From the NCBI GenBank assembly GCA_028712475.1, contig JAQTQB010000009.1:1-64000 (forward strand): DNA of 64,000 nt, in the 5' to 3' direction. Every line of letters begins with the position of its first letter. Position 1 is the first letter of the stretch. The stretch is from Verrucomicrobiales bacterium. Lineage in GTDB: Bacteria; Verrucomicrobiota; Verrucomicrobiia; Limisphaerales; UBA11358. Below the pieces are notes generated by a model. The model saw only the letters and a list, made by a program, of their open reading frames with translations, searched no databases and was not told where the DNA came from. The position numbers were made by a program, and so were the translations under genes. Positions 1 to 64,000 of this stretch are shown here, one piece after another.

Positions 1-102
1 CCCCGCCACCAACCCAGAACCGCCTCGCCAACCCAAGCCGCCGGACACAAATCTTCGCCGCTCGAGGAGTATCTTCCATCCGCAAACACTGGAATTTGAA
101 AA

Positions 103-492
103 CTACGCTTTAATCAGCGTCTCCTTAGCTCGGCAGATTTCATAAAACCCATTTTCATACTTTGTAAGTTCCGGGAAATAATCGCTGTATTCTTTTAGCG
201 AATTGGAAAATTCTTCTTTGCTGATTTCTGTTGTATCAAGACCGTTTGTTGTAGCCCATCCGATTATAAAACGATCAATTTGTGTATAAATGTCATCTGC
301 AATTGCTCCGAGAAGAACAATGCCGCCCTGATATTTTGAAAGATCAACTTTCGATGCTCGAAGTAACATGAGTCCGCCCATTTCAGCAGACAAAGCGATG
401 TCTTTTGCAATGTTTGTTCCTGTTAATTTTCCCAGAAACTCACCAGCAGCTTTATTTATGATGGCGTAATTTTTTTGTATTGAAGCAAGCAT
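103..492 (-). CDS. hypothetical protein, 129 aa
   Basis: I do not recognise this protein. It has no signal peptide or clear membrane helix. The middle holds a moderately hydrophobic segment (GGIVLLGAIADDIY) and the C-terminal half is acidic with aromatic residues. The gene looks clearly A/T-richer than pyrH nearby, which suggests recent acquisition together with the adjacent PIN toxin cassette. The ATG start at 492 has only a weak ribosome binding site. It lies just outside the left direct repeat that bounds the toxin-antitoxin pair. Confidence that it is expressed is moderate. Confidence 0.55.
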   Translation of the reverse strand: MLASIQKNYAIINKAAGEFLGKLTGTNIAKDIALSAEMGGLMLLRASKVDLSKYQGGIVLLGAIADDIYTQIDRFIIGWATTNGLDTTEISKEEFSNSLKEYSDYFPELTKYENGFYEICRAKETLIKA

Positions 493-532
493 GGCTGAAA
501 CGCTAGATGCTCACTTTCAATTTGTCGAGACG

Positions 533-559
533 CTTTGATTTGACGATTCGGTGCGCGGC
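533..559 (+). repeat. direct repeat, left copy, bounding the PIN/AbrB cassette
   Basis: A 27-base sequence containing TTTGATTTGACGATTCGG recurs at 1222-1248 with one mismatch. The two copies bracket the toxin-antitoxin pair at 563-1179. The right copy carries the likely -35 element of pyrH, so this left copy looks like a duplication of the pyrH upstream flank made when the cassette entered. Confidence 0.8.
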
Positions 560-562
560 GAT

Positions 563-955
563 TTACGGCGTGACCAGCCGCACTGATGGGAAAAAAGTGC
601 GGACGCGGCGCGGGTCGCGGGTGAGCAGCGGCAGATGTGCGACGTAAGCGTGCGCGCCGATGAAAAAGTCCGGCAAGGGTCGCGCTTTCCGACCGCCTGC
701 GCGCCGGTATTTTTCAAATGCCTTGCCCGCTTGAAACGCCGCGTTCAACGGCAACGGCAGACAGGTGAAGACCGACAGCCGGTGCTCAAGTTCCTTTTGT
801 GTGTCGAATTTTACAGAGAGTTCCGCGAAGATGATGGCGTCGTAACAAACTGCTCCTTGATTGGCCCACCGTTCAATTTGTCCACTTGACCATTCAAACC
901 AACCCGGGTCTTTCGTGAGAATGTCCGCGATAACACTGGTGTCCACCAGAATCAT
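563..955 (-). CDS. PIN-domain ribonuclease toxin, VapC type
   Basis: This is a PIN-domain endoribonuclease, the toxin of a type II toxin-antitoxin pair. VapC proteins usually cleave tRNA or rRNA when the antitoxin is lost. The start at 955 gives MILVDTSVIADIL, with the first metal-binding Asp in VDTSV. The conserved Glu lies in IIFAELSV and the C-terminal acidic residue in PLPDFFIGAHA, followed by LLTRDPRR. Length is about 130 aa, normal for the family. The ATG overlaps the stop codon of the upstream antitoxin gene (ATGA, 952-955), which implies translational coupling. An alternative start at 982 would add nine residues inside the antitoxin gene and is less likely. Confidence 0.88.
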   Translation of the reverse strand: MILVDTSVIADILTKDPGWFEWSSGQIERWANQGAVCYDAIIFAELSVKFDTQKELEHRLSVFTCLPLPLNAAFQAGKAFEKYRRAGGRKARPLPDFFIGAHAYVAHLPLLTRDPRRVRTFFPSVRLVTP

Positions 956-1179
956 GCCGTTCCTCGCGTCAAGCGCAGCCATTCATCAGTGTGGCCTTTG
1001 ATTTTTCCGCCGCGCAGCAATGTCGCAAGAACCCGGCTGCCGCGCGTGAGTTTTGCGGCTTTGACCACGAGCACACCGTCCGGTTGATCCACAAATTCAA
1101 TTTCACGGTGCGGCAGCAGCCCGTGCCGTTTGCGTAACTTCGGCGGAATTGTGACTTGACCTTTATCGGTGACTTTCAT
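952..1179 (-). CDS. AbrB/MazE-type antitoxin
   Basis: This small protein (75 aa) begins MKVTDKGQVTIPPKLRKRHG, the hallmark of the SpoVT/AbrB swapped-hairpin DNA-binding fold found in VapB and MazE antitoxins. The C-terminal tail should wrap the PIN toxin encoded immediately downstream. I chose the start at 1179 because the AbrB fold begins there; a longer frame to 1281 would run through the likely pyrH promoter. Such antitoxins usually repress their own promoter, which here would lie in the 107-base gap shared with the divergent pyrH gene. Confidence 0.88.
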   Translation of the reverse strand: MKVTDKGQVTIPPKLRKRHGLLPHREIEFVDQPDGVLVVKAAKLTRGSRVLATLLRGGKIKGHTDEWLRLTRGTA

Positions 1180-1221
1180 GTGGCAAAATTTACGCTTCGT
1201 TTCAGCAAACTGCAAGCGCGT

Positions 1222-2009
<788 letters not shown>

Positions 2010-2039
2010 ATTATCCTTAAAAAGGGGCGAATTTTCCTT

Positions 2040-2681
2040 ATGAAGTTCGCTTCGCGTCAGGACGCCGGACGACGGCTTGGTCAATTGCTGCGGAAACGCG
2101 GCGTTTCTGCTGAAATTGTCCTGGGTTTGCCGCGCGGCGGGGTTGTGGTTGCGGCGGAAGTTGCGCGGGAATTGGAATTGCCGCTCGACGTTTTGGTCGT
2201 CCGGAAGATTGGACACCCATTCCATCGCGAATTTGCCGTGGGCGCGCTGGCCGAACCGGATGTCTTGATTCTCGACGAACTACCTTTGTCAGGAATTCCC
2301 GTGGCGCGTTCTCAATTGGACAAAGTGATTGGGGAAGAAACTGCGCGTCTTCGCGAATACCGTTCGCGGTTTCGTCATTTTGCTGCGCCATCGCTGAAGA
2401 GCAAAACGGTGCTGCTGGTGGATGATGGTCTGGCGACAGGTGCGACAGCCGAGGCCGCCGTGCTTTCCGCCAGACAGCAAAATGCGCGGCGCATCATCGT
2501 TGCCGCGCCGGTCGCCTCAACGAGCGCGTTTGAAAAATTGGAACGTGCGGCGGATGATGTCGTGGCGCTGGTGGTGGATCCCTATTTTGCGGCGGTGGGC
2601 CAATATTATGAAAATTTTGCCCAGACAACCGATGACGAGGTGGTCGCGCTGTTAAGCCATGTTGCGCCGCGGAGTGAATGA
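2040..2681 (+). CDS. phosphoribosyltransferase family protein
   Basis: A stand-alone type I phosphoribosyltransferase fold of 213 aa. The PRPP-binding loop is TVLLVDDGLATGATAEAAV around residues 123-141. An early LGLPRGGVVVAAEVA and VVRKIGHPFHREFAVGA are typical of the predicted phosphoribosyltransferases sometimes fused to dienelactone-hydrolase-like domains. The natural substrate is not known. The gene has a good Shine-Dalgarno (AAGGGG) in the 30-base gap after pyrH, so the two probably form an operon together with mutM. Confidence 0.88.
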   Translation: MKFASRQDAGRRLGQLLRKRGVSAEIVLGLPRGGVVVAAEVARELELPLDVLVVRKIGHPFHREFAVGALAEPDVLILDELPLSGIPVARSQLDKVIGEETARLREYRSRFRHFAAPSLKSKTVLLVDDGLATGATAEAAVLSARQQNARRIIVAAPVASTSAFEKLERAADDVVALVVDPYFAAVGQYYENFAQTTDDEVVALLSHVAPRSE

Positions 2682-2708
2682 ACGCGCCAGTTTTTCCCGA
2701 AATCAATC

Positions 2709-3557
2709 ATGCCCGAATTGCCTGAAGTTGAAATCCTCGCCCGCCATCTACAGCCGCTGCTGTGCGGCAAAACCATTCGCGGCGTGGATGTGCGCCGGGC
2801 AAAAATTTTGAAGCCGACTCCGCTGCCGAAATTCAAAGACGCCTTGCTCGGCGCGAAATTCACCGGCCTGGCGCGTCGCGGAAAATATCTTCTGTTCGAG
2901 CTGCGCTCCAAAACTTCCGGCAAACCCGTGACGTTGCTCGGCCATCTGGGCATGACGGGGCGGATGTTTGTGGCGCAGAAAAATGAGCCGCTGCCAAAAC
3001 ACGCGGCGGTGGTTTTTGAACTGGGCCGGCAGAATTTTATTTACGAGGACACGCGGTATTTCGGGCGGATGACGCTGGATGTTTCGGTGGTGGCAAAACT
3101 GGGGCCGGAACCTTTGAGTGATGATTTTCAGCCGGCGACATTTGCCCAGGCGTTGAAGCGTTCGCGGCAGGCCATCAAAACTAAATTATTGGATCAATCG
3201 CTCGTGGCGGGCGTGGGAAACATTTACGCGAGCGAAGCGTTGTTCCGCGCCCGCATTTCACCCAGGCTGTCGGCAAACCGATTGACGTCCGCACAAATCA
3301 AAAAACTTTGGCGAGGGATCCGGGGAGTTCTCGCCGGGGCGATTGCCGGCGGCAGCACGGTGCCGTTGAATTTTACCGGCGGCAAATCGGACGGACTTTT
3401 TTATTTTGGCCGTGGGCCCGGCACGCCGGATTTTTATGAGGAACGGTTGCGTGTTTATGACCGTGCGGGAACGCCTTGTAATCGCTGCGGATTTCCAATC
3501 AAACGTATTGTCCAAGCAGCGCGGAGCACGTTTTATTGTCCGCACTGCCAGATTTGA
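2709..3557 (+). CDS. mutM: formamidopyrimidine-DNA glycosylase
   Basis: This base-excision repair enzyme removes 8-oxoguanine and formamidopyrimidines and nicks the abasic site. The mature N-terminus PELPEVE supplies the catalytic Pro and Glu; the conserved Lys is in LARRGKYLLFEL near residue 58. The helix-two-turn-helix is around SLVAGVGNIYASEALFRA. The C-terminal zinc finger is complete, with CNRCG and CPHCQ pairs within the last 30 residues. Length 282 aa is typical. It ends 57 bases before tRNA-Asn. Confidence 0.97.
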   Translation: MPELPEVEILARHLQPLLCGKTIRGVDVRRAKILKPTPLPKFKDALLGAKFTGLARRGKYLLFELRSKTSGKPVTLLGHLGMTGRMFVAQKNEPLPKHAAVVFELGRQNFIYEDTRYFGRMTLDVSVVAKLGPEPLSDDFQPATFAQALKRSRQAIKTKLLDQSLVAGVGNIYASEALFRARISPRLSANRLTSAQIKKLWRGIRGVLAGAIAGGSTVPLNFTGGKSDGLFYFGRGPGTPDFYEERLRVYDRAGTPCNRCGFPIKRIVQAARSTFYCPHCQI

Positions 3558-3614
3558 TGATGAATCGGTTTGACGAGTCGCGAAACGGTTTGTAGATTAC
3601 GCGTCCGTTTGCGT

Positions 3615-3689
3615 TCCAGAGTAGCTCAATGGTAGAGCACGCGACTGTTAATCGTGTGGTTGAAGGTTCGAGTCCTTCCTCTGGAGCCA
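3615..3689 (+). tRNA. tRNA-Asn (GTT)
   Basis: The cloverleaf folds by eye: acceptor arms 3615-3621 and 3679-3685 pair over seven bases, the anticodon stem 3640-3644 pairs with 3652-3656, and the loop carries GTT at 3647-3649. The T arm contains GGTTCGAGTCC and CCA is encoded at 3687-3689. A recombinase remnant lies directly downstream on the opposite strand. Confidence 0.96.
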
Positions 3690-3699
3690 ATTCGCTTCA

Positions 3700-4043
3700 A
3701 ATCCGAACTTATTTCCCCACTTTGAAAACCTGCTGGAAATAAGTCGCTTGCGAATAGTGAAATGTTAACCAAATACCATTTAGTTCGGATTTTCGTTTTA
3801 AACACGCCGTTTTCCTTGGCGGGTCGGGTCAGTTTCTGGGTCGAAGTGTTTAACAGAAACCTCACGGATAATGAGCTGAACCAGCTCTTTTTGATCCGCT
3901 TCTGGCAGGCTCTTCACGACACTGCCAAACTGCAACCGCGCATCAGCGATGATCTGCTTGTCGGCCACGACGCCTTCGCGGTAATTGATGTCCATCTGGA
4001 CCTTTGTCTTTTCCAGTTCCACCGCGAGTTTTTCTTCCGACAC
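3700..4043 (-). pseudogene. decayed serine-recombinase-like C-terminus
   Basis: Two overlapping frames together resemble the C-terminus of a large serine recombinase. The first (GTG at 4043) contains the coiled-coil-like KLAVELEKTKVQMDINYREG and then ELVQLIIREVSVKHFDPETD before a stop at 3798. The second frame continues after a shift near 3815 with GVFKTKIRTKWYLVNISLF. No catalytic N-terminal domain is present. The remnant abuts the 3' end of tRNA-Asn, a usual place for integrated elements, although serine recombinases do not normally target tRNA genes. The family call is from memory of such sequences and is moderately certain. Confidence 0.6.
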
Positions 4044-4616
4044 CCTTGATGCGGTTGATGTAAAGTTCGACGTCCTCCGTGATGGATGACATGGTCTGAA
4101 TGGTCATTTGTCGAACGGTCGCATTCTGGTTGGTAAGGCATCGGCATAGCGCTTCTTCTGCGGGTTTGCCGATGAAGTCGAGGCACCTAAACGCAGTGAA
4201 GGCTTGATCAGGATCGTCCAAAAGTTTTGACAATACTCCAATCGCTGGTGCGGCGTTGGTTCCCAGCACTTCAAATCCCGCGATTCCCAGTTGCTGAAAA
4301 TCTTCCGCTGAATGCCAGCGCAGGAATTCGAGCTTCAATTTTTCGCTCTGCCCGATGATCCACGTGCTGGCGGGGTCTGCCTTTGCCGCGACCAATTTTA
4401 ATAATATCGGCAAGGCTTTCGGGGCGCCAATCGCGCTAATGGCATTCTGCGCTTCCGTCAGTTTTTTGGATTGTCCAGCGGGATGCTGTAAGCCTGCTGT
4501 AACCAAAAAGTCAGCGGCCGGCCTTGATATTGAGGTTCGTCAAATATCAGCACCAGGCTGATTCCGATCAGGGCTAGGATCAGAATCGGGAGGAGGAATG
4601 CGCGCCATTTTTTCAT
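4044..4616 (-). pseudogene. broken HEAT-repeat protein with N-terminal anchor
   Basis: ATG at 4616 opens a frame MKKWRAFLLPILILALIGIS, a membrane anchor or signal segment, then DEPQYQGRPLTFWLQQAYSI. It stops just after the run of six A residues at about 4464-4469. One extra A would join it to the second frame, which carries KKLTEAQNAISAIGAPKALP and further HEAT-like helices (LGTNAAPAIGVLSKLLDDPD; CLTNQNATVRQ). The second frame then runs into the recombinase remnant near 4045-4085. The gene is thus frameshifted and 3'-truncated, or the A-run is a sequencing error in a gene that is truncated anyway. Confidence 0.65.
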
Positions 4617-4752
4617 CCATGCTTTTGTTACGAACGGTGTGCGCCTTCACTGATTTCTTTGCAAGCACAAATGGCAAGGCACACCGCGTAAATTTTGCGG
4701 GAAGAAAAACAAAAGAGGGAACGTGGTGATAAGGAAAAGGTGTAACCGATCA

Positions 4753-7134
4753 CTAATAGTGGTTGGTGGAGGTCGCGCCTAATCGCAAAATTGCCTGTCG
4801 AATGGCAGAGTCCCGGTTGGTTGCGGCCGTAAAGGGATTGAAGGGCGAAATGGATTTACTATTGGCCAACGCAATGGCAATCCAATCGCACCACCGAATC
4901 TCCGCTGTCGCACCATTGGCCGCCGTTGAATCCTCCGGCAGCGTGATGCCGAAACTTCCAGACTGATTTAAATCAACAACGTTGTATCGGACGTAACCGG
5001 GGCGCTCCAACGTGATCGTTCCGCAGAAATTGGTCCTTTCCAGCTCACGGCAGAGCAGCACCCGGTAGGCCGGCACACCGACGAGCTCGGATTCAATCGT
5101 GCCGCGTCCGAAGTTATTCTTCCATGGCAAACGGCCCCAGGCCGAGTTGGTCCGGCTGAAAAGCTTTTCCGCAGCGGCTTGAAGCATGGCATTCGTCGGG
5201 AATTTCCTTAACGGCTCAAGGCATTCCAAATGTGACTGCTCAAATTGTCCGGGCGTGGTGGTCAAAATCCATTCCGCATACTCGTCGAAGGCCGTCGGGT
5301 CTCCCGCGCGGGCGCGGGCCAGTGAAAGCTGGGTCACAAATTTCCCGAGCTGTTGGCCGGAGTATTTCATCACCGTGCTCGCTCGTTTGGACAAGGTCTT
5401 CGCGACCGGCAAGGCCGCCTGAATATCCCACCGGGCGAGGTATTCAGCCATTTGGCAGCACGAAGACAAGTCGTAGGCGCCGACATTGTTGGTCGGACTT
5501 TCCAGGGCGTGCCGGGTCAGCAGTTCCGTGACCGACGGATGAGTTTTCGCGCGCAGCGATTCACCGCGCAAAGTCACCGGTGTATTCGTGGGCACGGGTT
5601 TTTCCGAGCTGAAACCGCCCGGAAAACGCGTGATGTTGACCGGCTGAACGAGGTTCGCCGCCGCTTCCTGCCACCGGCTCCGCGCGTTGTCGTCATTGAG
5701 GATGGCATACCAGCGATCTTCCAATTTCAGGTTCTTGTATTTGCTCCAGTAGGCGCGCATTTCCGATGCGTTGGCGAATCCGGCTTGCAGGATGGATTTC
5801 AACGCAACGTCGGCCGCACTGCTGACGGGGATCACGGTGCGACCACGGTGAAAATCCCGGCCGAAGCCAACCGAGCGCGTCAGCCGTTTGTCCTGTTCCA
5901 GGCACTCCAACAACGGATCAGCGGCCGCGTCGCCTTCCGCGATCAAGGCGGATACGACGGGATCTTCTGGTAGATTGACCCATCCCGGCTGGCCCCATTG
6001 ATGCGCCTGAACCAGATCCAAATCGCGCACCAGTGCCGCGACCCGCTTAGTCTGGTCGGTGATGTTGGTCACGCCCGTGGTGATAACGGAAACGCGGACA
6101 CCATCCTTCTCCCGTCGTTCTAGGTCGGCCAGCAGCGCCGGCAACTGTTCCAGGAAATTCAGATACGGTTGCAGCTCTTTCTGCCGGCGCGAATCCCAAT
6201 ACGGCTGTCGCTTAAATCCCCGTTTGGCGCATTCCGTCTCAATCTGCGGTTGTGCGGCGGAGAGCAAGCGTGCATCCGCAAGCGCAAGTTTCTCATCGCC
6301 CCGCATGTGGGCGCAGATCATCCGGTCGAACAACGACCAAGCCCAGTCGCTGGCCCATGTGAGATACGGATCGGCATTCGACAGCTTGAGCTCATTGGTG
6401 GAGGCCAGTTCGCTGGTCGCCGAGAATCGGCGCGCCAAATCGTTCCTGAAATCAATGCCACGATGCTCCAGCGCCAGCCAATAGGCGGTTGCCAAATCCA
6501 CTTTCCCCAAACGCAACAGCAGACACCCTTTGACGCCTTGCAGTGCGTTTTGGAAAACGTTGGCTCCTTCGGGTAGCGCGGATTGCCAAGAGGTGAATCC
6601 ATTGGTTGCCAGCGCCATCACGTCGGCATCCAGGTCGGCATTCGTGCCGACGCTGACTGCGGGATAAACGAGGCCGTTCCAGCCGATGGCAAAGCGCTGT
6701 TCTCCACGGCCCGGTAAAACCCAGCCGTGAGTTTTGACGACGCCGCCATCCCCGCTCCAGACATTGCCGGTTCCGATCTCAATTTCGCGGTAATCACAGC
6801 TGCGTGGATCCGCCAGGCCTTGCTCGAACAGCAATTCGGTGGCCGTGACGTAATTGGTCGGCAGGCTTGTGACCGGCGGTGACCATGACGTTTTTTGCTT
6901 CGGCGGACGGGGCAATTCCTTGCCGGTGAACAAGGGCGAGGCTTTGCGTTCAGGCGCGGTGACGATGCCGCCCATGGTGAGCATGGATCGCGCGGGAAGA
7001 ACCTTCGTCGGCGTGGAATTGGTTTCAGCCGTCCACGCGCACATCGCGGCCCCGACACAAATCATGCCGGCGGCAAGCGTGAGAGCGGCGGGTTTCACTT
7101 GCCAACTTCTAATGCTGCGGCGCTTATCTGGCAA
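4753..7134 (-). CDS. large secreted protein of unknown function, 793 aa
   Basis: I do not recognise a family with certainty. The N-terminus has a basic stretch followed by AALTLAAGMICVGAAMCAWTAE, which looks like a cleavable signal peptide, so the protein is probably exported. The body has many Trp, Tyr and Leu-Ala-rich helices, with no obvious catalytic motif. Segments such as DPYLTWASDWAWSLFDRMICA and ADPLLECLEQDKRLTRSVGF suggest alpha-helical repeats (TPR- or HEAT-like). The frame opens at TTG 7134; GTG at 7098 is equally possible and would place the signal peptide closer to the start. It is divergently transcribed from the ankyrin gene with a 46-base gap, so the promoters must overlap. 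Confidence 0.8.
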   Translation of the reverse strand: MPDKRRSIRSWQVKPAALTLAAGMICVGAAMCAWTAETNSTPTKVLPARSMLTMGGIVTAPERKASPLFTGKELPRPPKQKTSWSPPVTSLPTNYVTATELLFEQGLADPRSCDYREIEIGTGNVWSGDGGVVKTHGWVLPGRGEQRFAIGWNGLVYPAVSVGTNADLDADVMALATNGFTSWQSALPEGANVFQNALQGVKGCLLLRLGKVDLATAYWLALEHRGIDFRNDLARRFSATSELASTNELKLSNADPYLTWASDWAWSLFDRMICAHMRGDEKLALADARLLSAAQPQIETECAKRGFKRQPYWDSRRQKELQPYLNFLEQLPALLADLERREKDGVRVSVITTGVTNITDQTKRVAALVRDLDLVQAHQWGQPGWVNLPEDPVVSALIAEGDAAADPLLECLEQDKRLTRSVGFGRDFHRGRTVIPVSSAADVALKSILQAGFANASEMRAYWSKYKNLKLEDRWYAILNDDNARSRWQEAAANLVQPVNITRFPGGFSSEKPVPTNTPVTLRGESLRAKTHPSVTELLTRHALESPTNNVGAYDLSSCCQMAEYLARWDIQAALPVAKTLSKRASTVMKYSGQQLGKFVTQLSLARARAGDPTAFDEYAEWILTTTPGQFEQSHLECLEPLRKFPTNAMLQAAAEKLFSRTNSAWGRLPWKNNFGRGTIESELVGVPAYRVLLCRELERTNFCGTITLERPGYVRYNVVDLNQSGSFGITLPEDSTAANGATAEIRWCDWIAIALANSKSISPFNPFTAATNRDSAIRQAILRLGATSTNHY

Positions 7135-7180
7135 CGAAAATAATGCTGGTGTGGAAGGCCTGTGAATTTATGATGCCGGC

Positions 7181-10100
7181 ATGAACTCACCCGGTGGTTG
7201 CACCAGTTTGTGTTTCTGGTTCAGGATTCTTGGAATATTTATTTTCATCCACTCGACGTATTGCGCCGATGCTCAAACCCGCCCGCGTGGCGCGGACGTT
7301 GAAGCGTTTTTCACCGCCATCCAAATGGGCGACACCAACGCCGCCGCCGCACTGCTGGAAAGCAACACGAACCTTGCGTATGCGGGCGAGAATTTCAGCA
7401 AATTACCGTTGCTGGAGGCCGCCGCGGCGGGAAATGTTCCGCTGGTCAAGCGGCTGATCCAGTTGGGCGCTGACATCAACGCCACCGGCGACACCCGCAT
7501 GAGCGGCGGCAGCCAGATGACCGCCTTGCACGAAGCAATCAAATACAATCGCCCCCAAGTGTGTCAGGTGTTGCTCGAGTCCGGAGCCAATCCCAATGTC
7601 ATGGCCTTTGGCTTCACCACGCCGCTGCATCTCGCTTTTTCTGAGAACCGTGAGGAAATGGCCAACTTGCTTCTGGATTACGGCGCTGAACCGTTTCAAG
7701 GGAAGTTATTTTCAAACGACGAAACGACACCATTTGAATTGGCGATCACTCGCAGCAACGGCCGGCTGACCGCCCGGATGTTGGGACAGGACTCAAAGCA
7801 TCCGTTGGGAAAAAAGTCACTGCAAAAACCCAGAACATCGAAGCGGCCGCAACGAGGCATGAAGACCAGTGCCGAAGTGTTATCGCAACACGGCAATGAA
7901 TTGTTGACCGCCGCCGCCCAGCGCGGCGAGTTGGAGGCTGTTCAGGCTTTGCTGACTGCGGGCGTCTCCGCAAAAAATGCCAACACCAATTGTCCGACAT
8001 TGCTCCAATCGTTTTCGCTGGCGGCGAATGAAAACGCCAGAAATCTTCCCTCGGCCACCGATCAGTGGCATCGGCTCCAGGACCAGTTAAAAGCCGATTA
8101 CATTTCGAAAGCCGATGCAAATTATGTCGCCTCGCTGCGCTCCCAGGAAGCCAGCCAAGCTGACAGGGTGGCGATGATGGCCGCCGACCGCTGGCAGAAG
8201 ATTCTTGAGATCTTGATCAAGAACGGAGCGGATTATGATGCCTTTGCCGCAACGGCCTTGGGCGATGCGAATCAAGCCAGCCGTCTGCTATCGGCCGACA
8301 AAGGCGTGGCGCAAGCGCGGGACTGCAACGGCCAAACGCCATTGCATTGGGCACTCCAAGCGGACCAACCACAGATGGTGACATTTTGGATCAACGCGGG
8401 AACGCCTCTGGCCGCAACGAACGCTGCGGGACAAACCGCCCTGCACCTGGCCGCCGCAAACGGAAAGACAGAATTTGTAAAAGCCCTGTTATCCGCCCAC
8501 GCGCCGACCGGCATCCATGATACCAACGGCTGGACGCCTTTGGATGCCGCCATTCAGTCCAAGCAAACCGACAGCATCCACTTGCTCCTCGGGGACAGGT
8601 CCGCGCCGGTGCATCCTGAGCGCGGCATTGCCGGTAGCCTGCACGAGGCGGCTGCCACCGGAAACATCGCCGCGCTTGCGTCCTTGTTGGAAACGGAAAC
8701 CAATCTCGAAGCCCGCAATGAACTTGGTTTCACACCGCTGCATGTGGCAGGCCAAGCCGGGCAGCTTGGCGCGGCAGCGTTTCTGATTGACCGAGGCACC
8801 GACGTGAACGCACGTGATCCCGACGGGAACACCGTCTTGCACCAGATTTTGCTCAGCCGCACGCATTGGGTCAAAGGCCGTCCGTCCGACGCCTGGGTGG
8901 AACGCAGGAAAAAGAATCCCAGCCAGGAGAAATTCTGGCGGGTCTATAACACGCCGAGTGGTTACACATCACCGAGGGAGCTGGCTGCGTCCGTGGCGTT
9001 CTTTCTGGCCTGCGGCGCCGACACGGCTGCCACCAACCACGCCGGACAAACCATTTTGCAACTGGTGACGACGGATTCGACCATGCTGTGGGATTACGAC
9101 CGCGACGCAATTCTACCCCTCTTGCAACAAAGCGGCAATGGCCTCAATGAGCGCGATGCCGATGGCAACACAGCGTTGCATCGGTTGTGCACCGGTCTTT
9201 ACGACGTCAACAAAGTTGAGAGCATGGCCAGCCTGATTGCCAGCGGTGCGAATATAAATGCCACCAACAATTTGGGGCAAACGCCCCTGCATCTGGCGGC
9301 TCAAAAAATCAATGGCTGGGATAACAATGATCCGCCGGTCAACGAACCGTTTCAATTGCTGGTTTACAAGAAGGCTGATGTCAATGCCAGGGATAATGAA
9401 GGGCGGACACCGCTGGATGTTGTCGTTGCCTCCGACTCCTCGTTCAAAAGTGAAGCCACGGCATTGCTCATCAAGGCCGGGGCCAAGTCCAATGAAACGG
9501 ACAAGAAAGGCCTGACCTCGGTGCATCAAGCTTTGACTGGTAAATGGCCGTGGGAATCGGCGGGCGAGAATCTCCAACAACTGGCCCGGGCGGGTGCCGA
9601 CTTTTCAACCAAAGACAAAGATGGGAAAACTCCGCTGCATTATCTGGCGGCGCTAGGTGACCAAAACCCGATGTTCTTCATCCGCGGCGTTGATCAGATA
9701 TTTATCAACGCCAAAGTGGATTTCAACGCACGGGACAACGATGGCAACACTCCGTTGCACATCGCCGCCAAAGCCGGAACGCGGGACGTTTTTGATTGGT
9801 TGGTAAAGCAAGGGGCCGGGCTGGATGAAACCAACAACGCTGGGGAGACGCCACGCCTGCTGTCAGCACGCGCTTCAAATGGGTTTTCACGATCCGGTCC
9901 GCCGAATGCCGATACCGACATTTTTGCCGCCGCGCGCGAGGGTAAACTCGATTCCCTGTCCGCCTTGGTCAAAGCCGACCCCGCGCTCGTGAACGCGACC
10001 AATCAGTTTAATCAGACCCCGTTGAGGGTGGCCGTCATGGCCCGCCGCACCAATGTCGTGGAATTCTTGGAACAGCATGACGCCCAGTGGGACATTGTCT

Positions 10101-11149
10101 CGGCCGTGCTGGGTGGCCAGCCCCGGGTCGTTGCCGGAATTCTTGCCAGGCAGCCGGAGGCGATAGTCACGAAAAACTTCGGGAGTTCACTATTGCATCT
10201 GGCCGCCGCCAACGGAGATGTGGCTACGACCAAAATCCTTTTGGATGCCAAAGCGGATTGGCGTGAGCAGGATCGCCGCGGGTTGTCTCCCGTGGGCGTA
10301 GCCCGGTTGCGAAATCAGTCAGACGTGGTTCAGACATTGCGCGAACGGGGAGCGACCGAAAACATTTTCGACGTCGCGTATGTGGGTGGAGAAGCCATGG
10401 CCACCCAGTTGCTCAAACAGGACAAATCACTGGCGCTCGCCACCAATGCCATGGGTTTATCGGTGGCAGCCATTGCCGCGGGAACGGGACAGGTCGAGGT
10501 GCTCAAACACTTGCTCGACAGTGGAGCGTCTTCGGAACGCGCTGGCGGCTTTGATGGTCAGACGCCATTGCATCTAGCGGCGATTTACAACCAGACCAAC
10601 ACCGCGAGACTGCTGATCAGACGCGGGGCCAAGGTGAACGCTGACGACCGGGCAGGCTTTACTCCATTGCATGTCGCAGCCCTCCGCGGCGCAAGCGCGG
10701 TGGCGGGCATATTGCTCAAAGCTAAAGCGGATCCCAACCAACCGATGGCCGAACCGTCCGGAGAAGGCATGCTGGGAATGCCGATGATGGGCGGACCGAA
10801 CGCCATCCGATTTAATCAGGAGTCACCGCTGCATCTGGCCGCCATTATGTGCCAGACCAATATGATTCGTCTGCTTTTGACATCTGGCGCTTCAGTCAAC
10901 GCCACCGATGGGATGGGAAGAACTCCGTTGGATCTAGCTAAATCGGCAGGCTTTCCGCCCAGCGTTTTTTGGATTCAACGCAGCTTTGGAAGAATGGATC
11001 CGCTGGGCGTGGCCGAACCACTTTCATTCCCCAACAGGGACAACCTTTCTGATCAGCAAAAAACGGCCGCCAGCCTCCTTGAGAATGCGGGTGGCAAAAG
11101 CCGGCAATCGGGCCAGCACTTCGGACAGCCTCCAGGCTTTTCGCCGTGA
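7181..11149 (+). CDS. giant secreted ankyrin-repeat protein, 1322 aa
   Basis: The N-terminus has a hydrophobic segment (FRILGIFIFIHSTYCADA) that fits a signal peptide, followed almost to the end by roughly two dozen ankyrin repeats. Typical units are GQTPLHWALQADQPQMV, GQTALHLAAANGKTEFV and GFTPLHVAALRGASAV. Some units are degenerate or separated by inserts, for example near residues 560-610. Ankyrin arrays bind proteins; nothing else shows a catalytic domain, so the partner is unknown. The last 60 residues are not repeat-like and end RQSGQHFGQPPGFSP. The gene is divergent from the other large secreted protein, suggesting co-regulation. Confidence 0.92.
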   Translation: MNSPGGCTSLCFWFRILGIFIFIHSTYCADAQTRPRGADVEAFFTAIQMGDTNAAAALLESNTNLAYAGENFSKLPLLEAAAAGNVPLVKRLIQLGADINATGDTRMSGGSQMTALHEAIKYNRPQVCQVLLESGANPNVMAFGFTTPLHLAFSENREEMANLLLDYGAEPFQGKLFSNDETTPFELAITRSNGRLTARMLGQDSKHPLGKKSLQKPRTSKRPQRGMKTSAEVLSQHGNELLTAAAQRGELEAVQALLTAGVSAKNANTNCPTLLQSFSLAANENARNLPSATDQWHRLQDQLKADYISKADANYVASLRSQEASQADRVAMMAADRWQKILEILIKNGADYDAFAATALGDANQASRLLSADKGVAQARDCNGQTPLHWALQADQPQMVTFWINAGTPLAATNAAGQTALHLAAANGKTEFVKALLSAHAPTGIHDTNGWTPLDAAIQSKQTDSIHLLLGDRSAPVHPERGIAGSLHEAAATGNIAALASLLETETNLEARNELGFTPLHVAGQAGQLGAAAFLIDRGTDVNARDPDGNTVLHQILLSRTHWVKGRPSDAWVERRKKNPSQEKFWRVYNTPSGYTSPRELAASVAFFLACGADTAATNHAGQTILQLVTTDSTMLWDYDRDAILPLLQQSGNGLNERDADGNTALHRLCTGLYDVNKVESMASLIASGANINATNNLGQTPLHLAAQKINGWDNNDPPVNEPFQLLVYKKADVNARDNEGRTPLDVVVASDSSFKSEATALLIKAGAKSNETDKKGLTSVHQALTGKWPWESAGENLQQLARAGADFSTKDKDGKTPLHYLAALGDQNPMFFIRGVDQIFINAKVDFNARDNDGNTPLHIAAKAGTRDVFDWLVKQGAGLDETNNAGETPRLLSARASNGFSRSGPPNADTDIFAAAREGKLDSLSALVKADPALVNATNQFNQTPLRVAVMARRTNVVEFLEQHDAQWDIVSAVLGGQPRVVAGILARQPEAIVTKNFGSSLLHLAAANGDVATTKILLDAKADWREQDRRGLSPVGVARLRNQSDVVQTLRERGATENIFDVAYVGGEAMATQLLKQDKSLALATNAMGLSVAAIAAGTGQVEVLKHLLDSGASSERAGGFDGQTPLHLAAIYNQTNTARLLIRRGAKVNADDRAGFTPLHVAALRGASAVAGILLKAKADPNQPMAEPSGEGMLGMPMMGGPNAIRFNQESPLHLAAIMCQTNMIRLLLTSGASVNATDGMGRTPLDLAKSAGFPPSVFWIQRSFGRMDPLGVAEPLSFPNRDNLSDQQKTAASLLENAGGKSRQSGQHFGQPPGFSP

Positions 11150-11315
11150 AAGCAGCGGTGAGCTGATGTTTCAAATCTTTTGCACGATCACGTTGTCGGG
11201 TGGAATTATGAATCTGTCTGGATAGCTCCACGAGATTTAGAATCCCAGACGATTGCTCCGCTCCCTTCAGGATGATTCTTTGGGGGGCGGAATATTTCAA
11301 CACCTCAAAGACTTT

Positions 11316-11600
11316 TTACCGCCAGAGATTCTTGAATACATGCGCAATTGCCGCGCCGGCGCGTTGCCACAGGGGCAGCCTAGTTTTGGCGTTGTGCTGT
11401 TCGATGAACCGGAAGCGGCGACACAAAGCCGCAAAGCTCGTCTCTCCCTGTTGCACCGCCAGCACAAACTCCCGGCGCCACTGCGCCAGCCAATCTTGAT
11501 CTCCTGAAGCTTTCATCGCTTCAGAATATGTCAGCGATGTATTGGGTCTAAAGTGTCAACGATGTAATGAGTCCGTGCCCAGCGCGGCGTCCCCACCACT
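11316..11600 (-). mobile_element. remnant of an insertion sequence (transposase N-terminus)
   Basis: On the minus strand an ATG at 11516 opens a 66-aa frame beginning MKASGDQDWLAQWRREFVLA followed by QQGETSFAALCRRF, which resembles the N-terminal helix-turn-helix of IS481/IS3-type transposases. It then loses similarity and stops. Upstream, on the minus strand, is a pair of similar units (ACATCGTTGACA and ACATCGCTGACA) 23 bases apart, as found at ends of such elements. No DDE catalytic part exists. The rest of the 11150-11727 gap shows no gene I can support. Confidence 0.5.
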
Positions 11601-11727
11601 CGATCAGCCTCATACTTTGCGCTCTGGTTGGTCGTAATGGAGAAAAGTTCCTTACACGGATTGAGCCGGGGCTTCTTGATCGCCGCTAAAAATTTACAAA
11701 GTCCGGGTGAACCATTAGCTTTTGGCC

Positions 11728-12345
11728 ATGCGACCGGAGGACGGATCCAGCGATAAACCGAAATCCCCAGGACTTTCGGACCCTGAGCAATGGGTGGAAT
11801 TGCATGGCGACTATCTTTTTAAGTATGCGCTGATGCGGCTTCGTGACCCGGCCAGGGCCGAGGACGCCGTGCAGGAGACTTTTCTCGCGGCGCTCAAGGG
11901 CGGCCGGAGTTTCGCCGGTCGTTCGGCGGAAAAGAGCTGGCTGATCGGCATCCTCAAAAACAAGATCTTCGACTACTACCGCAAGGCCAGCCGCGAGACT
12001 TCCTTCACCGATTTGGATTTTTATGGGGATGAGGAAAGCGACCGGTTTATCGCCGACGGCCTCGGCAAAGGCGGATGGATTCATGAGCTCGGGCCGGTGG
12101 AATGGTCCTCCAATCCCGGCGCGGGAGTGGACAATGAACTTTTTTGGAAGACCTTCCATGAATGCGCCGGCAAATTGCCGAAGAGCGTCGCCGCCGTCTT
12201 CTGTCTCCGCGAAATGGACGATGTGGACAGCAAGGACATCTGCAAGCAGTTGGGCATTTCCGAGAGCAACTTATGGGTCATGCTGCACCGCGCCCGCATG
12301 GCCTTGCGCCGCTGTCTCGAAACCAACTGGTTCGGAAAACTATAA
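11728..12345 (+). CDS. ECF-type RNA polymerase sigma factor
   Basis: A small sigma-70-family protein with region 2 (YLFKYALMRLRDPARAEDAV followed by QETFLAAL) and region 4 (LPKSVAAVFCLREMDDVDSK, then ICKQLGISESNLWVMLHRAR). It should direct RNA polymerase to a specific promoter set. The linker between the regions is about 45 residues and rich in Gly and acidic residues, longer than in minimal ECF factors. I prefer the ATG at 11728; a TTG six bases earlier is also in frame. The next gene, 43 bases downstream, is a cysteine-containing small protein likely to be its anti-sigma partner. Confidence 0.9.
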   Translation: MRPEDGSSDKPKSPGLSDPEQWVELHGDYLFKYALMRLRDPARAEDAVQETFLAALKGGRSFAGRSAEKSWLIGILKNKIFDYYRKASRETSFTDLDFYGDEESDRFIADGLGKGGWIHELGPVEWSSNPGAGVDNELFWKTFHECAGKLPKSVAAVFCLREMDDVDSKDICKQLGISESNLWVMLHRARMALRRCLETNWFGKL

Positions 12346-12388
12346 ATCACTGTAAGGATATGGAAACTACTCCGACAAACCATCAGTC

Positions 12389-12670
12389 GTGAACTGGCTC
12401 ATCAAAACCATCCATGCGCTTTCACCCAATTGCAAAGAGGCCATCCGCCTGCAATCTGATGCGCTCGACCGTCCTTTGCCATTGCTCCGGCGAATCGGAT
12501 TGCGCATTCACCTTTTCCTTTGCGTCTGGTGTTCGCGTTACGGAAAGCAGATCAAGTTTTTACGGACGGCCGCGCAGCATTGCGACCACGAGCATGAGCC
12601 AGCGCCAGCACTGCCTCAGGAGGCGCGGGAACGAATCAAGGAGCAGGTTAAAAGCGCGCTCGAAACCTGA
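12389..12670 (+). CDS. putative anti-sigma factor, zinc-binding type, 93 aa
   Basis: The GTG-started frame contains SPNCKEAIRLQSDALDRPLP, then LRIHLFLCVWCSRYGKQIKF and a charged C-terminal helix. The spaced Cys residues (NCKE; CVWC) with a nearby His resemble short zinc-binding anti-sigma domains that bind ECF factors. It directly follows the sigma factor gene, as expected for a regulator. There is no membrane helix strong enough to predict anchoring, so it would act in the cytoplasm. The family assignment is by pattern and context only. Confidence 0.72.
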   Translation: MNWLIKTIHALSPNCKEAIRLQSDALDRPLPLLRRIGLRIHLFLCVWCSRYGKQIKFLRTAAQHCDHEHEPAPALPQEARERIKEQVKSALET

Positions 12671-12705
12671 AATAATTGACGCCAGCGACACGCAACCCGG
12701 TGACC

Positions 12706-13472
12706 ATGAGCTTCGTGAAATCAACCTTGGAATCGGTCCGCCTGATTGTGGCTGCGCCGCCGCACTATGCCGCGAGGCTGGAGCGCGATGCTGGGAAGTC
12801 CGCGCCGCGCAGACGTTGCGCTTTGAGGTGTTCAATCTCGAACTGAACGAGGGCCTCGCACAATCCTATGTCAGCGGTTTCGACGAAGATCCATTTGACG
12901 CGGCCTGTGATCATCTCATTGTAGAACATCTGCCTTCACAGCGCATCGTTGGCACATTTCGCCTGCAAACAGGTCGGAGCGCCGCGAAAAATTTGGGTTA
13001 CTACTGTGCGCAGGAATTTGAGTTTGCAGTGTTCGAGCCGTTGCGTTCGGAAATGATTGAACTGGGCCGGGCGTGCGTGCATCGCCAGTATCGCAATTTG
13101 GTCGTGCTGGGAATGTTGTGGAAAGGCATCGCCGACTACGCCCGGCAACATGGCGCACGTTATCTGTTTGGTTGCAGTTCAATCACGTCGCAAGACCCGG
13201 CGGTTGGCGCATCGGCATACGCTGACTTGTGCCGCAAACGTCTGGTCGAGCCGCAATGGCGGACGCGTCCGCTGGCTGCGTTTGATTGTCCATTGAGCCA
13301 GCTCGCTGCCGAGCCGGTGCAAATTCCAAAGCTGCTCCGCGCCTATCTGACGCTCGGGGCCAAGATTTGCGGGCCACCCGCATTGGATCCGCAATTTAAG
13401 ACGATTGATTTTCTGACCCTGCTCGATTTGAACACCATGTCCCCGCTGGCAAGGCAACGGTTTCTCTGCTGA
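12706..13472 (+). pseudogene. OlsB-like N-acyltransferase, frameshifted
   Basis: From the ATG at 12706 the frame reads MSFVKSTLESVRLIVAAPPH then YAARLERDAG, and after the GGG at 12793-12795 the similarity moves to another frame reading EVRAAQTLRFEVFNLELNEG and onward to 13472. Inserting one G would give DAGEVRAAQ and restore a single frame of about 255 aa. The downstream part fits the ornithine N-acyltransferase (OlsB, GNAT-like) family: MIELGRACVHRQYRNLVVLG and YLFGCSSITSQDP. Such enzymes make the first step of ornithine-lipid synthesis. The break is either a recent mutation or a base-call error. Confidence 0.72.
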
Positions 13473-13478
13473 TTGGAT

Positions 13479-13637
13479 ATGAAGGTCATCGTTACCTGCG
13501 ATCCCAGCTTCGAACCAATTGATCAGATCCGGCGACCGACCAATTTCTCCACCGGCGAACTCGGCGTTCGTTTATGTGATCAATTGGCGCGTGCCGGCTT
13601 TGAAGTCTTCTGCTTCAAGGGAAGCGGTGACACCTAG
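13479..13637 (+). pseudogene. truncated CoaB-like (DFP) flavoprotein fragment
   Basis: The frame from ATG 13479 reads MKVIVTCDPSFEPIDQIRRP then TNFSTGELGVRLCDQLARAG and stops at TAG 13635. This is the start of the DNA/pantothenate-metabolism flavoprotein (phosphopantothenoylcysteine-synthetase-like) domain, in which TNFSTGELG is the nucleotide-binding signature. The usual domain is over 200 aa, so only the first 52 residues remain. It starts 7 bases after the broken OlsB-like gene, so the two were probably an operon that is decaying. Confidence 0.62.
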
Positions 13638-13825
13638 GTCCGGTCTCTACCGTGTCCTGCGGAGGCAGTTTAAAAACTGAAAGTTGGCGGTGGTTTTTGG
13701 CTTCAACTTTCCATCCAATCGGTGTTTTTGGCAGCTTCTCGTTTTTTTAACATCCTAACCGTATCGAAAGCAGGGCGCGGCATAGTTTTTTCAAGTTGGC
13801 ATGGCCGGTGCTGATTGAGAGGAGT

Positions 13826-13999
13826 ATGCATAAAACATATTTCCACATCATGGCAGTCATGTTGCCGTTGGCGGCAATTGTTGCTGCGGTCATAAACAAG
13901 CTCAAAATTGAGGTTCCCGTTGGTTATCAAGACGAAAATGGTTTCCACATCGGCACGAGTCGCACGGGAAACAAGGTCAATTGGCCTCCGTTTTGGTGA
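13826..13999 (+). CDS. small single-helix membrane protein, 57 aa
   Basis: ATG at 13826 follows an AGGAG-like stretch (GAGAGGAGT). The peptide starts MHKTYFH, then has a hydrophobic helix (IMAVMLPLAAIVAAVI) and a polar tail with VPVGYQDENGFHIG and ending NWPPFW. It reads like a real small inner-membrane protein. I do not know its function. It lies alone between decayed genes and proS. Confidence 0.45.
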   Translation: MHKTYFHIMAVMLPLAAIVAAVINKLKIEVPVGYQDENGFHIGTSRTGNKVNWPPFW

Positions 14000-14303
14000 T
14001 TAGCGGTTCGTTAGTGTGTCCCAAAGATGGTAACTGTCTGACCACATCATGGACAGTTTTCGGACAACCGACCAGTTTTTATGACCGGGGCGGTCATTGA
14101 GCGAAATCTTACATGTGGACTTCTTCGGAATTTTTTAGCCCGCCCTTAACTTGACCGCCTTCCTCCTAAAGAACAATCAGCAAACGATTTTCCTTCTTCA
14201 CCGGGGAAGAAAAGCTGGAATAAGGGTGAGCTTTCAACTAATTCCACGTTGCAAAATAAATTTCTTCGTTCCTTCGTCCCTTTGTTGTTAAATTTCCCGC
14301 CAC
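14000..14303 (+). other. gap before proS with no recognisable gene
   Basis: No frame of reasonable composition covers this stretch. It should hold the proS promoter, but I could not pick a convincing -35/-10 pair. Confidence 0.5.
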
Positions 14304-16028
14304 ATGAAGTGGACACAAACCCTGATTCCGACCCTTCGCGAAGCTCCGTCCGACGCGGAAATTGTTTCCCATAAACTGCTGCTGCGCGCCGGCCTTATTC
14401 GCAAGCTTGCGGGCGGCGTTTATACTTTCCTGCCGCTCGGATTGCGCGCATTGCGCAAGGTGGAGCAGATCGTCCGCGAGGAAATGGACAGGGCAGGGGC
14501 CATTGAAGTGCTGATGCCCGCGCTGCAGCCGCCGGAAATCTGGCAGCAGAGCGGCCGTTACGAAACCGCGAGCAACGTGCTGTTCAAGCTGAAGGACAGC
14601 GGTGGTCGCGAATGGCTTTTGAGTCCCACCGCCGAGGAGGTCATCACGACGCTGGCCGCGAACGAAATAAATTCCTACCGCCAGTTGCCGAAGAATTTTT
14701 ACCAGATCAGTTTGAAATTTCGCGATGAGATCCGCCCGCGCTTCGGCCTGATGCGTGCAAAGGAATTCATCATGAAGGACGCGTATTCATTCGACACGAC
14801 GGACGAAAGCGCGATGGCGAGCTACAAGAAAATGTATGATGCCTACACGCGCATCTTCGCGCGCTGCGGGCTGAAGGCGTTTCCGGTGGAAGCCGACACC
14901 GGCGTCATCGGCGGCAATTATTCGCACGAATTCATGGTGCCCGCCGAGACGGGTGAAAACGAAGTGGTGTTCTGCGAGGCGTGTGGTTATGCGGCGAACA
15001 TCGAGAAGGCGACAAGTGGCATCCCCAAAACTGCCGCGCGTGAAATTGGCGCGGCGGTGGAAAAATTTGCGACGCCCGGAGTTGTAACGATTGAGGCGTT
15101 GAGCAAGGAACCTTACAAAGTTCCGGCGAACCGCCAGATCAAGACGCTCGTTTATATCGCGGATTCCAAACCCATCATCATTTTGATCCGGGGTGACGAT
15201 CAGTTGAACGAAACCAAGCTCATGGCGCGCACCGGGGTGGTCGCCGTGCGTCCGGCGACGTCAGAAGAAATTTCCCCATTGCTCGGCGCGAAACCCGGAA
15301 GTTTGGGCGCGGTAGTAAATGTGCCTGCGGATGCATATGTTTTTGCCGACGAACGCATTCGCGGCGCGAATGATATGACCACCGGCGCGAACGAAGATGG
15401 TTTCCATTTGAGGAATGTCTCCATCGAGCGCGACATCAAAGTCCACGAATGGTCTGATCTCCGCACTGTCAGCGCGGGCGAACCGTGCGCCAAGTGCGCC
15501 AAGCCGCTGAAGATCCGTCGCGCGATCGAGGTCGGCCATGTCTTCAAGCTCGGCACGAAATACAGCGAGGCGCTGAACGCGACGTTTCTCGACGCGGACG
15601 GCGCGCGCAAGCCGAGCGTGATGGGCTGCTACGGCATCGGCGTCACGCGCACTTTGCAGGCGATTATCGAGCAGGGGAACGACAAGGACGGCGTCATCTG
15701 GCCGTTGAACGTCGCGCCGTATCAGGTTTGCATCACGCCGCTGGCCGTTGCGCCGGAGAGTGAGGCGATGAAGCTGGCGGAAAAATTCTACGCGGAACTC
15801 ACCGCGAAGGGCGTGGATGTGATTCTCGACGACCGTGATGAACGTCCCGGTGTGAAGTTCAAAGATTCCGAACTGGTCGGTTTTCCCATCCGCATTGGCA
15901 TCGGCGAAAAATCTTTGGCGAAGGGCGAAGTGGAAATCAAGCCGCGCCACGGAGCGATGCAATCAATCAAAGTCGAAGAGGCGGTGAACGCTGCGATGAA
16001 ACTGGTGTCTGACGGCGTGGCAAAATAA
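14304..16028 (+). CDS. proS: prolyl-tRNA synthetase, bacterial type
   Basis: ProS charges tRNA-Pro with proline. The 574-aa protein has the class II catalytic core: motif 1 near residues 40-75 (LPLGLRALRKVEQIVREEMD), motif 2 near 133-155 (FRDEIRPRFGLMRAKEFIMK) and motif 3 (MGCYGIGVTRTLQAI) near residue 440. Between motifs 2 and 3 lies the large editing insertion domain (about residues 225-390), which marks the prokaryote-like type that hydrolyses mischarged Ala-tRNA. The C-terminal anticodon-binding domain includes VILDDRDERPGVKFKDSELV. It converges with the histidine kinase gene with only two bases between the stops. Confidence 0.97.
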   Translation: MKWTQTLIPTLREAPSDAEIVSHKLLLRAGLIRKLAGGVYTFLPLGLRALRKVEQIVREEMDRAGAIEVLMPALQPPEIWQQSGRYETASNVLFKLKDSGGREWLLSPTAEEVITTLAANEINSYRQLPKNFYQISLKFRDEIRPRFGLMRAKEFIMKDAYSFDTTDESAMASYKKMYDAYTRIFARCGLKAFPVEADTGVIGGNYSHEFMVPAETGENEVVFCEACGYAANIEKATSGIPKTAAREIGAAVEKFATPGVVTIEALSKEPYKVPANRQIKTLVYIADSKPIIILIRGDDQLNETKLMARTGVVAVRPATSEEISPLLGAKPGSLGAVVNVPADAYVFADERIRGANDMTTGANEDGFHLRNVSIERDIKVHEWSDLRTVSAGEPCAKCAKPLKIRRAIEVGHVFKLGTKYSEALNATFLDADGARKPSVMGCYGIGVTRTLQAIIEQGNDKDGVIWPLNVAPYQVCITPLAVAPESEAMKLAEKFYAELTAKGVDVILDDRDERPGVKFKDSELVGFPIRIGIGEKSLAKGEVEIKPRHGAMQSIKVEEAVNAAMKLVSDGVAK

Positions 16029-16030
16029 TT

Positions 16031-18421
16031 TTACGCCGTTTTGCCAGCCGGCTGATTCAGGGAGTCGCGGACGATTTTGGCGAGGTCGGCATGGCTGTAG
16101 GGTTTTTGGAGAAACTGCGCACGGGTTTTCGCCAGCACTTCAGGGCTGACTTCGTTGGCGGTGTAACCGCTGGTGAAAATGATTTTCAAATCAGGCTTTT
16201 GCAGCAAAAGTTGTTCGGCGAGGTCCGCTCCGGAAACACCTTCCGGCATCACCATGTCGGTGAGCAGCAAATCAACGTGTCCCGTGTGCTGTTGCCATAC
16301 CGCGAGCGCCTCTTTGCCGGATGCAGCTTCGAGAATCTGGTAGCCATATTTTTGAAGAATATCGCGCGCCATTTCGCGCAGGAAGGGTTCGTCTTCGACA
16401 ATAAGAATGGATTCTGTGCCGCCGGCGACAGGCGTGGCCGGAGCGGTTTCCTCTTTGATGGGCGCGGCCATTTCGTTGCCGGCCGGAAAGAACAGGTCGA
16501 AGGTCGTGCCCTGGCCCGGTTCGCTGGCTACTTCGAGCCAGCCTTCGTGCTGCTTCACAATTCCGTAAACCGTGGCGAGTCCGAGGCCGGTGCCTTTGCC
16601 GATTTCCTTGGTCGTGAAGAACGGTTCAAAAATGTGCGCCAGCGTCATGGCATCCATGCCGGCACCGGTGTCGCTGACACGCAAGCAGACGAACTTTCCG
16701 GGGTGCGCTTCGGGGTGTGTCTTGAGATAAGCTTCATCAATGTGCTTTGCCTCGACGGCGATGGTGAGCGTGCCGCCGCGCGGCATGGCGTCGCGGGCAT
16801 TCACGGCCAGGTTCATCACAACCTGTTCAATCATGCCGCTGTCGCCGAGCACGAGCGGCAGGCCGGCGGGCGGATGAAATTGCAACGCGATGTCTGCGCC
16901 GATGAGCCGGTGCAACATTTTACTCATGTTGCCGACGGTTTCGCGCAGGTCGAGCGGCCGCAGCTGCATGACATTTTTGCGGCTGAACATGAGGAGCTGC
17001 CGGGTGAGGCTGGCGGCACGTTCGGCGGCGAAATAAACCGTCTGGACCGGCTCGCTGATTTCCTCCGGCAACTCCGGCCTTGCCAGCAACGAACTGGAAT
17101 GTCCCTGGATGATCGTAAGCATGTTGTTGAAATCATGCGCGACGCCCGCTGCGAGCTGCCCGACAGATTCCATCTTTTGCGACTGCCGAAGCTGCGCTTC
17201 CAGGCTCAACCGCTCGGTCGTGTCCTCGACATAGCAATGCACGACATGGCTGGGCAACATCGGGTGAAATGACCACGAAAAAGTCCGCCCTTCCAGCTTC
17301 GTTTCCAGCCGCAATTTGCTCCGGCGCGCTTCCAGGCAGTCACGGACAATGCCGGCAATGTCCGGCGGAAGGACTTCGCGCGGATTGTTTTTTTCGACGG
17401 ACAACGCCAGCTTCTGCGCGGATTCGTTAAAATAAATGATGCTGCCGTCGGCGGCAAATTCGAGCGCCGGATTGGGGTTCAATTGCGCGAACGCCGCGAG
17501 CTTTTGCAACTCCGCATCGGTGCGATTGCGGGCAACGGCCATGCCGACGGCGGTTGCAATGGCCAGAAGAAATTGCACTTCGTCCCCGGAAAACTCACGA
17601 CGCTTCGTCGTGTAAACGCAGAACACGCCAAACGGACGGCCGCGCGTGGGGATGGCCACGGTGATGCCGCTGACGACACCGTGATCCACCAGCAATGGCG
17701 ACGCAACGAATCTGGTTTCTTCGCGCAGGTCGGCGACCACGACCGGTTCGCCGGCGTCAAGGGTGTAACCCGCCTGCGAACGGCTGTCCGCAAGCAGCGT
17801 GGCTTTGCCGATGTAGCCGGATTTCCAGCCGGTGCCAGCCCGCAAGAGTAATTCGCCGTGTGGCGACAATTCAAAAACGGCGCAGTATTCCACTTCGAGC
17901 GTCTGTCCGGTGAGCATCACAGCCTGATCCAAAAGCGCGTCGAGGTCGCTGTTCGTCAGCGCAAATTGTCCGAGCGCGGCGACGACGGTTTGTTGGAGCG
18001 CGCGGTGGAGCAAATTTGTTTCCGCCGTCTCACGTTCCTTGACGCGTTGTTGCAGCGATTCCGCCATGCTATCGAAAGTTTCCGCGAGCTGGCCGAGTTC
18101 GCCCGGGCTGTCACGCAGACCAGTGCGGCTGCTCATGTCGCCGGTTCCAAGACGTTTTGCCGCCTCCGACAACACCCGCACTTGCCGCAAAATAAAAAGT
18201 TCGCCGCCGAACCACGCCGCCGCCAGCGCCAGCAGCCCGACCGTCAGGCTGACCCACGGCACATCCACGAAATAAAACCGCACCCAGTCGGGCGCGAATT
18301 GCCAGAACCATGTCTGGTTGACGATATACGTCAGCACCAAAACCGGCGCGATGGCCACAAAAACGCTGGCGACCAGTTGCATCCGGACAGTGGAAATTTT
18401 TTTTGAAAACTTCTTGATCAT
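16031..18421 (-). CDS. hybrid sensor histidine kinase with receiver domain
   Basis: A membrane-bound signalling protein of 796 aa. Two membrane helices (about 13-35 and 55-75) enclose a very short periplasmic loop and are followed by a HAMP linker (to about 130). Next are a GAF domain (about 145-300), a PAS-like domain (about 305-405), a HisKA domain with the phosphorylated His429 in AAGVAHDFNNMLT, and an ATPase domain with NLAVNARDAM (537-546), DTGAGMD and GKGTGLGLATVYG. A C-terminal receiver has the phospho-acceptor Asp722 in LLLTDMVMP. The small periplasmic part and the GAF domain suggest a cytoplasmic signal. No separate response regulator is adjacent, so the target is unknown. Confidence 0.93.
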   Translation of the reverse strand: MIKKFSKKISTVRMQLVASVFVAIAPVLVLTYIVNQTWFWQFAPDWVRFYFVDVPWVSLTVGLLALAAAWFGGELFILRQVRVLSEAAKRLGTGDMSSRTGLRDSPGELGQLAETFDSMAESLQQRVKERETAETNLLHRALQQTVVAALGQFALTNSDLDALLDQAVMLTGQTLEVEYCAVFELSPHGELLLRAGTGWKSGYIGKATLLADSRSQAGYTLDAGEPVVVADLREETRFVASPLLVDHGVVSGITVAIPTRGRPFGVFCVYTTKRREFSGDEVQFLLAIATAVGMAVARNRTDAELQKLAAFAQLNPNPALEFAADGSIIYFNESAQKLALSVEKNNPREVLPPDIAGIVRDCLEARRSKLRLETKLEGRTFSWSFHPMLPSHVVHCYVEDTTERLSLEAQLRQSQKMESVGQLAAGVAHDFNNMLTIIQGHSSSLLARPELPEEISEPVQTVYFAAERAASLTRQLLMFSRKNVMQLRPLDLRETVGNMSKMLHRLIGADIALQFHPPAGLPLVLGDSGMIEQVVMNLAVNARDAMPRGGTLTIAVEAKHIDEAYLKTHPEAHPGKFVCLRVSDTGAGMDAMTLAHIFEPFFTTKEIGKGTGLGLATVYGIVKQHEGWLEVASEPGQGTTFDLFFPAGNEMAAPIKEETAPATPVAGGTESILIVEDEPFLREMARDILQKYGYQILEAASGKEALAVWQQHTGHVDLLLTDMVMPEGVSGADLAEQLLLQKPDLKIIFTSGYTANEVSPEVLAKTRAQFLQKPYSHADLAKIVRDSLNQPAGKTA

Positions 18422-18498
18422 CGCGTTTTTTTTGGGGAGCCGGTCGGCAGACTAACGCAAATTGATTTGCGCGAAAAGCCAATTTCTATGGCGCTTCT

Positions 18499-19146
18499 TT
18501 AAGCTTCACCGGCCAATGCAGTTCCGCGCCCCTTCGGCAGCCGGCCCAGGTGAAAAATCAAAAAACCGTGCAGGAACTGCCGCAGCTCGCCCGCCTGCGC
18601 GTCCGTCAATTTCAAACGCAACCCCGCCGTCCAATCGTCCTGCGCCAGAATCCCGGCGATTTTTTTCGTCCCGGCGGCAAGTTTAGTTTCCGCCAGATTT
18701 GGTTCCAGCCCCAGTTCGCGGAGCAATTTCAATTCAAAGGCAAACACGAGTTGCGGCGCGGCTTTTTGTTTGCAGAGACAATCTAAAAACTCGCGCAGCA
18801 GTTCATAAACCGCCGGCAAAGGCGTTTCCGTTTCCGTGGCCTGCTCGATGAACGCCGTGGCATAGGCAGCCTGTCGCAGTTTGAAAATGTCCTCGCGAAT
18901 TGCGCCATGTGTTTCGATCAGGCTCGCTTCCCGGAGCGTGTGCAGATCCGAGCGCCGGCTGCGGTTGAACGAAAAATCAGCGCGGTAAAACAAATCGAGC
19001 TTGCCGAGGAACGGCGACTTCGTCCGGCGCGCGCCTTTGGCCACGGTTGCGATCCGCCCGAAATCCGGCGTGAGCCAGTGGACGATGAGGCTGGTTTCAG
19101 TGAGCGGTCGCGCCCGCAAAATCAGGCCGGTGGCGGATTCGATCAT
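18499..19146 (-). CDS. recO: DNA repair protein RecO
   Basis: RecO helps RecR load RecA on SSB-coated gaps during recombinational repair. The N-terminal OB-fold is recognisable from ATGLILRARPLTETSLIVHW and the central helical part from LRQAAYATAFIEQATETETP. The 215-aa length is slightly short, and the zinc-binding Cys set found in some RecO proteins is absent. It is the most downstream member of the phoH-ybeY-DUF502-recO series on this strand, separated from the DUF502 gene by an 81-base repeat-bearing gap. Confidence 0.88.
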   Translation of the reverse strand: MIESATGLILRARPLTETSLIVHWLTPDFGRIATVAKGARRTKSPFLGKLDLFYRADFSFNRSRRSDLHTLREASLIETHGAIREDIFKLRQAAYATAFIEQATETETPLPAVYELLREFLDCLCKQKAAPQLVFAFELKLLRELGLEPNLAETKLAAGTKKIAGILAQDDWTAGLRLKLTDAQAGELRQFLHGFLIFHLGRLPKGRGTALAGEA

Positions 19147-19158
19147 GGTGAAAACGAG

Positions 19159-19235
19159 GAGGGAGGATTGAAGATGGATGATGGCATGTCGGTCGGGCGC
19201 GTTTTGCTATTGTCCATTCTCCATCTTCTATCTTC
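19159..19235 (+). repeat. intergenic inverted repeat between recO and the DUF502 gene
   Basis: GAGGATTGAAGATGGATGATGG-like sequence at the left pairs imperfectly with the right arm containing CCATTCTCCATCTTC. The arms fold into a hairpin with a GC-rich loop. It looks like one of the short palindromic repeat families of this genome rather than a terminator, since there is no T-run. Confidence 0.5.
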
Positions 19236-19896
19236 GTTTTACTTCCGCAGGAAGTTCCGGCGAAATCGAGCCAAGGCTGACGATGTATTTGATGCCTTCG
19301 GCCACGCTCATGTCCAGTTTCGTCACCTTGTCCTCGGGCACCAGCACCAGGAAGCCGGAGGTCGGGTTCGGCGTCGTGGGGATGAAGACGGCAACGATTT
19401 TCTCCCTGGTTTTTTGCTGCACCTCGGCGCGCTGTTCGCTCGTGAGAAAGCCGACGGAATACATGCCTTCGCGCGGAAATTCCACCAGCACGACCGTCTT
19501 GAATGAACTTTTATTGCCCGCGAACGCCTCGTTGACCTGCTTGATCGCGCCGTAAAATTTATTCAGCAGCGGCACGTTCATCATCGCCGTGTCGAGCCAC
19601 TCGATCATGCGCTTGCCGATGTAGTAGCGCGCCAGCACGCCGACGGTGGAGATCAAGATGACCGCCAGCACCAGCGCCAGCAGGCTCCAATACCAGAACA
19701 TCGCGCCGGACTGCCCGTTCTCATAGACCGCTTTCGGATCAAGGAGATATTTCAGGAAAAAAAGCAGCGTGTCGGTGAAACTGGAAACGGTGCCGAACAG
19801 CCACTTGACCGCCGCAATGGAAATGATCGCGGGCAAGGTGATGGCGAGTCCCGTCAAAAAACTGGCGCGCGAACGGACAAAAAACGATTTCTTCAC
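19228..19896 (-). CDS. DUF502 family membrane protein
   Basis: A 222-aa inner-membrane protein. Two hydrophobic helices are clear: FLTGLAITLPAIISIAAVKW near residues 14-33 and the WYWSLLALVLAVILISTVGV region near 68-87. The soluble C-terminal half includes MMNVPLLNKFYGAIKQVNEA and the VLVEFPREGMYSVGFLTSE motif that is characteristic of DUF502. Its function is unknown in all bacteria. The GTG start overlaps the ybeY stop (GTGA), so the two are translationally coupled. Confidence 0.9.
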   Translation of the reverse strand: MKKSFFVRSRASFLTGLAITLPAIISIAAVKWLFGTVSSFTDTLLFFLKYLLDPKAVYENGQSGAMFWYWSLLALVLAVILISTVGVLARYYIGKRMIEWLDTAMMNVPLLNKFYGAIKQVNEAFAGNKSSFKTVVLVEFPREGMYSVGFLTSEQRAEVQQKTREKIVAVFIPTTPNPTSGFLVLVPEDKVTKLDMSVAEGIKYIVSLGSISPELPAEVKRR

Positions 19897-20378
19897 CCGC
19901 CGATTTTAGAGGCGCGGCCGATTTGTGCGAGTGAAAACCGTTGTGAAAGTATGCGCACCAGCCGGTTCTCCTCGCGTTTCATCCTGCGCCTCGCCGCCAC
20001 GCGCAGGTCATCGTGGCCGAGCAGATGCAAAACGCCGTGGACGATGTAACGCACCACTTCCGATTGCCAGCCGGTCTTAAACTGCCGGGCTTGGAGAAGC
20101 GCCTCGTCCACGCAGACAAACAATTCGCCGTGGATTTGTAATTCCGCACTCCGCACCCCGCATTCCGCATTTGAATGGTCAAACGTGATCACATCCGTCG
20201 AGCCTTCGTGCTGGAGAAAGTTTTCGTTGACCAAGGTCATTTCGCGGGCGCCAACAAGATTGATGCCCAGTTCCGCCTCCTTGATTTTCAACTCCATAAA
20301 CAGCCCGCCTACAATCTGCTTCAGCAGTCGTGCGTTGATTTTCTTCGTCCGCTGGCGGTTGGCGATGACGACGTTCAT
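19893..20378 (-). CDS. ybeY: endoribonuclease YbeY, 16S rRNA maturation
   Basis: YbeY is a single-strand endoribonuclease needed for 16S rRNA 3'-end processing and ribosome quality control. The zinc motif HGVLHLLGHDD supplies the three His ligands. The protein is 161 aa, with an insertion of about 12 residues (NAECGVRSAELQ) between DVITFDHS and IHGELFVCVD, two segments normally almost adjacent. The insertion is encoded by a short repeat and keeps the frame, so the enzyme is probably still active. Start and stop overlap phoH and the DUF502 gene by four bases each. Confidence 0.93.
   Translation of the reverse strand: MNVVIANRQRTKKINARLLKQIVGGLFMELKIKEAELGINLVGAREMTLVNENFLQHEGSTDVITFDHSNAECGVRSAELQIHGELFVCVDEALLQARQFKTGWQSEVVRYIVHGVLHLLGHDDLRVAARRRMKREENRLVRILSQRFSLAQIGRASKIGG
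20141..20171 (+). repeat. mini-repeat inserted in frame inside ybeY
   Basis: On the ybeY strand this is three to four degenerate units of AATGCGGAGTGCGG type. It encodes NAECGVRSAE-like sequence and interrupts a conserved part of YbeY without shifting the frame. Confidence 0.65.
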
Positions 20379-21340
20379 TCGATTTTCGCCTTGCCGCGAT
20401 GCTCTTCGTAAGCCGCGATGATGCGCTGCACCAGCGGATGCCGCACCACGTCGCGCTTGGAAAATTCCACGATGGCGATGCCCTCCGTGCCGTGCAACGC
20501 CCGGTGCGCCTCGGCCAGCCCGGAATGTTTGTGTGGCGGCAGATCCACCTGCGTTTCGTCGCCGGTGATGACCGCCTTGGAACTGTGCCCGAGCCGCGTG
20601 AGAAACATCAGCATCTGCTCCGTCGTGGAATTTTGCGCCTCGTCAAGGATGATGAACGCGCCGTTCAATGTGCGCCCGCGCATGTAAGCGAGCGGCGCGA
20701 TCTCAATCGTCCCGCGCTCGGTGTGCTTCAGGATTTCATCGGCGGGCAGCATGTCCTGCAACGCGTCGTGCAGCGGACGCAGATACGGCGTGATTTTTTC
20801 GTAAAGGTCGCCGGGCAAAAACCCCAGCGCCTCGCCCGCCTCGACTGCCGGACGTGTCAAAATGATCCGCGAAACTTTGCCTTCGCGCATCGCCGACAAT
20901 GCCATCGCCACCGCCAGATACGTTTTGCCCGTGCCCGCCGGCCCGATGCCGAAGGTGATGTCGTGCTTGCGGATCGCCTCGAGATATTTTTTCTGGCCGA
21001 CGGTTTTGGCTGTGACGCCCGGCTTGCGGTCGTGCGTCTGCACCCGGTCGCTCACCATGTCTTTCAACGTGGAAGCGCCTTCGTGCTTCACGACGTTCAG
21101 CGCGTGGGTGAACTCGCGGTTCTTCACCGGCGACCCGGCCTGCAGCATGTTTTGCAGCGACGCAAAAAGCTGTTTCGCGCGTTCGATATTCCCGGCGGTT
21201 CCGTCCAGCTTGATCCAGCCTTCGCGCGCCGTGGCCTTGACGCCCAGCTCCGTTTCGAGCGCCTGCAGATTGCGCGGCTCGTGGTTGAACAGTTGTTGCG
21301 CAAACCGCGCGTTCTCGTAATGAAGGGTTTCAGTTGCCAC
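20375..21340 (-). CDS. phoH: PhoH-like ATPase (YbeZ type)
   Basis: A P-loop ATPase, often encoded beside ybeY and linked to rRNA processing and stress. The Walker A is GIGPAGTGKTYLA, Walker B is GAFIILDEAQN, and ITGDETQVDLP follows. The N-terminal part (about 1-80) is a KH-like RNA-binding domain. I choose the GTG at 21340, because GGAAGG lies six bases upstream and the protein then begins VATETLHYENARFAQQ. A longer open frame to 21469 lacks family similarity and overlaps a small frame. The stop overlaps the ybeY ATG (ATGA). Confidence 0.92.
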   Translation of the reverse strand: MATETLHYENARFAQQLFNHEPRNLQALETELGVKATAREGWIKLDGTAGNIERAKQLFASLQNMLQAGSPVKNREFTHALNVVKHEGASTLKDMVSDRVQTHDRKPGVTAKTVGQKKYLEAIRKHDITFGIGPAGTGKTYLAVAMALSAMREGKVSRIILTRPAVEAGEALGFLPGDLYEKITPYLRPLHDALQDMLPADEILKHTERGTIEIAPLAYMRGRTLNGAFIILDEAQNSTTEQMLMFLTRLGHSSKAVITGDETQVDLPPHKHSGLAEAHRALHGTEGIAIVEFSKRDVVRHPLVQRIIAAYEEHRGKAKIE

Positions 21341-21342
21341 AA

Positions 21343-21459
21343 TTAACCTTCCAGAATGCCCGCGCCCGGAGCCTTGCCGAGGTTGATGCCCATTTTGAAT
21401 CTCTCCGGCAGAACCAAATTTTCCCTCACGTTGAAACGATGTTTCGGCTGGACGAACAT
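21343..21459 (-). CDS. possible small ORF upstream of phoH, 38 aa
   Basis: ATG at 21459 opens MFVQPKHRFNVRENLVLPER and FKMGINLGKAPGAGILEG, stopping two bases before the phoH GTG. The tight spacing could couple phoH translation to it. The ribosome binding site is weak, and I know no family, so it may also be an unused frame or a short leader peptide. Confidence 0.3.
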   Translation of the reverse strand: MFVQPKHRFNVRENLVLPERFKMGINLGKAPGAGILEG

Positions 21460-21555
21460 GAGGAAACATTAGCCAACCATCTGGGCGCTGGCAAACAGCT
21501 TTCGGCGACTGGAATTATTTCTGGCAAAACGGGCTTTCAAACGTAAGATTTCGGC

Positions 21556-21648
21556 ATGAGCGCCGCCGGGTTCATTTCTGAATTCAAGAAGCTGCCGCAA
21601 GGTCAGCGGAAAAAAGTCTTTGCCTGGTTGCGCGCGAAATGTGGATGA
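21556..21648 (+). CDS. possible small ORF coupled to the reductase gene, 30 aa
   Basis: ATG at 21556 gives MSAAGFISEFKKLPQGQRKK and VFAWLRAKCG. The pattern (LPQGQRKKVFAWLR) resembles the N-terminal helix of small antitoxin-like proteins. Its TGA overlaps the ATG at 21645 of the next gene (ATGA), typical of translational coupling. The frame is too short to name. Confidence 0.4.
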   Translation: MSAAGFISEFKKLPQGQRKKVFAWLRAKCG

Positions 21649-22496
21649 AACTTGCATGGATCACCGGTGCGAACGGGCTGATTGGCAATTATCTCGTCCA
21701 AGCCGCGCCGCGATTTGCCCCGGGCTGGCGCGTGCGGGCGTTGACGCGCGATCAGCTTGACCTGCTTGATTTCGCCGCCGTCCGCCGCGAGTTTCAAAAA
21801 GACCAGCCGCAACTCGTCATTCACTGTGCGGCCATCACCGCCGTCGCCGACGCGCAGAAAAATCCTGACCTTGCACGACGCGTGAATGTTGAAGTGACCG
21901 GACTGCTCGCGGAACTGGCGGAGGAAATCCCGTTTGTTTTCTTTTCCACGGATCTGGTTTTTGACGGGCGCAAAGGAAATTATTCCGAGACGGATGCGAC
22001 CAATCCGCTGCACATCTACGGCGAAACGAAACTTGCCGCCGAGGAAATCGTCCTCAAAAATCGGTGTCATCTGGTTGTCCGCACATCCATCAACGGTGGC
22101 GTGTCGCCCACTGGCAATCGCGCGTTCAACGAGCAGTTGCGCCGTTCGTTGCAGCAGGCGGGGCAGGGGATGAGGCTGTTCACGGATGAATTTCGCTGCC
22201 CGATTCCGGCGGTGGAGACGGCGCGGGCGGTCTGGGAACTGGCGCAGAAAAACTGCGCTGGAATCTATCACGTCGCCGGCGCGGAAAAATTATCGCGGCT
22301 GCAAATCGGTCAACTGCTTGTGGAACGCTGGCCGGAAGTGAAAGCGAAAATCGAACCCGGTTCGGCGAAAGATTTTCCCGGCCCGCCGCGCGCACTGGAC
22401 ACTTCGCTGGACATTGCCAAAGTCCAAAAAGCATTGTCCACGCCGCTGCCCGGCCTGCCGGAATGGCTGGCGGCAAATCCAAACGAACTCTTTTGA
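21645..22496 (+). CDS. RmlD-like NAD(P)-dependent sugar-nucleotide reductase
   Basis: A short-chain dehydrogenase-type Rossmann protein of the dTDP-4-dehydrorhamnose reductase family. The nucleotide-binding start is WITGANGLIGNYLV; VIHCAAITAVADAQ, FFSTDLVFDG and the catalytic YGETK (Tyr-x-x-x-Lys) are all present. The protein is 283 aa. The rest of a dTDP-rhamnose pathway is not nearby, so the substrate is uncertain. The ATG at 21645 overlaps the stop of a preceding 30-codon frame; an ATG at 21639 is an alternative. Confidence 0.85.
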   Translation: MKLAWITGANGLIGNYLVQAAPRFAPGWRVRALTRDQLDLLDFAAVRREFQKDQPQLVIHCAAITAVADAQKNPDLARRVNVEVTGLLAELAEEIPFVFFSTDLVFDGRKGNYSETDATNPLHIYGETKLAAEEIVLKNRCHLVVRTSINGGVSPTGNRAFNEQLRRSLQQAGQGMRLFTDEFRCPIPAVETARAVWELAQKNCAGIYHVAGAEKLSRLQIGQLLVERWPEVKAKIEPGSAKDFPGPPRALDTSLDIAKVQKALSTPLPGLPEWLAANPNELF

Positions 22497-22498
22497 AC

Positions 22499-22554
22499 CA
22501 TCAAGGCACAAAGACGCCAGGAAAAGAAAACTTTGTGCCTTGGTGTCCTGGTGG
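22499..22554 (+). repeat. palindromic mini-repeat between the reductase gene and gluQ
   Basis: CAAGGCACAAAG at the left pairs with CTTTGTGCCTTG at the right, with a loop around AAAAGAAAA. The sequence ACCAAGGCACAAAG recurs at 42487-42502, so it is a dispersed repeat family. Confidence 0.7.
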
Positions 22555-22567
22555 TTAATTTTTTCCA

Positions 22568-23419
22568 GTGAATCAAACTTACCGAGGCCGGATTGCACCA
22601 TCGCCGACGGGCTTTTTGCACCTTGGCCACGCGCGGACATTTTGGGTGGCGCAGGAGCGCGCCCGTGCGAACGGCGGCGTTTTGATTTTGCGGAATGAAG
22701 ACCTGGATTCCACGCGCTTCAAAATGGAATTCGTCACGGAAATGTTCGAGGATTTGCGCTGGTTTGGCTTTGAATGGAGCGAAGGCCCGGACTGCGGCGG
22801 GGAGTTTGCGCCTTACAACCAGAGCGAGCGGATGGAGTTTTATCGCGCCGCTTTGGAGAAATTGCGTGCGGGCAATTTCATTTATCCCTGCACCTGTTCG
22901 CGCAAGGACATTCAAGCCGCTGTCGCCGCCCCGCACGCTGAAAATGATGCGGAACCAATTTACCCTGGAACCTGCCGGCAAAATCGCAAATCTGAAATCG
23001 CAAATCGTAAATTCTCCTGGCGTTTCCGCGTTCCTGATGGTGAAACGATTTCTTTCACGGACGGGAATTGTGGCGAACAAAAATTCGTCGCCGGAAAAGA
23101 CTTTGGCGATTTTATCGTGTGGCGCGGTGATGACGTTCCGGCGTATCAACTGGCGTGTGCCGTGGACGACGCGGCGATGCAGATCACCGAGGTGGTGCGC
23201 GGCGCGGATCTGCTCGTCAGCACGGCGCGGCAGATTCTGCTGTATCGCGCGCTCGGCCTGACGCCGCCGGATTTTTTCCACTGTGCGCTCATGCTGGATG
23301 CGAAGGGCGAACGTTTGGCCAAGCGACATGATGCCTTGAGTTTGCGGGAGCTGCGCAGGCAGGGTGCAACGCCGGAATCTTTGCGCCAATCTTTCTTTGC
23401 GCAAATTTCTTCAAAATAA
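22568..23419 (+). CDS. gluQ: glutamyl-Q tRNA(Asp) synthetase
   Basis: GluQ-RS is a truncated glutamyl-tRNA synthetase paralogue that attaches glutamate to queuosine at the wobble position of tRNA-Asp. The GTG start at 22568 gives NQTYRGRIAPSPTGFLHLGH with the class I HIGH-like motif, and the KMSKS-like motif is RLAKRHD near residue 245. The zinc-binding CTC and YPGTCR elements are present, and the anticodon-binding domain is absent, as expected at 283 aa. A repeat-derived segment (NRKSEIANRKF) is inserted in frame after the zinc region. Confidence 0.93.
   Translation: MNQTYRGRIAPSPTGFLHLGHARTFWVAQERARANGGVLILRNEDLDSTRFKMEFVTEMFEDLRWFGFEWSEGPDCGGEFAPYNQSERMEFYRAALEKLRAGNFIYPCTCSRKDIQAAVAAPHAENDAEPIYPGTCRQNRKSEIANRKFSWRFRVPDGETISFTDGNCGEQKFVAGKDFGDFIVWRGDDVPAYQLACAVDDAAMQITEVVRGADLLVSTARQILLYRALGLTPPDFFHCALMLDAKGERLAKRHDALSLRELRRQGATPESLRQSFFAQISSK
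22981..23012 (+). repeat. mini-repeat inserted in frame inside gluQ
   Basis: Two to three units of AATCGCAAATCTGAAATCG type encode RKSEIANRK in the gluQ frame. The sequence lies just after the zinc-binding CR of the enzyme, where GluQ-RS normally goes straight to the SWRFRVPDG strand. Confidence 0.65.
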
Positions 23420-23451
23420 GGCCGGCTCAATCAAAAAAATCTAAAAATTGC

Positions 23452-23469
23452 TTGTGAAATTTTTCACGA
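23452..23469 (+). promoter_or_regulatory. CRP/FNR-type palindrome upstream of the atp operon
   Basis: TTGTGAAATTTTTCACGA has the TGTGA-N6-TCAC form of CRP/FNR-family operators, with a single departure from the ideal symmetric half-site. It is 72 bases before the atpB start. It could link ATP synthase expression to energy or oxygen status. A chance palindrome is possible. Confidence 0.45.
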
Positions 23470-23540
23470 TTGGGCAAAGTTTCATTCTTGGCGCAAACCC
23501 GGTTTAATCAACCAGCAATGGGTGTCGCCAGAAATCATTT

Positions 23541-24491
23541 GTGAACCGATTTGGGAAAATTATTTTTTACCTGGTCATTTTTGCGGCCGCGTTCGCGCTG
23601 GATCTCCGGGCGGAATCGGTCGTTGCCACCATTGACGCCGAGGTGGCGGCTGATCACAGCGCGGCTGCGCCTTTGGTTTCCATGTCGGCTCCGACGCTGT
23701 TCAATTTGTTCGGCCTTAGCTGGCTGCCGGTGACCAACTCGATGATTTGCACTTGGATTGTGGCGGGATTGATCCTCGTGATCGTGCGCGTCACCACTTG
23801 GAAATTGAGCGAAGTGCCGGGTCGCGGGCAAAACGTGATGGAAGCTTTGATTGAAGGCTGGCAGGATTTGATGGGCAATGTGCTGGAGCCGAAAGTGGTG
23901 AAGTGGGTGTTCCCTTTCGCGATGACGTTTTTCATTTTCATCGTGATTTCCAACCTGACCGACCTGTTGCCCGGTGTTGGCAGCATTGGCTTTGTTCACG
24001 AAAAACCCGGCGCCTTCCTCTCGGTGGCGCACGTTGGGACTCCGTTTTTTCGCCCGCCCACGAGCGACGCCAATCTGACCGTGGCCATGGCCGGCATATT
24101 TTTTGTGATGGGACTGTATTGGGCGGTTCGCAGCAATGGCTTCTGGGGCTTGATCAAGCACACGTTCGGCGTCCAGGTGGAGACGAACAAATACGCCTAC
24201 GTGCCGCTGATGCTGCTGTTCATTTTCATCGGCATCATGGAATCCTTTTCCATCCTGTTCATCCGGCCGGTGGCGCTCGCCCTGCGTCTTTATGGCAATA
24301 TTTTCGGCGGCGAAACGATGCTGACGATGGCGATGTCCCAGAAGTCGGTGTTCATGGCCATTTTACTGGCGTTGCCGGGCTATTTTTTTGAAACGGTCGT
24401 CTGCCTGTTGCAGGCGTTTGTGTTCGCGATGCTGTCGGTCGCGTTTGTCGGCACGATGTGCCCGTCACATGACGAGGAGCACAGTCACTGA
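23541..24491 (+). CDS. atpB: ATP synthase F0 subunit a
   Basis: Subunit a forms the proton half-channels beside the c-ring in the inner membrane. The 316-aa protein has several hydrophobic helices; the essential Arg lies in ALALRLYGNIFGGE, and LTDLLPGVGSIG is also typical. The N-terminus has an extra signal-like helix (FYLVIFAAAFALDLRAES) that lengthens it beyond the usual size. Start is GTG. It opens the complete ATP synthase operon; atpI, often found before atpB, is missing. Confidence 0.96.
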   Translation: MNRFGKIIFYLVIFAAAFALDLRAESVVATIDAEVAADHSAAAPLVSMSAPTLFNLFGLSWLPVTNSMICTWIVAGLILVIVRVTTWKLSEVPGRGQNVMEALIEGWQDLMGNVLEPKVVKWVFPFAMTFFIFIVISNLTDLLPGVGSIGFVHEKPGAFLSVAHVGTPFFRPPTSDANLTVAMAGIFFVMGLYWAVRSNGFWGLIKHTFGVQVETNKYAYVPLMLLFIFIGIMESFSILFIRPVALALRLYGNIFGGETMLTMAMSQKSVFMAILLALPGYFFETVVCLLQAFVFAMLSVAFVGTMCPSHDEEHSH

Positions 24492-24568
24492 ATTTTTGAA
24501 TTTGCAACCGGGAGACCTTCCGGCGAACGGTTGCGAGAAACTGAAACCAACTAGAAAGAAAAAAGCGT

Positions 24569-24772
24569 ATGATGCTCGCAGAATTGACAGGTAACATTCA
24601 CATCGGTCTGGCTTTCGGTGGCGCTGCCATCGGTATCGGCGTCGCCGCCGCCGGCGGTGTCATGGCCATTGGCCGCAATCCAGGTGCTTTCGGCAAAGTC
24701 TTCACGACGATGTTGATCGGCATGGCGCTGGCCGAAGGGTTGGCGATTCTGGCCTGGATCGTGATCAAGTAA
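24569..24772 (+). CDS. atpE: ATP synthase F0 subunit c
   Basis: The c-ring subunit is a 67-aa helical hairpin. The conserved proton-binding acid is Glu56 in GMALAEGLAI. The Gly-rich first helix (GGAAIGIGVAAAGG) lacks the Gln of Na+-binding rings, which suggests a proton-coupled enzyme. The polar loop is IGRNPGAFGK. It lies between atpB and atpF as usual. Confidence 0.96.
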   Translation: MMLAELTGNIHIGLAFGGAAIGIGVAAAGGVMAIGRNPGAFGKVFTTMLIGMALAEGLAILAWIVIK

Positions 24773-24779
24773 TAACGTT

Positions 24780-25280
24780 ATGCTCGAAACCATTGGTGAT
24801 CTTGGTATCCAGTGGCCGAAGTTGATTGCGCAGTTCGTCAACTTCGCCATCGTGCTCTTTGTGTTGTGGCGGTTTGCTTACAAGCCGATCTTCACCATGC
24901 TCGAAGCGCGCCGCGTGAAAATTGCCGAGAGCGTCGCCAACTCGGAAAAGATCAAGGCGCAACTTACGCAGACCGAGGCTGACCGCCAGAAGGTTCTGGC
25001 CGAAGCCAGCCAGCAGGCGAACAAGCTGATTGAAGACGCCCGGGCAGCCGTCGCCCGCGTCACCGAGGTGGAGACGCAGAAGGCCATTGCTGCAGCCGAA
25101 CAGATCGTTGCCAAAGCCCGCGAAGCCGCCGCCCAGGATCACGCGCGGATGCTTGCAGAGTTGAAACGCGAAGTCGGACGTCTCGTGGTTCAGACCACGG
25201 CCACCGTGACCGGCAAGGTTCTGACTCCGGAAGACCAGCGCCGGCTCGCTGAAGAATCGCAGAAACAACTGGCAGCGTGA
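24780..25280 (+). CDS. atpF: ATP synthase F0 subunit b
   Basis: Subunit b is the peripheral stalk. Residues 12-32 (LIAQFVNFAIVLFVLWRFAY) form the single membrane anchor, and the rest is a long charged coiled coil ending at 166 aa. It starts 8 bases after atpE, so the two are co-translated. There is one b gene only; no b' paralogue. Confidence 0.95.
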   Translation: MLETIGDLGIQWPKLIAQFVNFAIVLFVLWRFAYKPIFTMLEARRVKIAESVANSEKIKAQLTQTEADRQKVLAEASQQANKLIEDARAAVARVTEVETQKAIAAAEQIVAKAREAAAQDHARMLAELKREVGRLVVQTTATVTGKVLTPEDQRRLAEESQKQLAA

Positions 25281-25313
25281 CGGAACCTGACTTTGGCAGC
25301 CGATGAACCCGGA

Positions 25314-25706
25314 ATGAAAATCTCCAAACAGGCGCAACGCGATGCCCGGCAACTGTTCCGCAGTTGCCAGGTCAGCGGCTTGCTGGATGAAGGCCGCGTC
25401 CGTCAGGCGGTCTCGCTGGTGCTCGCGCAGAAGCCGCGCGGCTACGTTGCGATTTTGTCGCGGCTGCACCGGTTGGTGAAGCTGGACGTGGAACGCCATG
25501 CCGCGCAGGTGGAAAGCGCCACGCCGCTGGCGGCAGATTTGCGCACGGAAGTCACCGGGCAGATAAACCGGATTTACGGCGCGGGCGTGAACATTTCATT
25601 TGCTGAAAACCCGGCTTTGCTGGGCGGATTGCGGATTCAGGTTGGCAGCGACCTTTACGATGGCAGTGTGAAGACGCGTTTGGATAAGTTGGAACAAAGT
25701 TTTTAA
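25314..25706 (+). CDS. atpH: ATP synthase F1 subunit delta (short form)
   Basis: Delta links the peripheral stalk to the F1 head. From the ATG at 25314 the protein is 130 aa, against about 175 in most bacteria. The N-terminal helical bundle looks reduced. The C-terminal strand GGLRIQVGSDLYDGSVKTRL, the best-conserved part of the family, is intact. The open frame extends to TTG 25293 and that start cannot be ruled out. Position between atpF and atpA confirms identity. Confidence 0.9.
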   Translation: MKISKQAQRDARQLFRSCQVSGLLDEGRVRQAVSLVLAQKPRGYVAILSRLHRLVKLDVERHAAQVESATPLAADLRTEVTGQINRIYGAGVNISFAENPALLGGLRIQVGSDLYDGSVKTRLDKLEQSF

Positions 25707-25715
25707 TCGGAATTT

Positions 25716-27248
25716 ATGAGTAATTTGTTACAGGAAATTGAAGCCCAGATCAGCGGCGCCAAAATGGCGACGTCAAAACAGAATGTCGGCACCGTCCGCG
25801 AAATCGGCGACGGTGTGGCGAAGATCGAAGGCCTGACCGACACGATGCTCAACGAGATGCTTGATTTCGGCAACGGCATCACCGGCCTCGCGCTCAACCT
25901 CGAAGAAACCGAAGTCGGTGCCATCGTGCTCGGCGATTACACCAAGGTCAAGGAAGGCGCCGAAGTCCGCACGACCGGCAAGCTGCTCCAGGTGCCCGTG
26001 GGCAAGGGGATGCTTGGCCGCGTGGTCAACACGCTGGGCGAGCCAATTGACGGCAAGGGGCCGATCAAAGAAACCGCTTTTTATCCCGTTGAAAAAATCG
26101 CCCCCGGCATCATCCGGCGCCGGCCGGTCAGCCAGCCGGTGCAAACGGGCATCATGGCGATTGACGCGATGATTCCGATCGGCCGTGGGCAGCGCGAACT
26201 CATCATCGGCGACCGTTCCACAGGCAAGACCACGATTGGCGTGGACACGATGATCAATCAGGCGCGCATCAACAAAGCCGCCGAAGCCGCCGACGATAAG
26301 GATTTCCGCCCGATTTACAGCATCTATGTTGCTATCGGTCAAAAGCAGTCGAACATCGCCCGCATCATCGCCGTGCTGGAAGAAACAGGTGCGCTGCCTT
26401 ACACGGTCATCGTGGCGGCTTCCGCTTCGGATTCGGCTTCCAACCAATACCTCGCTCCGTTCGCCGGTGCGTCCATCGGCGAATGGTTCATGGATAACGG
26501 CATGGACGCGCTTATCATTTATGATGATTTGTCCAAGCACGCCGTGGCTTATCGCCAGGTCTCGCTCATTTTGAAGCGTCCGTCTGGCCGTGAAGCGTAT
26601 CCTGGCGACGTGTTTTATCTCCACAGCCGCCTGCTGGAACGCAGTGCGCGCGTCGGCGAAAAATACGGGAACGGTTCGCTCACCGCGCTGCCAATCATTG
26701 AGACGCAGGCGGGTGACGTGTCGGCCTATATTCCTACCAACGTGATTTCGATCACGGACGGCCAGATTTATCTCGAAACTGATTTGTTTTATCAAGGTGT
26801 CCGGCCCGCCGTGTCCGTCGGTCTTTCAGTGTCGCGCGTCGGTTCGGCCGCGCAGGTCAAGGCGATGAAGCAAGTCGCCGGTCGTATCAAAGGCGATCTC
26901 GCCCAATTCCGCGAACTTGCGGCGTTTGCGCAGTTCGGTTCCGACCTCGATGCGAAGACGCAGGCGCTGCTCGAACGCGGCAAGCGCGTCATGGAAATTT
27001 TCAAGCAGAACCAATACAACCCGCTGGCCGTGGAAGTGCAGGTGCTCGTGCTGTGGGCCGTTCAGAATAATTTCCTGGACGACGTGCCGGTGGAAAAAGT
27101 GAAGGACTTTCAGGGCAAGCTCGTGGATTTTGCCCAGACGCGGAAAGCGGACTTGCTGGCCAAGATCAGCAAAGAAAAAGCCATCAGCGATGCCCTGGTG
27201 GCCGAGCTGAAGACGGCGGTTGGCGAATTCAAACAGACTTACCGCTGA
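25716..27248 (+). CDS. atpA: ATP synthase F1 subunit alpha
   Basis: Alpha is the non-catalytic nucleotide-binding subunit of F1. The 510-aa length is standard. The Walker A is GDRSTGKTT near residues 165-173, and the [15 protein letters not shown] segment near 365 holds the Arg finger. [10 protein letters not shown] and the C-terminal helical domain are unbroken. It starts 9 bases after atpH. Confidence 0.98.
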
Positions 27249-27257
27249 TAAATTTTC

Positions 27258-28136
27258 ATGCCCAGCACGCGCGACATACGCCGGCGAATCAAGTCGGTCA
27301 AGAGCACCTCCCAGATCACCAAGGCGATGCAGATGGTGGCCTCCGCCAAGATGCGGCGGGCACAGCAGGCGGCGCTGGTCGGACGTCCCTATTCGCAGTT
27401 GTTGAATGAGATCATGGCGGAAGCGGCGGCGAACATGTCCGGCTTCAGCCATCCCCTGATGGAAGCGCGGCCGGTCGCCAAGCGTGCGGTGATTTTGGTC
27501 AGCACGGATCGCGGCTTGTGCGGCGGTCTGAACAGCAACCTGTTCCGGGAAGCGGTCAAATTGGACAAGGACACCACGGTTTTCGTCACCGCCGGCCGCA
27601 AGGCGTCGCAATTCATCGCGCGCACCCGGCGGAACCTGTCGGCGGAATTTTCCTTCAAGGATACGCCGTTGTTTTCCGAAGCCCGGGCGATTTCAAAGTT
27701 TGCCCAGGAATTATTTTTGACGGGCGAAGCGGATGCCGTGGATGTTCTTTATTCCCGTTTCATCAACACGCTGACGCAGCAGCCGCAGATGGTGCCGTTT
27801 CTGCCGATTGGAAAACTTACCGCGACGACGGCGGGCATCAATGCTCCGAAAGAGGAACTGACTGGCGGCAACGCTTCGGAAGTGTTCGAGTTCGAGCCGG
27901 ATGAAGAGACCGTGCTGGGCGAATTGCTCCCGCACAGCTTGAATTTCCAAATGCACCAGATTTTGCTCGAAACAAAAGCCAGCGAGCAGAGCGCCCGCAT
28001 GGTGGCGATGAAGAATGCGACGGACAATGCGATGCAGATCATCAAGGATCTCACGCTCGAATATAATAAATTGCGGCAGGCGAACATCACGAAAGAATTG
28101 CTCGAAATCACCACCGCGCAGATGGCGGTCGGTTGA
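27258..28136 (+). CDS. atpG: ATP synthase F1 subunit gamma
   Basis: Gamma is the rotating shaft. The 292-aa protein starts PSTRDIRRRIKSVKSTSQIT followed by KAMQMVASAKMRRAQ and ends with the matching C-terminal helix (YNKLRQANITKELLEITTAQ). The STDRGLCGGLNSNLF stretch is conserved. Start ATG is 9 bases after atpA. Confidence 0.97.
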   Translation: MPSTRDIRRRIKSVKSTSQITKAMQMVASAKMRRAQQAALVGRPYSQLLNEIMAEAAANMSGFSHPLMEARPVAKRAVILVSTDRGLCGGLNSNLFREAVKLDKDTTVFVTAGRKASQFIARTRRNLSAEFSFKDTPLFSEARAISKFAQELFLTGEADAVDVLYSRFINTLTQQPQMVPFLPIGKLTATTAGINAPKEELTGGNASEVFEFEPDEETVLGELLPHSLNFQMHQILLETKASEQSARMVAMKNATDNAMQIIKDLTLEYNKLRQANITKELLEITTAQMAVG

Positions 28137-28147
28137 AACAAATTTAA

Positions 28148-29614
<1,467 letters not shown>

Positions 29615-30046
29615 ATGGCTGTCACCTTAAAACTGGAAATCATCACGCCGGCGGCGAAGGTTTTCTCCGACGACGTCGAGATGGTCACGCTCACCGGCAT
29701 TGACGGCGAGATGGGCATCTATCCGACGCACATGCCGTTGATGACGCAACTCGTCGCGGGCGAAATCACGGCACGCAAGGACGGCCAGAACATTTTCCTC
29801 GCGGTGGGTGACGGCTTTGTGCAGGTCACCGGCGAACGTGTGGCTATCCTTACCGACATGGCGGTTCGTGCGGAGAACATTGACGAAGCGAAGGCCGAAG
29901 AAGCCCGCCAGCATGCCGTAGCCCGCCTTGCGGAAAAATTGAGTGAAGAGGAGTCCGCGACCGTTCAAGCGTCGCTTGCGCACGCAACAGTTCAACTAAA
30001 AGTCAAGCGCCTGCGCCAAAAGCAAGATTCCCTGGTTAAAATGTAA
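29615..30046 (+). CDS. atpC: ATP synthase F1 subunit epsilon
   Basis: Epsilon couples rotor to head and inhibits ATP hydrolysis. The 143-aa protein has the N-terminal beta sandwich with GIDGEMGIYPTHMPLMTQL and the two C-terminal helices. Its ATG directly follows the atpD stop codon (TAAATG), so the subunits are translated in tandem. It ends the operon; I see no clear intrinsic terminator after it. Confidence 0.96.
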   Translation: MAVTLKLEIITPAAKVFSDDVEMVTLTGIDGEMGIYPTHMPLMTQLVAGEITARKDGQNIFLAVGDGFVQVTGERVAILTDMAVRAENIDEAKAEEARQHAVARLAEKLSEEESATVQASLAHATVQLKVKRLRQKQDSLVKM

Positions 30047-30112
30047 ATGACTTACGGTTGCGATGTTGCATTTATTAAAGTGTAGCATTTTGGGACATGT
30101 CAAAAAATCGTA

Positions 30113-30141
30113 TTGACTTTGAAGGCCTGCTGCTTTAATTA
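30113..30141 (+). promoter_or_regulatory. putative promoter upstream of the DUF2167 gene
   Basis: TTGACT at 30113 is a good -35 and the TTTAATTA stretch at 30134-30141 can supply a -10. A perfect TATAAT also lies at 30186-30191, only nine bases before the ATG at 30200, which would give a nearly leaderless transcript. Which is used cannot be decided by eye. Confidence 0.4.
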
Positions 30142-30199
30142 AGACATACACAATTTGACCGGCGAAAGAGTTTAATTGTGTGTTGTATAATATCGTAAT

Positions 30200-31606
30200 A
30201 TGGACGCCTTCTATTTTAGTAATCTTCACTGGCGATTTCCTAAATGTCTAACGGCTCTTTGGCTGCTGTCATTTTTCACGTTTTTTTTCACCGAGCAAGG
30301 TTGGGGACAGGGTCAGTTGTCTTTGACTCCCGCGTTGCAGCCTCAAGAAAACACCACGTTGCAGCCGCAAGAAATTAAATGGGTTTCAGGTCCCGGGAAA
30401 ACGAGCTTGGGTGTTTTTGCGGATCTTCAAATTCCAAACAATTGTCGCTTCACTGACGCCGAGGGTGCACGCAGTCTTCTAAAGCGCATGAAGAATCCTA
30501 TTCCTACGGGTCTGATCGGGATTATAACTCCAAATTCAGGCGAATGGATGGCCGTTCTGGAATTTAATGAGATTGGCTATGTAAAAGATGCCAATAAGGC
30601 CAGCATGAATTCCAAGGATATTTTAAAAGCCATTCAAGACCGGAGTGAAGCACAAAACAAAGACCATGCAAAAGAGGGTGCGGCTGCCATTGCATCTGTG
30701 AACTGGGAGCGTGAACCCGTGTATGATGAAAAAGACCATTCATTGGAGTGGGCGATCCGGGTGGAAACCCATTCCGGCAAAGTAATCAATCACGCTTTTG
30801 TATTGCTGGGGCGTCAGGGTGTTTTAGATGCAACTATGATAGGAGCATATCAAGGTTCGTCCAATTTGTTTTTTTTGAAACAGCTGACAAAAAACATTGG
30901 TTTTAAAGACGGACAGGCCTACGCAGATTATCAGAAGGGCGACAAAATAGCCACCATTGGCCTCGCCGAACTTGTAGTTAATGACGAAAATCCTGCTGCA
31001 AGCAAAGATTTGACCGCCAGCCTTGGCGCGAAGAATCTTGCGTGGATTTATTACTTTCTGGGAGGTGGTGCCGTGATGGTTGGCGGGCTGTTTTTTTTCA
31101 GGAAACTCTCGATGCAAAAGAAACAAAGAGCAGTTTATAAAAATGGGCATCATTCTTCCGCCGCAGTGCAGGCGCTATCGAAAAATGGATCGGGATTTAA
31201 CGGGGTGAAATTGAACGGTTCAAACGGTCACAACGGCCATCGAAAAAGGGTTTGTGATTTTCATAAATTTTATACCAGCATGATATTGGAGTTGTCTTCT
31301 CCTTCATACGCTGGAGGGTATTTAACACAAAACGGGAATTCGGATGTCCGCACGCCAAAGTCCTCATCTCCTCTGCCAAGTGAACCCGCATCAGACCGGT
31401 CAATTGTGAGCGCTAATTTGGAATTGATAGCCATTCAGAAAAATTTAATTGAAGAGCAAAGACGGCTCATGCTGCAGCAATCCAAGCTCATAGAGGATAA
31501 AAACCAACTTATTGGAGAGAAAAATCAGCTTATTGAAGAGCAGAATCAATTTCTTGAAAGGCAGTCCGAGATGATAGAAAATCAATATTCCTTGAAGCTT
31601 ACTTAA
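30200..31606 (+). CDS. DUF2167-type membrane protein with C-terminal coiled coil
   Basis: The N-terminus is hydrophobic (LTALWLLSFFTFFFTEQGWG), likely a signal peptide. Residues about 40-290 match the DUF2167 pattern by eye: GEWMAVLEFNEIGYVKDANK, HSLEWAIRVETHSGKVINHA and LLGRQGVLDATMIG. One more membrane helix (IYYFLGGGAVMVGGLFFF) follows, then a Ser/Asn-rich linker and a charged coiled coil with repeated NQLI(G/E)EKNQ units at the end. The extension past the membrane helix is longer than in the usual family member. The function of DUF2167 is unknown. The gene looks A/T-richer than its neighbours, suggesting a different origin. Confidence 0.72.
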   Translation: MDAFYFSNLHWRFPKCLTALWLLSFFTFFFTEQGWGQGQLSLTPALQPQENTTLQPQEIKWVSGPGKTSLGVFADLQIPNNCRFTDAEGARSLLKRMKNPIPTGLIGIITPNSGEWMAVLEFNEIGYVKDANKASMNSKDILKAIQDRSEAQNKDHAKEGAAAIASVNWEREPVYDEKDHSLEWAIRVETHSGKVINHAFVLLGRQGVLDATMIGAYQGSSNLFFLKQLTKNIGFKDGQAYADYQKGDKIATIGLAELVVNDENPAASKDLTASLGAKNLAWIYYFLGGGAVMVGGLFFFRKLSMQKKQRAVYKNGHHSSAAVQALSKNGSGFNGVKLNGSNGHNGHRKRVCDFHKFYTSMILELSSPSYAGGYLTQNGNSDVRTPKSSSPLPSEPASDRSIVSANLELIAIQKNLIEEQRRLMLQQSKLIEDKNQLIGEKNQLIEEQNQFLERQSEMIENQYSLKLT

Positions 31607-31652
31607 TTACGGAAGCCAAATCAGCGGTTGGGCCAAAAATGTTGTCATCGCA

Positions 31653-32480
31653 ATGATTTATGGGTTCAAATGCGGGGAAAATTTCAACCCGACTTTTTTT
31701 GCCGGTTTCTTCTTGCTGCTGAAAATTTGTGAGATTCATGGAGCTTCATTCACATTCTCAAATGCAAATTACATAGCGATTAATGACAGCGCAAATCCGC
31801 CAACAAAAGCCTCGCCTTATCCATCCACCAACTTCGTAAGTGGATTGACAGGACAGGTAATCACCAAGGCAACGGTGACGCTTCAGGGTTTTAGCCACAC
31901 ATTCTCAAGCGACGTGTGCGTTTTCCTCGTCGGCCCTCAAGGACAAGGAGCGATCCTAATGGCGAACACAGGCGGGCAGGAAAGATATAGTGTTACCAAC
32001 CTGACACTTACGTTTGACGACGACGCCGCGAATCCGATGCCCATCAATACTGCCTTAACGAACGGAATTTTCAAGCCGACCAATGGTTATTTGAAACACC
32101 TTCCGTTTGATTTTCCAATGCCAGCACCACCGGGCAATTCAAATTCCCCGGCACTATTGTCAGTTTTTAAAAACACCGATCCGAGCGGAACGTGGAATTT
32201 GTTTGTCGTGGATGATGTAAGTGGCGATTTAGGAGCCATTTCCAACGGATGGAGTTTGAATCTTTCTGTCGCTGTTCCGCTTAAGATAGCCCGTATTCAA
32301 ACAAATGTGGTTGTTTCCTGGCCGGCGTCCGCCACAAACTGCTGGCTTCAATTTGCGCCAAACATTTCTGTTTCTGGTGGTTGGACTAATGTTTTAACGA
32401 CGCCTGCCTTGAATTCTGGACATTACCTCGTGACTAATCCGATTCTGAACGGAGCCAGATTTTACCGTTTGACCAATTAA
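31653..32480 (+). CDS. secreted P-domain-like protein
   Basis: A 275-aa protein with an N-terminal hydrophobic segment (FFAGFFLLLKICEIHGASF) fitting a signal peptide. The middle resembles the proprotein-convertase P-domain beta sandwich: VTLQGFSHTFSSDVCVFLVG and DPSGTWNLFVVDDVSGDLGA with NGWSLNLS. No protease domain is attached. The C-terminus has the short motif FAPNISVSGGWTNV seen in secreted proteins of this kind. It probably acts outside the cell; its partner is unknown. Confidence 0.68.
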   Translation: MIYGFKCGENFNPTFFAGFFLLLKICEIHGASFTFSNANYIAINDSANPPTKASPYPSTNFVSGLTGQVITKATVTLQGFSHTFSSDVCVFLVGPQGQGAILMANTGGQERYSVTNLTLTFDDDAANPMPINTALTNGIFKPTNGYLKHLPFDFPMPAPPGNSNSPALLSVFKNTDPSGTWNLFVVDDVSGDLGAISNGWSLNLSVAVPLKIARIQTNVVVSWPASATNCWLQFAPNISVSGGWTNVLTTPALNSGHYLVTNPILNGARFYRLTN

Positions 32481-32521
32481 CTCAAGGATAAGAGATTCGT
32501 AAAGATGTTAATAAGTAATCA

Positions 32522-32549
32522 TTGACAAAAACTTGAAATCAAGCATTAT
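32522..32549 (+). promoter_or_regulatory. putative promoter of the PEP-CTERM gene
   Basis: A perfect -35 TTGACA at 32522-32527 is followed after 16 bases by CATTAT at 32544-32549. It lies 55 bases upstream of the ATG at 32604, in an A/T-rich gap. Confidence 0.5.
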
Positions 32550-32603
32550 TGTCTAACAATTGGGCAAAAGATTAGAATAAGTGGACACTTGTGAGATAAA
32601 ACT

Positions 32604-33293
32604 ATGAGGCGCAGTTCTCCAATGGCGAGGAAATTTGTAAGTTTTGTTGGTTTAACAACATTGGTGCTACTTCCAATTGCATCGAACGCATCAGGAATTT
32701 TGTATCAGTTCGACACTCCTTTTCCATCCGATCCGAGTCCTTCGGGCTCAACTCCGTGGATTACTGCCAATTTTGACGATGCAAGTGGTGGAGTTCTTTT
32801 AACCATTGCTGCCGTTGGATTGACTGGCAGTGAATTTGCCAGCCAGATATATTTTAATTTGGCACCAAGTTTAGATCCGGCCAGTTTGACATTCAACGCG
32901 ACAGCTTCAAGCGGCACTTTTTCCGTCCCTACCATTGATCATGCCTCTCAAAATAGTTACAAGGCCGACGGCGATGGCAAATATGATTTCCGTTTTAACT
33001 TTGGGACGGCCAATGGAACTACATTTGGTGCTGGTGATTCGATAACCTATTTAATCAGCGGCATTTCGGGTTTAACAGCCAGTAACTTTTCTTTTTTAAG
33101 CGCACCAGCAGGCGGAAGCGGTCCTTTTTACGGGGCGGCGCACATTCAGGCGCTGGCCGACGGTTCAAGCACATGGATTGAACCGGGCATTGGCCCGATA
33201 ATCACTCCAGTTCCCGAGCCGGCTCCGATTGCGCTTCTCGCTGTTTCGACAATTCTTTGGGGAATTTTTCGTTTGCGGATGAGGAAGGACTAG
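32604..33293 (+). CDS. PEP-CTERM sorting-signal protein
   Basis: A 229-aa exported protein. The N-terminal signal peptide is around FVGLTTLVLLPIASNASG. The C-terminus carries VPEPAPIALLAVSTILWGIF then RLRMRKD: a PEP motif, a membrane helix and a basic tail, the signal recognised by exosortase. The body is Gly-, Ser- and Asp-rich and predicted beta-sheet. No exosortase is in this window. A second ATG at 32622 could also be the start. Confidence 0.85.
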   Translation: MRRSSPMARKFVSFVGLTTLVLLPIASNASGILYQFDTPFPSDPSPSGSTPWITANFDDASGGVLLTIAAVGLTGSEFASQIYFNLAPSLDPASLTFNATASSGTFSVPTIDHASQNSYKADGDGKYDFRFNFGTANGTTFGAGDSITYLISGISGLTASNFSFLSAPAGGSGPFYGAAHIQALADGSSTWIEPGIGPIITPVPEPAPIALLAVSTILWGIFRLRMRKD

Positions 33294-33332
33294 TCCGACT
33301 TCAGGCTTTTTGCCGAATTTCAGACGGAAGAT

Positions 33333-33617
33333 TCAGCTTTCAATCACATTGATTTCCACCGGCTCCACGTTCACTCCCTGTTTTTCAAGCCATTTGATGG
33401 CGGCCTTCACTTCATCGCGCCGGCCGTCCAATTCCAGACAGACGATGCCGATTTCGTCGGTCACGCTGCACTGGCGGATGTTTGTCACGACCTTGAACTT
33501 TTGACCGATCTCGTAGATGAACGGTTTCTTGATGAGCTTGGGCGGATACATCAGCCATAGCCTTTGTTGCGTTGGCGAATTCGATTTTGTCGTGGGAGTT
33601 TTTTTCTTTGCAGGCAT
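33333..33617 (-). CDS. NIL-domain protein
   Basis: From the ATG at 33617 the protein is 94 aa. The ferredoxin-like NIL domain, also found as the regulatory end of MetN methionine transporters, covers LWLMYPPKLIKKPFIYEIGQ through IGIVCLELDGRRDEVKAAIK to the C-terminus. NIL proteins are known next to genes of methionine/homocysteine and sulfur metabolism. Here it lies downstream of a MoaD-like carrier gene and, further upstream, threonine synthase. A 153-bp repeat element sits between it and the carrier gene and provides its leader. Confidence 0.82.
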   Translation of the reverse strand: MPAKKKTPTTKSNSPTQQRLWLMYPPKLIKKPFIYEIGQKFKVVTNIRQCSVTDEIGIVCLELDGRRDEVKAAIKWLEKQGVNVEPVEINVIES

Positions 33618-33640
33618 AAATTTAATCGTGTTGTTGTTTC

Positions 33641-33793
33641 CCCTCACCCCCGGCTCTCTCCCTTGGGGAGAGGGAGAATCGTCCCCAGTCTCATGGCAAA
33701 TCCATGGCTGTCTTCTGCAGAAAGACTAATCGAATTACTGAAATTAAACAACGGCTGTCCCCTCTCCCCGAGGGAGAGGGTTAAGGTGAGGGG
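33641..33793 (+). mobile_element. MITE-like palindromic element, copy 3 (family B)
   Basis: CCCTCACCCCCGGCTCTCTC at one end and GAGAGGGTTAAGGTGAGGGG at the other are inverted and enclose about 110 bases. Related elements lie at 42285-42433 and 44277-44428. It carries no gene and separates the NIL gene from the MoaD-like gene. Confidence 0.72.
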
Positions 33794-33820
33794 AAAACGC
33801 CTGAACATTTTTAAATCGGT

Positions 33821-34096
33821 CTAGCCTCCCGCGATGGCGGGGATGATGCTGATTTCGTCGCCGTCTTTGAGTGGCGTCTCTCGGTTTTTGAGGAAGCGGA
33901 TGTCCTCCTCGTTGACATAGACGTTGACGAAACGGCGGACTTCGCCTTTATCGTCCACCAGACGTTCGGCGATGCCGGGGAACCGCGCTTGCAGTTCATC
34001 AATGGCGGCACCGATGTTGGCGGCGTTGACTTCGACCAGCTCCTCGTTGTTGGTCAACTTGCGGAGCGGCGTGGGGATGCGGACTTTCTTTGACAT
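33821..34096 (-). CDS. MoaD/ThiS-family sulfur-carrier-like protein
   Basis: A 91-aa ubiquitin-like protein ending in AGG. The C-terminal Gly-Gly and DGDEISIIPAIAGG are the signature of MoaD and ThiS, which carry sulfur as a C-terminal thiocarboxylate after activation by a ThiF/MoeB-type enzyme. The N-terminal KKVRIPTPLRKLTNNEELVE is typical of a stand-alone MoaD-like branch. No E1-like enzyme is in this window. Such carriers occur beside thrC- or cysM-like genes, where they donate sulfur for amino-acid synthesis. The first 49 bases of its 5' region are duplicated at 34807-34855. Confidence 0.87.
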   Translation of the reverse strand: MSKKVRIPTPLRKLTNNEELVEVNAANIGAAIDELQARFPGIAERLVDDKGEVRRFVNVYVNEEDIRFLKNRETPLKDGDEISIIPAIAGG

Positions 34097-34101
34097 AAAT
34101 T
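34053..34101 (+). repeat. 49-bp direct repeat, copy at the start of the MoaD-like gene
   Basis: It includes the start codon and first 15 codons of the MoaD-like gene and matches 34807-34855 with one mismatch. The two copies bracket the PIN/Phd toxin-antitoxin pair. Confidence 0.88.
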
Positions 34102-34119
34102 TTAATTTTCAGTTTGCGG

Positions 34120-34494
34120 CTATTTCAATTTCAATCCAAACGGAACAAACGCTTCAAAATCTTTTCTATTCTCGGTGGCCAGTTCGGCATTCGCCAGAAT
34201 GGCCGTGGCCTCAATCAAACAGTCAAACCGCGAACCGCGCCGCCGTCCGCCCTGATTGAAAAGCTGCGAGGCCAGAACCGCCGTTGGTTTTTCAAACGGC
34301 ACGATGTTTCCCTCGATCACCGATTCCACCAGCGCGATTTCATCCGCGCTGACCGGCCCGTTCAGAAATTCCGTCCACGCCAGCGCGCTGGCGGCGAGCG
34401 GTTCACCGGCGGCCAGCCATTGATCCACGTTCTGCGCCGGGGACGAGCCGGGGACGGCGAGGCCGATCAGATAATTCGTGTCCAGATGGATCAT
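34120..34494 (-). CDS. PIN-domain toxin, VapC type
   Basis: Begins MIHLDTNYLIGLAVPG with the catalytic Asp in LDTN, then LAWTEFLNGPV with the conserved Glu and RFDCLIEATAILANAELAT with the C-terminal acidic cluster. At 124 aa it is the usual size. It should be an RNase held inactive by the Phd-type protein encoded just upstream, whose stop overlaps its ATG (ATGA, 34491-34494). It is a different pair from the PIN/AbrB module at 563-1179, so two antitoxin types are used with PIN toxins in this window. Confidence 0.9.
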   Translation of the reverse strand: MIHLDTNYLIGLAVPGSSPAQNVDQWLAAGEPLAASALAWTEFLNGPVSADEIALVESVIEGNIVPFEKPTAVLASQLFNQGGRRRGSRFDCLIEATAILANAELATENRKDFEAFVPFGLKLK

Positions 34495-34757
34495 TGCCCG
34501 TGGCCGGTTTCATGCGCCAGACGTTCGGCATGAACTTCCCGCAGATAACTTTCCGCCTGCCCGGATGTAAGGCGTGACTGCGACTGCAACTGCCGCAACG
34601 CCTCGCGACCCTTCGCGCGGTTTTTGCACGGGCTGGAAACCGGATGCAACGAGATGGCCAGCGCGCCGTCGTTGATGATGATTTCCTCACCATCAGCGGC
34701 GGAACGGAGCAGTGCGCTCAAGTTCCGGCTGGCTTCCTGCACGGTCAACGTTTTCAT
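34491..34757 (-). CDS. Phd/YefM-type antitoxin
   Basis: An 88-aa protein with MKTLTVQEASRNLSALLRSA then DGEEIIINDGALAISLHPVS, the Phd/prevent-host-death DNA-binding fold. The C-terminal helix-rich part should bind and block the PIN toxin. It is the first gene of the pair and overlaps it by four bases. Autoregulation is expected at its own promoter, which would lie near the right-hand 49-bp repeat. Confidence 0.87.
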   Translation of the reverse strand: MKTLTVQEASRNLSALLRSAADGEEIIINDGALAISLHPVSSPCKNRAKGREALRQLQSQSRLTSGQAESYLREVHAERLAHETGHGQ

Positions 34758-34775
34758 GGCCTCAATCTAGCACGT

Positions 34776-34850
34776 TCAAATCCGCCCTGCCAAGCAGCGA
34801 ACGCCCGTCAACTTGCGGAGCGGCGTGGGGATGCGGACTTTCTTTGGCAT
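34776..34850 (-). pseudogene. 5' remnant of the MoaD-like gene
   Basis: ATG at 34850 opens MPKKVRIPTPLRKLT, the same start as the MoaD-like protein except for one residue, and then leaves homology and stops at 34776. It is the duplicated 5' end left upstream of the inserted toxin-antitoxin pair. Confidence 0.85.
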
Positions 34851-34855
34851 AAATT
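34807..34855 (+). repeat. 49-bp direct repeat, second copy
   Basis: Identical to 34053-34101 except one base. The repeat unit (one copy plus the toxin-antitoxin pair) is 754 bases, close to the 689 bases of the first cassette at 533-1248. Confidence 0.88.
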
Positions 34856-34875
34856 AAATTTCAATTTTCAAACGT

Positions 34876-35289
34876 TTAACTTTTCTGTTTCTGCAAAACT
34901 TCTAAAAACTCACTTGCTCTGACAATTTCAATGCCGCGAAAATTTTTCAATTCCAATAAATCATTGGCGCCGCTAACGACAAACTTCGCGTTGCCTTCAA
35001 GCGCACATTCCAGCACAGCATTGTCATCGGGATCACGCGGCACGGCGTTCAGAGTTTTTGGAATGCTGACCACGCGCAGGAAACTCAAATAATCTGCGAG
35101 AGTTTCCGCGTTTTGCTCGGCAGCAAAGCCAAGCTTCGATTCCAACTTTTCAGCCAACTCTTTCATTAATTCGACACAAGTAACAGCTTGAATTTTTCCT
35201 TCCCGCGCCTGCTCGACACATTCAAATGGTTTTCCACGCCAGCCGGTCGCCGAAAACAAAATGTTTGTGTCGAAAACGACGGCGAGCAC
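34876..35289 (-). CDS. PIN-domain protein, putative toxin
   Basis: A 137-aa PIN nuclease of the branch whose members start VVFDTNILFSATGWRGKPFE. The acidic residues are in FDTN, the central MKELAEKLESK and AVPRDPDDNAVLECAL. The GNAKFVVSGANDLLELKNFR tail is typical of this branch, whose antitoxin is often an Arc- or Phd-like protein. The gene just upstream (35295-35726) has no recognisable DNA-binding fold, but it ends five bases before this start and may be its partner. Confidence 0.82.
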   Translation of the reverse strand: MLAVVFDTNILFSATGWRGKPFECVEQAREGKIQAVTCVELMKELAEKLESKLGFAAEQNAETLADYLSFLRVVSIPKTLNAVPRDPDDNAVLECALEGNAKFVVSGANDLLELKNFRGIEIVRASEFLEVLQKQKS

Positions 35290-35294
35290 AACAA

Positions 35295-35726
35295 TTATTC
35301 CTCGTGTAATAGCTGGCTCACAAATTCTTCGCGTTGATCTCCAGTCAAACTATTCCAATCCATTCCGCGTTCGGCGCAAAGGCGGCGCAATTGCGCCTCG
35401 CCAAAACGCAGTCGTTCATCGCGGCGGGCTATCATGCGCGAACTTTGGATAACCAAATGAATTAATTTCTCCACCAACTTGCGCTGGTCAGTTTCTGAAA
35501 TTTGATTCACCTTCTCTTCGGCTACTACTACATGGTGGTCACACAATTCAAGTATCCATTTCAGGTCATCCGCAAAATATTTCGGCGGTTCGCCCGGACG
35601 CAATCGTATGAGTGCCTCAATATAGGCGCTATAAAGTCTTTGCTCAAACGAGCCATTGCCGCTGCAAAGGCATTTCACAGCATCCGTTGCCTTTTCCCAA
35701 ATATAATCAATCGAAATGCCTCTCAT
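35295..35726 (-). CDS. hypothetical protein, 143 aa, upstream of a PIN gene
   Basis: No family is recognisable. The protein is mostly alpha-helical and charged, with KWILELCDHHVVVAEEKVNQ and a basic ARRDERLRFGEAQLRRLCAE segment. It overlaps the PDZ lipoprotein gene (ATGA at 35723-35726) and ends five bases before the PIN gene, so all three form one transcript. It might be an atypical antitoxin. That is context inference only. Confidence 0.6.
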   Translation of the reverse strand: MRGISIDYIWEKATDAVKCLCSGNGSFEQRLYSAYIEALIRLRPGEPPKYFADDLKWILELCDHHVVVAEEKVNQISETDQRKLVEKLIHLVIQSSRMIARRDERLRFGEAQLRRLCAERGMDWNSLTGDQREEFVSQLLHEE

Positions 35727-36562
35727 GGTTTGTTGTTAAGTTGAACAGAATTAGTTTTGAATTGCCCGTTGCGCCAGAGTTCTATTTCAACCTTTTGTCC
35801 TGCAAATTTTTTGTTCTTTTCAAATAAATCAGTCACTGAAGTTACGTCTTCGTCGTTTATTTTTAAAATCACGTCGCCTTCCAAAATATTTGCATTGAAA
35901 GCTGGCGTATCGTTTCCAACAATACTGGCAATTACACCTGTATTTCGTTCTAATTTCTGGCGAATTTCTGGCGGCAATGGCTGTGGTAAAACACCGAGAA
36001 TACTCGGCTGTAACTTTCTGAAAAATCCGGCTTCATATTGATACCTCTGAACCGTTACCGGAACAACTTGAGTGCTGAAAGTTCCCGGAGATGTTGTTGT
36101 AGAATTTCCATAATAATTTCCTGTTCCGTAAGCGTAACCACCGCTTCCCCAAGTATTGGCATTTACAGTTCCCGAACTCGTTGTTGTGTATGATTGGCCG
36201 GGATGATACTGAAGAAATGGAACAGCAGTCTGCTGGCTTCCAAGATACACACACGAAAAAAGCACTATGTCAGCCCCGACTTTTCTCGCTTGAGATTTCA
36301 ACATATCTTGAGATTGCGGTGGGCCTTGAAAAGCAGAAACCCCAATTAACCCATAACCACTGCGTAATATTTCCATTAAGTCGTTTGTTGGGTTAGTAGA
36401 TTGGGTAAAAATCTTTGTGCTGCCGGAGTAAGGCGGGGAATTGGTGATACTTGCGCCTGCTCTATCTTGATAGAATTGACTAAAGCCATTTGGCGCAGTG
36501 GCACAACCTGTAAAAAAGCAAAGCGAGGCAAAACTAATTGTAAGCAGCAATAGCTTTTTCAT
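35723..36562 (-). CDS. PDZ-domain lipoprotein
   Basis: From the ATG at 36562 the protein begins MKKLLLLTISFASLCFFTGC, a lipoprotein signal with a lipobox Cys, so it is anchored in the envelope. A polar Ser/Thr/Gly/Tyr-rich region (GSGGYAYGTGNYYGNSTT) follows. The C-terminal PDZ domain spans about the last 80 residues, with NTGVIASIVGNDTPAFNANI, then GDVILKINDEDVTS and VEIELWRNGQ. No protease domain is present. A longer frame from 36583 exists but puts residues before the signal peptide. Confidence 0.82.
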   Translation of the reverse strand: MKKLLLLTISFASLCFFTGCATAPNGFSQFYQDRAGASITNSPPYSGSTKIFTQSTNPTNDLMEILRSGYGLIGVSAFQGPPQSQDMLKSQARKVGADIVLFSCVYLGSQQTAVPFLQYHPGQSYTTTSSGTVNANTWGSGGYAYGTGNYYGNSTTTSPGTFSTQVVPVTVQRYQYEAGFFRKLQPSILGVLPQPLPPEIRQKLERNTGVIASIVGNDTPAFNANILEGDVILKINDEDVTSVTDLFEKNKKFAGQKVEIELWRNGQFKTNSVQLNNKP

Positions 36563-36605
36563 TTTGTTTCCTGTTCTGGCCATTCATTCTTGAACGGTAT
36601 TCTTT

Positions 36606-37865
36606 TTACGCATTCACTTTTTCTTCATGCGCCAGCAGCGCCTCGAATTCGCGCAGGCTCGGCTTGATTTCACGCGGTTTGCCGCAGTAACCGTTGACGG
36701 CGTCCAGGGTCTTGAGGCCGTTGCCGGTGACGCAGATGACGGCGGAAGAATCCTTCGGAATCTTGCCGGATGCAATGAGTTTCTTGGCCACGCCCACGGT
36801 CACGCCGCCGGCGGTCTCGGCAAAAATGCCTTCCGTCTCGGCGAGCAGCTTGATCGCGTCGCGGATTTCGTCGTCGGTCACGTCGTCGGCTGCGGCGTTG
36901 GTTTCGCGCATTACCTTGAGCGCGTAAAAACCGTCGGCGGGCGTGCCGATGGCGAGCGATTTCGCAATCGTGTCGGGCTTCACCGGCTTGAAGAAATCGA
37001 GTCCGGCCTTTTGCGCGACGGAAATCGGCGAACAGCCCGTGGCCTGCGCGCCGTGGATGTGCGTCTCGGAATTCGCGACGAGGCCGAGCTTCACAAATTC
37101 CTGGTAGCCTTTGTGGATTTTCGTCAGCAACGAGCCGGACGCCATCGGCACAATCGTGTGCTGCGGCAGCCGCCAGCCGAGTTGTTCGGCGATTTCATAC
37201 GCCATGCTCTTGGAGCCTTCGGCGTAATACGGTCTCATGTTCACGTTCACAAACGCCCAGCCGAACTTGCCGGCGATCTCGGCGCAGAGGCGGTTCACTT
37301 CATCGTAATGGCCTTTGATGCAAATGACGTTCGCGCCGTATATGAGCGAGTTCAAAACTTTTCCCTGCTCCAAATCTGCCGGAATGAAAACGTAGGATTT
37401 TAATCCCGCGCTCGCGGCATTGGCGGCGACAGAATTCGCGAGGTTACCGGTCGAAGCGCATGCGACGGTCTCAAATCCGAGTTCCTTCGCGCGGCTCAAC
37501 GCGACGCTGACAACGCGGTCTTTGAAGGACAGGGTAGGGTAGTTGACGGCGTCGTTCTTGACGTAAAGCTCGCGGATGCCGAGGGCTTTTGCGAGCCGGT
37601 CGGCCTTGATGAGCGGCGTGAAGCCGACTAGCGGACCAACGGTCGGTTCGCCTGCGATGGGCAGCAGCTCGCGGTAACGCCACATGGTTTCCGGGCGCGA
37701 CTCGATGGCCGCCCTGGTCAACGATTTTTTGATGCGGTCGTAATCGTAGGCGACTTCGAGCGGGCCGAAGTCGAACTCGCAGACGTGCGTGGCTTCGAGC
37801 GGATATTCGCGACCGCACTCCCGGCACTTGAGCGCCTTCATGAACCCTTGATGCTTTTCACTCAT
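36606..37865 (-). CDS. thrC: threonine synthase
   Basis: ThrC converts O-phosphohomoserine to threonine with pyridoxal phosphate. The 419-aa protein has the PLP Lys115 in NYPTLSFKDRVVSVAL and the phosphate-binding ACASTGNLANSVAANAASAG. An N-terminal zinc-ribbon-like segment (LKCRECGRE, HVCE) precedes the fold, typical of the archaeal/actinobacterial-like form. The gene lies upstream of the MoaD-like and NIL genes on the same strand. A hairpin with a U-run lies about 90 bases before the start. Confidence 0.92.
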   Translation of the reverse strand: MSEKHQGFMKALKCRECGREYPLEATHVCEFDFGPLEVAYDYDRIKKSLTRAAIESRPETMWRYRELLPIAGEPTVGPLVGFTPLIKADRLAKALGIRELYVKNDAVNYPTLSFKDRVVSVALSRAKELGFETVACASTGNLANSVAANAASAGLKSYVFIPADLEQGKVLNSLIYGANVICIKGHYDEVNRLCAEIAGKFGWAFVNVNMRPYYAEGSKSMAYEIAEQLGWRLPQHTIVPMASGSLLTKIHKGYQEFVKLGLVANSETHIHGAQATGCSPISVAQKAGLDFFKPVKPDTIAKSLAIGTPADGFYALKVMRETNAAADDVTDDEIRDAIKLLAETEGIFAETAGGVTVGVAKKLIASGKIPKDSSAVICVTGNGLKTLDAVNGYCGKPREIKPSLREFEALLAHEEKVNA

Positions 37866-37883
37866 AAATATTATTTCTCAACC

Positions 37884-37943
37884 GTAGCAGCCGACGTGAG
37901 TCGGCTCATTATTTTCAGTTAGAGCGAACTCACGTTCGGTATT
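37884..37943 (+). repeat. palindromic repeat, copy 1 (family C)
   Basis: GTAGCAGCCGACGTGAGTCG at the left with a partner CGAACTCACGTTCGG at the right. A second copy, GTAGCAGCGGACGTGAGTCC, lies at 47368-47426. It sits within the leader of thrC. Confidence 0.65.
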
Positions 37944-37953
37944 TCCGGGCAGC

Positions 37954-37983
37954 AAAAAGCCCCGACTCATGACGAGAAGGGGC
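37954..37983 (-). terminator. terminator-like hairpin in the thrC leader
   Basis: On the minus strand GCCCC and GGGGC enclose a loop containing CTCGTCATGAG, followed by TTTTT. A 13-codon frame (ATG at 38008, MRRAQPFCRPFSS) ends inside the loop. It may be an attenuator for thrC; the peptide has no Thr or Ile, which argues against classical attenuation. Confidence 0.45.
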
Positions 37984-38393
37984 GACAAAACGGTTGTGCT
38001 CTTCTCATTTTTCCCAAGCTGATGATGCTGGGCTGGAATTGGCACCTGTCATTGAAACCAAAGTTCAATCGGTTGCCGTGGTGTCATCGGGCCAGTCCCT
38101 CGACCACTCGTTATGAGTCCGTCAAATCAACGGATGCGGATAGATTGATGCAAACTTTGAAACCTGTCAAAAGTTTTTTTCCACGTCAGGCTTTCCCTTT
38201 GCAAAAAATCAATTGACGGAACCTTTGTTCGGGCGTAAAAAGGGGGCGTAGTAACGGAAAAACAATGGTTGCTGGCACAATACCAACCTTGGTCCCTCAC
38301 CAATTAGTTGTGCCTCAAGCGCAGTTGTGTCCTTTATGTTGTGGTTTTGGCTTTACTTAAACTGACAGCTTTGGTTGTCTAATCGCAGATCAT

Positions 38394-41300
38394 ATGTATC
38401 TCAAGAATTTAACCGTTTTTGGCTTCAAATCCTTCGCGGACAAGACCGCGCTGAACTTCCAACCCGGCGTCACGGCCATCGTCGGCCCGAACGGCTGCGG
38501 CAAGTCCAACGTCTCCGATGCCATCCGCTGGGTGCTGGGCGAACAGTCGGCCAAAGCGCTGCGCGGCGGCGAAATGGCGGACGTGATTTTCAACGGCACG
38601 GATGGCCGTAAACCGATGGGCATGGGCGAAGTTTCCCTCACGCTCGGCGACGTGGACGAAGAACATCTGCGTGCGGCGGGCGTCGAGGTGGCTTACAGCG
38701 AAGTCACGATCACGCGCCGGATTTTCCGCGACGGCGGCAGCGAATATTTCATCAACAAAGTTCCGTGCCGGCTTAAGGACATCCAGCAATTTTTTATGGG
38801 CACGGGCGTCGGACGCACGAGCTACAGCATTCTGGCGCAAGGCCACATCACGCAGATTCTTTCCAGCAAGCCCGAAGATCGCCGGATGATTTTCGAGGAA
38901 GCCGCGGGTATCACGAAGTTCAAGGCGCAGAAAAAAGAATCGCTCCGCAAGCTCGAATACACGGAGCAAAATCTTTTACGCATCGCCGATCTCATCCGCG
39001 AAGTGAAGCGGCAGATCGGTTCGCTCCAGCGTCAGGCCGGCAAGGCGAAACGTTACAAACAGATTTCGCTGGAGCTTCAGCACCTCGACACGCAACTCGC
39101 GCGGCATCAATTCGACGTGTTGCAGTCGGAGATTTCTGAAAAGCAAACCGCCGCCGAAACCTTGCGCGGTGAAATCGAGACCGGTTCCGCCGATGTCCTG
39201 CGCTTTGAAGATGAGATCAAGCAATTGCGCGAACGGCTTTCGGATCTCGAACACGAAGTCGCTGCGCAGCAGCAGCGCGGCCTGGAACTGAAAGGCGAGA
39301 TGGACCGGCACGAGAGCCGCATCCAATTCAACGAAGAACGCCTGCGCGAAATCGAATCACAAAATTCCAAGGCGCTCGCGGAAATCACGCAGGCCGAGGA
39401 ACGCTGCCACGCGGCATCAAGCGAACTGATGACCGTGACCGAACGCCTGACAGTGGCCGAAGCCGCGCTGGCGCAGCACAAGGAAAATTTGTCGGCCAAG
39501 CACGAAGCCTTGCGCGCGGTCGAAGATGGCTTGCGCCAGCGGCAGGAGGATTTGCGCCGCGCGCAATCGGAGGCCTTCGCCGCCGCGCAGGATTTGTCGC
39601 GTCTCCGCAACGAAATCACAGCGCTGGACTTGCAGAAGCAGGGCAATGTCATCCGCCTCGAAAAACTTTCCGCCGAAAAAATCCAACTGGAAGTGGAACG
39701 CACCGGCCTGGAAGTGCGTTTGCAGGAATTCACCGCGAGAGTGGAAGTTGAAAAACTGAACGTCGCCACCACGCGCGGCTCGGTGGAGCAGCGGCAGAAC
39801 CGGCTGCGCGAATTGCAGACGGAATTGCAGGAGTCGTCGGTGGAGCAGGATCAATTTCTCAAGCAGCAGGCGGAAAAACATTCGCGCCTGACCGTGCTCG
39901 AACAGCTCGAAGGTTCGCGCGAAGGTTTCGGCGCGGGCGCGGTCGCCGCGTTGCGCCAGTCGCGTTCGGTCATCGGCTCGCTGGCGGATCGCATCCGCGT
40001 GCCGGATCAATTTGTCACCGCCGTGGAAAATGCGCTGGGTCACAACCTGCAGCTCGTGCTGACCGAGCAGCCGGAATCCGCGCAGGAAATCCTTGCGGAC
40101 TTAAGCACGAACAAGTCCGGACGCGCGAGCGTCGCCGCGCTGGCCATCCAGCAATATCAGGACGAAAAGCAGCTCGCGTTCGTCGGCGAAATGGCCCCGA
40201 GTGAAAAATTTGATGCCGCCCAGGCGAGTTTGCAGAACGGCCAGATTGTTCACGCCATGAGCGTGATTCACGCCGAGCCGTCGGTGGAGCCGCTGTTGAA
40301 ATCCCTTTTGGGCCGCACGTTTATCGCCGCCGATCTGCCCACGGCGACCACGCAGATTCAGAACGGTCATGCCGGCTGCGATTTCGTCACACTCGGCGGC
40401 GATCTGCTCAATCGCCACGGCATTTACACCGGCGGCTATCTGAATGGCAGCGGCAACGGCAAGGCGCCTTCGTCCATTCTCGGCCGCAAAAACCAGATCC
40501 TCGAATTGCAGGCGGAACTCGCCGAATTGCAAAAGCAGGTTGAAGAAGCGAGCCGCAAACGTGGCGCGCTCTTGAGCGAGCAGACCGAATTGCAGGCGAG
40601 CTTGCAGCAGGCGCAGACGGAATTGCGCGAACAGGAAGTCGCCATCGCCACGCGCGAAGGCGAGTTCAACGCGCTGAATAATTCCAACCGATTGCTGCAC
40701 CAGAAAATCGAGACGGTGGTGTTTGAAGTGCAGAGTCTCGCCGCACAAGAGCAGGAAGGTTTGCAGAAACGTGAAACGCTGACCGTGCGATTGAACGAAC
40801 TTGAATCACGCGAACGTGCCTGTCAGGAGCAGGTGATCGCGCTCACGACCGAACTCGAAAATCTCCGGCAGCAGCGCGACGCGGCGAACACCGCGCTCAC
40901 TGAAAGCAAGGTCGCGCTGGCGGCGGACGAGCAGTTGAGCGCGTCGTTCCGCCAGCAGCAGTCGGCGTTGACGCAGCGCATCCGCGAACTCACGCAGGTT
41001 GTCGAGCAGCGGCGCGGCGAGTGTTCCTCGTTTGTTTCGCGCAAGGAGCAGGCGGAATCCGAGATGCAGGAATCGCGCTCGCAGATCGGGCGTTTGCAGC
41101 ATGACCGCGAACAGGTCAACGCGCAGGCGGCGGAATTGACCGGCCGGAAAAATTCGCAGGAATCCGAGATCGCCACGCGCGAGGAAAATTTACGTTCGCA
41201 CCGCAGCCGTCTGACGGACTTGCAAAATCAGCGCGGCACTGTTGACGTCGAGCTGGCGCAGAAAAACATGTCGGTGCAGAACCTGCGCGAGAAGATGCAG

Positions 41301-42185
41301 CAGAAATATCACCTCAATCTCGACGACATCCGCAGCGAGTGCATCACCATCACCTACGCCGACGAAGGTCCGGCCAAGGTCGAGACGCTCACGCCCGAAC
41401 AGATGGCGGCGGCGGGCGCGGCGACCGATTGGAACGCCGTGGGCCAGCAGATCGAGGCGTTGCAGAAACGGCTCGACGAGATCGGCCCGGTGAACCTTGT
41501 GGCCATCGAGGAATACGAGGAGACCGAGCAGCGCCACACGTTCCTGACGCAGCAGCACGACGACCTGGTCAACGCCAAGACGCAACTGCTCGAAGTCATC
41601 AACCGCATCAACACCCAGACGCGCGAGATGTTCCTGACGACCTTTGAACGCATCCGTGATAATTTCCGCGCGATGTTCACCGACGTCTTCGGCGGCGGCA
41701 AGGCGGACCTGATCCTCGCGGACGAAAACGACGTGCTCGAAAGCGGCATTGACATCGTCGCCCGCCCGCCCGGCAAGCAGTTGCAAGGGATTTCACTGTT
41801 GTCCGGCGGCGAGCAGACGATGGTCGCCGTGTCGCTGCTGTTCTCGATCTATCAGGTCAAGCCCAGCCCGTTCTGCGTGCTGGACGAATTGGACGCTCCG
41901 CTCGACGAATCGAACATCAACCGTTTCGTGCGCGTGCTGCAGCGCTTCATCCTGCAATCGCAGTTCATCATCATCACGCACAACAAGCGCACCATTGGCA
42001 TGGCCGACGTGCTTTACGGCGTGACGATGGAGGAACACGGCGTGAGCAAGATCGTCAGCGTGAAATTCCACAAGGCGAACGAAACGCAGACCACGACCGC
42101 CACCTCCCGCACGCCGCTGGTGAAGATGGACCAGCCCGATACCGCCGAACCGGCGGCAAATATCGAAACCACGCCGACAACGTGA
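38394..42185 (+). CDS. smc: chromosome segregation protein SMC
   Basis: SMC is the ATP-driven condensin that organises chromosomes. The 1263-aa protein has the Walker A GPNGCGKSN at residues 32-40 and a long coiled coil from about 165 to 500. The hinge is around residues 510-660, with a second coil to about 1010, and the C-terminal head carries the signature LSGGEQ near residue 1135 and Walker B FCVLDELDAPLDES. The last 45 residues after the head are a Thr/Pro-rich tail not seen in a minimal SMC. ScpA and ScpB are not in this window. Confidence 0.97.
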   Translation: MYLKNLTVFGFKSFADKTALNFQPGVTAIVGPNGCGKSNVSDAIRWVLGEQSAKALRGGEMADVIFNGTDGRKPMGMGEVSLTLGDVDEEHLRAAGVEVAYSEVTITRRIFRDGGSEYFINKVPCRLKDIQQFFMGTGVGRTSYSILAQGHITQILSSKPEDRRMIFEEAAGITKFKAQKKESLRKLEYTEQNLLRIADLIREVKRQIGSLQRQAGKAKRYKQISLELQHLDTQLARHQFDVLQSEISEKQTAAETLRGEIETGSADVLRFEDEIKQLRERLSDLEHEVAAQQQRGLELKGEMDRHESRIQFNEERLREIESQNSKALAEITQAEERCHAASSELMTVTERLTVAEAALAQHKENLSAKHEALRAVEDGLRQRQEDLRRAQSEAFAAAQDLSRLRNEITALDLQKQGNVIRLEKLSAEKIQLEVERTGLEVRLQEFTARVEVEKLNVATTRGSVEQRQNRLRELQTELQESSVEQDQFLKQQAEKHSRLTVLEQLEGSREGFGAGAVAALRQSRSVIGSLADRIRVPDQFVTAVENALGHNLQLVLTEQPESAQEILADLSTNKSGRASVAALAIQQYQDEKQLAFVGEMAPSEKFDAAQASLQNGQIVHAMSVIHAEPSVEPLLKSLLGRTFIAADLPTATTQIQNGHAGCDFVTLGGDLLNRHGIYTGGYLNGSGNGKAPSSILGRKNQILELQAELAELQKQVEEASRKRGALLSEQTELQASLQQAQTELREQEVAIATREGEFNALNNSNRLLHQKIETVVFEVQSLAAQEQEGLQKRETLTVRLNELESRERACQEQVIALTTELENLRQQRDAANTALTESKVALAADEQLSASFRQQQSALTQRIRELTQVVEQRRGECSSFVSRKEQAESEMQESRSQIGRLQHDREQVNAQAAELTGRKNSQESEIATREENLRSHRSRLTDLQNQRGTVDVELAQKNMSVQNLREKMQQKYHLNLDDIRSECITITYADEGPAKVETLTPEQMAAAGAATDWNAVGQQIEALQKRLDEIGPVNLVAIEEYEETEQRHTFLTQQHDDLVNAKTQLLEVINRINTQTREMFLTTFERIRDNFRAMFTDVFGGGKADLILADENDVLESGIDIVARPPGKQLQGISLLSGGEQTMVAVSLLFSIYQVKPSPFCVLDELDAPLDESNINRFVRVLQRFILQSQFIIITHNKRTIGMADVLYGVTMEEHGVSKIVSVKFHKANETQTTTATSRTPLVKMDQPDTAEPAANIETTPTT

Positions 42186-42198
42186 ACTGAAGACTGGA

Positions 42199-42270
42199 TG
42201 TAGGAGACGACGTGAGGAGGCTCTGACTAAAACCGGACTTGAAATGAGTCTCGTCACCTCGTCTCCTACA
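42199..42270 (+). repeat. palindromic repeat, copy 1 (family A)
   Basis: TGTAGGAGACGACGTGAGGA at the left and GTCACCTCGTCTCCTACA at the right form a long hairpin. The interior CTAAAACCGGACTTGAAATG is the reverse complement of the interior at 44187-44260. Confidence 0.88.
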
Positions 42271-42284
42271 AAATAAAACGTCCG

Positions 42285-42433
42285 CCCTCACCTTTAATCC
42301 TCTCCCCCAGGAGAGGAAATGACGTGTGATCGTTCCGGTTTTTCGGATGAGCGTCCGGCTAATCCAACTGCGGATTTTTCAAAAGCGCGGGGAATGTGAA
42401 AGCCCTCTCCGTGGGGAGAGGGTTGGGTGAGGG
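42285..42433 (+). mobile_element. MITE-like palindromic element, copy 1 (family B)
   Basis: Ends CCCTCACC and GGGTGAGGG are inverted, each followed inward by a CCTCTCC/GGAGAGG hairpin. The interior GCGTCCGGCTAATCC matches the reverse strand of copy 2 (44277-44428). It contains no gene. Confidence 0.8.
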
Positions 42434-42436
42434 AGG

Positions 42437-42597
42437 TAGTGAACCGCGAACCACCCGAACCACGCGAACGGGTTTTACCGCCAAGACACCAAGGCACAAA
42501 GTCTTTGAAGCGAATTGACTCGAATCCCAATACTTAAATCCATTTGGGATTTTATGTATTTGAATTCGTGCTAATTCGTGAAATTCGCGTCAAAACC
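42437..42597 (+). repeat. cluster of further short repeats after smc
   Basis: Three more repeat types follow the element. One is GAACCGCGAACCACCCGAAC with a related unit (42440-42470). The second is ACACCAAGGCACAAAG (42487-42502), shared with the repeat before gluQ. The third is AATTCGTGCTAATTCGTG (42563-42580). None contains a gene. Confidence 0.6.
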
Positions 42598-44109
42598 TTA
42601 CGCCTTCGCCGCCTTCAATAACGCCGCAATCAATCCATCCGTCGTGTGGTCTTTGGCTTCCAGCGCGGGTTTTAATCCCAGCGCGGAAATCGCCTTGCTC
42701 GTCTCCGGACCGATGGAGGCGATTTTCAGCTTCGGAAATTTCTTCACCAGCTTCGGCAGGTCGAAGCGCGCGTGGAAATGTTCCACCGTCGAGCTGCTCG
42801 TGAACGTCACCCAGTCCGCACCGCTTTCCAACAGGCGTTCGCACGCGCCGCCGTGGTCTTCCGTCTCGGGAACGGTTTTGTAAATGGCGATGTCATCCAC
42901 GATGGCGCCCAGCTCGGCGAGCGCGTCCGGCAGATCGGCATTCGCCACTTCGGCGCGCAACAGGCACATCTTTACGTTTTCGATGTCCTGATATTTCTTG
43001 AACGCCTCGGCGACTTTGCGACCGGTGAATTCTTCCGGCGTCAGATCCACCTGCAAGTGCAGTTCGCGCAATTTCGCCGCCGTGGCAGGACCGACCGCAG
43101 CGATGCGCGCGCCGCCGATGTCGCGCAGATCCTGGAAGCGGCGGAAGAAAATATCAAAGAACGCCGTCACGCCGTTCGCGCTGGTGAAAACGAGCCAGTC
43201 GTAGGAATTCAATTCCAGCAACGCATCCACGATGGCGTCTTTCTCGACCGGCGTGGTGATCTTGATGGTCGGCACTTCGAGGACATCCGCGCCGAGTTCT
43301 GCGAGCTTTTGCGCAAATGCCCCGGCCTGTTCCGTGCGCCGCGTGACGACGATGCGCTGGCCGAAGAGCGGACGGTTCTCGAACCAGTTTAATTTGCCGC
43401 GCAGCTTCACCACGTCGCCGATGATGGTGAGGGCAGGGGGAACAATTTTTTCTTTCGCGGCGAGCGCGGCGATGGTGGCGAGCGTGCCGGCCACGGTTTT
43501 CTGCCGGCCCGTCGTGCCGCGATGGATGACCGCGATCGGTGTCTGCGGCGACATGCCGTTCGCGACGAGCGATTTCGTCCAGTCGTCCAATTGCTCCGTG
43601 CCCATCAGCACGACTTTCGTGCCGGGAATTTTGGCGATCTGATCGTAGCGCAGGGCCGTGGCAGCATCCGCCGAATCGCTGTGGCCGGTGAACACCGTGA
43701 AGCTGGAGCAATGCTCGCGATGCGTCAGCGGAATGCCCGCGTAATTCGGCACCGCTGTGATGGACGAAACGCCCGGCACGATCTCAAACGGGATTTTCTC
43801 CGTCGCGAGCGCTTCCGCCTCTTCGCCGCCGCGTCCGAAAATATACGGATCGCCGCCCTTGAGCCGCACCACGGTTTTGCCTTCTTTGGCCTTGGCGATG
43901 ATGAGCGCGGTGATTTCCGCCTGCGGCATGGCCATGTTTTTGCCGCGCGAAATAAATTCAGCGGTGGCCGGGGCGAGCCGGAGCAGTTCGGGATTGGCGA
44001 GCGCGTCGTAGATGACCACGTCCGCGCGCCGGAGCAGTTCCGCGCCGCGCAACGTGAGCAGACCCGCGTCGCCCGGCCCGGCGCCGACGAGATAAACTTT
44101 GGATTTCAC
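42598..44109 (-). CDS. CobA-HemD fusion: uroporphyrinogen-III methyltransferase and synthase
   Basis: A two-domain tetrapyrrole enzyme. Residues about 1-245 are the SAM-dependent uroporphyrinogen-III C-methyltransferase (KVYLVGAGPGDAGLLTLRGA; KGGDPYIFGRGGEEAEAL; VPGVSSITAVPNYAGIPLTH), which makes precorrin-2 for siroheme or cobalamin. The rest is uroporphyrinogen-III synthase (RIVVTRRTEQAGAFAQKLAE; WLVFTSANGV; WVTFTSSSTVEHF). GTG at 44109 matches the family start; TTG at 44127 is an alternative. It is bounded on both sides by families A and B repeats. Siroheme would serve sulfite or nitrite reductase, neither of which is here. Confidence 0.95.
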   Translation of the reverse strand: MKSKVYLVGAGPGDAGLLTLRGAELLRRADVVIYDALANPELLRLAPATAEFISRGKNMAMPQAEITALIIAKAKEGKTVVRLKGGDPYIFGRGGEEAEALATEKIPFEIVPGVSSITAVPNYAGIPLTHREHCSSFTVFTGHSDSADAATALRYDQIAKIPGTKVVLMGTEQLDDWTKSLVANGMSPQTPIAVIHRGTTGRQKTVAGTLATIAALAAKEKIVPPALTIIGDVVKLRGKLNWFENRPLFGQRIVVTRRTEQAGAFAQKLAELGADVLEVPTIKITTPVEKDAIVDALLELNSYDWLVFTSANGVTAFFDIFFRRFQDLRDIGGARIAAVGPATAAKLRELHLQVDLTPEEFTGRKVAEAFKKYQDIENVKMCLLRAEVANADLPDALAELGAIVDDIAIYKTVPETEDHGGACERLLESGADWVTFTSSSTVEHFHARFDLPKLVKKFPKLKIASIGPETSKAISALGLKPALEAKDHTTDGLIAALLKAAKA

Positions 44110-44186
44110 TGCGCATACTTTAAGCAAGCGCCGCCGTTAATCAATGCCAGAGGGTGAAAGCCTGCGCGTGGGGCTCTGGCAATCTG

Positions 44187-44260
44187 TGTAGGAGACGAGG
44201 TGACGAGACTCATTTCAAATCCGGGGTTTTAGTCAGAGACTCCTCACGTCGTCTCCTACA
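44187..44260 (+). repeat. palindromic repeat, copy 2 (family A)
   Basis: TGTAGGAGACGAGGTGACGA and the matching TCACGTCGTCTCCTACA form a hairpin. The interior is inverted relative to 42199-42270. It lies upstream of the CobA-HemD gene. Confidence 0.88.
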
Positions 44261-44276
44261 ATTTCAGAAACAAACG

Positions 44277-44428
44277 CCCTCACCCCGGCCCTCTCCCCCG
44301 TGGAGAGGGAGAATCGTTCTCCGCGTCCTTGGAAAATCAGCGGCGGGATTGGCCGGACGGTCAATCGAATCACAGAAAGCGGGACCGGTTAAAATCCTCT
44401 CCTCGGGGAAGAGGACACAGGTGAGGGC
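44277..44428 (+). mobile_element. MITE-like palindromic element, copy 2 (family B)
   Basis: CCCTCACCCCGGCCCTCTCC at the left and GAGGACACAGGTGAGGG at the right. The interior GGGATTGGCCGGACGGT is the reverse complement of the interior of copy 1. It resembles copy 3 at 33641 in the same orientation. Confidence 0.8.
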
Positions 44429-44452
44429 GAGCGTCAAAACTTTATTCATTTT

Positions 44453-44493
44453 GCGTCCAAATCCGTGCCCAACCGTGTCCATCCGTGGTTGAA
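44453..44493 (+). repeat. short repeat before topB
   Basis: AAATCCGTGCCCAACCGTG followed by TCCATCCGTGGTTG: degenerate tandem (N)CCGTG units, of a style similar to the other repeats. It holds no gene. The topB start at 44563 is 70 bases on. Confidence 0.5.
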
Positions 44494-44562
44494 ATTATTT
44501 CGCCGGGAGAAAAATTTAAGTTGCGCAACTGGCGTCGCGCAGCTTAAGAGTTTGCTCATTGC

Positions 44563-47361
44563 ATGGGTAAAACTCTCATCATCGCGGAAAAGCCGTCCGT
44601 CGCCGGAGACATCTCCAGGGCGCTCGGCAAGTTTGAAAAGCACGCGGATCACTACGAGAACGACCAGTATGTCATCTCGTCGGCGGTCGGCCATCTGCTC
44701 ACCATCGCCGTGCCGGAGCAGTTCGAGGTCAAGCGCGGCAAGTGGACGTTCGCGCATCTGCCCGTGATCCCGCCGCACTTTGATTTGCTGCCCATCGAGA
44801 AGAACGAGGCGCGGCTCAAGGTGCTGGTCAAACTCATCAAGCGCAAAGATGTCACCGCGCTGGTCAATGCCTGCGACGCCGGGCGCGAAGGGGAATTGAT
44901 TTTCCGTTACATCGTCCAGTATTCCAAAAGCGACAAACCGATCCAGCGGCTCTGGCTGCAATCCATGACGCCCGCCGCGATCCGCGACGGCTTCGCGCAT
45001 CTGCGCACGGACGCGGAAATGATTCCGCTCGCCGACGCGGCGACTTGTCGCAGCGAGAGCGACTGGCTCATCGGCATCAACGGCACGCGCGCAATGACGG
45101 CGTTCAATTCCAAGACCGGCGGCTTTCATCTCACGACCGTTGGCCGCGTGCAGACGCCGACGCTGGCGATTCTGGTCGAGCGTGAAGAGAAGATTAAAAG
45201 ATTCATTCCCCGCAACTACTGGGAAATCCACGGGACGTTTGGCGCAGAGGCGGGCGAATACGTCGGGCGCTGGTTCGATGAAAAGTTTTCCAAGAAGGAA
45301 GGCGACGACCAGCTCAAGCAGGAGCGCGTTTGGGATGTCAGTTTTGCCGAAGCGATCAAAGCGAAATGCCTTGGCAAGCCGGGCATCGTCACGGAAGAAA
45401 GCAAGCCGACGACTTCCATGTCGCCGCAGCTTTATGACTTGACGACGTTGCAGCGCGAGGCGAATGGGCGGTTCGGATTCTCCGCGAAGAACACGCTCGG
45501 CCTGGCGCAGGCGCTTTACGAGAAGCACAAGGTGCTGACGTATCCGAGAACGGATTCGCGCGCGTTGCCGGAGGATTATCTCGAAACGGTCAAGACCACG
45601 ATGGCCATGCTGGCGGACACGAATTACCGCACGCCGGCGGAAACGATTTTGAAGAACGGCTGGGTGCGCCCGAACAAGCGCATTTTCAATAATGCCAAAG
45701 TGTCGGATCACTTTGCGATCATTCCCACGCTCGTTGCGCCGAAACATTTGAGCGAGCCGGAGCAGAAACTTTACGACCTCGTCACGAAACGGTTTCTTGC
45801 GATCTTTTATCCGGCGGCGGAATTCCTCGTGACCACGCGCATCACTCGCGTCGAGGGCGAGCCGTTCAAGAGCGAGGGCAAGGTGATGGTGAACGCGGGC
45901 TGGCTCGCGGTCTATGGCAAGGAAGCGGCGGAGTCCGACGACACGCCCAGCCTCGTGCCGGTGAAACCGAACGAAACCGTCAAGACCGAGAAGATTGAAG
46001 TCGAATCGAATGTGACCAAGCCGCCGGCGCGCTACTCGGAAGCGACGCTGCTCGGCGCAATGGAAGGCGCGGGCAAATTGATCGAAGACGACGACCTGCG
46101 CGAGGCGATGCATGACAAGGGATTAGGCACGCCCGCGACGCGCGCGACGATCATCGAAGGGTTGCTCTGGGAAAAATACATTCACCGCAACGGCCGCGAG
46201 TTGCAGCCGACCGCGAAGGCTTTTTCGCTGATCACGCTGCTGCGCGGGTTGGAGATTCCGCAATTGTCTTCGCCGGAACTCACGGGCGAATGGGAATTCA
46301 AGTTGAACCTGATGGCGCGCGGCAAGATGAAGCGCGACGAGTTCATGAAGGAGATCGCCGACGCGACGCGCGACATCGTGGCGAAAGCCAAGAAGCACGA
46401 GAGCGACACCGTTCCCGGCGATTATGGCAAGCTCAACGTGCCGTGCCCGAAATGCGGCGGTGAGATCCACGAGAACTACAAAAAGTTCCAGTGCCAGAAA
46501 TGTGATTTTGCGCTCTGGAAGATCGTGGCGAGCCGGCAGTTGGAAATTTTCGAGGTTGAGGAACTCATCAGCAAGGGCGTCGTCGGGCCGCTGCAAGGTT
46601 TTCGCAGCAAGCAGGGCTTTCCGTTCGCGGCCATCATCAAGATGAACGCGGAATTCAAGCCGGAGTTTGATTTCGGCAACGACCAGAACAAGGACGGCGA
46701 GGCGGGTGCGCCCATTGATTTCACGGGCAAGGAACCGCTCGGCAAATGCCCGGCGTGCGGCGGCAATGTTTATGACGCGGGCATGAATTACGTCTGCGAG
46801 AAACAGGCCGCGCCGGAGAAGACCTGCTCCTTCCGCAGCGGAAAGATCATTTTGCAGCAGACAATCGAACCGGCGCAGATCCAGAAATTGCTCGCGACGG
46901 GCAAGACGGATTTGCTCAAGGGTTTTGTCTCGAAGAAAAACAACCGCAAGTTTGAGGCGTTCCTCGTGTTGAAGGATGGCAAGACCGCGTTTGAATTCGC
47001 ACCGCGCGAGAAAAAGGGCAAGGCCAAAGCCGGCACGCCCAGAGAGCCGTTGCCGAAGATTGATTTCACGGGCAAGGAACCCATCGGCAAATGCCCGAAG
47101 TGCGGCGGCAACGTGTTCGACACGGAGCAGGGTTACATCTGCGAGAAATCGCAGTTGGACGCCAAGGCGTGCAAATTCAAGATCGGCAAAATGATTTTGG
47201 AACAGCCGATCGAGCTGGCGCAGGCGCAGAAAATTCTCGCCGAGGGCAAAAGCGACCTGATGGATAAATTTATTTCCAAGGCGGGCAAGCCGTTCCCGGC
47301 GTTCCTCGTGATGGATGGCAAGGGCAAGATCACGTTTGAATTCCCGCCGCGCGACGAGTGA
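44563..47361 (+). CDS. topB: type IA DNA topoisomerase (topoisomerase III-like) with extra zinc domains
   Basis: Relaxes and decatenates DNA. The toprim domain (IIAEKPS with Glu9; DAGREGE 105-111) and the active-site Tyr327 in VLTYPRTDSR are intact. The core ends near residue 615. The rest, about 300 residues, carries three C-terminal zinc-ribbon units: CPKCGGEIHENYKKFQCQKC, CPACGGNVYDAG and CPKCGGNVFDTE, each followed by a related module with a GK(T/S)DL(L/M) motif. The 932-aa size exceeds a typical TopB because of this tail. The paralogous TopA is not in this window. It faces the same strand as the next four genes. Confidence 0.95.
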   Translation: MGKTLIIAEKPSVAGDISRALGKFEKHADHYENDQYVISSAVGHLLTIAVPEQFEVKRGKWTFAHLPVIPPHFDLLPIEKNEARLKVLVKLIKRKDVTALVNACDAGREGELIFRYIVQYSKSDKPIQRLWLQSMTPAAIRDGFAHLRTDAEMIPLADAATCRSESDWLIGINGTRAMTAFNSKTGGFHLTTVGRVQTPTLAILVEREEKIKRFIPRNYWEIHGTFGAEAGEYVGRWFDEKFSKKEGDDQLKQERVWDVSFAEAIKAKCLGKPGIVTEESKPTTSMSPQLYDLTTLQREANGRFGFSAKNTLGLAQALYEKHKVLTYPRTDSRALPEDYLETVKTTMAMLADTNYRTPAETILKNGWVRPNKRIFNNAKVSDHFAIIPTLVAPKHLSEPEQKLYDLVTKRFLAIFYPAAEFLVTTRITRVEGEPFKSEGKVMVNAGWLAVYGKEAAESDDTPSLVPVKPNETVKTEKIEVESNVTKPPARYSEATLLGAMEGAGKLIEDDDLREAMHDKGLGTPATRATIIEGLLWEKYIHRNGRELQPTAKAFSLITLLRGLEIPQLSSPELTGEWEFKLNLMARGKMKRDEFMKEIADATRDIVAKAKKHESDTVPGDYGKLNVPCPKCGGEIHENYKKFQCQKCDFALWKIVASRQLEIFEVEELISKGVVGPLQGFRSKQGFPFAAIIKMNAEFKPEFDFGNDQNKDGEAGAPIDFTGKEPLGKCPACGGNVYDAGMNYVCEKQAAPEKTCSFRSGKIILQQTIEPAQIQKLLATGKTDLLKGFVSKKNNRKFEAFLVLKDGKTAFEFAPREKKGKAKAGTPREPLPKIDFTGKEPIGKCPKCGGNVFDTEQGYICEKSQLDAKACKFKIGKMILEQPIELAQAQKILAEGKSDLMDKFISKAGKPFPAFLVMDGKGKITFEFPPRDE

Positions 47362-47367
47362 AATTTT

Positions 47368-47426
47368 GTAGCAGCGGACGTGAGTCCGTTCAAATTTGAA
47401 ATGGGCCGGCTCACGCCGGCCGCTAC
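47368..47426 (+). repeat. palindromic repeat, copy 2 (family C)
   Basis: GTAGCAGCGGACGTGAGTCC at the left and TCACGCCGGCCGCTAC at the right form inverted arms. It starts 7 bases after the topB stop. Related to 37884-37943. Confidence 0.7.
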
Positions 47427-47435
47427 GAGCATCAA

Positions 47436-48197
47436 ATGCAGCTTCACTTCAAAGAATCCGGGCGGGGCAGGGCGGTCATCTTGTTGCACGGGCTGTTCGG
47501 CTCGTCGGACAACTGGCATCACATCGCGCTCCGGCTGGCGGAATCGTTTCATGTCTTAGCCGTTGACCAGCGCAATCACGGCCAGTCGCCACACAGCGCG
47601 GAGATGAATTATCCGCTCATGGCCGCCGACGTGAACAGGTTCATGGCTTCACGTGGACTGGAAACGGCGGTGATGATCGGCCACTCGATGGGCGGCAAAA
47701 CAGCGATGCAATTCGCCCTGCAATTTCCAGAGCGGGTGGAAAAGCTTGTCATTGCCGACATGGCTCCGCGTGTTTACGCGCCTGCACACGATAAAATTTT
47801 CGCCGCACAGCTTGCGCTGGATTTGAAATTGTTTTCCACGCGGCAGGAAATGGAAGCCGCGCTCGCTCCGGAGATTCCGGATCTGGTTCTGCGCCGGTTT
47901 CTGTTGAAAAACCTTGGGCGCAACTCTGCCGGCGAATTCTTCTGGAAAATCAATCTGCGCGGCATCGCGGAAAGTTATTTGCAGATCGGCGAGCCCGTTT
48001 CCGCTCCGGTTCCGTTTGCGAAACCAACGCTGTTCATCCGTGGCGGCAAATCAAATTACATCAACCCGGAAGATGAGCCGCTGATGCGCCAACTGTTTCC
48101 GCAGTCGGAAATCCAGACGATTGCGGGGGCGGGCCATTGGCTTCATGCCGACCAGCCGGAAGAATTTGTGCGGCTGGTCTTGAATTTTTTGGAGTGA
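47436..48197 (+). CDS. alpha/beta hydrolase, YbfF-like esterase
   Basis: A 253-aa alpha/beta-fold hydrolase. The oxyanion region is LLHGLFGSSDNW, the nucleophile Ser84 is in MIGHSMGG, the acid is in the region of NPEDEP and the catalytic His is in GAGHWLHAD. The VDQRNHGQSPHS motif is typical of the YbfF/abhydrolase-11 esterases. No signal peptide is present, so it acts in the cytoplasm. The physiological substrate is unknown. Confidence 0.9.
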   Translation: MQLHFKESGRGRAVILLHGLFGSSDNWHHIALRLAESFHVLAVDQRNHGQSPHSAEMNYPLMAADVNRFMASRGLETAVMIGHSMGGKTAMQFALQFPERVEKLVIADMAPRVYAPAHDKIFAAQLALDLKLFSTRQEMEAALAPEIPDLVLRRFLLKNLGRNSAGEFFWKINLRGIAESYLQIGEPVSAPVPFAKPTLFIRGGKSNYINPEDEPLMRQLFPQSEIQTIAGAGHWLHADQPEEFVRLVLNFLE

Positions 48198-48266
48198 CCG
48201 CTAAATACGCGAAATACACGAACGGAAGAGGCCGTTTTTATTTCGCGTGTTTGGCGTATTTCGCGG
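48198..48266 (+). repeat. palindromic repeat between the hydrolase and xerC
   Basis: CCGCTAAATACGCGAAATAC and the partner GCGTATTTCGCGG give long inverted arms around GGAAGAGGCCGTTTTTA. This is a style of repeat not seen elsewhere in the window. Confidence 0.7.
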
Positions 48267-48302
48267 TTTATCAATTCCGCCTTTGCATTAAAGTAGAACG
48301 CA

Positions 48303-49271
48303 ATGGAACAGCCGCCGGAAATGCCCGCCAACGAAATCCGCGACCCGTGGATCGGAAAATTTCTCGCGCACCTCGCCACGGACCGCGGCGCGTCGGTTTA
48401 CACGCAGCGGAATTATTCGCAGGCGCTGGCGGAATTTTCGCGCTGGCATCTGGACGAACGCAAGTCGCCGCCCGTGTGGGAAAAACTTCAGCGCGATGAT
48501 TTCCGCAGCTTCGTCCGTTTCCTTGGAAGAAATAATTTGAGCCGCGCGGCGGTGCAGCTCCGGTTTTCCGCGCTGCGGACGTTTTATAAATTTCTAATCC
48601 GGCACGGCGGCGCAACGGCATCGCCGATCAAAAATTTGTCGCTGCCGAAACTGGAGAAGCGGCTGCCGAAGTTTTTGACGCGCGAACAGATGGAGGCGCT
48701 GCTCGTCGCGCCGATGCAGCCGCTGGCCGCGCCGAAAAAGAAAAGCGCCGGGCGTCCGGTCTCCGCGAGCATTTGTTATCGCGATGTGGCGGTGCTGGAG
48801 ACGATTTATTCCTGCGGCCTGCGCGTGAGCGAGTTGTGCGGCCTGCTGGCCGGGGACATTGACCGGGGTGAACAAATCGTGCGCGTGCGCGGCAAAGGCA
48901 AAAAGGAGCGGCTCCTGCCGATAGGCGAACCGGCATTGCGGGCGATTGAAAATTATTGGGGCACTTTGAAAGAGCCGCCCGTGGGGCAATTGCCGGTGTT
49001 TTTTGCGGCAACTAAAAAGCCCGCGCCGCTCCGGCCGTCGCAGCTTTCCCGCCGTTTGAAAAAATATCTCGCCATAGCCGGGCTTGATCCGGGTCTGACG
49101 CCGCACAAGCTGCGGCACAGCTACGCCACGCATCTGCTGGACGCGGGCGCGGATTTGCGGAGCGTGCAGGAGCTGCTCGGCCACGCGCATCTGGTCACGA
49201 CGCAGGTTTACACGCACGTCACGACCGAGCGGTTGAAGAAGGCCTACGACGCGGCGCATCCACGGGCGTGA
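48303..49271 (+). CDS. xerC: tyrosine site-specific recombinase XerC/XerD-type
   Basis: Resolves chromosome dimers at dif. The catalytic residues are present: Arg172 in GLRVSELCG, the Lys in GKGKKERLLP, HKLRH (His267, Arg270), LGHAHLVTTQ with its His and the nucleophile Tyr303 in TQVYTHV. The N-terminal SAM-like DNA-binding domain covers about 1-110. At 322 aa it is slightly longer than Escherichia coli XerC because of an insert (PKKKSAGRPVSASICY). XerC against XerD is not decided by the sequence alone. No mobile element lies around it, so it is a housekeeping gene. Confidence 0.9.
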   Translation: MEQPPEMPANEIRDPWIGKFLAHLATDRGASVYTQRNYSQALAEFSRWHLDERKSPPVWEKLQRDDFRSFVRFLGRNNLSRAAVQLRFSALRTFYKFLIRHGGATASPIKNLSLPKLEKRLPKFLTREQMEALLVAPMQPLAAPKKKSAGRPVSASICYRDVAVLETIYSCGLRVSELCGLLAGDIDRGEQIVRVRGKGKKERLLPIGEPALRAIENYWGTLKEPPVGQLPVFFAATKKPAPLRPSQLSRRLKKYLAIAGLDPGLTPHKLRHSYATHLLDAGADLRSVQELLGHAHLVTTQVYTHVTTERLKKAYDAAHPRA

Positions 49272-49389
49272 AAAATTTGGAGGCGGGAATACGGAGGGCA
49301 GCTTTTGCCAATAACCGTAAAACGAATTTATTTGAATTCCGCCGCAGCTTTTGCAGAATCAAACTTAAGGAATTTTTTCCGATCTGAAA

Positions 49390-51198
49390 ATGAACTGGTC
49401 TTTTGCTTTTCGTCCCAAGCTGGTGGACACGCTGAAAAATTATTCGGCGGGCGCTTTTTTTTCCGACCTCACGGCCGGGCTGACGGTCGGCATCGTCGCG
49501 CTGCCGCTGGCGATGGCTTTTGCCATTGCCTCCGGCGTCAAGCCGGAGGCCGGCATTTTTACGGCGGTCATCGCGGGATTTTTGATTTCGTCGCTGGGCG
49601 GCACGAAGGTTTCCATCGGCGGGCCGACGGGCGCGTTCATCGTCATCCTCTACGGCATCTACGCCAAATACGGCGCAGAGAACCTCGCCATCTGCACCAT
49701 CATGGCCGGCGTCATCCTGTTCATCATGGGCGCGGCGCGGCTGGGCACGATGATCAAATTCATCCCGTATCCAGTGACGATGGGTTTCACTTCCGGCATC
49801 GCGGTGTTGATTTTCAGCACGCAGATCAAGGATTTTTTCGGCTTGAGCGTGGAGAAAGTGCCGTCGGAATTCATCGAGAAGATGCAGGTGCTGGCCGGAC
49901 ACGCGGGAACATTTCAATGGCCTACCATCGCGCTGGCGGCGGCGTCGCTGGCGATCATTCTTTTCTGGCCAAAGTCCTGGCAGCGGCGCGTGCCGGGTTC
50001 CATCGTCGCGCTGGTGCTGGGCACAGTCGCAGTGGCCCTTTTTCATCTGGACGATACTGCGAATGTCGCGACCATCGGCAGCAAGTTCGGCGGCATTCCG
50101 CAGCAGTTGCCGCACCCGCAAATCCCCGCGCTTTCGTGGGAGAACATTCAGCATCTGTTCGCACCGGCAACCACGATTGCGCTGCTCGCGGCGATTGAAT
50201 CACTGCTGTGCGCGGTGGTCGCCGACGGAATGATTGATGACCGCCACGATTCCAACCAGGAACTGATGGCGCAGGGCATTGCCAACATCGTCAGCCCGAT
50301 TTTCGGCGGCATCGCGGCCACGGGCGCGATTGCCCGCACGGCCACGAACATCAAGTGCGGCGCCCGCACGCCCATCGCGGGCATAGTTCACGCGGTGACG
50401 CTGTTGCTTATCATTTTAGCCGCCGCGCCGCTGGCAAAATTTATTCCGCTGGCCACATTGAGCGCGGTGCTGGTCAACGTCGCGCTCAACATGGGCGAAT
50501 GGCACAATTTCAGCCGCCTGTCCAGATGGCCGCGCAGCGACGCGGTGGTTTTTTTGACCGCCTTCAGCCTGACGGTGGTCATTGACCTGACGGTGGCGGT
50601 GGAGATCGGCATGGTGCTGGCCGCCGTGCTGTTCATCAAACGCGTTTCCGAGACCACGCAGATAACCGCCGTGGACGAGATTTCCGAAACCGAAGGCCCG
50701 CAACACTCGCTGATCGGCAAGGAAATTCCCAAGGGCGTCATGATTTACCGCATCTTCGGCTCGTTCTTTTTTGGGGCGGTGGACAAGCTGGAAACGGCTT
50801 TGAAGCGTGCCGGGGAGGAGCCGGACGTGCTGATCCTGCGCATGAGAAAAGTTCTGGCGATTGACGCGACGGGGCTGAACGCGCTTGAGGACATTTACGA
50901 GAAGCTGCACGCCCGGGGCAAGCATCTCGTGTTGAGCGGGCCGCACACGCAACCATTTTTCATGATGGACAAGGCGGGATTTCTCGACCGGCTCGGCAAG
51001 GAAAACGTCTGCGCGAACATCGAGCTTTCGCTGGATCGCGCCCGTGAAATCCTCGGCCTGCCGCCCGAGCCGCCGAGCGACCCGTTGCACGAGGAAAAGC
51101 AAAAAATCGAAGCTGTGCGGCAGGACTTGGCGAGCGCGCTCGAACGTGCCGGCAAGGTTCTCAACGCGCCGACGAGCGGCGACACAAGGGAGAAATGA
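49390..51198 (+). CDS. SulP-family anion transporter with STAS domain
   Basis: A 602-aa inner-membrane permease. About ten to twelve helices occupy residues 20-425 (GLTVGIVALPLAMAFAIASG; GGPTGAFIVILYGIYAKYGA). The C-terminal STAS domain (about 445-555) includes LILRMRKVLAIDATGLNALE, and a coiled tail follows. SulP proteins import sulfate, bicarbonate or other anions; which one is not shown by the sequence, though the siroheme and sulfur-carrier genes nearby would suit sulfate. The start ATG is 119 bases after xerC. Confidence 0.93.
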   Translation: MNWSFAFRPKLVDTLKNYSAGAFFSDLTAGLTVGIVALPLAMAFAIASGVKPEAGIFTAVIAGFLISSLGGTKVSIGGPTGAFIVILYGIYAKYGAENLAICTIMAGVILFIMGAARLGTMIKFIPYPVTMGFTSGIAVLIFSTQIKDFFGLSVEKVPSEFIEKMQVLAGHAGTFQWPTIALAAASLAIILFWPKSWQRRVPGSIVALVLGTVAVALFHLDDTANVATIGSKFGGIPQQLPHPQIPALSWENIQHLFAPATTIALLAAIESLLCAVVADGMIDDRHDSNQELMAQGIANIVSPIFGGIAATGAIARTATNIKCGARTPIAGIVHAVTLLLIILAAAPLAKFIPLATLSAVLVNVALNMGEWHNFSRLSRWPRSDAVVFLTAFSLTVVIDLTVAVEIGMVLAAVLFIKRVSETTQITAVDEISETEGPQHSLIGKEIPKGVMIYRIFGSFFFGAVDKLETALKRAGEEPDVLILRMRKVLAIDATGLNALEDIYEKLHARGKHLVLSGPHTQPFFMMDKAGFLDRLGKENVCANIELSLDRAREILGLPPEPPSDPLHEEKQKIEAVRQDLASALERAGKVLNAPTSGDTREK

Positions 51199-51314
51199 AC
51201 GCCACGACGCCGGCTGCCCGTCATGGATGCGTCGCTTGAGTGCATGGAAAATTCTGGCGGAGAAACATGAGAAACGCGCTTGATCAGACAGCCAAGAAAA
51301 AATTAAATTGTGTG

Positions 51315-51343
51315 TTGACAAGAAAGTTGTCGTTTCATAATTT
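51315..51343 (+). promoter_or_regulatory. strong promoter before tRNA-Thr/tuf
   Basis: A perfect TTGACA at 51315-51320 is followed by CATAAT at 51336 (15-base spacer) or TAATTT at 51338 (17-base spacer). It would serve the highly expressed tRNA-Thr-tuf unit. A TGTGTTG sequence just before it also appears before the DUF2167 gene. Confidence 0.55.
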
Positions 51344-51377
51344 CATCGGCGTAGCAAGTCAGTAAAAAGACAAACGG

Positions 51378-51429
51378 CCGATTTCCCCTCGGATTTTCAG
51401 GAGAAAATAAAAGAGGGGATTGGTTTTTT
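51378..51429 (+). terminator. terminator-like hairpin between promoter and tRNA-Thr
   Basis: TTCCCCTC at 51383-51390 pairs with GAGGGGA at 51413-51419, followed by TTTTTT at 51424-51429. Together with the promoter at 51315 it could define an 80-base RNA, or act as an attenuator for the tRNA-tuf transcript. Confidence 0.45.
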
Positions 51430-51473
51430 GTCGTTTTGCACATTGCTTCAGGCTGGACTAATGATTTGTGTGC

Positions 51474-51549
51474 GCCCATGTAGCTCAGTTGGTAGAGCAC
51501 GTCCTTGGTAAGGACGAGGTCATCAGTTCAATCCTGATCATGGGCTCCA
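51474..51549 (+). tRNA. tRNA-Thr (GGT)
   Basis: Acceptor arms 51474-51480 and 51539-51545 pair. The anticodon loop TTGGTAA at 51505-51511 gives GGT at 51507-51509. CCA is encoded at 51547-51549. It stands right before tuf, as in many bacteria. Confidence 0.96.
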
Positions 51550-51597
51550 TTAAAAACGCAACGAGCAACGAACGAAACAAAAACGCAGGAGAATAAA

Positions 51598-52788
51598 ATG
51601 GCTAAAGAGCAATTTCAGAGAACGAAACCGCACGTCAACGTCGGCACGATTGGTCACGTTGACCATGGCAAATCCACTTTGACCGCGGCAATTGTCCACA
51701 CCCAAAGCAAAAAAGGTCTGGCGACGCCGATCTCTTATGCGGATATCACCAAGGGCGGCACGGTGCGCGACGAGTCCAAGACCGTCACCATCGCCGTCTC
51801 GCACGTCGAATACGAAAGTGCGACGCGCCATTACGCGCACGTTGACTGCCCCGGCCACGCCGATTATGTGAAGAACATGATCACGGGTGCCGCGCAGATG
51901 GACGGTGCGATTCTCGTCGTCAGCGCAGCGGACGGTCCGATGCCCCAGACGCGCGAACATATTTTGCTCGCCCGCCAGGTCGGCGTTCCGGCCATCGTGG
52001 TTTTCCTGAACAAGGTTGACCTCGTGGATGACAAGGAACTGCTTGACCTCGTCGAAATGGAAATCCGCGACCTGCTCACGAAGTATCAGTTCCCTGGCGA
52101 AAAGACGCCCATCATCCGCGGCAGTGCGACGGCAGCCATGGAAAACAAGCCCGAAGGCGAAAAGGCCATTCAGGAATTGATGGACGCGATTGACACCTTT
52201 ATTCCGCTCCCGCCCCGCGAAGTGGACAAGCCCTTCCTGATGTGCGTCGAAGACGTGTTCAACATTGAAGGCCGCGGCACGGTTGTGACCGGTCGTGTGG
52301 AACGCGGCGTTCTCAAGAAGATGGAAGAAGTTGAAATCGTCGGCTTGAAAGACACGGCCAAAACCACGGCGACGGACATTGAAATGTTCCGCAAGCTGCT
52401 TGACTCGGCGAGCGCGGGCGACAACGTCGGCGTTTTGCTGCGCGGCACAAAGAAGGATGATGTGGAACGCGGCATGGTTCTGGCCAAGCCCGGTTCCATC
52501 AAGCCGCACACGAAGTTCAAGGCGGAAGTTTACGTCCTTTCGAAGGATGAAGGCGGCCGTCATACGCCGTTCTTCACGAACTACCGTCCGCAATTTTATT
52601 TCCGCACCTCAGACGTGACGGGCACGCTGACCCTGCCGACGGGCGTTGAAATGGTCATGCCGGGCGACAACGTCTCGGTGGACATTGAAATGATGAAGCC
52701 GGTCGCGATGGAAAAGGGTCAACGCTTCGCGATCCGCGAAGGCGGTCGCACCATTGGTGCCGGTCGCGTGTCAGACGTCATCGCGTAA
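51598..52788 (+). CDS. tuf: elongation factor Tu
   Basis: EF-Tu brings aminoacyl-tRNA to the ribosome. The 396-aa protein has the G1 loop [20 protein letters not shown], the NKVD guanine-binding motif and the barrel domains 2 and 3. All motifs are complete. It has a good ribosome binding site (GCAGGAG). A hairpin terminator follows. Downstream are tRNA-Trp, tRNA-Ser and secE. Confidence 0.98.
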
Positions 52789-52803
52789 GGCATTGTAAAA
52801 TTC

Positions 52804-52837
52804 GGGAGCTGGGGATTGAATGCCCCGGCTCCCTTTT
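52804..52837 (+). terminator. intrinsic terminator after tuf
   Basis: GGGAGCTGGGG pairs with CCCCGGCTCCC over 11 base pairs (one G-T wobble) around an eight-base loop, followed by TTTT. This ends the tuf transcript before tRNA-Trp. Confidence 0.8.
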
Positions 52838-52867
52838 CGTCCAAAAAATGAAACGGTTTGTCAGTGT

Positions 52868-52943
52868 AGGGCGTTAGCTCAATTGGTAGAGTAGCGGTCT
52901 CCAAAACCGTTGGTTGTAGGTTCAAGTCCTACACGCCCTGCCA
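52868..52943 (+). tRNA. tRNA-Trp (CCA)
   Basis: Acceptor arms 52868-52874 and 52933-52939 pair. The loop CTCCAAA puts the anticodon CCA at 52901-52903. CCA is encoded at 52941-52943. The tuf-trnW-secE-nusG order is widespread in bacteria. Confidence 0.96.
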
Positions 52944-52946
52944 GCC

Positions 52947-53036
52947 GGAGAGGTGGCAGAGTGGTCTATTGCGGCGGTCTTGAAAACCGCTTCGGCCTAA
53001 CGGTCGACGGGGGTTCGAATCCCTCCCTCTCCGCCA
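52947..53036 (+). tRNA. tRNA-Ser (TGA)
   Basis: Acceptor arms 52947-52953 and 53026-53032 pair. The anticodon loop CTTGAAA puts TGA at 52981-52983, and the long variable arm (TTCGGCCTAACGGTCGAC region) marks a serine tRNA. CCA is encoded at 53034-53036. It is inserted between the usual tRNA-Trp and secE. Confidence 0.95.
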
Positions 53037-53044
53037 AAGAAATT

Positions 53045-53299
53045 GTGAATGATTTAACAAAAATTTTGATCTGGGTGGTCATCATCGGGGCGCTCTTTGG
53101 CCTGCTGTGGTGGCAGGGGCAAATCCGCCGCCTGTCCGTTTATATCCAGGAAACGCGCGAAGAATTGAAGAAGTGTTCGTGGCCGACCTTGGAAGAATTG
53201 AAAGGTTCGACGGCACTCGTCATTGTTTCAATCGCCCTGCTTGGCGGGTTCACCGTGGTGGTGGATTTCATCATGAACCTGGTTTTCATCAAGCTCTGA
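53045..53299 (+). CDS. secE: preprotein translocase subunit SecE
   Basis: SecE is an essential part of the SecYEG channel. The GTG at 53045 is eight bases after tRNA-Ser and gives 84 aa: an N-terminal membrane segment (ILIWVVIIGALFGLLWW), the conserved cytoplasmic helix (QETREELKKCSWPTLEELKG) and a C-terminal membrane helix (TALVIVSIALLGGFTVVVDF). It precedes nusG by two bases. The ribosome binding site is weak, but order and motif make the call secure. Confidence 0.93.
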   Translation: MNDLTKILIWVVIIGALFGLLWWQGQIRRLSVYIQETREELKKCSWPTLEELKGSTALVIVSIALLGGFTVVVDFIMNLVFIKL

Positions 53300-53301
53300 T
53301 C

Positions 53302-53850
53302 ATGCGCAATCAATGGTTCATCATCCAGACGCTTTCTGGCCAGGAAAACAAGGTCAAGGACAGCATCGAGAAACGCATCAAGTCCGACGAGATGCAGGAC
53401 TACGTCAAGGAAGTCCTCGTGCCGATTGAGAAAGTCGTCGAAGTGCGCAATCAGAAGAAGACCGTGTCCAGCCGCAAGTTGTGGCCGGGTTACGTTTTTG
53501 TGGACATGGTGCTGCTGGATGACAACAACCGCATCATCGAGGAGCCGTGGTATTTCATCAAGGAAACGCAGGGCGTGATCGGGTTTGTGGGCGGCGAACC
53601 GCCGGTGCCGACGCCGTCCGCCGAAGTGGACGCCATCAAGGCGCAGATTTCTGCGTCGGAAGAGACGGAAAAACCGAAGGTCAATTTTGAAGTCGGCGAG
53701 ACGGTCAAGATCAACAACGGGCCGTTCCTGAATTTCAGCGGCGTGATTGAGGAGATTGATCCCGAACGCGGCAAGTTGAAAGTGACCGTGAACATTTTCG
53801 GACGCAACACGCCGGTCGAACTCGAATACTGGCAGATTGAAAAAGCTTAA
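53302..53850 (+). CDS. nusG: transcription antitermination protein NusG
   Basis: NusG binds RNA polymerase and links it to ribosomes and Rho. The 182-aa protein has the NGN domain ([47 protein letters not shown]) and the KOW domain ([20 protein letters not shown]) near the C-terminus. A Ser/Glu-rich loop connects them. The ATG start at 53302 is two bases after the secE stop. Confidence 0.96.
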
Positions 53851-53858
53851 TTATTTTT

Positions 53859-54284
53859 ATGGCAAAGAAAGTTACAGGACAGATTAAATTGCAGATTGCC
53901 GCCGGTCAGGCAAATCCCGCGCCGCCCGTCGGCCCGTCGCTCGGTCAGCACGGCGTCAACATCATGGCGTTCTGCAAAGAATTTAACGCGGTGACAAAAA
54001 ATGACGCAGGACTTGTGATTCCCGTCGTCATCACTGTTTACCAGGACAAGTCATTCACGTTCATCACCAAGTCGCCGCCGGCGTCCATTCTGTTGAAGAA
54101 GGCCGCAGGCATCACCGCCGGTTCCAAAGTCCCGAACAAGGACAAGGTCGGCAAGGTGACGCGTAAACAGATCCTGGACATCATCAAGATGAAGTCCAAA
54201 GACATGAATTATTCCACGGAAGAAGCCGCCGTCCGGATCATCTCCGGCACCGCGCGCAGCATGGGAATTGAAGTTGTCGGTTAA
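53859..54284 (+). CDS. rplK: ribosomal protein L11
   Basis: L11 lies at the GTPase-associated centre of the 50S subunit. The 141-aa length is standard. [20 protein letters not shown] begins the N-terminal domain, and the C-terminal rRNA-binding part ends [12 protein letters not shown]. It is 8 bases after nusG in the canonical order. Confidence 0.98.
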
Positions 54285-54339
54285 TCAATAAACAAAACCG
54301 CGGGAGAGCCAAAAGCTCGCATGCACCGCACCAAAACAA

Positions 54340-55035
54340 ATGCCCAGTAAACGATTCAAGAAAGCACTCGAAGTTGTGGACGCCAAGAAGGCGTATGCAT
54401 TGAAGGACGCCGTCGGCGTTCTCGCAAAATTCCCCAAGGCGAAATTCAACGAGACGATTGATCTCGCATTCCGCCTCGGCGTTGACCCGAAGCAATCCGA
54501 CCAGATGGTTCGCGGCACGGTTCCGCTTCCGCACGGCAGCGGCAAGACGGTGCGCGTCCTGGTGTTCGCGCGCAGCGGCGCGTCGGCGGATGCAGCCAAG
54601 GCTGCGGGCGCGGAAAACGTCGGCTTCGAGGACATGATAGCCAAGTGTGTGGGCGGCTGGACCGATTTCGACGTGGCGATCGCCACCCCGGACGCGATGA
54701 TTGAAGTCCGCAAGCTCGGCAAAGTGCTTGGACCGCGCGGTCTCATGCCGAATCCGAAGACCGGCACGGTGACGGAAGACACGGCCAAGGCCGTAAAGGA
54801 AGTCAAAGCGGGTCGCGTTGAATTCAAGACGGACAAGGCGGGCAATGTTCACGTGATCGTGGGCAAGGCTTCGTTCAAGCCGGAACAGCTTGAAGAAAAT
54901 GCGCGCGCGGTCATCGAGGCCGTCGCCAAGGCGCGTCCGACGAGCGTCAAGGGCACTTACATCAGTTCCTGCACGTTGTCGGCGACGATGAGTCCGCCCG
55001 TGCGCGTGGACATCCGCGAGTTCTTGAACAATTAA
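54340..55035 (+). CDS. rplA: ribosomal protein L1
   Basis: L1 forms the L1 stalk and binds its own mRNA to repress the rplKA unit in other bacteria. The 231-aa protein has KFNETIDLAFRLGVDPKQSD and RLGKVLGPRGLMPNP-like signature (KLGKVLGPRGLMPNPKTGTV). The 55-base gap upstream might hold the autogenous control site; I could not fold one with confidence. Confidence 0.98.
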   Translation: MPSKRFKKALEVVDAKKAYALKDAVGVLAKFPKAKFNETIDLAFRLGVDPKQSDQMVRGTVPLPHGSGKTVRVLVFARSGASADAAKAAGAENVGFEDMIAKCVGGWTDFDVAIATPDAMIEVRKLGKVLGPRGLMPNPKTGTVTEDTAKAVKEVKAGRVEFKTDKAGNVHVIVGKASFKPEQLEENARAVIEAVAKARPTSVKGTYISSCTLSATMSPPVRVDIREFLNN

Positions 55036-55048
55036 CTAAAATTTTACC

Positions 55049-55561
55049 ATGCGTGCTGAAAAACAATTATTGACGAAGGAATACGCAACGCGGTTGAACG
55101 CGTCGCCGTTCTTCATCGTGGTCGGTTATCAAGGTCTGAAGGTCTCCCACCTGACCGAGCTGCGGAAACGCCTGAAAACGGCGGGCGCGGAAATTCATAT
55201 CGTGAAGAATTCCGTCTTCCGCATTGCAGCGAAGGAAGCCGGCGTCGGCGAGTTGAACGGCTCATTGGCCGGACAGATGGCGGTCGTCACCGGGCAGAAA
55301 GACATCTCTGCGGCGGCGAAGGCGCTGAAAAATTTCGCGGCTGAATTCGACAAGCTGAAACTCAAGTTCGGTTACTTGAACAACCAGCGCCTCGAAGATT
55401 CGGCGATCATCGCCTTGGCGGATTTGCCGAGCCTCGACGTGTTGCGCGCCAAGCTGCTGGGCCTGCTCGTCGCGCCGGCCACCAAGCTGGTGACGTTGAT
55501 CAATACGCCTGCCGTCCAGCTGGCGCAGGTCATCAAGGCCAGATCGGAAAAGACCGAATAA
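55049..55561 (+). CDS. rplJ: ribosomal protein L10
   Basis: L10 anchors the L7/L12 stalk on the ribosome. The 170-aa protein has the N-terminal rRNA-binding part ([32 protein letters not shown]) and a C-terminal helix that holds L12 dimers ([20 protein letters not shown]). It starts 13 bases after rplA. A strong hairpin follows in the rplJ-rplL gap. Confidence 0.96.
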
Positions 55562-55567
55562 CAATTT

Positions 55568-55589
55568 CCGGTTTGAGATTTCAAACCGG
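55568..55589 (+). promoter_or_regulatory. perfect hairpin between rplJ and rplL
   Basis: CCGGTTTGA and TCAAACCGG form nine perfect base pairs around GATT. No T-run follows; an A/C-rich stretch (AACAACAACAAC) does. It may be an RNA-processing or translation-control element that adjusts L10/L12 output. Confidence 0.7.
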
Positions 55590-55691
55590 GGAGCAAACAA
55601 CAACAACGTAAATCGTCGGTTCACAGGCCGTGGACTGAAATTCGCCGAGGCTGAAGCGGACGACGAGACGACTGAAAGAAAGATAAATAAT

Positions 55692-56075
55692 ATGGCTGAC
55701 CTCGCAAACATCGTGGAAGAATTGAGCAAGTTGACGGTTATCGAAGCCGCTGACCTGGTCAAACAACTTGAAACCAAATGGGGCGTTTCCGCCGCTGCAC
55801 CCGTCGCGGTTGCCGCTGCTGGTGGCGCTGCTGGCGCTGCCGCTCCTGTGGAAGCAAAGGACACGTTTGACGTGATCCTCGTCTCCGCTCCGGCGGACAA
55901 AAAGATCGCCGCCATCAAGGCGGTTCGTGAAATCAAGGCCGGCCTCGGCCTGGCGGAAGCCAAGGCGCTGGTCGAAGGCGCTCCGAAGCCCGTGCTGGAA
56001 GGCGCGAACAAGGCTGACTCTGACGCGGCCAAGAAGAAGCTTGAAGAAGCCGGCGCGAAAGTGGAAGTCAAGTAA
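55692..56075 (+). CDS. rplL: ribosomal protein L7/L12
   Basis: L7/L12 forms the flexible stalk that recruits translation factors. The 127-aa protein has the N-terminal dimerisation helix, an Ala-rich hinge ([16 protein letters not shown]) and a C-terminal domain with [20 protein letters not shown]. It is preceded by a 130-base gap with a hairpin and followed by another terminator-like hairpin. Confidence 0.98.
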
Positions 56076-56088
56076 TTGCCGGATTACC

Positions 56089-56123
56089 GGGGCGACGGTT
56101 CCGCAGTGCGGGGCCGCCGCCCC
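56089..56123 (+). terminator. hairpin between rplL and rpoB (attenuator-like)
   Basis: GGGGCGACGG pairs with CCGCCGCCCC with one mismatch, around a 15-base loop, followed only by TTT. It is in the 220-base rplL-rpoB gap and could lower rpoBC expression relative to ribosomal proteins, as the known attenuator does in other bacteria. Confidence 0.55.
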
Positions 56124-56295
56124 TTTCCCGCGAATTAGCGGGCGCAGTTTTTTGAATTTTGAGTCACCAAATCGGGTTCGTAAAATCGGTTTTAAGTTTT
56201 GGCAAGTTCGCCGTTGAACGCGGCGCCCTTGCCTTGTGTCGTTAAGTAGAATTTACCGGCACGGCGCTGTTGCCGTGCCCAACCAGAAAGCCTAA

Positions 56296-60180
<3,885 letters not shown>

Positions 60181-60197
60181 TTGAAGGAAATTTGCGT

Positions 60198-63100
60198 ATG
60201 ACCAACAGTAAAGAAAACGCCCGCGAATTGCTCGGCTTGGAAAAAGTCAACCAGGTGGATTACATCGGGATCACGCTCGCGTCGCCCGAAGCCATCCGTT
60301 CCTGGAGCAAAGGCGAAGTCAAGAATCCCGAAACCATCAACTACCGCACGTTCAAGCCGGAAAAGGGCGGCCTTTTCTGCGAACGCATCTTCGGCCCCGT
60401 CAAGGACTGGGAATGTTCCTGCGGCAAGTATAAGCGCATCAAGCATCGCGGCATCGTCTGCGATCGTTGCGGCGTCGAGGTGACGATGGCGCGCGTGCGC
60501 CGTGAACGCATGGGCCACATCGAGCTGGCCGTGCCGACGTGTCATATCTGGTTCTTCAAGTGCATGCCCTCGCGCATCGGTCTGGCGCTGGACATGACGG
60601 CGCGCCATTTGGAACGCGTTATTTACTACGAAGATTATCTGGTCATTGATCCGGGCAACACGCCGTTGAAACAGCATCAACTGTTGAGCGAACTCGAGTG
60701 CCGCGAAGCGCGCGAGACCTACGGCGCCGAAGCCTTCGTCGCCAAGATGGGTGCGGAAGCCGTGCGCGAAGCGATGGAACGCGTGGATCTGGTCAAAAAG
60801 ACCCATGATCTGGAAGTCGCGATGACCGAAACCAAGAGCAAGCAGATTCGCAAGAAGCTCGCGAAACGCATCAAGCTGTATCAGGGTTTGCATGCGTCCA
60901 AGAGCCGTCCGGAATGGATGATTCTCACGGTGCTGCCGGTGATTCCGCCGGACTTGCGCCCGCTGGTGCCGCTCGAAGGTGGACGTTTTGCGACGTCTGA
61001 CTTGAACGATCTTTATCGTCGCGTCATCAACCGGAACAACCGTCTCAAGACGCTGCTCCAGCTCAAGACGCCCGAAGTCATCATTCGCAATGAAAAGCGG
61101 ATGTTGCAGGAAGCCGTGGACGCGTTGTTCGACAACGGCCGACATGGCCGCCCCGTCACCGGTGCGGGCAATCGCTCCTTGAAGTCTTTGAGCGACATGC
61201 TCAAGGGCAAGGGTGGTCGTTTCCGTCAAAATTTGCTCGGCAAGCGCGTGGATTATTCCGGCCGCTCGGTCATCGTGATCGGGCCGGAACTGAAATTGAA
61301 CCAGTGCGGTCTGCCGAAGAAGATGGCGCTCGTTTTGTTTGAGCCGTTCATCATCCGCCGCCTGAAGGAACTCGGTTACGTTCACACTGTCCGCAGTGCG
61401 AAGAAGATGATCGAGCGCCAGACGCGCGAAGTGTGGGACGTTTTGGAAGAAGTCACGAAGGGTCATCCGGTGCTGCTCAACCGCGCGCCGACCTTGCACC
61501 GTCTGTCCGTGCAGGCGTTCGAACCGATGCTGATCGAAGGCGAAGCGATTCGTATTCATCCGCTGGTCTGCACCGCCTACAACGCCGACTTCGACGGTGA
61601 CCAGATGGCCGTTCACGTGCCGCTGTCCGTGGAAGCGCAGATGGAAGCTCGTCTTCTCATGATGGCGACTAACAACATCTTCTCGCCCTCGTCCGGCAAG
61701 CCGATCATCACGCCGACGCAGGACATCACGCTTGGTTGTTATTACGTCACCGCCGAACCGCGCAAGGCTGCGCCGGCGAATTCAAACGACCTGCCGCTGT
61801 TCGGCTCGAAGGTGGAAGTCCAGTTCGCCTACGACGACGGCGCGTATAAGACGCACGACCGCATCCGCATCGCGAATCCCGACCTCGGCCGCAAGACTGT
61901 TTTTGGCGATCCGACCAAGAAGATCATCGAGACGACCGTGGGCCGCGTGTTGTTCAGCGAAATCTGGCCGGAAGAACTCGGTTTCTACAACCGTTCCGCC
62001 GGCAAGGCCCAGCTCGGCGATCTGATCTGGAAATGTTACAAGTTTGCCGGTCACGAAAAGACCGTGATCATGCTCGACAAGCTCAAGGAACTCGGCTTCC
62101 GCGAAGCGACGAAGTCCGGCGTCTCCATCGGCATTGATGACATGATCATCCCGAAGGAACGCGACCAGGAAATCGAAGGCGCGCATAAGCAGATCCGCGA
62201 AGTCGAGAAGCAGTATCGCAAAGGTGTCATCACGCCCGGCGAACGCTACAACAAGATCGTTGACGTCTGGACGCATTGCACCGACCAGATCTCCAGCGTC
62301 ATGTTCAAGACCCTCGAACAGAACCAAGGGAAGAAGGAATACAACCCCGTCTTCTTGATGGTGGATTCCGGCGCCCGTGGTAACAAGCAGCAGGTTCGTC
62401 AGCTCGCCGGTTTGCGCGGCCTCATGGCCAAGCCCAGCGGCGACATCATCGAGAAGCCCATTCTCGCGAACTTCCGCGAAGGTCTGTCCGTTCTGGAATA
62501 CTTCATCTCGACGCACGGCGCCCGCAAGGGTCTGGCCGATACCGCGCTCAAGACCGCCGACTCCGGTTACATGACCCGCAAGCTTGTGGACGTGTCACAG
62601 GATGTCATCATCCAGGAAGAAGATTGCGGCACGACCAACGGCATCTGGGTCTCCGCAGTTTACGAAGGTGAAGACGAAGTGGTCAAGCTGGCTGAACGTA
62701 TCGTCGGCCGTTTCTCTTGTGACGACATGGTCAACCCGACCAACCCGAAGGAATTTCTCATTCGCGCGAACGAAGAAATTGACGAAGAGAAGGCGAAAAA
62801 ATTGGAAGCCACGGCCATTGACCGGATGCGCATCCGCTCCGTGCTCACTTGCGAAAGCAAGCACGGCATCTGCATCCATTGCTATGGCCGCAGCCTCGCG
62901 ACCGGTGCGCTCGTCAAACTTGGCGAAGCCACCGGCATCGTCGCTGCGCAGTCCATCGGCGAACCCGGCACGCAGCTCACGATGCGGACGTTCCACATCG
63001 GCGGCACGGCGGCGCAGGTGTTCAAGATTCCGCAGATCAAGTCCAAGCACGATGGCACGATTCGTTTCAACGAACTGCGCGTCGTTCAATTGGAAGACGG

Positions 63101-64000
63101 CAACAACATCGTCCTGAACAAAAACGGCACGATCTCCATTCACGACGAAACCGGGCGCGAACTTGAGACGCACACCATCGTCATCGGCGCGGTCATCTCC
63201 TTCAAGGACGGCTCGCAGATCAAGAAGGGCGACACGTTCGTCCAGTGGGATCCATACAACGTGCCGATTCTTTCTGAAAAGGCCGGCAAGGTGAAGTTCC
63301 ATGACATCATCGAAGGCGTGACGATGAAACAGGAAATGGACGAGACCACCAGCCAGGAAGCCATGGTCATCATTGACCACAAGGAAGATTTGCATCCGCA
63401 GATCATCATCAGCGACGACAAGGGTGAAGTCGTGGCCAACTATCCGATTCCTTCCGGCGCGCACATCGTGCTCCATGAAGGCGACAAAATCGTGGCCGGC
63501 ACCTTGATGGCGAAGACGCCCCGCAAAAGCGCGAAGACCAAGGACATCACCGGCGGTCTGCCGCGTGTGGCCGAATTGTTCGAAGCGCGCCGTCCGAAAG
63601 ATGCGGCGGAAATCTCCAAGATTGACGGCCTCGTGGACTTCGGTGCGAGCGTGCGCGGCAAGCGCTGCATTCTCATCAAGGACACGCAGACCGGCATGGA
63701 AGAGGAACACCTCATCCCGATCGGCCGTCACGTCATCGTCTTCAAGGGCGACATGGTCAAGAAAGGCCAGCAGCTCACCGAAGGCCCGATGGATCCGCAC
63801 GAGATTCTCGACGTCTGCGGACCGCAGGAATTGCAGGAGCATTTGGTCGGCGAAGTGCAGGAGGTTTACCGTTTGCAAGGCGTGACCATCAACGACAAGC
63901 ACATTGAGATCATCGTGCGCCAGATGTTGCGCAAGGTGCGCATCACCGAGGCGGGCGACACCCAGTTCCTATGGGGCGAACAAGTGGACAAGCTCGAATT
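60198..64000 (+). CDS. rpoC: RNA polymerase beta' subunit (3' end beyond the window)
   Basis: The ATG at 60198 follows GAAGGA and is 17 bases after rpoB. The first 1267 codons are present without a stop, so the gene is cut by the end of the window. The first zinc site is [20 protein letters not shown] at about 73-92. The catalytic Mg-binding [12 protein letters not shown] is at residues 462-473 (Asp464, 466, 468). The trigger-loop region and the second zinc site ([20 protein letters not shown]) are also present. No intein or large insertion is seen. Confidence 0.98.

Follow-up and report, generated by a model that had tools for sequence, protein, structure and literature searches.

Period-7 repeat arrays at shared sites, with differing units, in protein-coding genes of a Verrucomicrobiales bacterium and its relatives

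The DNA analysed here, a window of 64,000 nt (the whole stretch under study) from a Verrucomicrobiales bacterium, holds two protein-coding genes that each contain a tandem array of heptanucleotides (Table 1). The GluQ-RS protein matches Pfam PF00749 (tRNA-synt_1c; E 4e-50), and 1nzj/4a91 (YadB / glutamyl-Q tRNA(Asp) synthetase) are among its PDB matches, with higher scores for GluRS chains. Its array reads AATCGCA, AATCTGA, AATCGCA, AATCGTA and AATT, has no significant inverted partner within 200 nt (p 0.30), and yields the peptide NRKSEIANRKF (codons 22982-23014 of the ORF), in frame directly after YPGTCR. An AlphaFold model of the protein, built on an alignment of 15 sequences, is poor, with a mean pLDDT of 58.9 and values below 50 for residues 103-154. 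Between the stop codon of an rmlD-like gene and the gluQ start, at 22494-22560, stands a hairpin with heptad-like arms (CAAGGCACAAAGACGCCAGG type) followed by a T run, which looks like a terminator built from the same kind of heptad repeat; hairpins upstream of gluQ in some relatives are, by eye, similar or different.

Table 1. Genes and period-7 arrays at the locus, in window coordinates
Feature	Positions	Strand	Basis and remarks
GluQ-RS (glutamyl-Q tRNA(Asp) synthetase-like) gene	22568..23419	+	ORF; GTG start; 283 aa
Period-7 array in GluQ-RS, unit AATCnnA, ~4.5 copies, encodes NRKSEIANRK	22981..23012	+	TRF period 7; period scan score 12.5
ybeY gene (endoribonuclease)	19893..20378	-	ORF; Pfam PF02130, E 2e-22
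Period-7 array in ybeY, sense unit AATGCGG and variants, inside NAECGVRSAEL	20141..20171	-	TRF period 7; period scan score 14.5

An earlier note on this DNA had described NRKSEIANRKF as a repeat-built insertion in GluQ-RS, and the array that TRF reports there, of period 7 and in frame, bears this out. Allowing for three mismatches, the window contains a single copy of the 19-mer given in that note (0.03 expected; one in 3/100 shuffles). Genome-wide, the heptad pattern AATCNNAAATCNNAAATC has 36 overlapping matches in 19 places over 3.4 Mb, compared with 0 for the reversed pattern. The note had further regarded the ybeY repeat as a different, unrelated family. This holds for the unit sequence but not for the kind of repeat, and because both arrays have period 7 and the unit changes between relatives at one site, and so is no stable marker, to speak of two unrelated families is misleading.

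Both arrays stand among many of their kind. Scanning 464 kb, made up of the window and a 400-kb sample of the same 3.4-Mb genome, we found 43 period-7 segments versus 0.33 expected (mean of three second-order Markov resamples), from which we extrapolate to about 300 arrays in the whole genome. Period 14 gave 30 segments, periods 21, 24 and 28 gave 8, 7 and 0, respectively, and every other period from 4 to 30 gave at most 5. The median array is 31 nt long, with 21 of the 43 rounding to four units and 16 to five (37/43 together). After rotation and complementation the arrays still comprise 30 different units, so there is no single family. With genes called by an ad hoc Markov finder, for which the coding fraction is 0.83, 19/43 arrays lie within genes and 24/43 are intergenic, an over-representation in non-coding DNA given that these ad hoc calls leave only 17% non-coding (p 1e-8). 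An inverted partner within 200 nt accompanies 12/24 intergenic and 3/19 intragenic arrays (Fisher p 0.026), where both arms of a pair are counted singly and two of the three intragenic arrays are each other's partners. Intragenic arrays have 4.8 of the six reading frames open versus 3.8 for intergenic ones (p 0.02), partly by definition, as the sense frame of the former must be open.

The 19 intragenic arrays are hosted by 15 genes, 10 of which (the window's two and eight more) were scanned against Pfam. Nine have a clear family and one has no match. The families are tRNA-synt_1c, YbeY, radical SAM with CofH_C, DEAD/Helicase_C_2, histidine kinase, UDG, AIRS, TsaE and a class I E/Q synthetase with anticodon-binding domains. 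Separately, a heptad array (GCAATCCGCCATCCTCCATCCTCCATCCTC; L242:2179-2208) was noticed, apparently in frame, near the start of an lpxB-like gene, which we take to be lpxB.

The same sites carry arrays in related genomes. For gluQ, 130 loci were supplied, 121 parsed and 92 were distinct, 91 of them with both anchors (L204 is without the left motif); the nearest relatives with names are MAGs of Limisphaerales or Verrucomicrobia, which makes Limisphaerales the probable order of the genome studied here, and nearly all named relatives are MAGs. A period-7 segment (score at least 8) occupies the loop in 39/91 distinct loci, compared with 0/91 for periods 5, 6 and 8-11. When units one mismatch apart are linked, those of the gluQ loop form 11 clusters, the weakest of them marginal, with units such as AATCGGA (L090), AATTCAA (L082), AACTCTC (L089), AACTCCC (L094), ATCTTCC (L105), AGTGGCG (L093) and CACCCGT (L106). 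Loops free of an array are of similar length, commonly 36-63 nt, with some of up to 111. In one gluQ loop (L188), an array of CTCAACC heptads is broken by a separate palindrome (CCCCGTAAAAGGGCGTGGCCCTCACGGGGCTTTACG) and the frame is still kept. Immediately before the conserved start region of GluQ-RS, L089, L094 and L112 also have, by eye, heptad-like arrays, perhaps an N-terminal extension and a second tolerant site.

Three further genes extend this picture. At the ybeY site (30 loci examined of 48 matching genomes, of which L155 gave no anchor), arrays occur in 15/29 loci and fall into six unit clusters, 13 of the 15 being exactly 51 nt; none of the 29 loci has a segment of another period. 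In tsaE (30 loci of 45 matching genomes), 20/30 carry arrays, mostly at 48 or 57 nt, with units such as ATTTACG, ATTGCCG, GGAAGAT and GCGGAAT. In the AIR-synthase-family gene (AIRS; 30 loci of 43), 10/30 do, all at 39 nt, and 16 of the other 20 are 21 or 27 nt. Weak segments of other periods (scores 8-9) were seen in 2/30 tsaE loci (L267 and L264) and in 1/30 AIRS loci (L282, beside its period-7 array).

Between close relatives the array can differ far more than its surroundings. AIRS loci L280 and L282 are 91.8% identical in their flanks and 46.7% in the 30-nt array, with equal site length, and the AIRS gene of our own genome stands at 91.4% to the array-free L285. For gluQ, our own gene and L089 agree in 83.9% of their flanks and have AATC and AACTCTC units, respectively; arrays are wholly different in L087 versus L188 (86.7%) and L088 versus L094 (83.8%), and of L097 and L102, at 89.5%, the first has a weak array and the second has none. 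The unit is unchanged in other pairs (gluQ L220/L226, with 83% in the flanks; AIRS L281/L282 and L283/L287, at about 90%), and L213/L217, the most similar gluQ pair at 96% and free of arrays, have similar loops. On a gluQ tree made by the 'quick' method (15/88 inner branches starred), with 48 loci classed by motif spacing, the unit class changes 26 times versus 26.7 ± 1.8 for shuffled labels, a result that shows fast unit turnover only loosely, since third codon positions are near saturation (observed/shuffled ratio 0.89) and keep little signal. Taken alone, AATC versus CAAC gives 12 changes versus 9.5 shuffled, a number that none of 1000 shuffles exceeded. The presence of an array follows the tree, at 15 changes versus 30.5 ± 2.4 shuffled (0/1000).

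Within an array, the units resemble one another. In 20 gluQ arrays of 39-nt sites, agreement at unit positions 5-6 is 0.496 versus 0.315 ± 0.024 when units are reassigned among species (0/2000), and in AIRS, over the whole unit and for 8 of the 10 arrays (L286 and L306 left out), it is 0.792 versus 0.587 ± 0.031 (0/2000). Being more alike than reassigned units, those of one array appear to be copied from one another, that is, homogenised.

The reading frame is kept in gluQ and ybeY. Site length is a multiple of three in 91/91 distinct gluQ loci (90 by script and L196 by eye) and in 29/29 ybeY loci, and because the anchor search for both genes covered all frames, it would have revealed a break at the site; for tsaE and AIRS the search sees in-frame homology only, and their multiples of three prove nothing. 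Some sites of one gene differ in length by 21 nt, or three heptads: 30 versus 51 nt in ybeY and 36 versus 57 nt in tsaE. The suggestion of the earlier note that inserts are selected for lengths that are multiples of three is upheld as far as the kept frame goes, but not as a rule of insertion: the intragenic repeat segments themselves have a length modulo three of 0 in 6 cases, 1 in 3 and 2 in 10, and the multiple-of-three site lengths are best read as a filter on survivors. Moreover, because 7 modulo 3 is 1, any array of at least three units reads through every codon phase, so that neither phase nor array length modulo three is informative on selection, and the check by phase that the note had suggested fails. 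For the same reason a unit has to be free of stops on the sense strand, or else be broken at the right place. When we simulated the copying of a differing neighbour in gluQ AATC/AATT arrays, an in-frame stop arose at unit 2 in 18/53 cases, compared with 2/43, 4/42 and 2/46 at units 1, 3 and 4. Unit 2 of these arrays often differs from its neighbours (AATCTGA or AATCCGA next to AATCGTA), and when stop triplets are counted in any phase it is not depleted in them (5/20 versus 6, 6 and 9 in the other units).

Beyond what was observed directly, namely the period of seven, the abundance, the shared sites, the differing units at one site, the homogenisation and the kept frame, we consider it probable that the GluQ-RS insert is a member of a genome-wide population of heptad arrays whose units are locally copied and exchanged at tolerant sites, with purifying selection filtering for frame. 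Arrays, usually of four to five units, would occupy sites that tolerate them, such as intergenic spacers and variable protein loops. Neighbouring units would copy each other, which would leave an array fairly homogeneous while its unit sequence shifts, and sometimes an array with units of another family would take the place of the whole. The underlying process may be replication slippage or template switching, in steps of 7 nt. Within genes, purifying selection would pass only net multiple-of-three changes without in-frame stops, such that net-zero rewriting and 21-nt changes of three heptads would pass and single 7-nt steps would fail.

Slippage alone does not make the exchange, as site classes differ by 9 nt (39 versus 48 nt in gluQ; 48 versus 57 nt in tsaE), which is no multiple of 7. 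Nor are the inverted partners of half the intergenic arrays and the narrow size range predicted by slippage alone. The pairs that keep their unit, and a unit 2 that is no poorer in stop triplets than the other units, also weigh against our reading. A bolder reading is that an active, dedicated process creates 7-nt arrays of about four units at fixed chromosomal sites, often in inverted pairs, and then rewrites them with little dependence on the unit sequence; loops of housekeeping proteins would thereby be continually re-diversified, with only three-heptad or net-zero changes passing, and the patchy presence of arrays within a genus would reflect an enzyme that can be gained and lost. We regard this as rather unlikely.

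The main rival to local copying and exchange is homologous recombination between species, by which loop alleles, each with its own heptad family, would be traded and for which no local rewriting would be needed. The AATC class measures 39 nt in 16/17 loci despite their scatter on the gluQ tree, which points to an old allele that was inherited or transferred; a right edge (ACTCGCTTC or CCCGCTTC) is common to part of the CAAC class in distant loci; and class changes on the tree, being as many as for shuffled labels, are also what exchange between species would give. However, pairs of the same class do not have closer flanks, showing an excess third-position identity of 0.028 within five codons (p 0.045) and none beyond, and homogenisation within arrays requires a local process in any case. 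Old transfers could escape this flank test, given the near-saturated third positions, and we therefore keep recombination as the foremost rival, unlikely as it appears to us.

Alternatively, the arrays might be the arms of a small inverted-repeat mobile element, comparable to the Rickettsia palindromic elements, that inserts into genes, with single arrays as remnants. The inverted partners described above fit such an element, as do the in-frame inverted pairs seen by eye in the gluQ loops of L109, L199, L226, L129 and L196. Yet no common element sequence emerges from units that differ from array to array and at one and the same site, array-free gluQ loops of similar length mean that gluQ offers no clean empty site, and the neighbourhood of Y1 transposases is not enriched, so that we think an element of this kind quite improbable. 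A RAYT/Y1 transposase was rejected as the mover: of eight genome matches (seven above the cut-off), three have period-7 segments of score at least 9 nearby, and the two segments of score at least 12 in 26 kb, one of them the in-frame array of the lpxB-like gene, amount to roughly the genome rate. Palindromes such as CCCGCAGTTTCAACTGCGGG flank the Y1-transposase genes in L241-L244 and are, by eye, REP-like rather than heptad. Finally, selection of the heptad form itself for a function such as a G-quadruplex or a protein-binding site, with in-gene copies as tolerated by-products, is very improbable here: Xanthomonas GGGAATC heptads were found to adopt quadruplexes in vitro and likewise prefer four units (PMC4692102), but the four G3 or C3 runs of a quadruplex are present in 0/43 of our arrays, on which ground we reject G-quadruplexes as the general cause here; with 37/43 arrays nonetheless at four to five units, this also argues against quadruplex formation setting array size, and the units seem too varied to be bound by a single protein.

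In cyanobacteria, too, short tandem repeats of heptanucleotides are spread over the genome, as the STRR sequences. Long simple sequence repeats of heptanucleotides were singled out in bacteria in 2007 as exceeding chance, and the origin proposed for them was slippage linked to a polymerase contact of 7 nt (Mrazek 2007, via PMC4679880 and PMC4692102). Our arrays share with them the above-chance 7-nt tandem units and the over-representation in non-coding DNA; they differ in that 19/43 lie in genes, with differing units at orthologous sites and the frame kept. The G-rich heptads of Xanthomonas (GGGAATC) and Nostoc (GGGGA(T/C)T) occur genome-wide, prefer four units, are over-represented in non-coding DNA with 7-11% intragenic, form inverted pairs (70 and 75 cases) and have been linked to G4 (Rehm et al. 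2015; PMC4692102). The preference for about four units, the inverted pairs and the intergenic preference all recur in our arrays; that study, however, follows one G-rich unit type, whereas our arrays have a variety of units and, as quadruplexes are usually counted, no G4 potential. In the P6b stem-loop of the Nostoc trnL intron, heptads of Class I (TDNGATT) or Class II (NNTGAGT) have repeatedly replaced each other (PMC4476775). Replacement of one heptad class by another at the same site is what we see in protein genes, and the reverse complement of Class I, AATCNHA, matches three of the four GluQ-RS units; P6b, however, is a base-paired stem of a group I intron with two classes, whereas the sites described here are coding loops with many.

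The TAACTGA direct repeats of Beggiatoaceae lie mostly just upstream of start codons, with some in ORFs at protein peripheries (MacGregor 2015; PMC4679880). They represent a single fixed unit, unlike the 30 canonical units of our 43 arrays, none of which is TAACTGA. The Rickettsia palindromic elements, at ~150 bp and with recognisable sequence families, are found in frame in many unrelated genes (Ogata et al. 2000, as reviewed in PMC10969869), and the likeness is the in-frame presence in protein genes (here gluQ and ybeY, by an any-frame search, and tsaE and AIRS, by one that sees in-frame homology only), the difference being that our arrays do not share one unit sequence, and nor do relatives at a single site. 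In the full-text literature searched, which includes few subscription journals, we found no paper on orthologous protein-gene sites where one heptad replaces another, nor on heptads in this group.

Within the phylum, the AATC pattern is present in 45/145 genomes drawn (the window's own included), and its distribution is very uneven. Among the 15 species drawn from one genus (g26), overlapping matches number 240, 163, 37 and 7 in four and 0 in the other eleven. A second heptad pattern, CATCGTC (up to two mismatches), has 256 matches in one of the 15 species, 11 in a second and 0-2 in each of the remaining 13. Genomes G176, G076, G140 and G208 thus contrast in heptad abundance with the remaining species of the genus, and this contrast is a possible route to the responsible gene.

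Returning to local copying and exchange under a frame filter, we read the phenomenon as turnover, at fixed sites, of heptanucleotide repeats of a known kind, here in protein-coding loops. For its cause, the earlier heptad papers cited here (PMC4679880; PMC4692102) provide hypotheses and not a settled answer. The orthologous sites in four housekeeping genes form a natural series, with the same place, the same or related length and different units. This makes the cause testable, because the flanks, lengths and intermediates expected under slippage, recombination and a mobile element are not alike. For annotation, repeat DNA emerges as a source of loop variation in a tRNA-synthetase-like protein, an RNase, a tRNA-modification protein and others.
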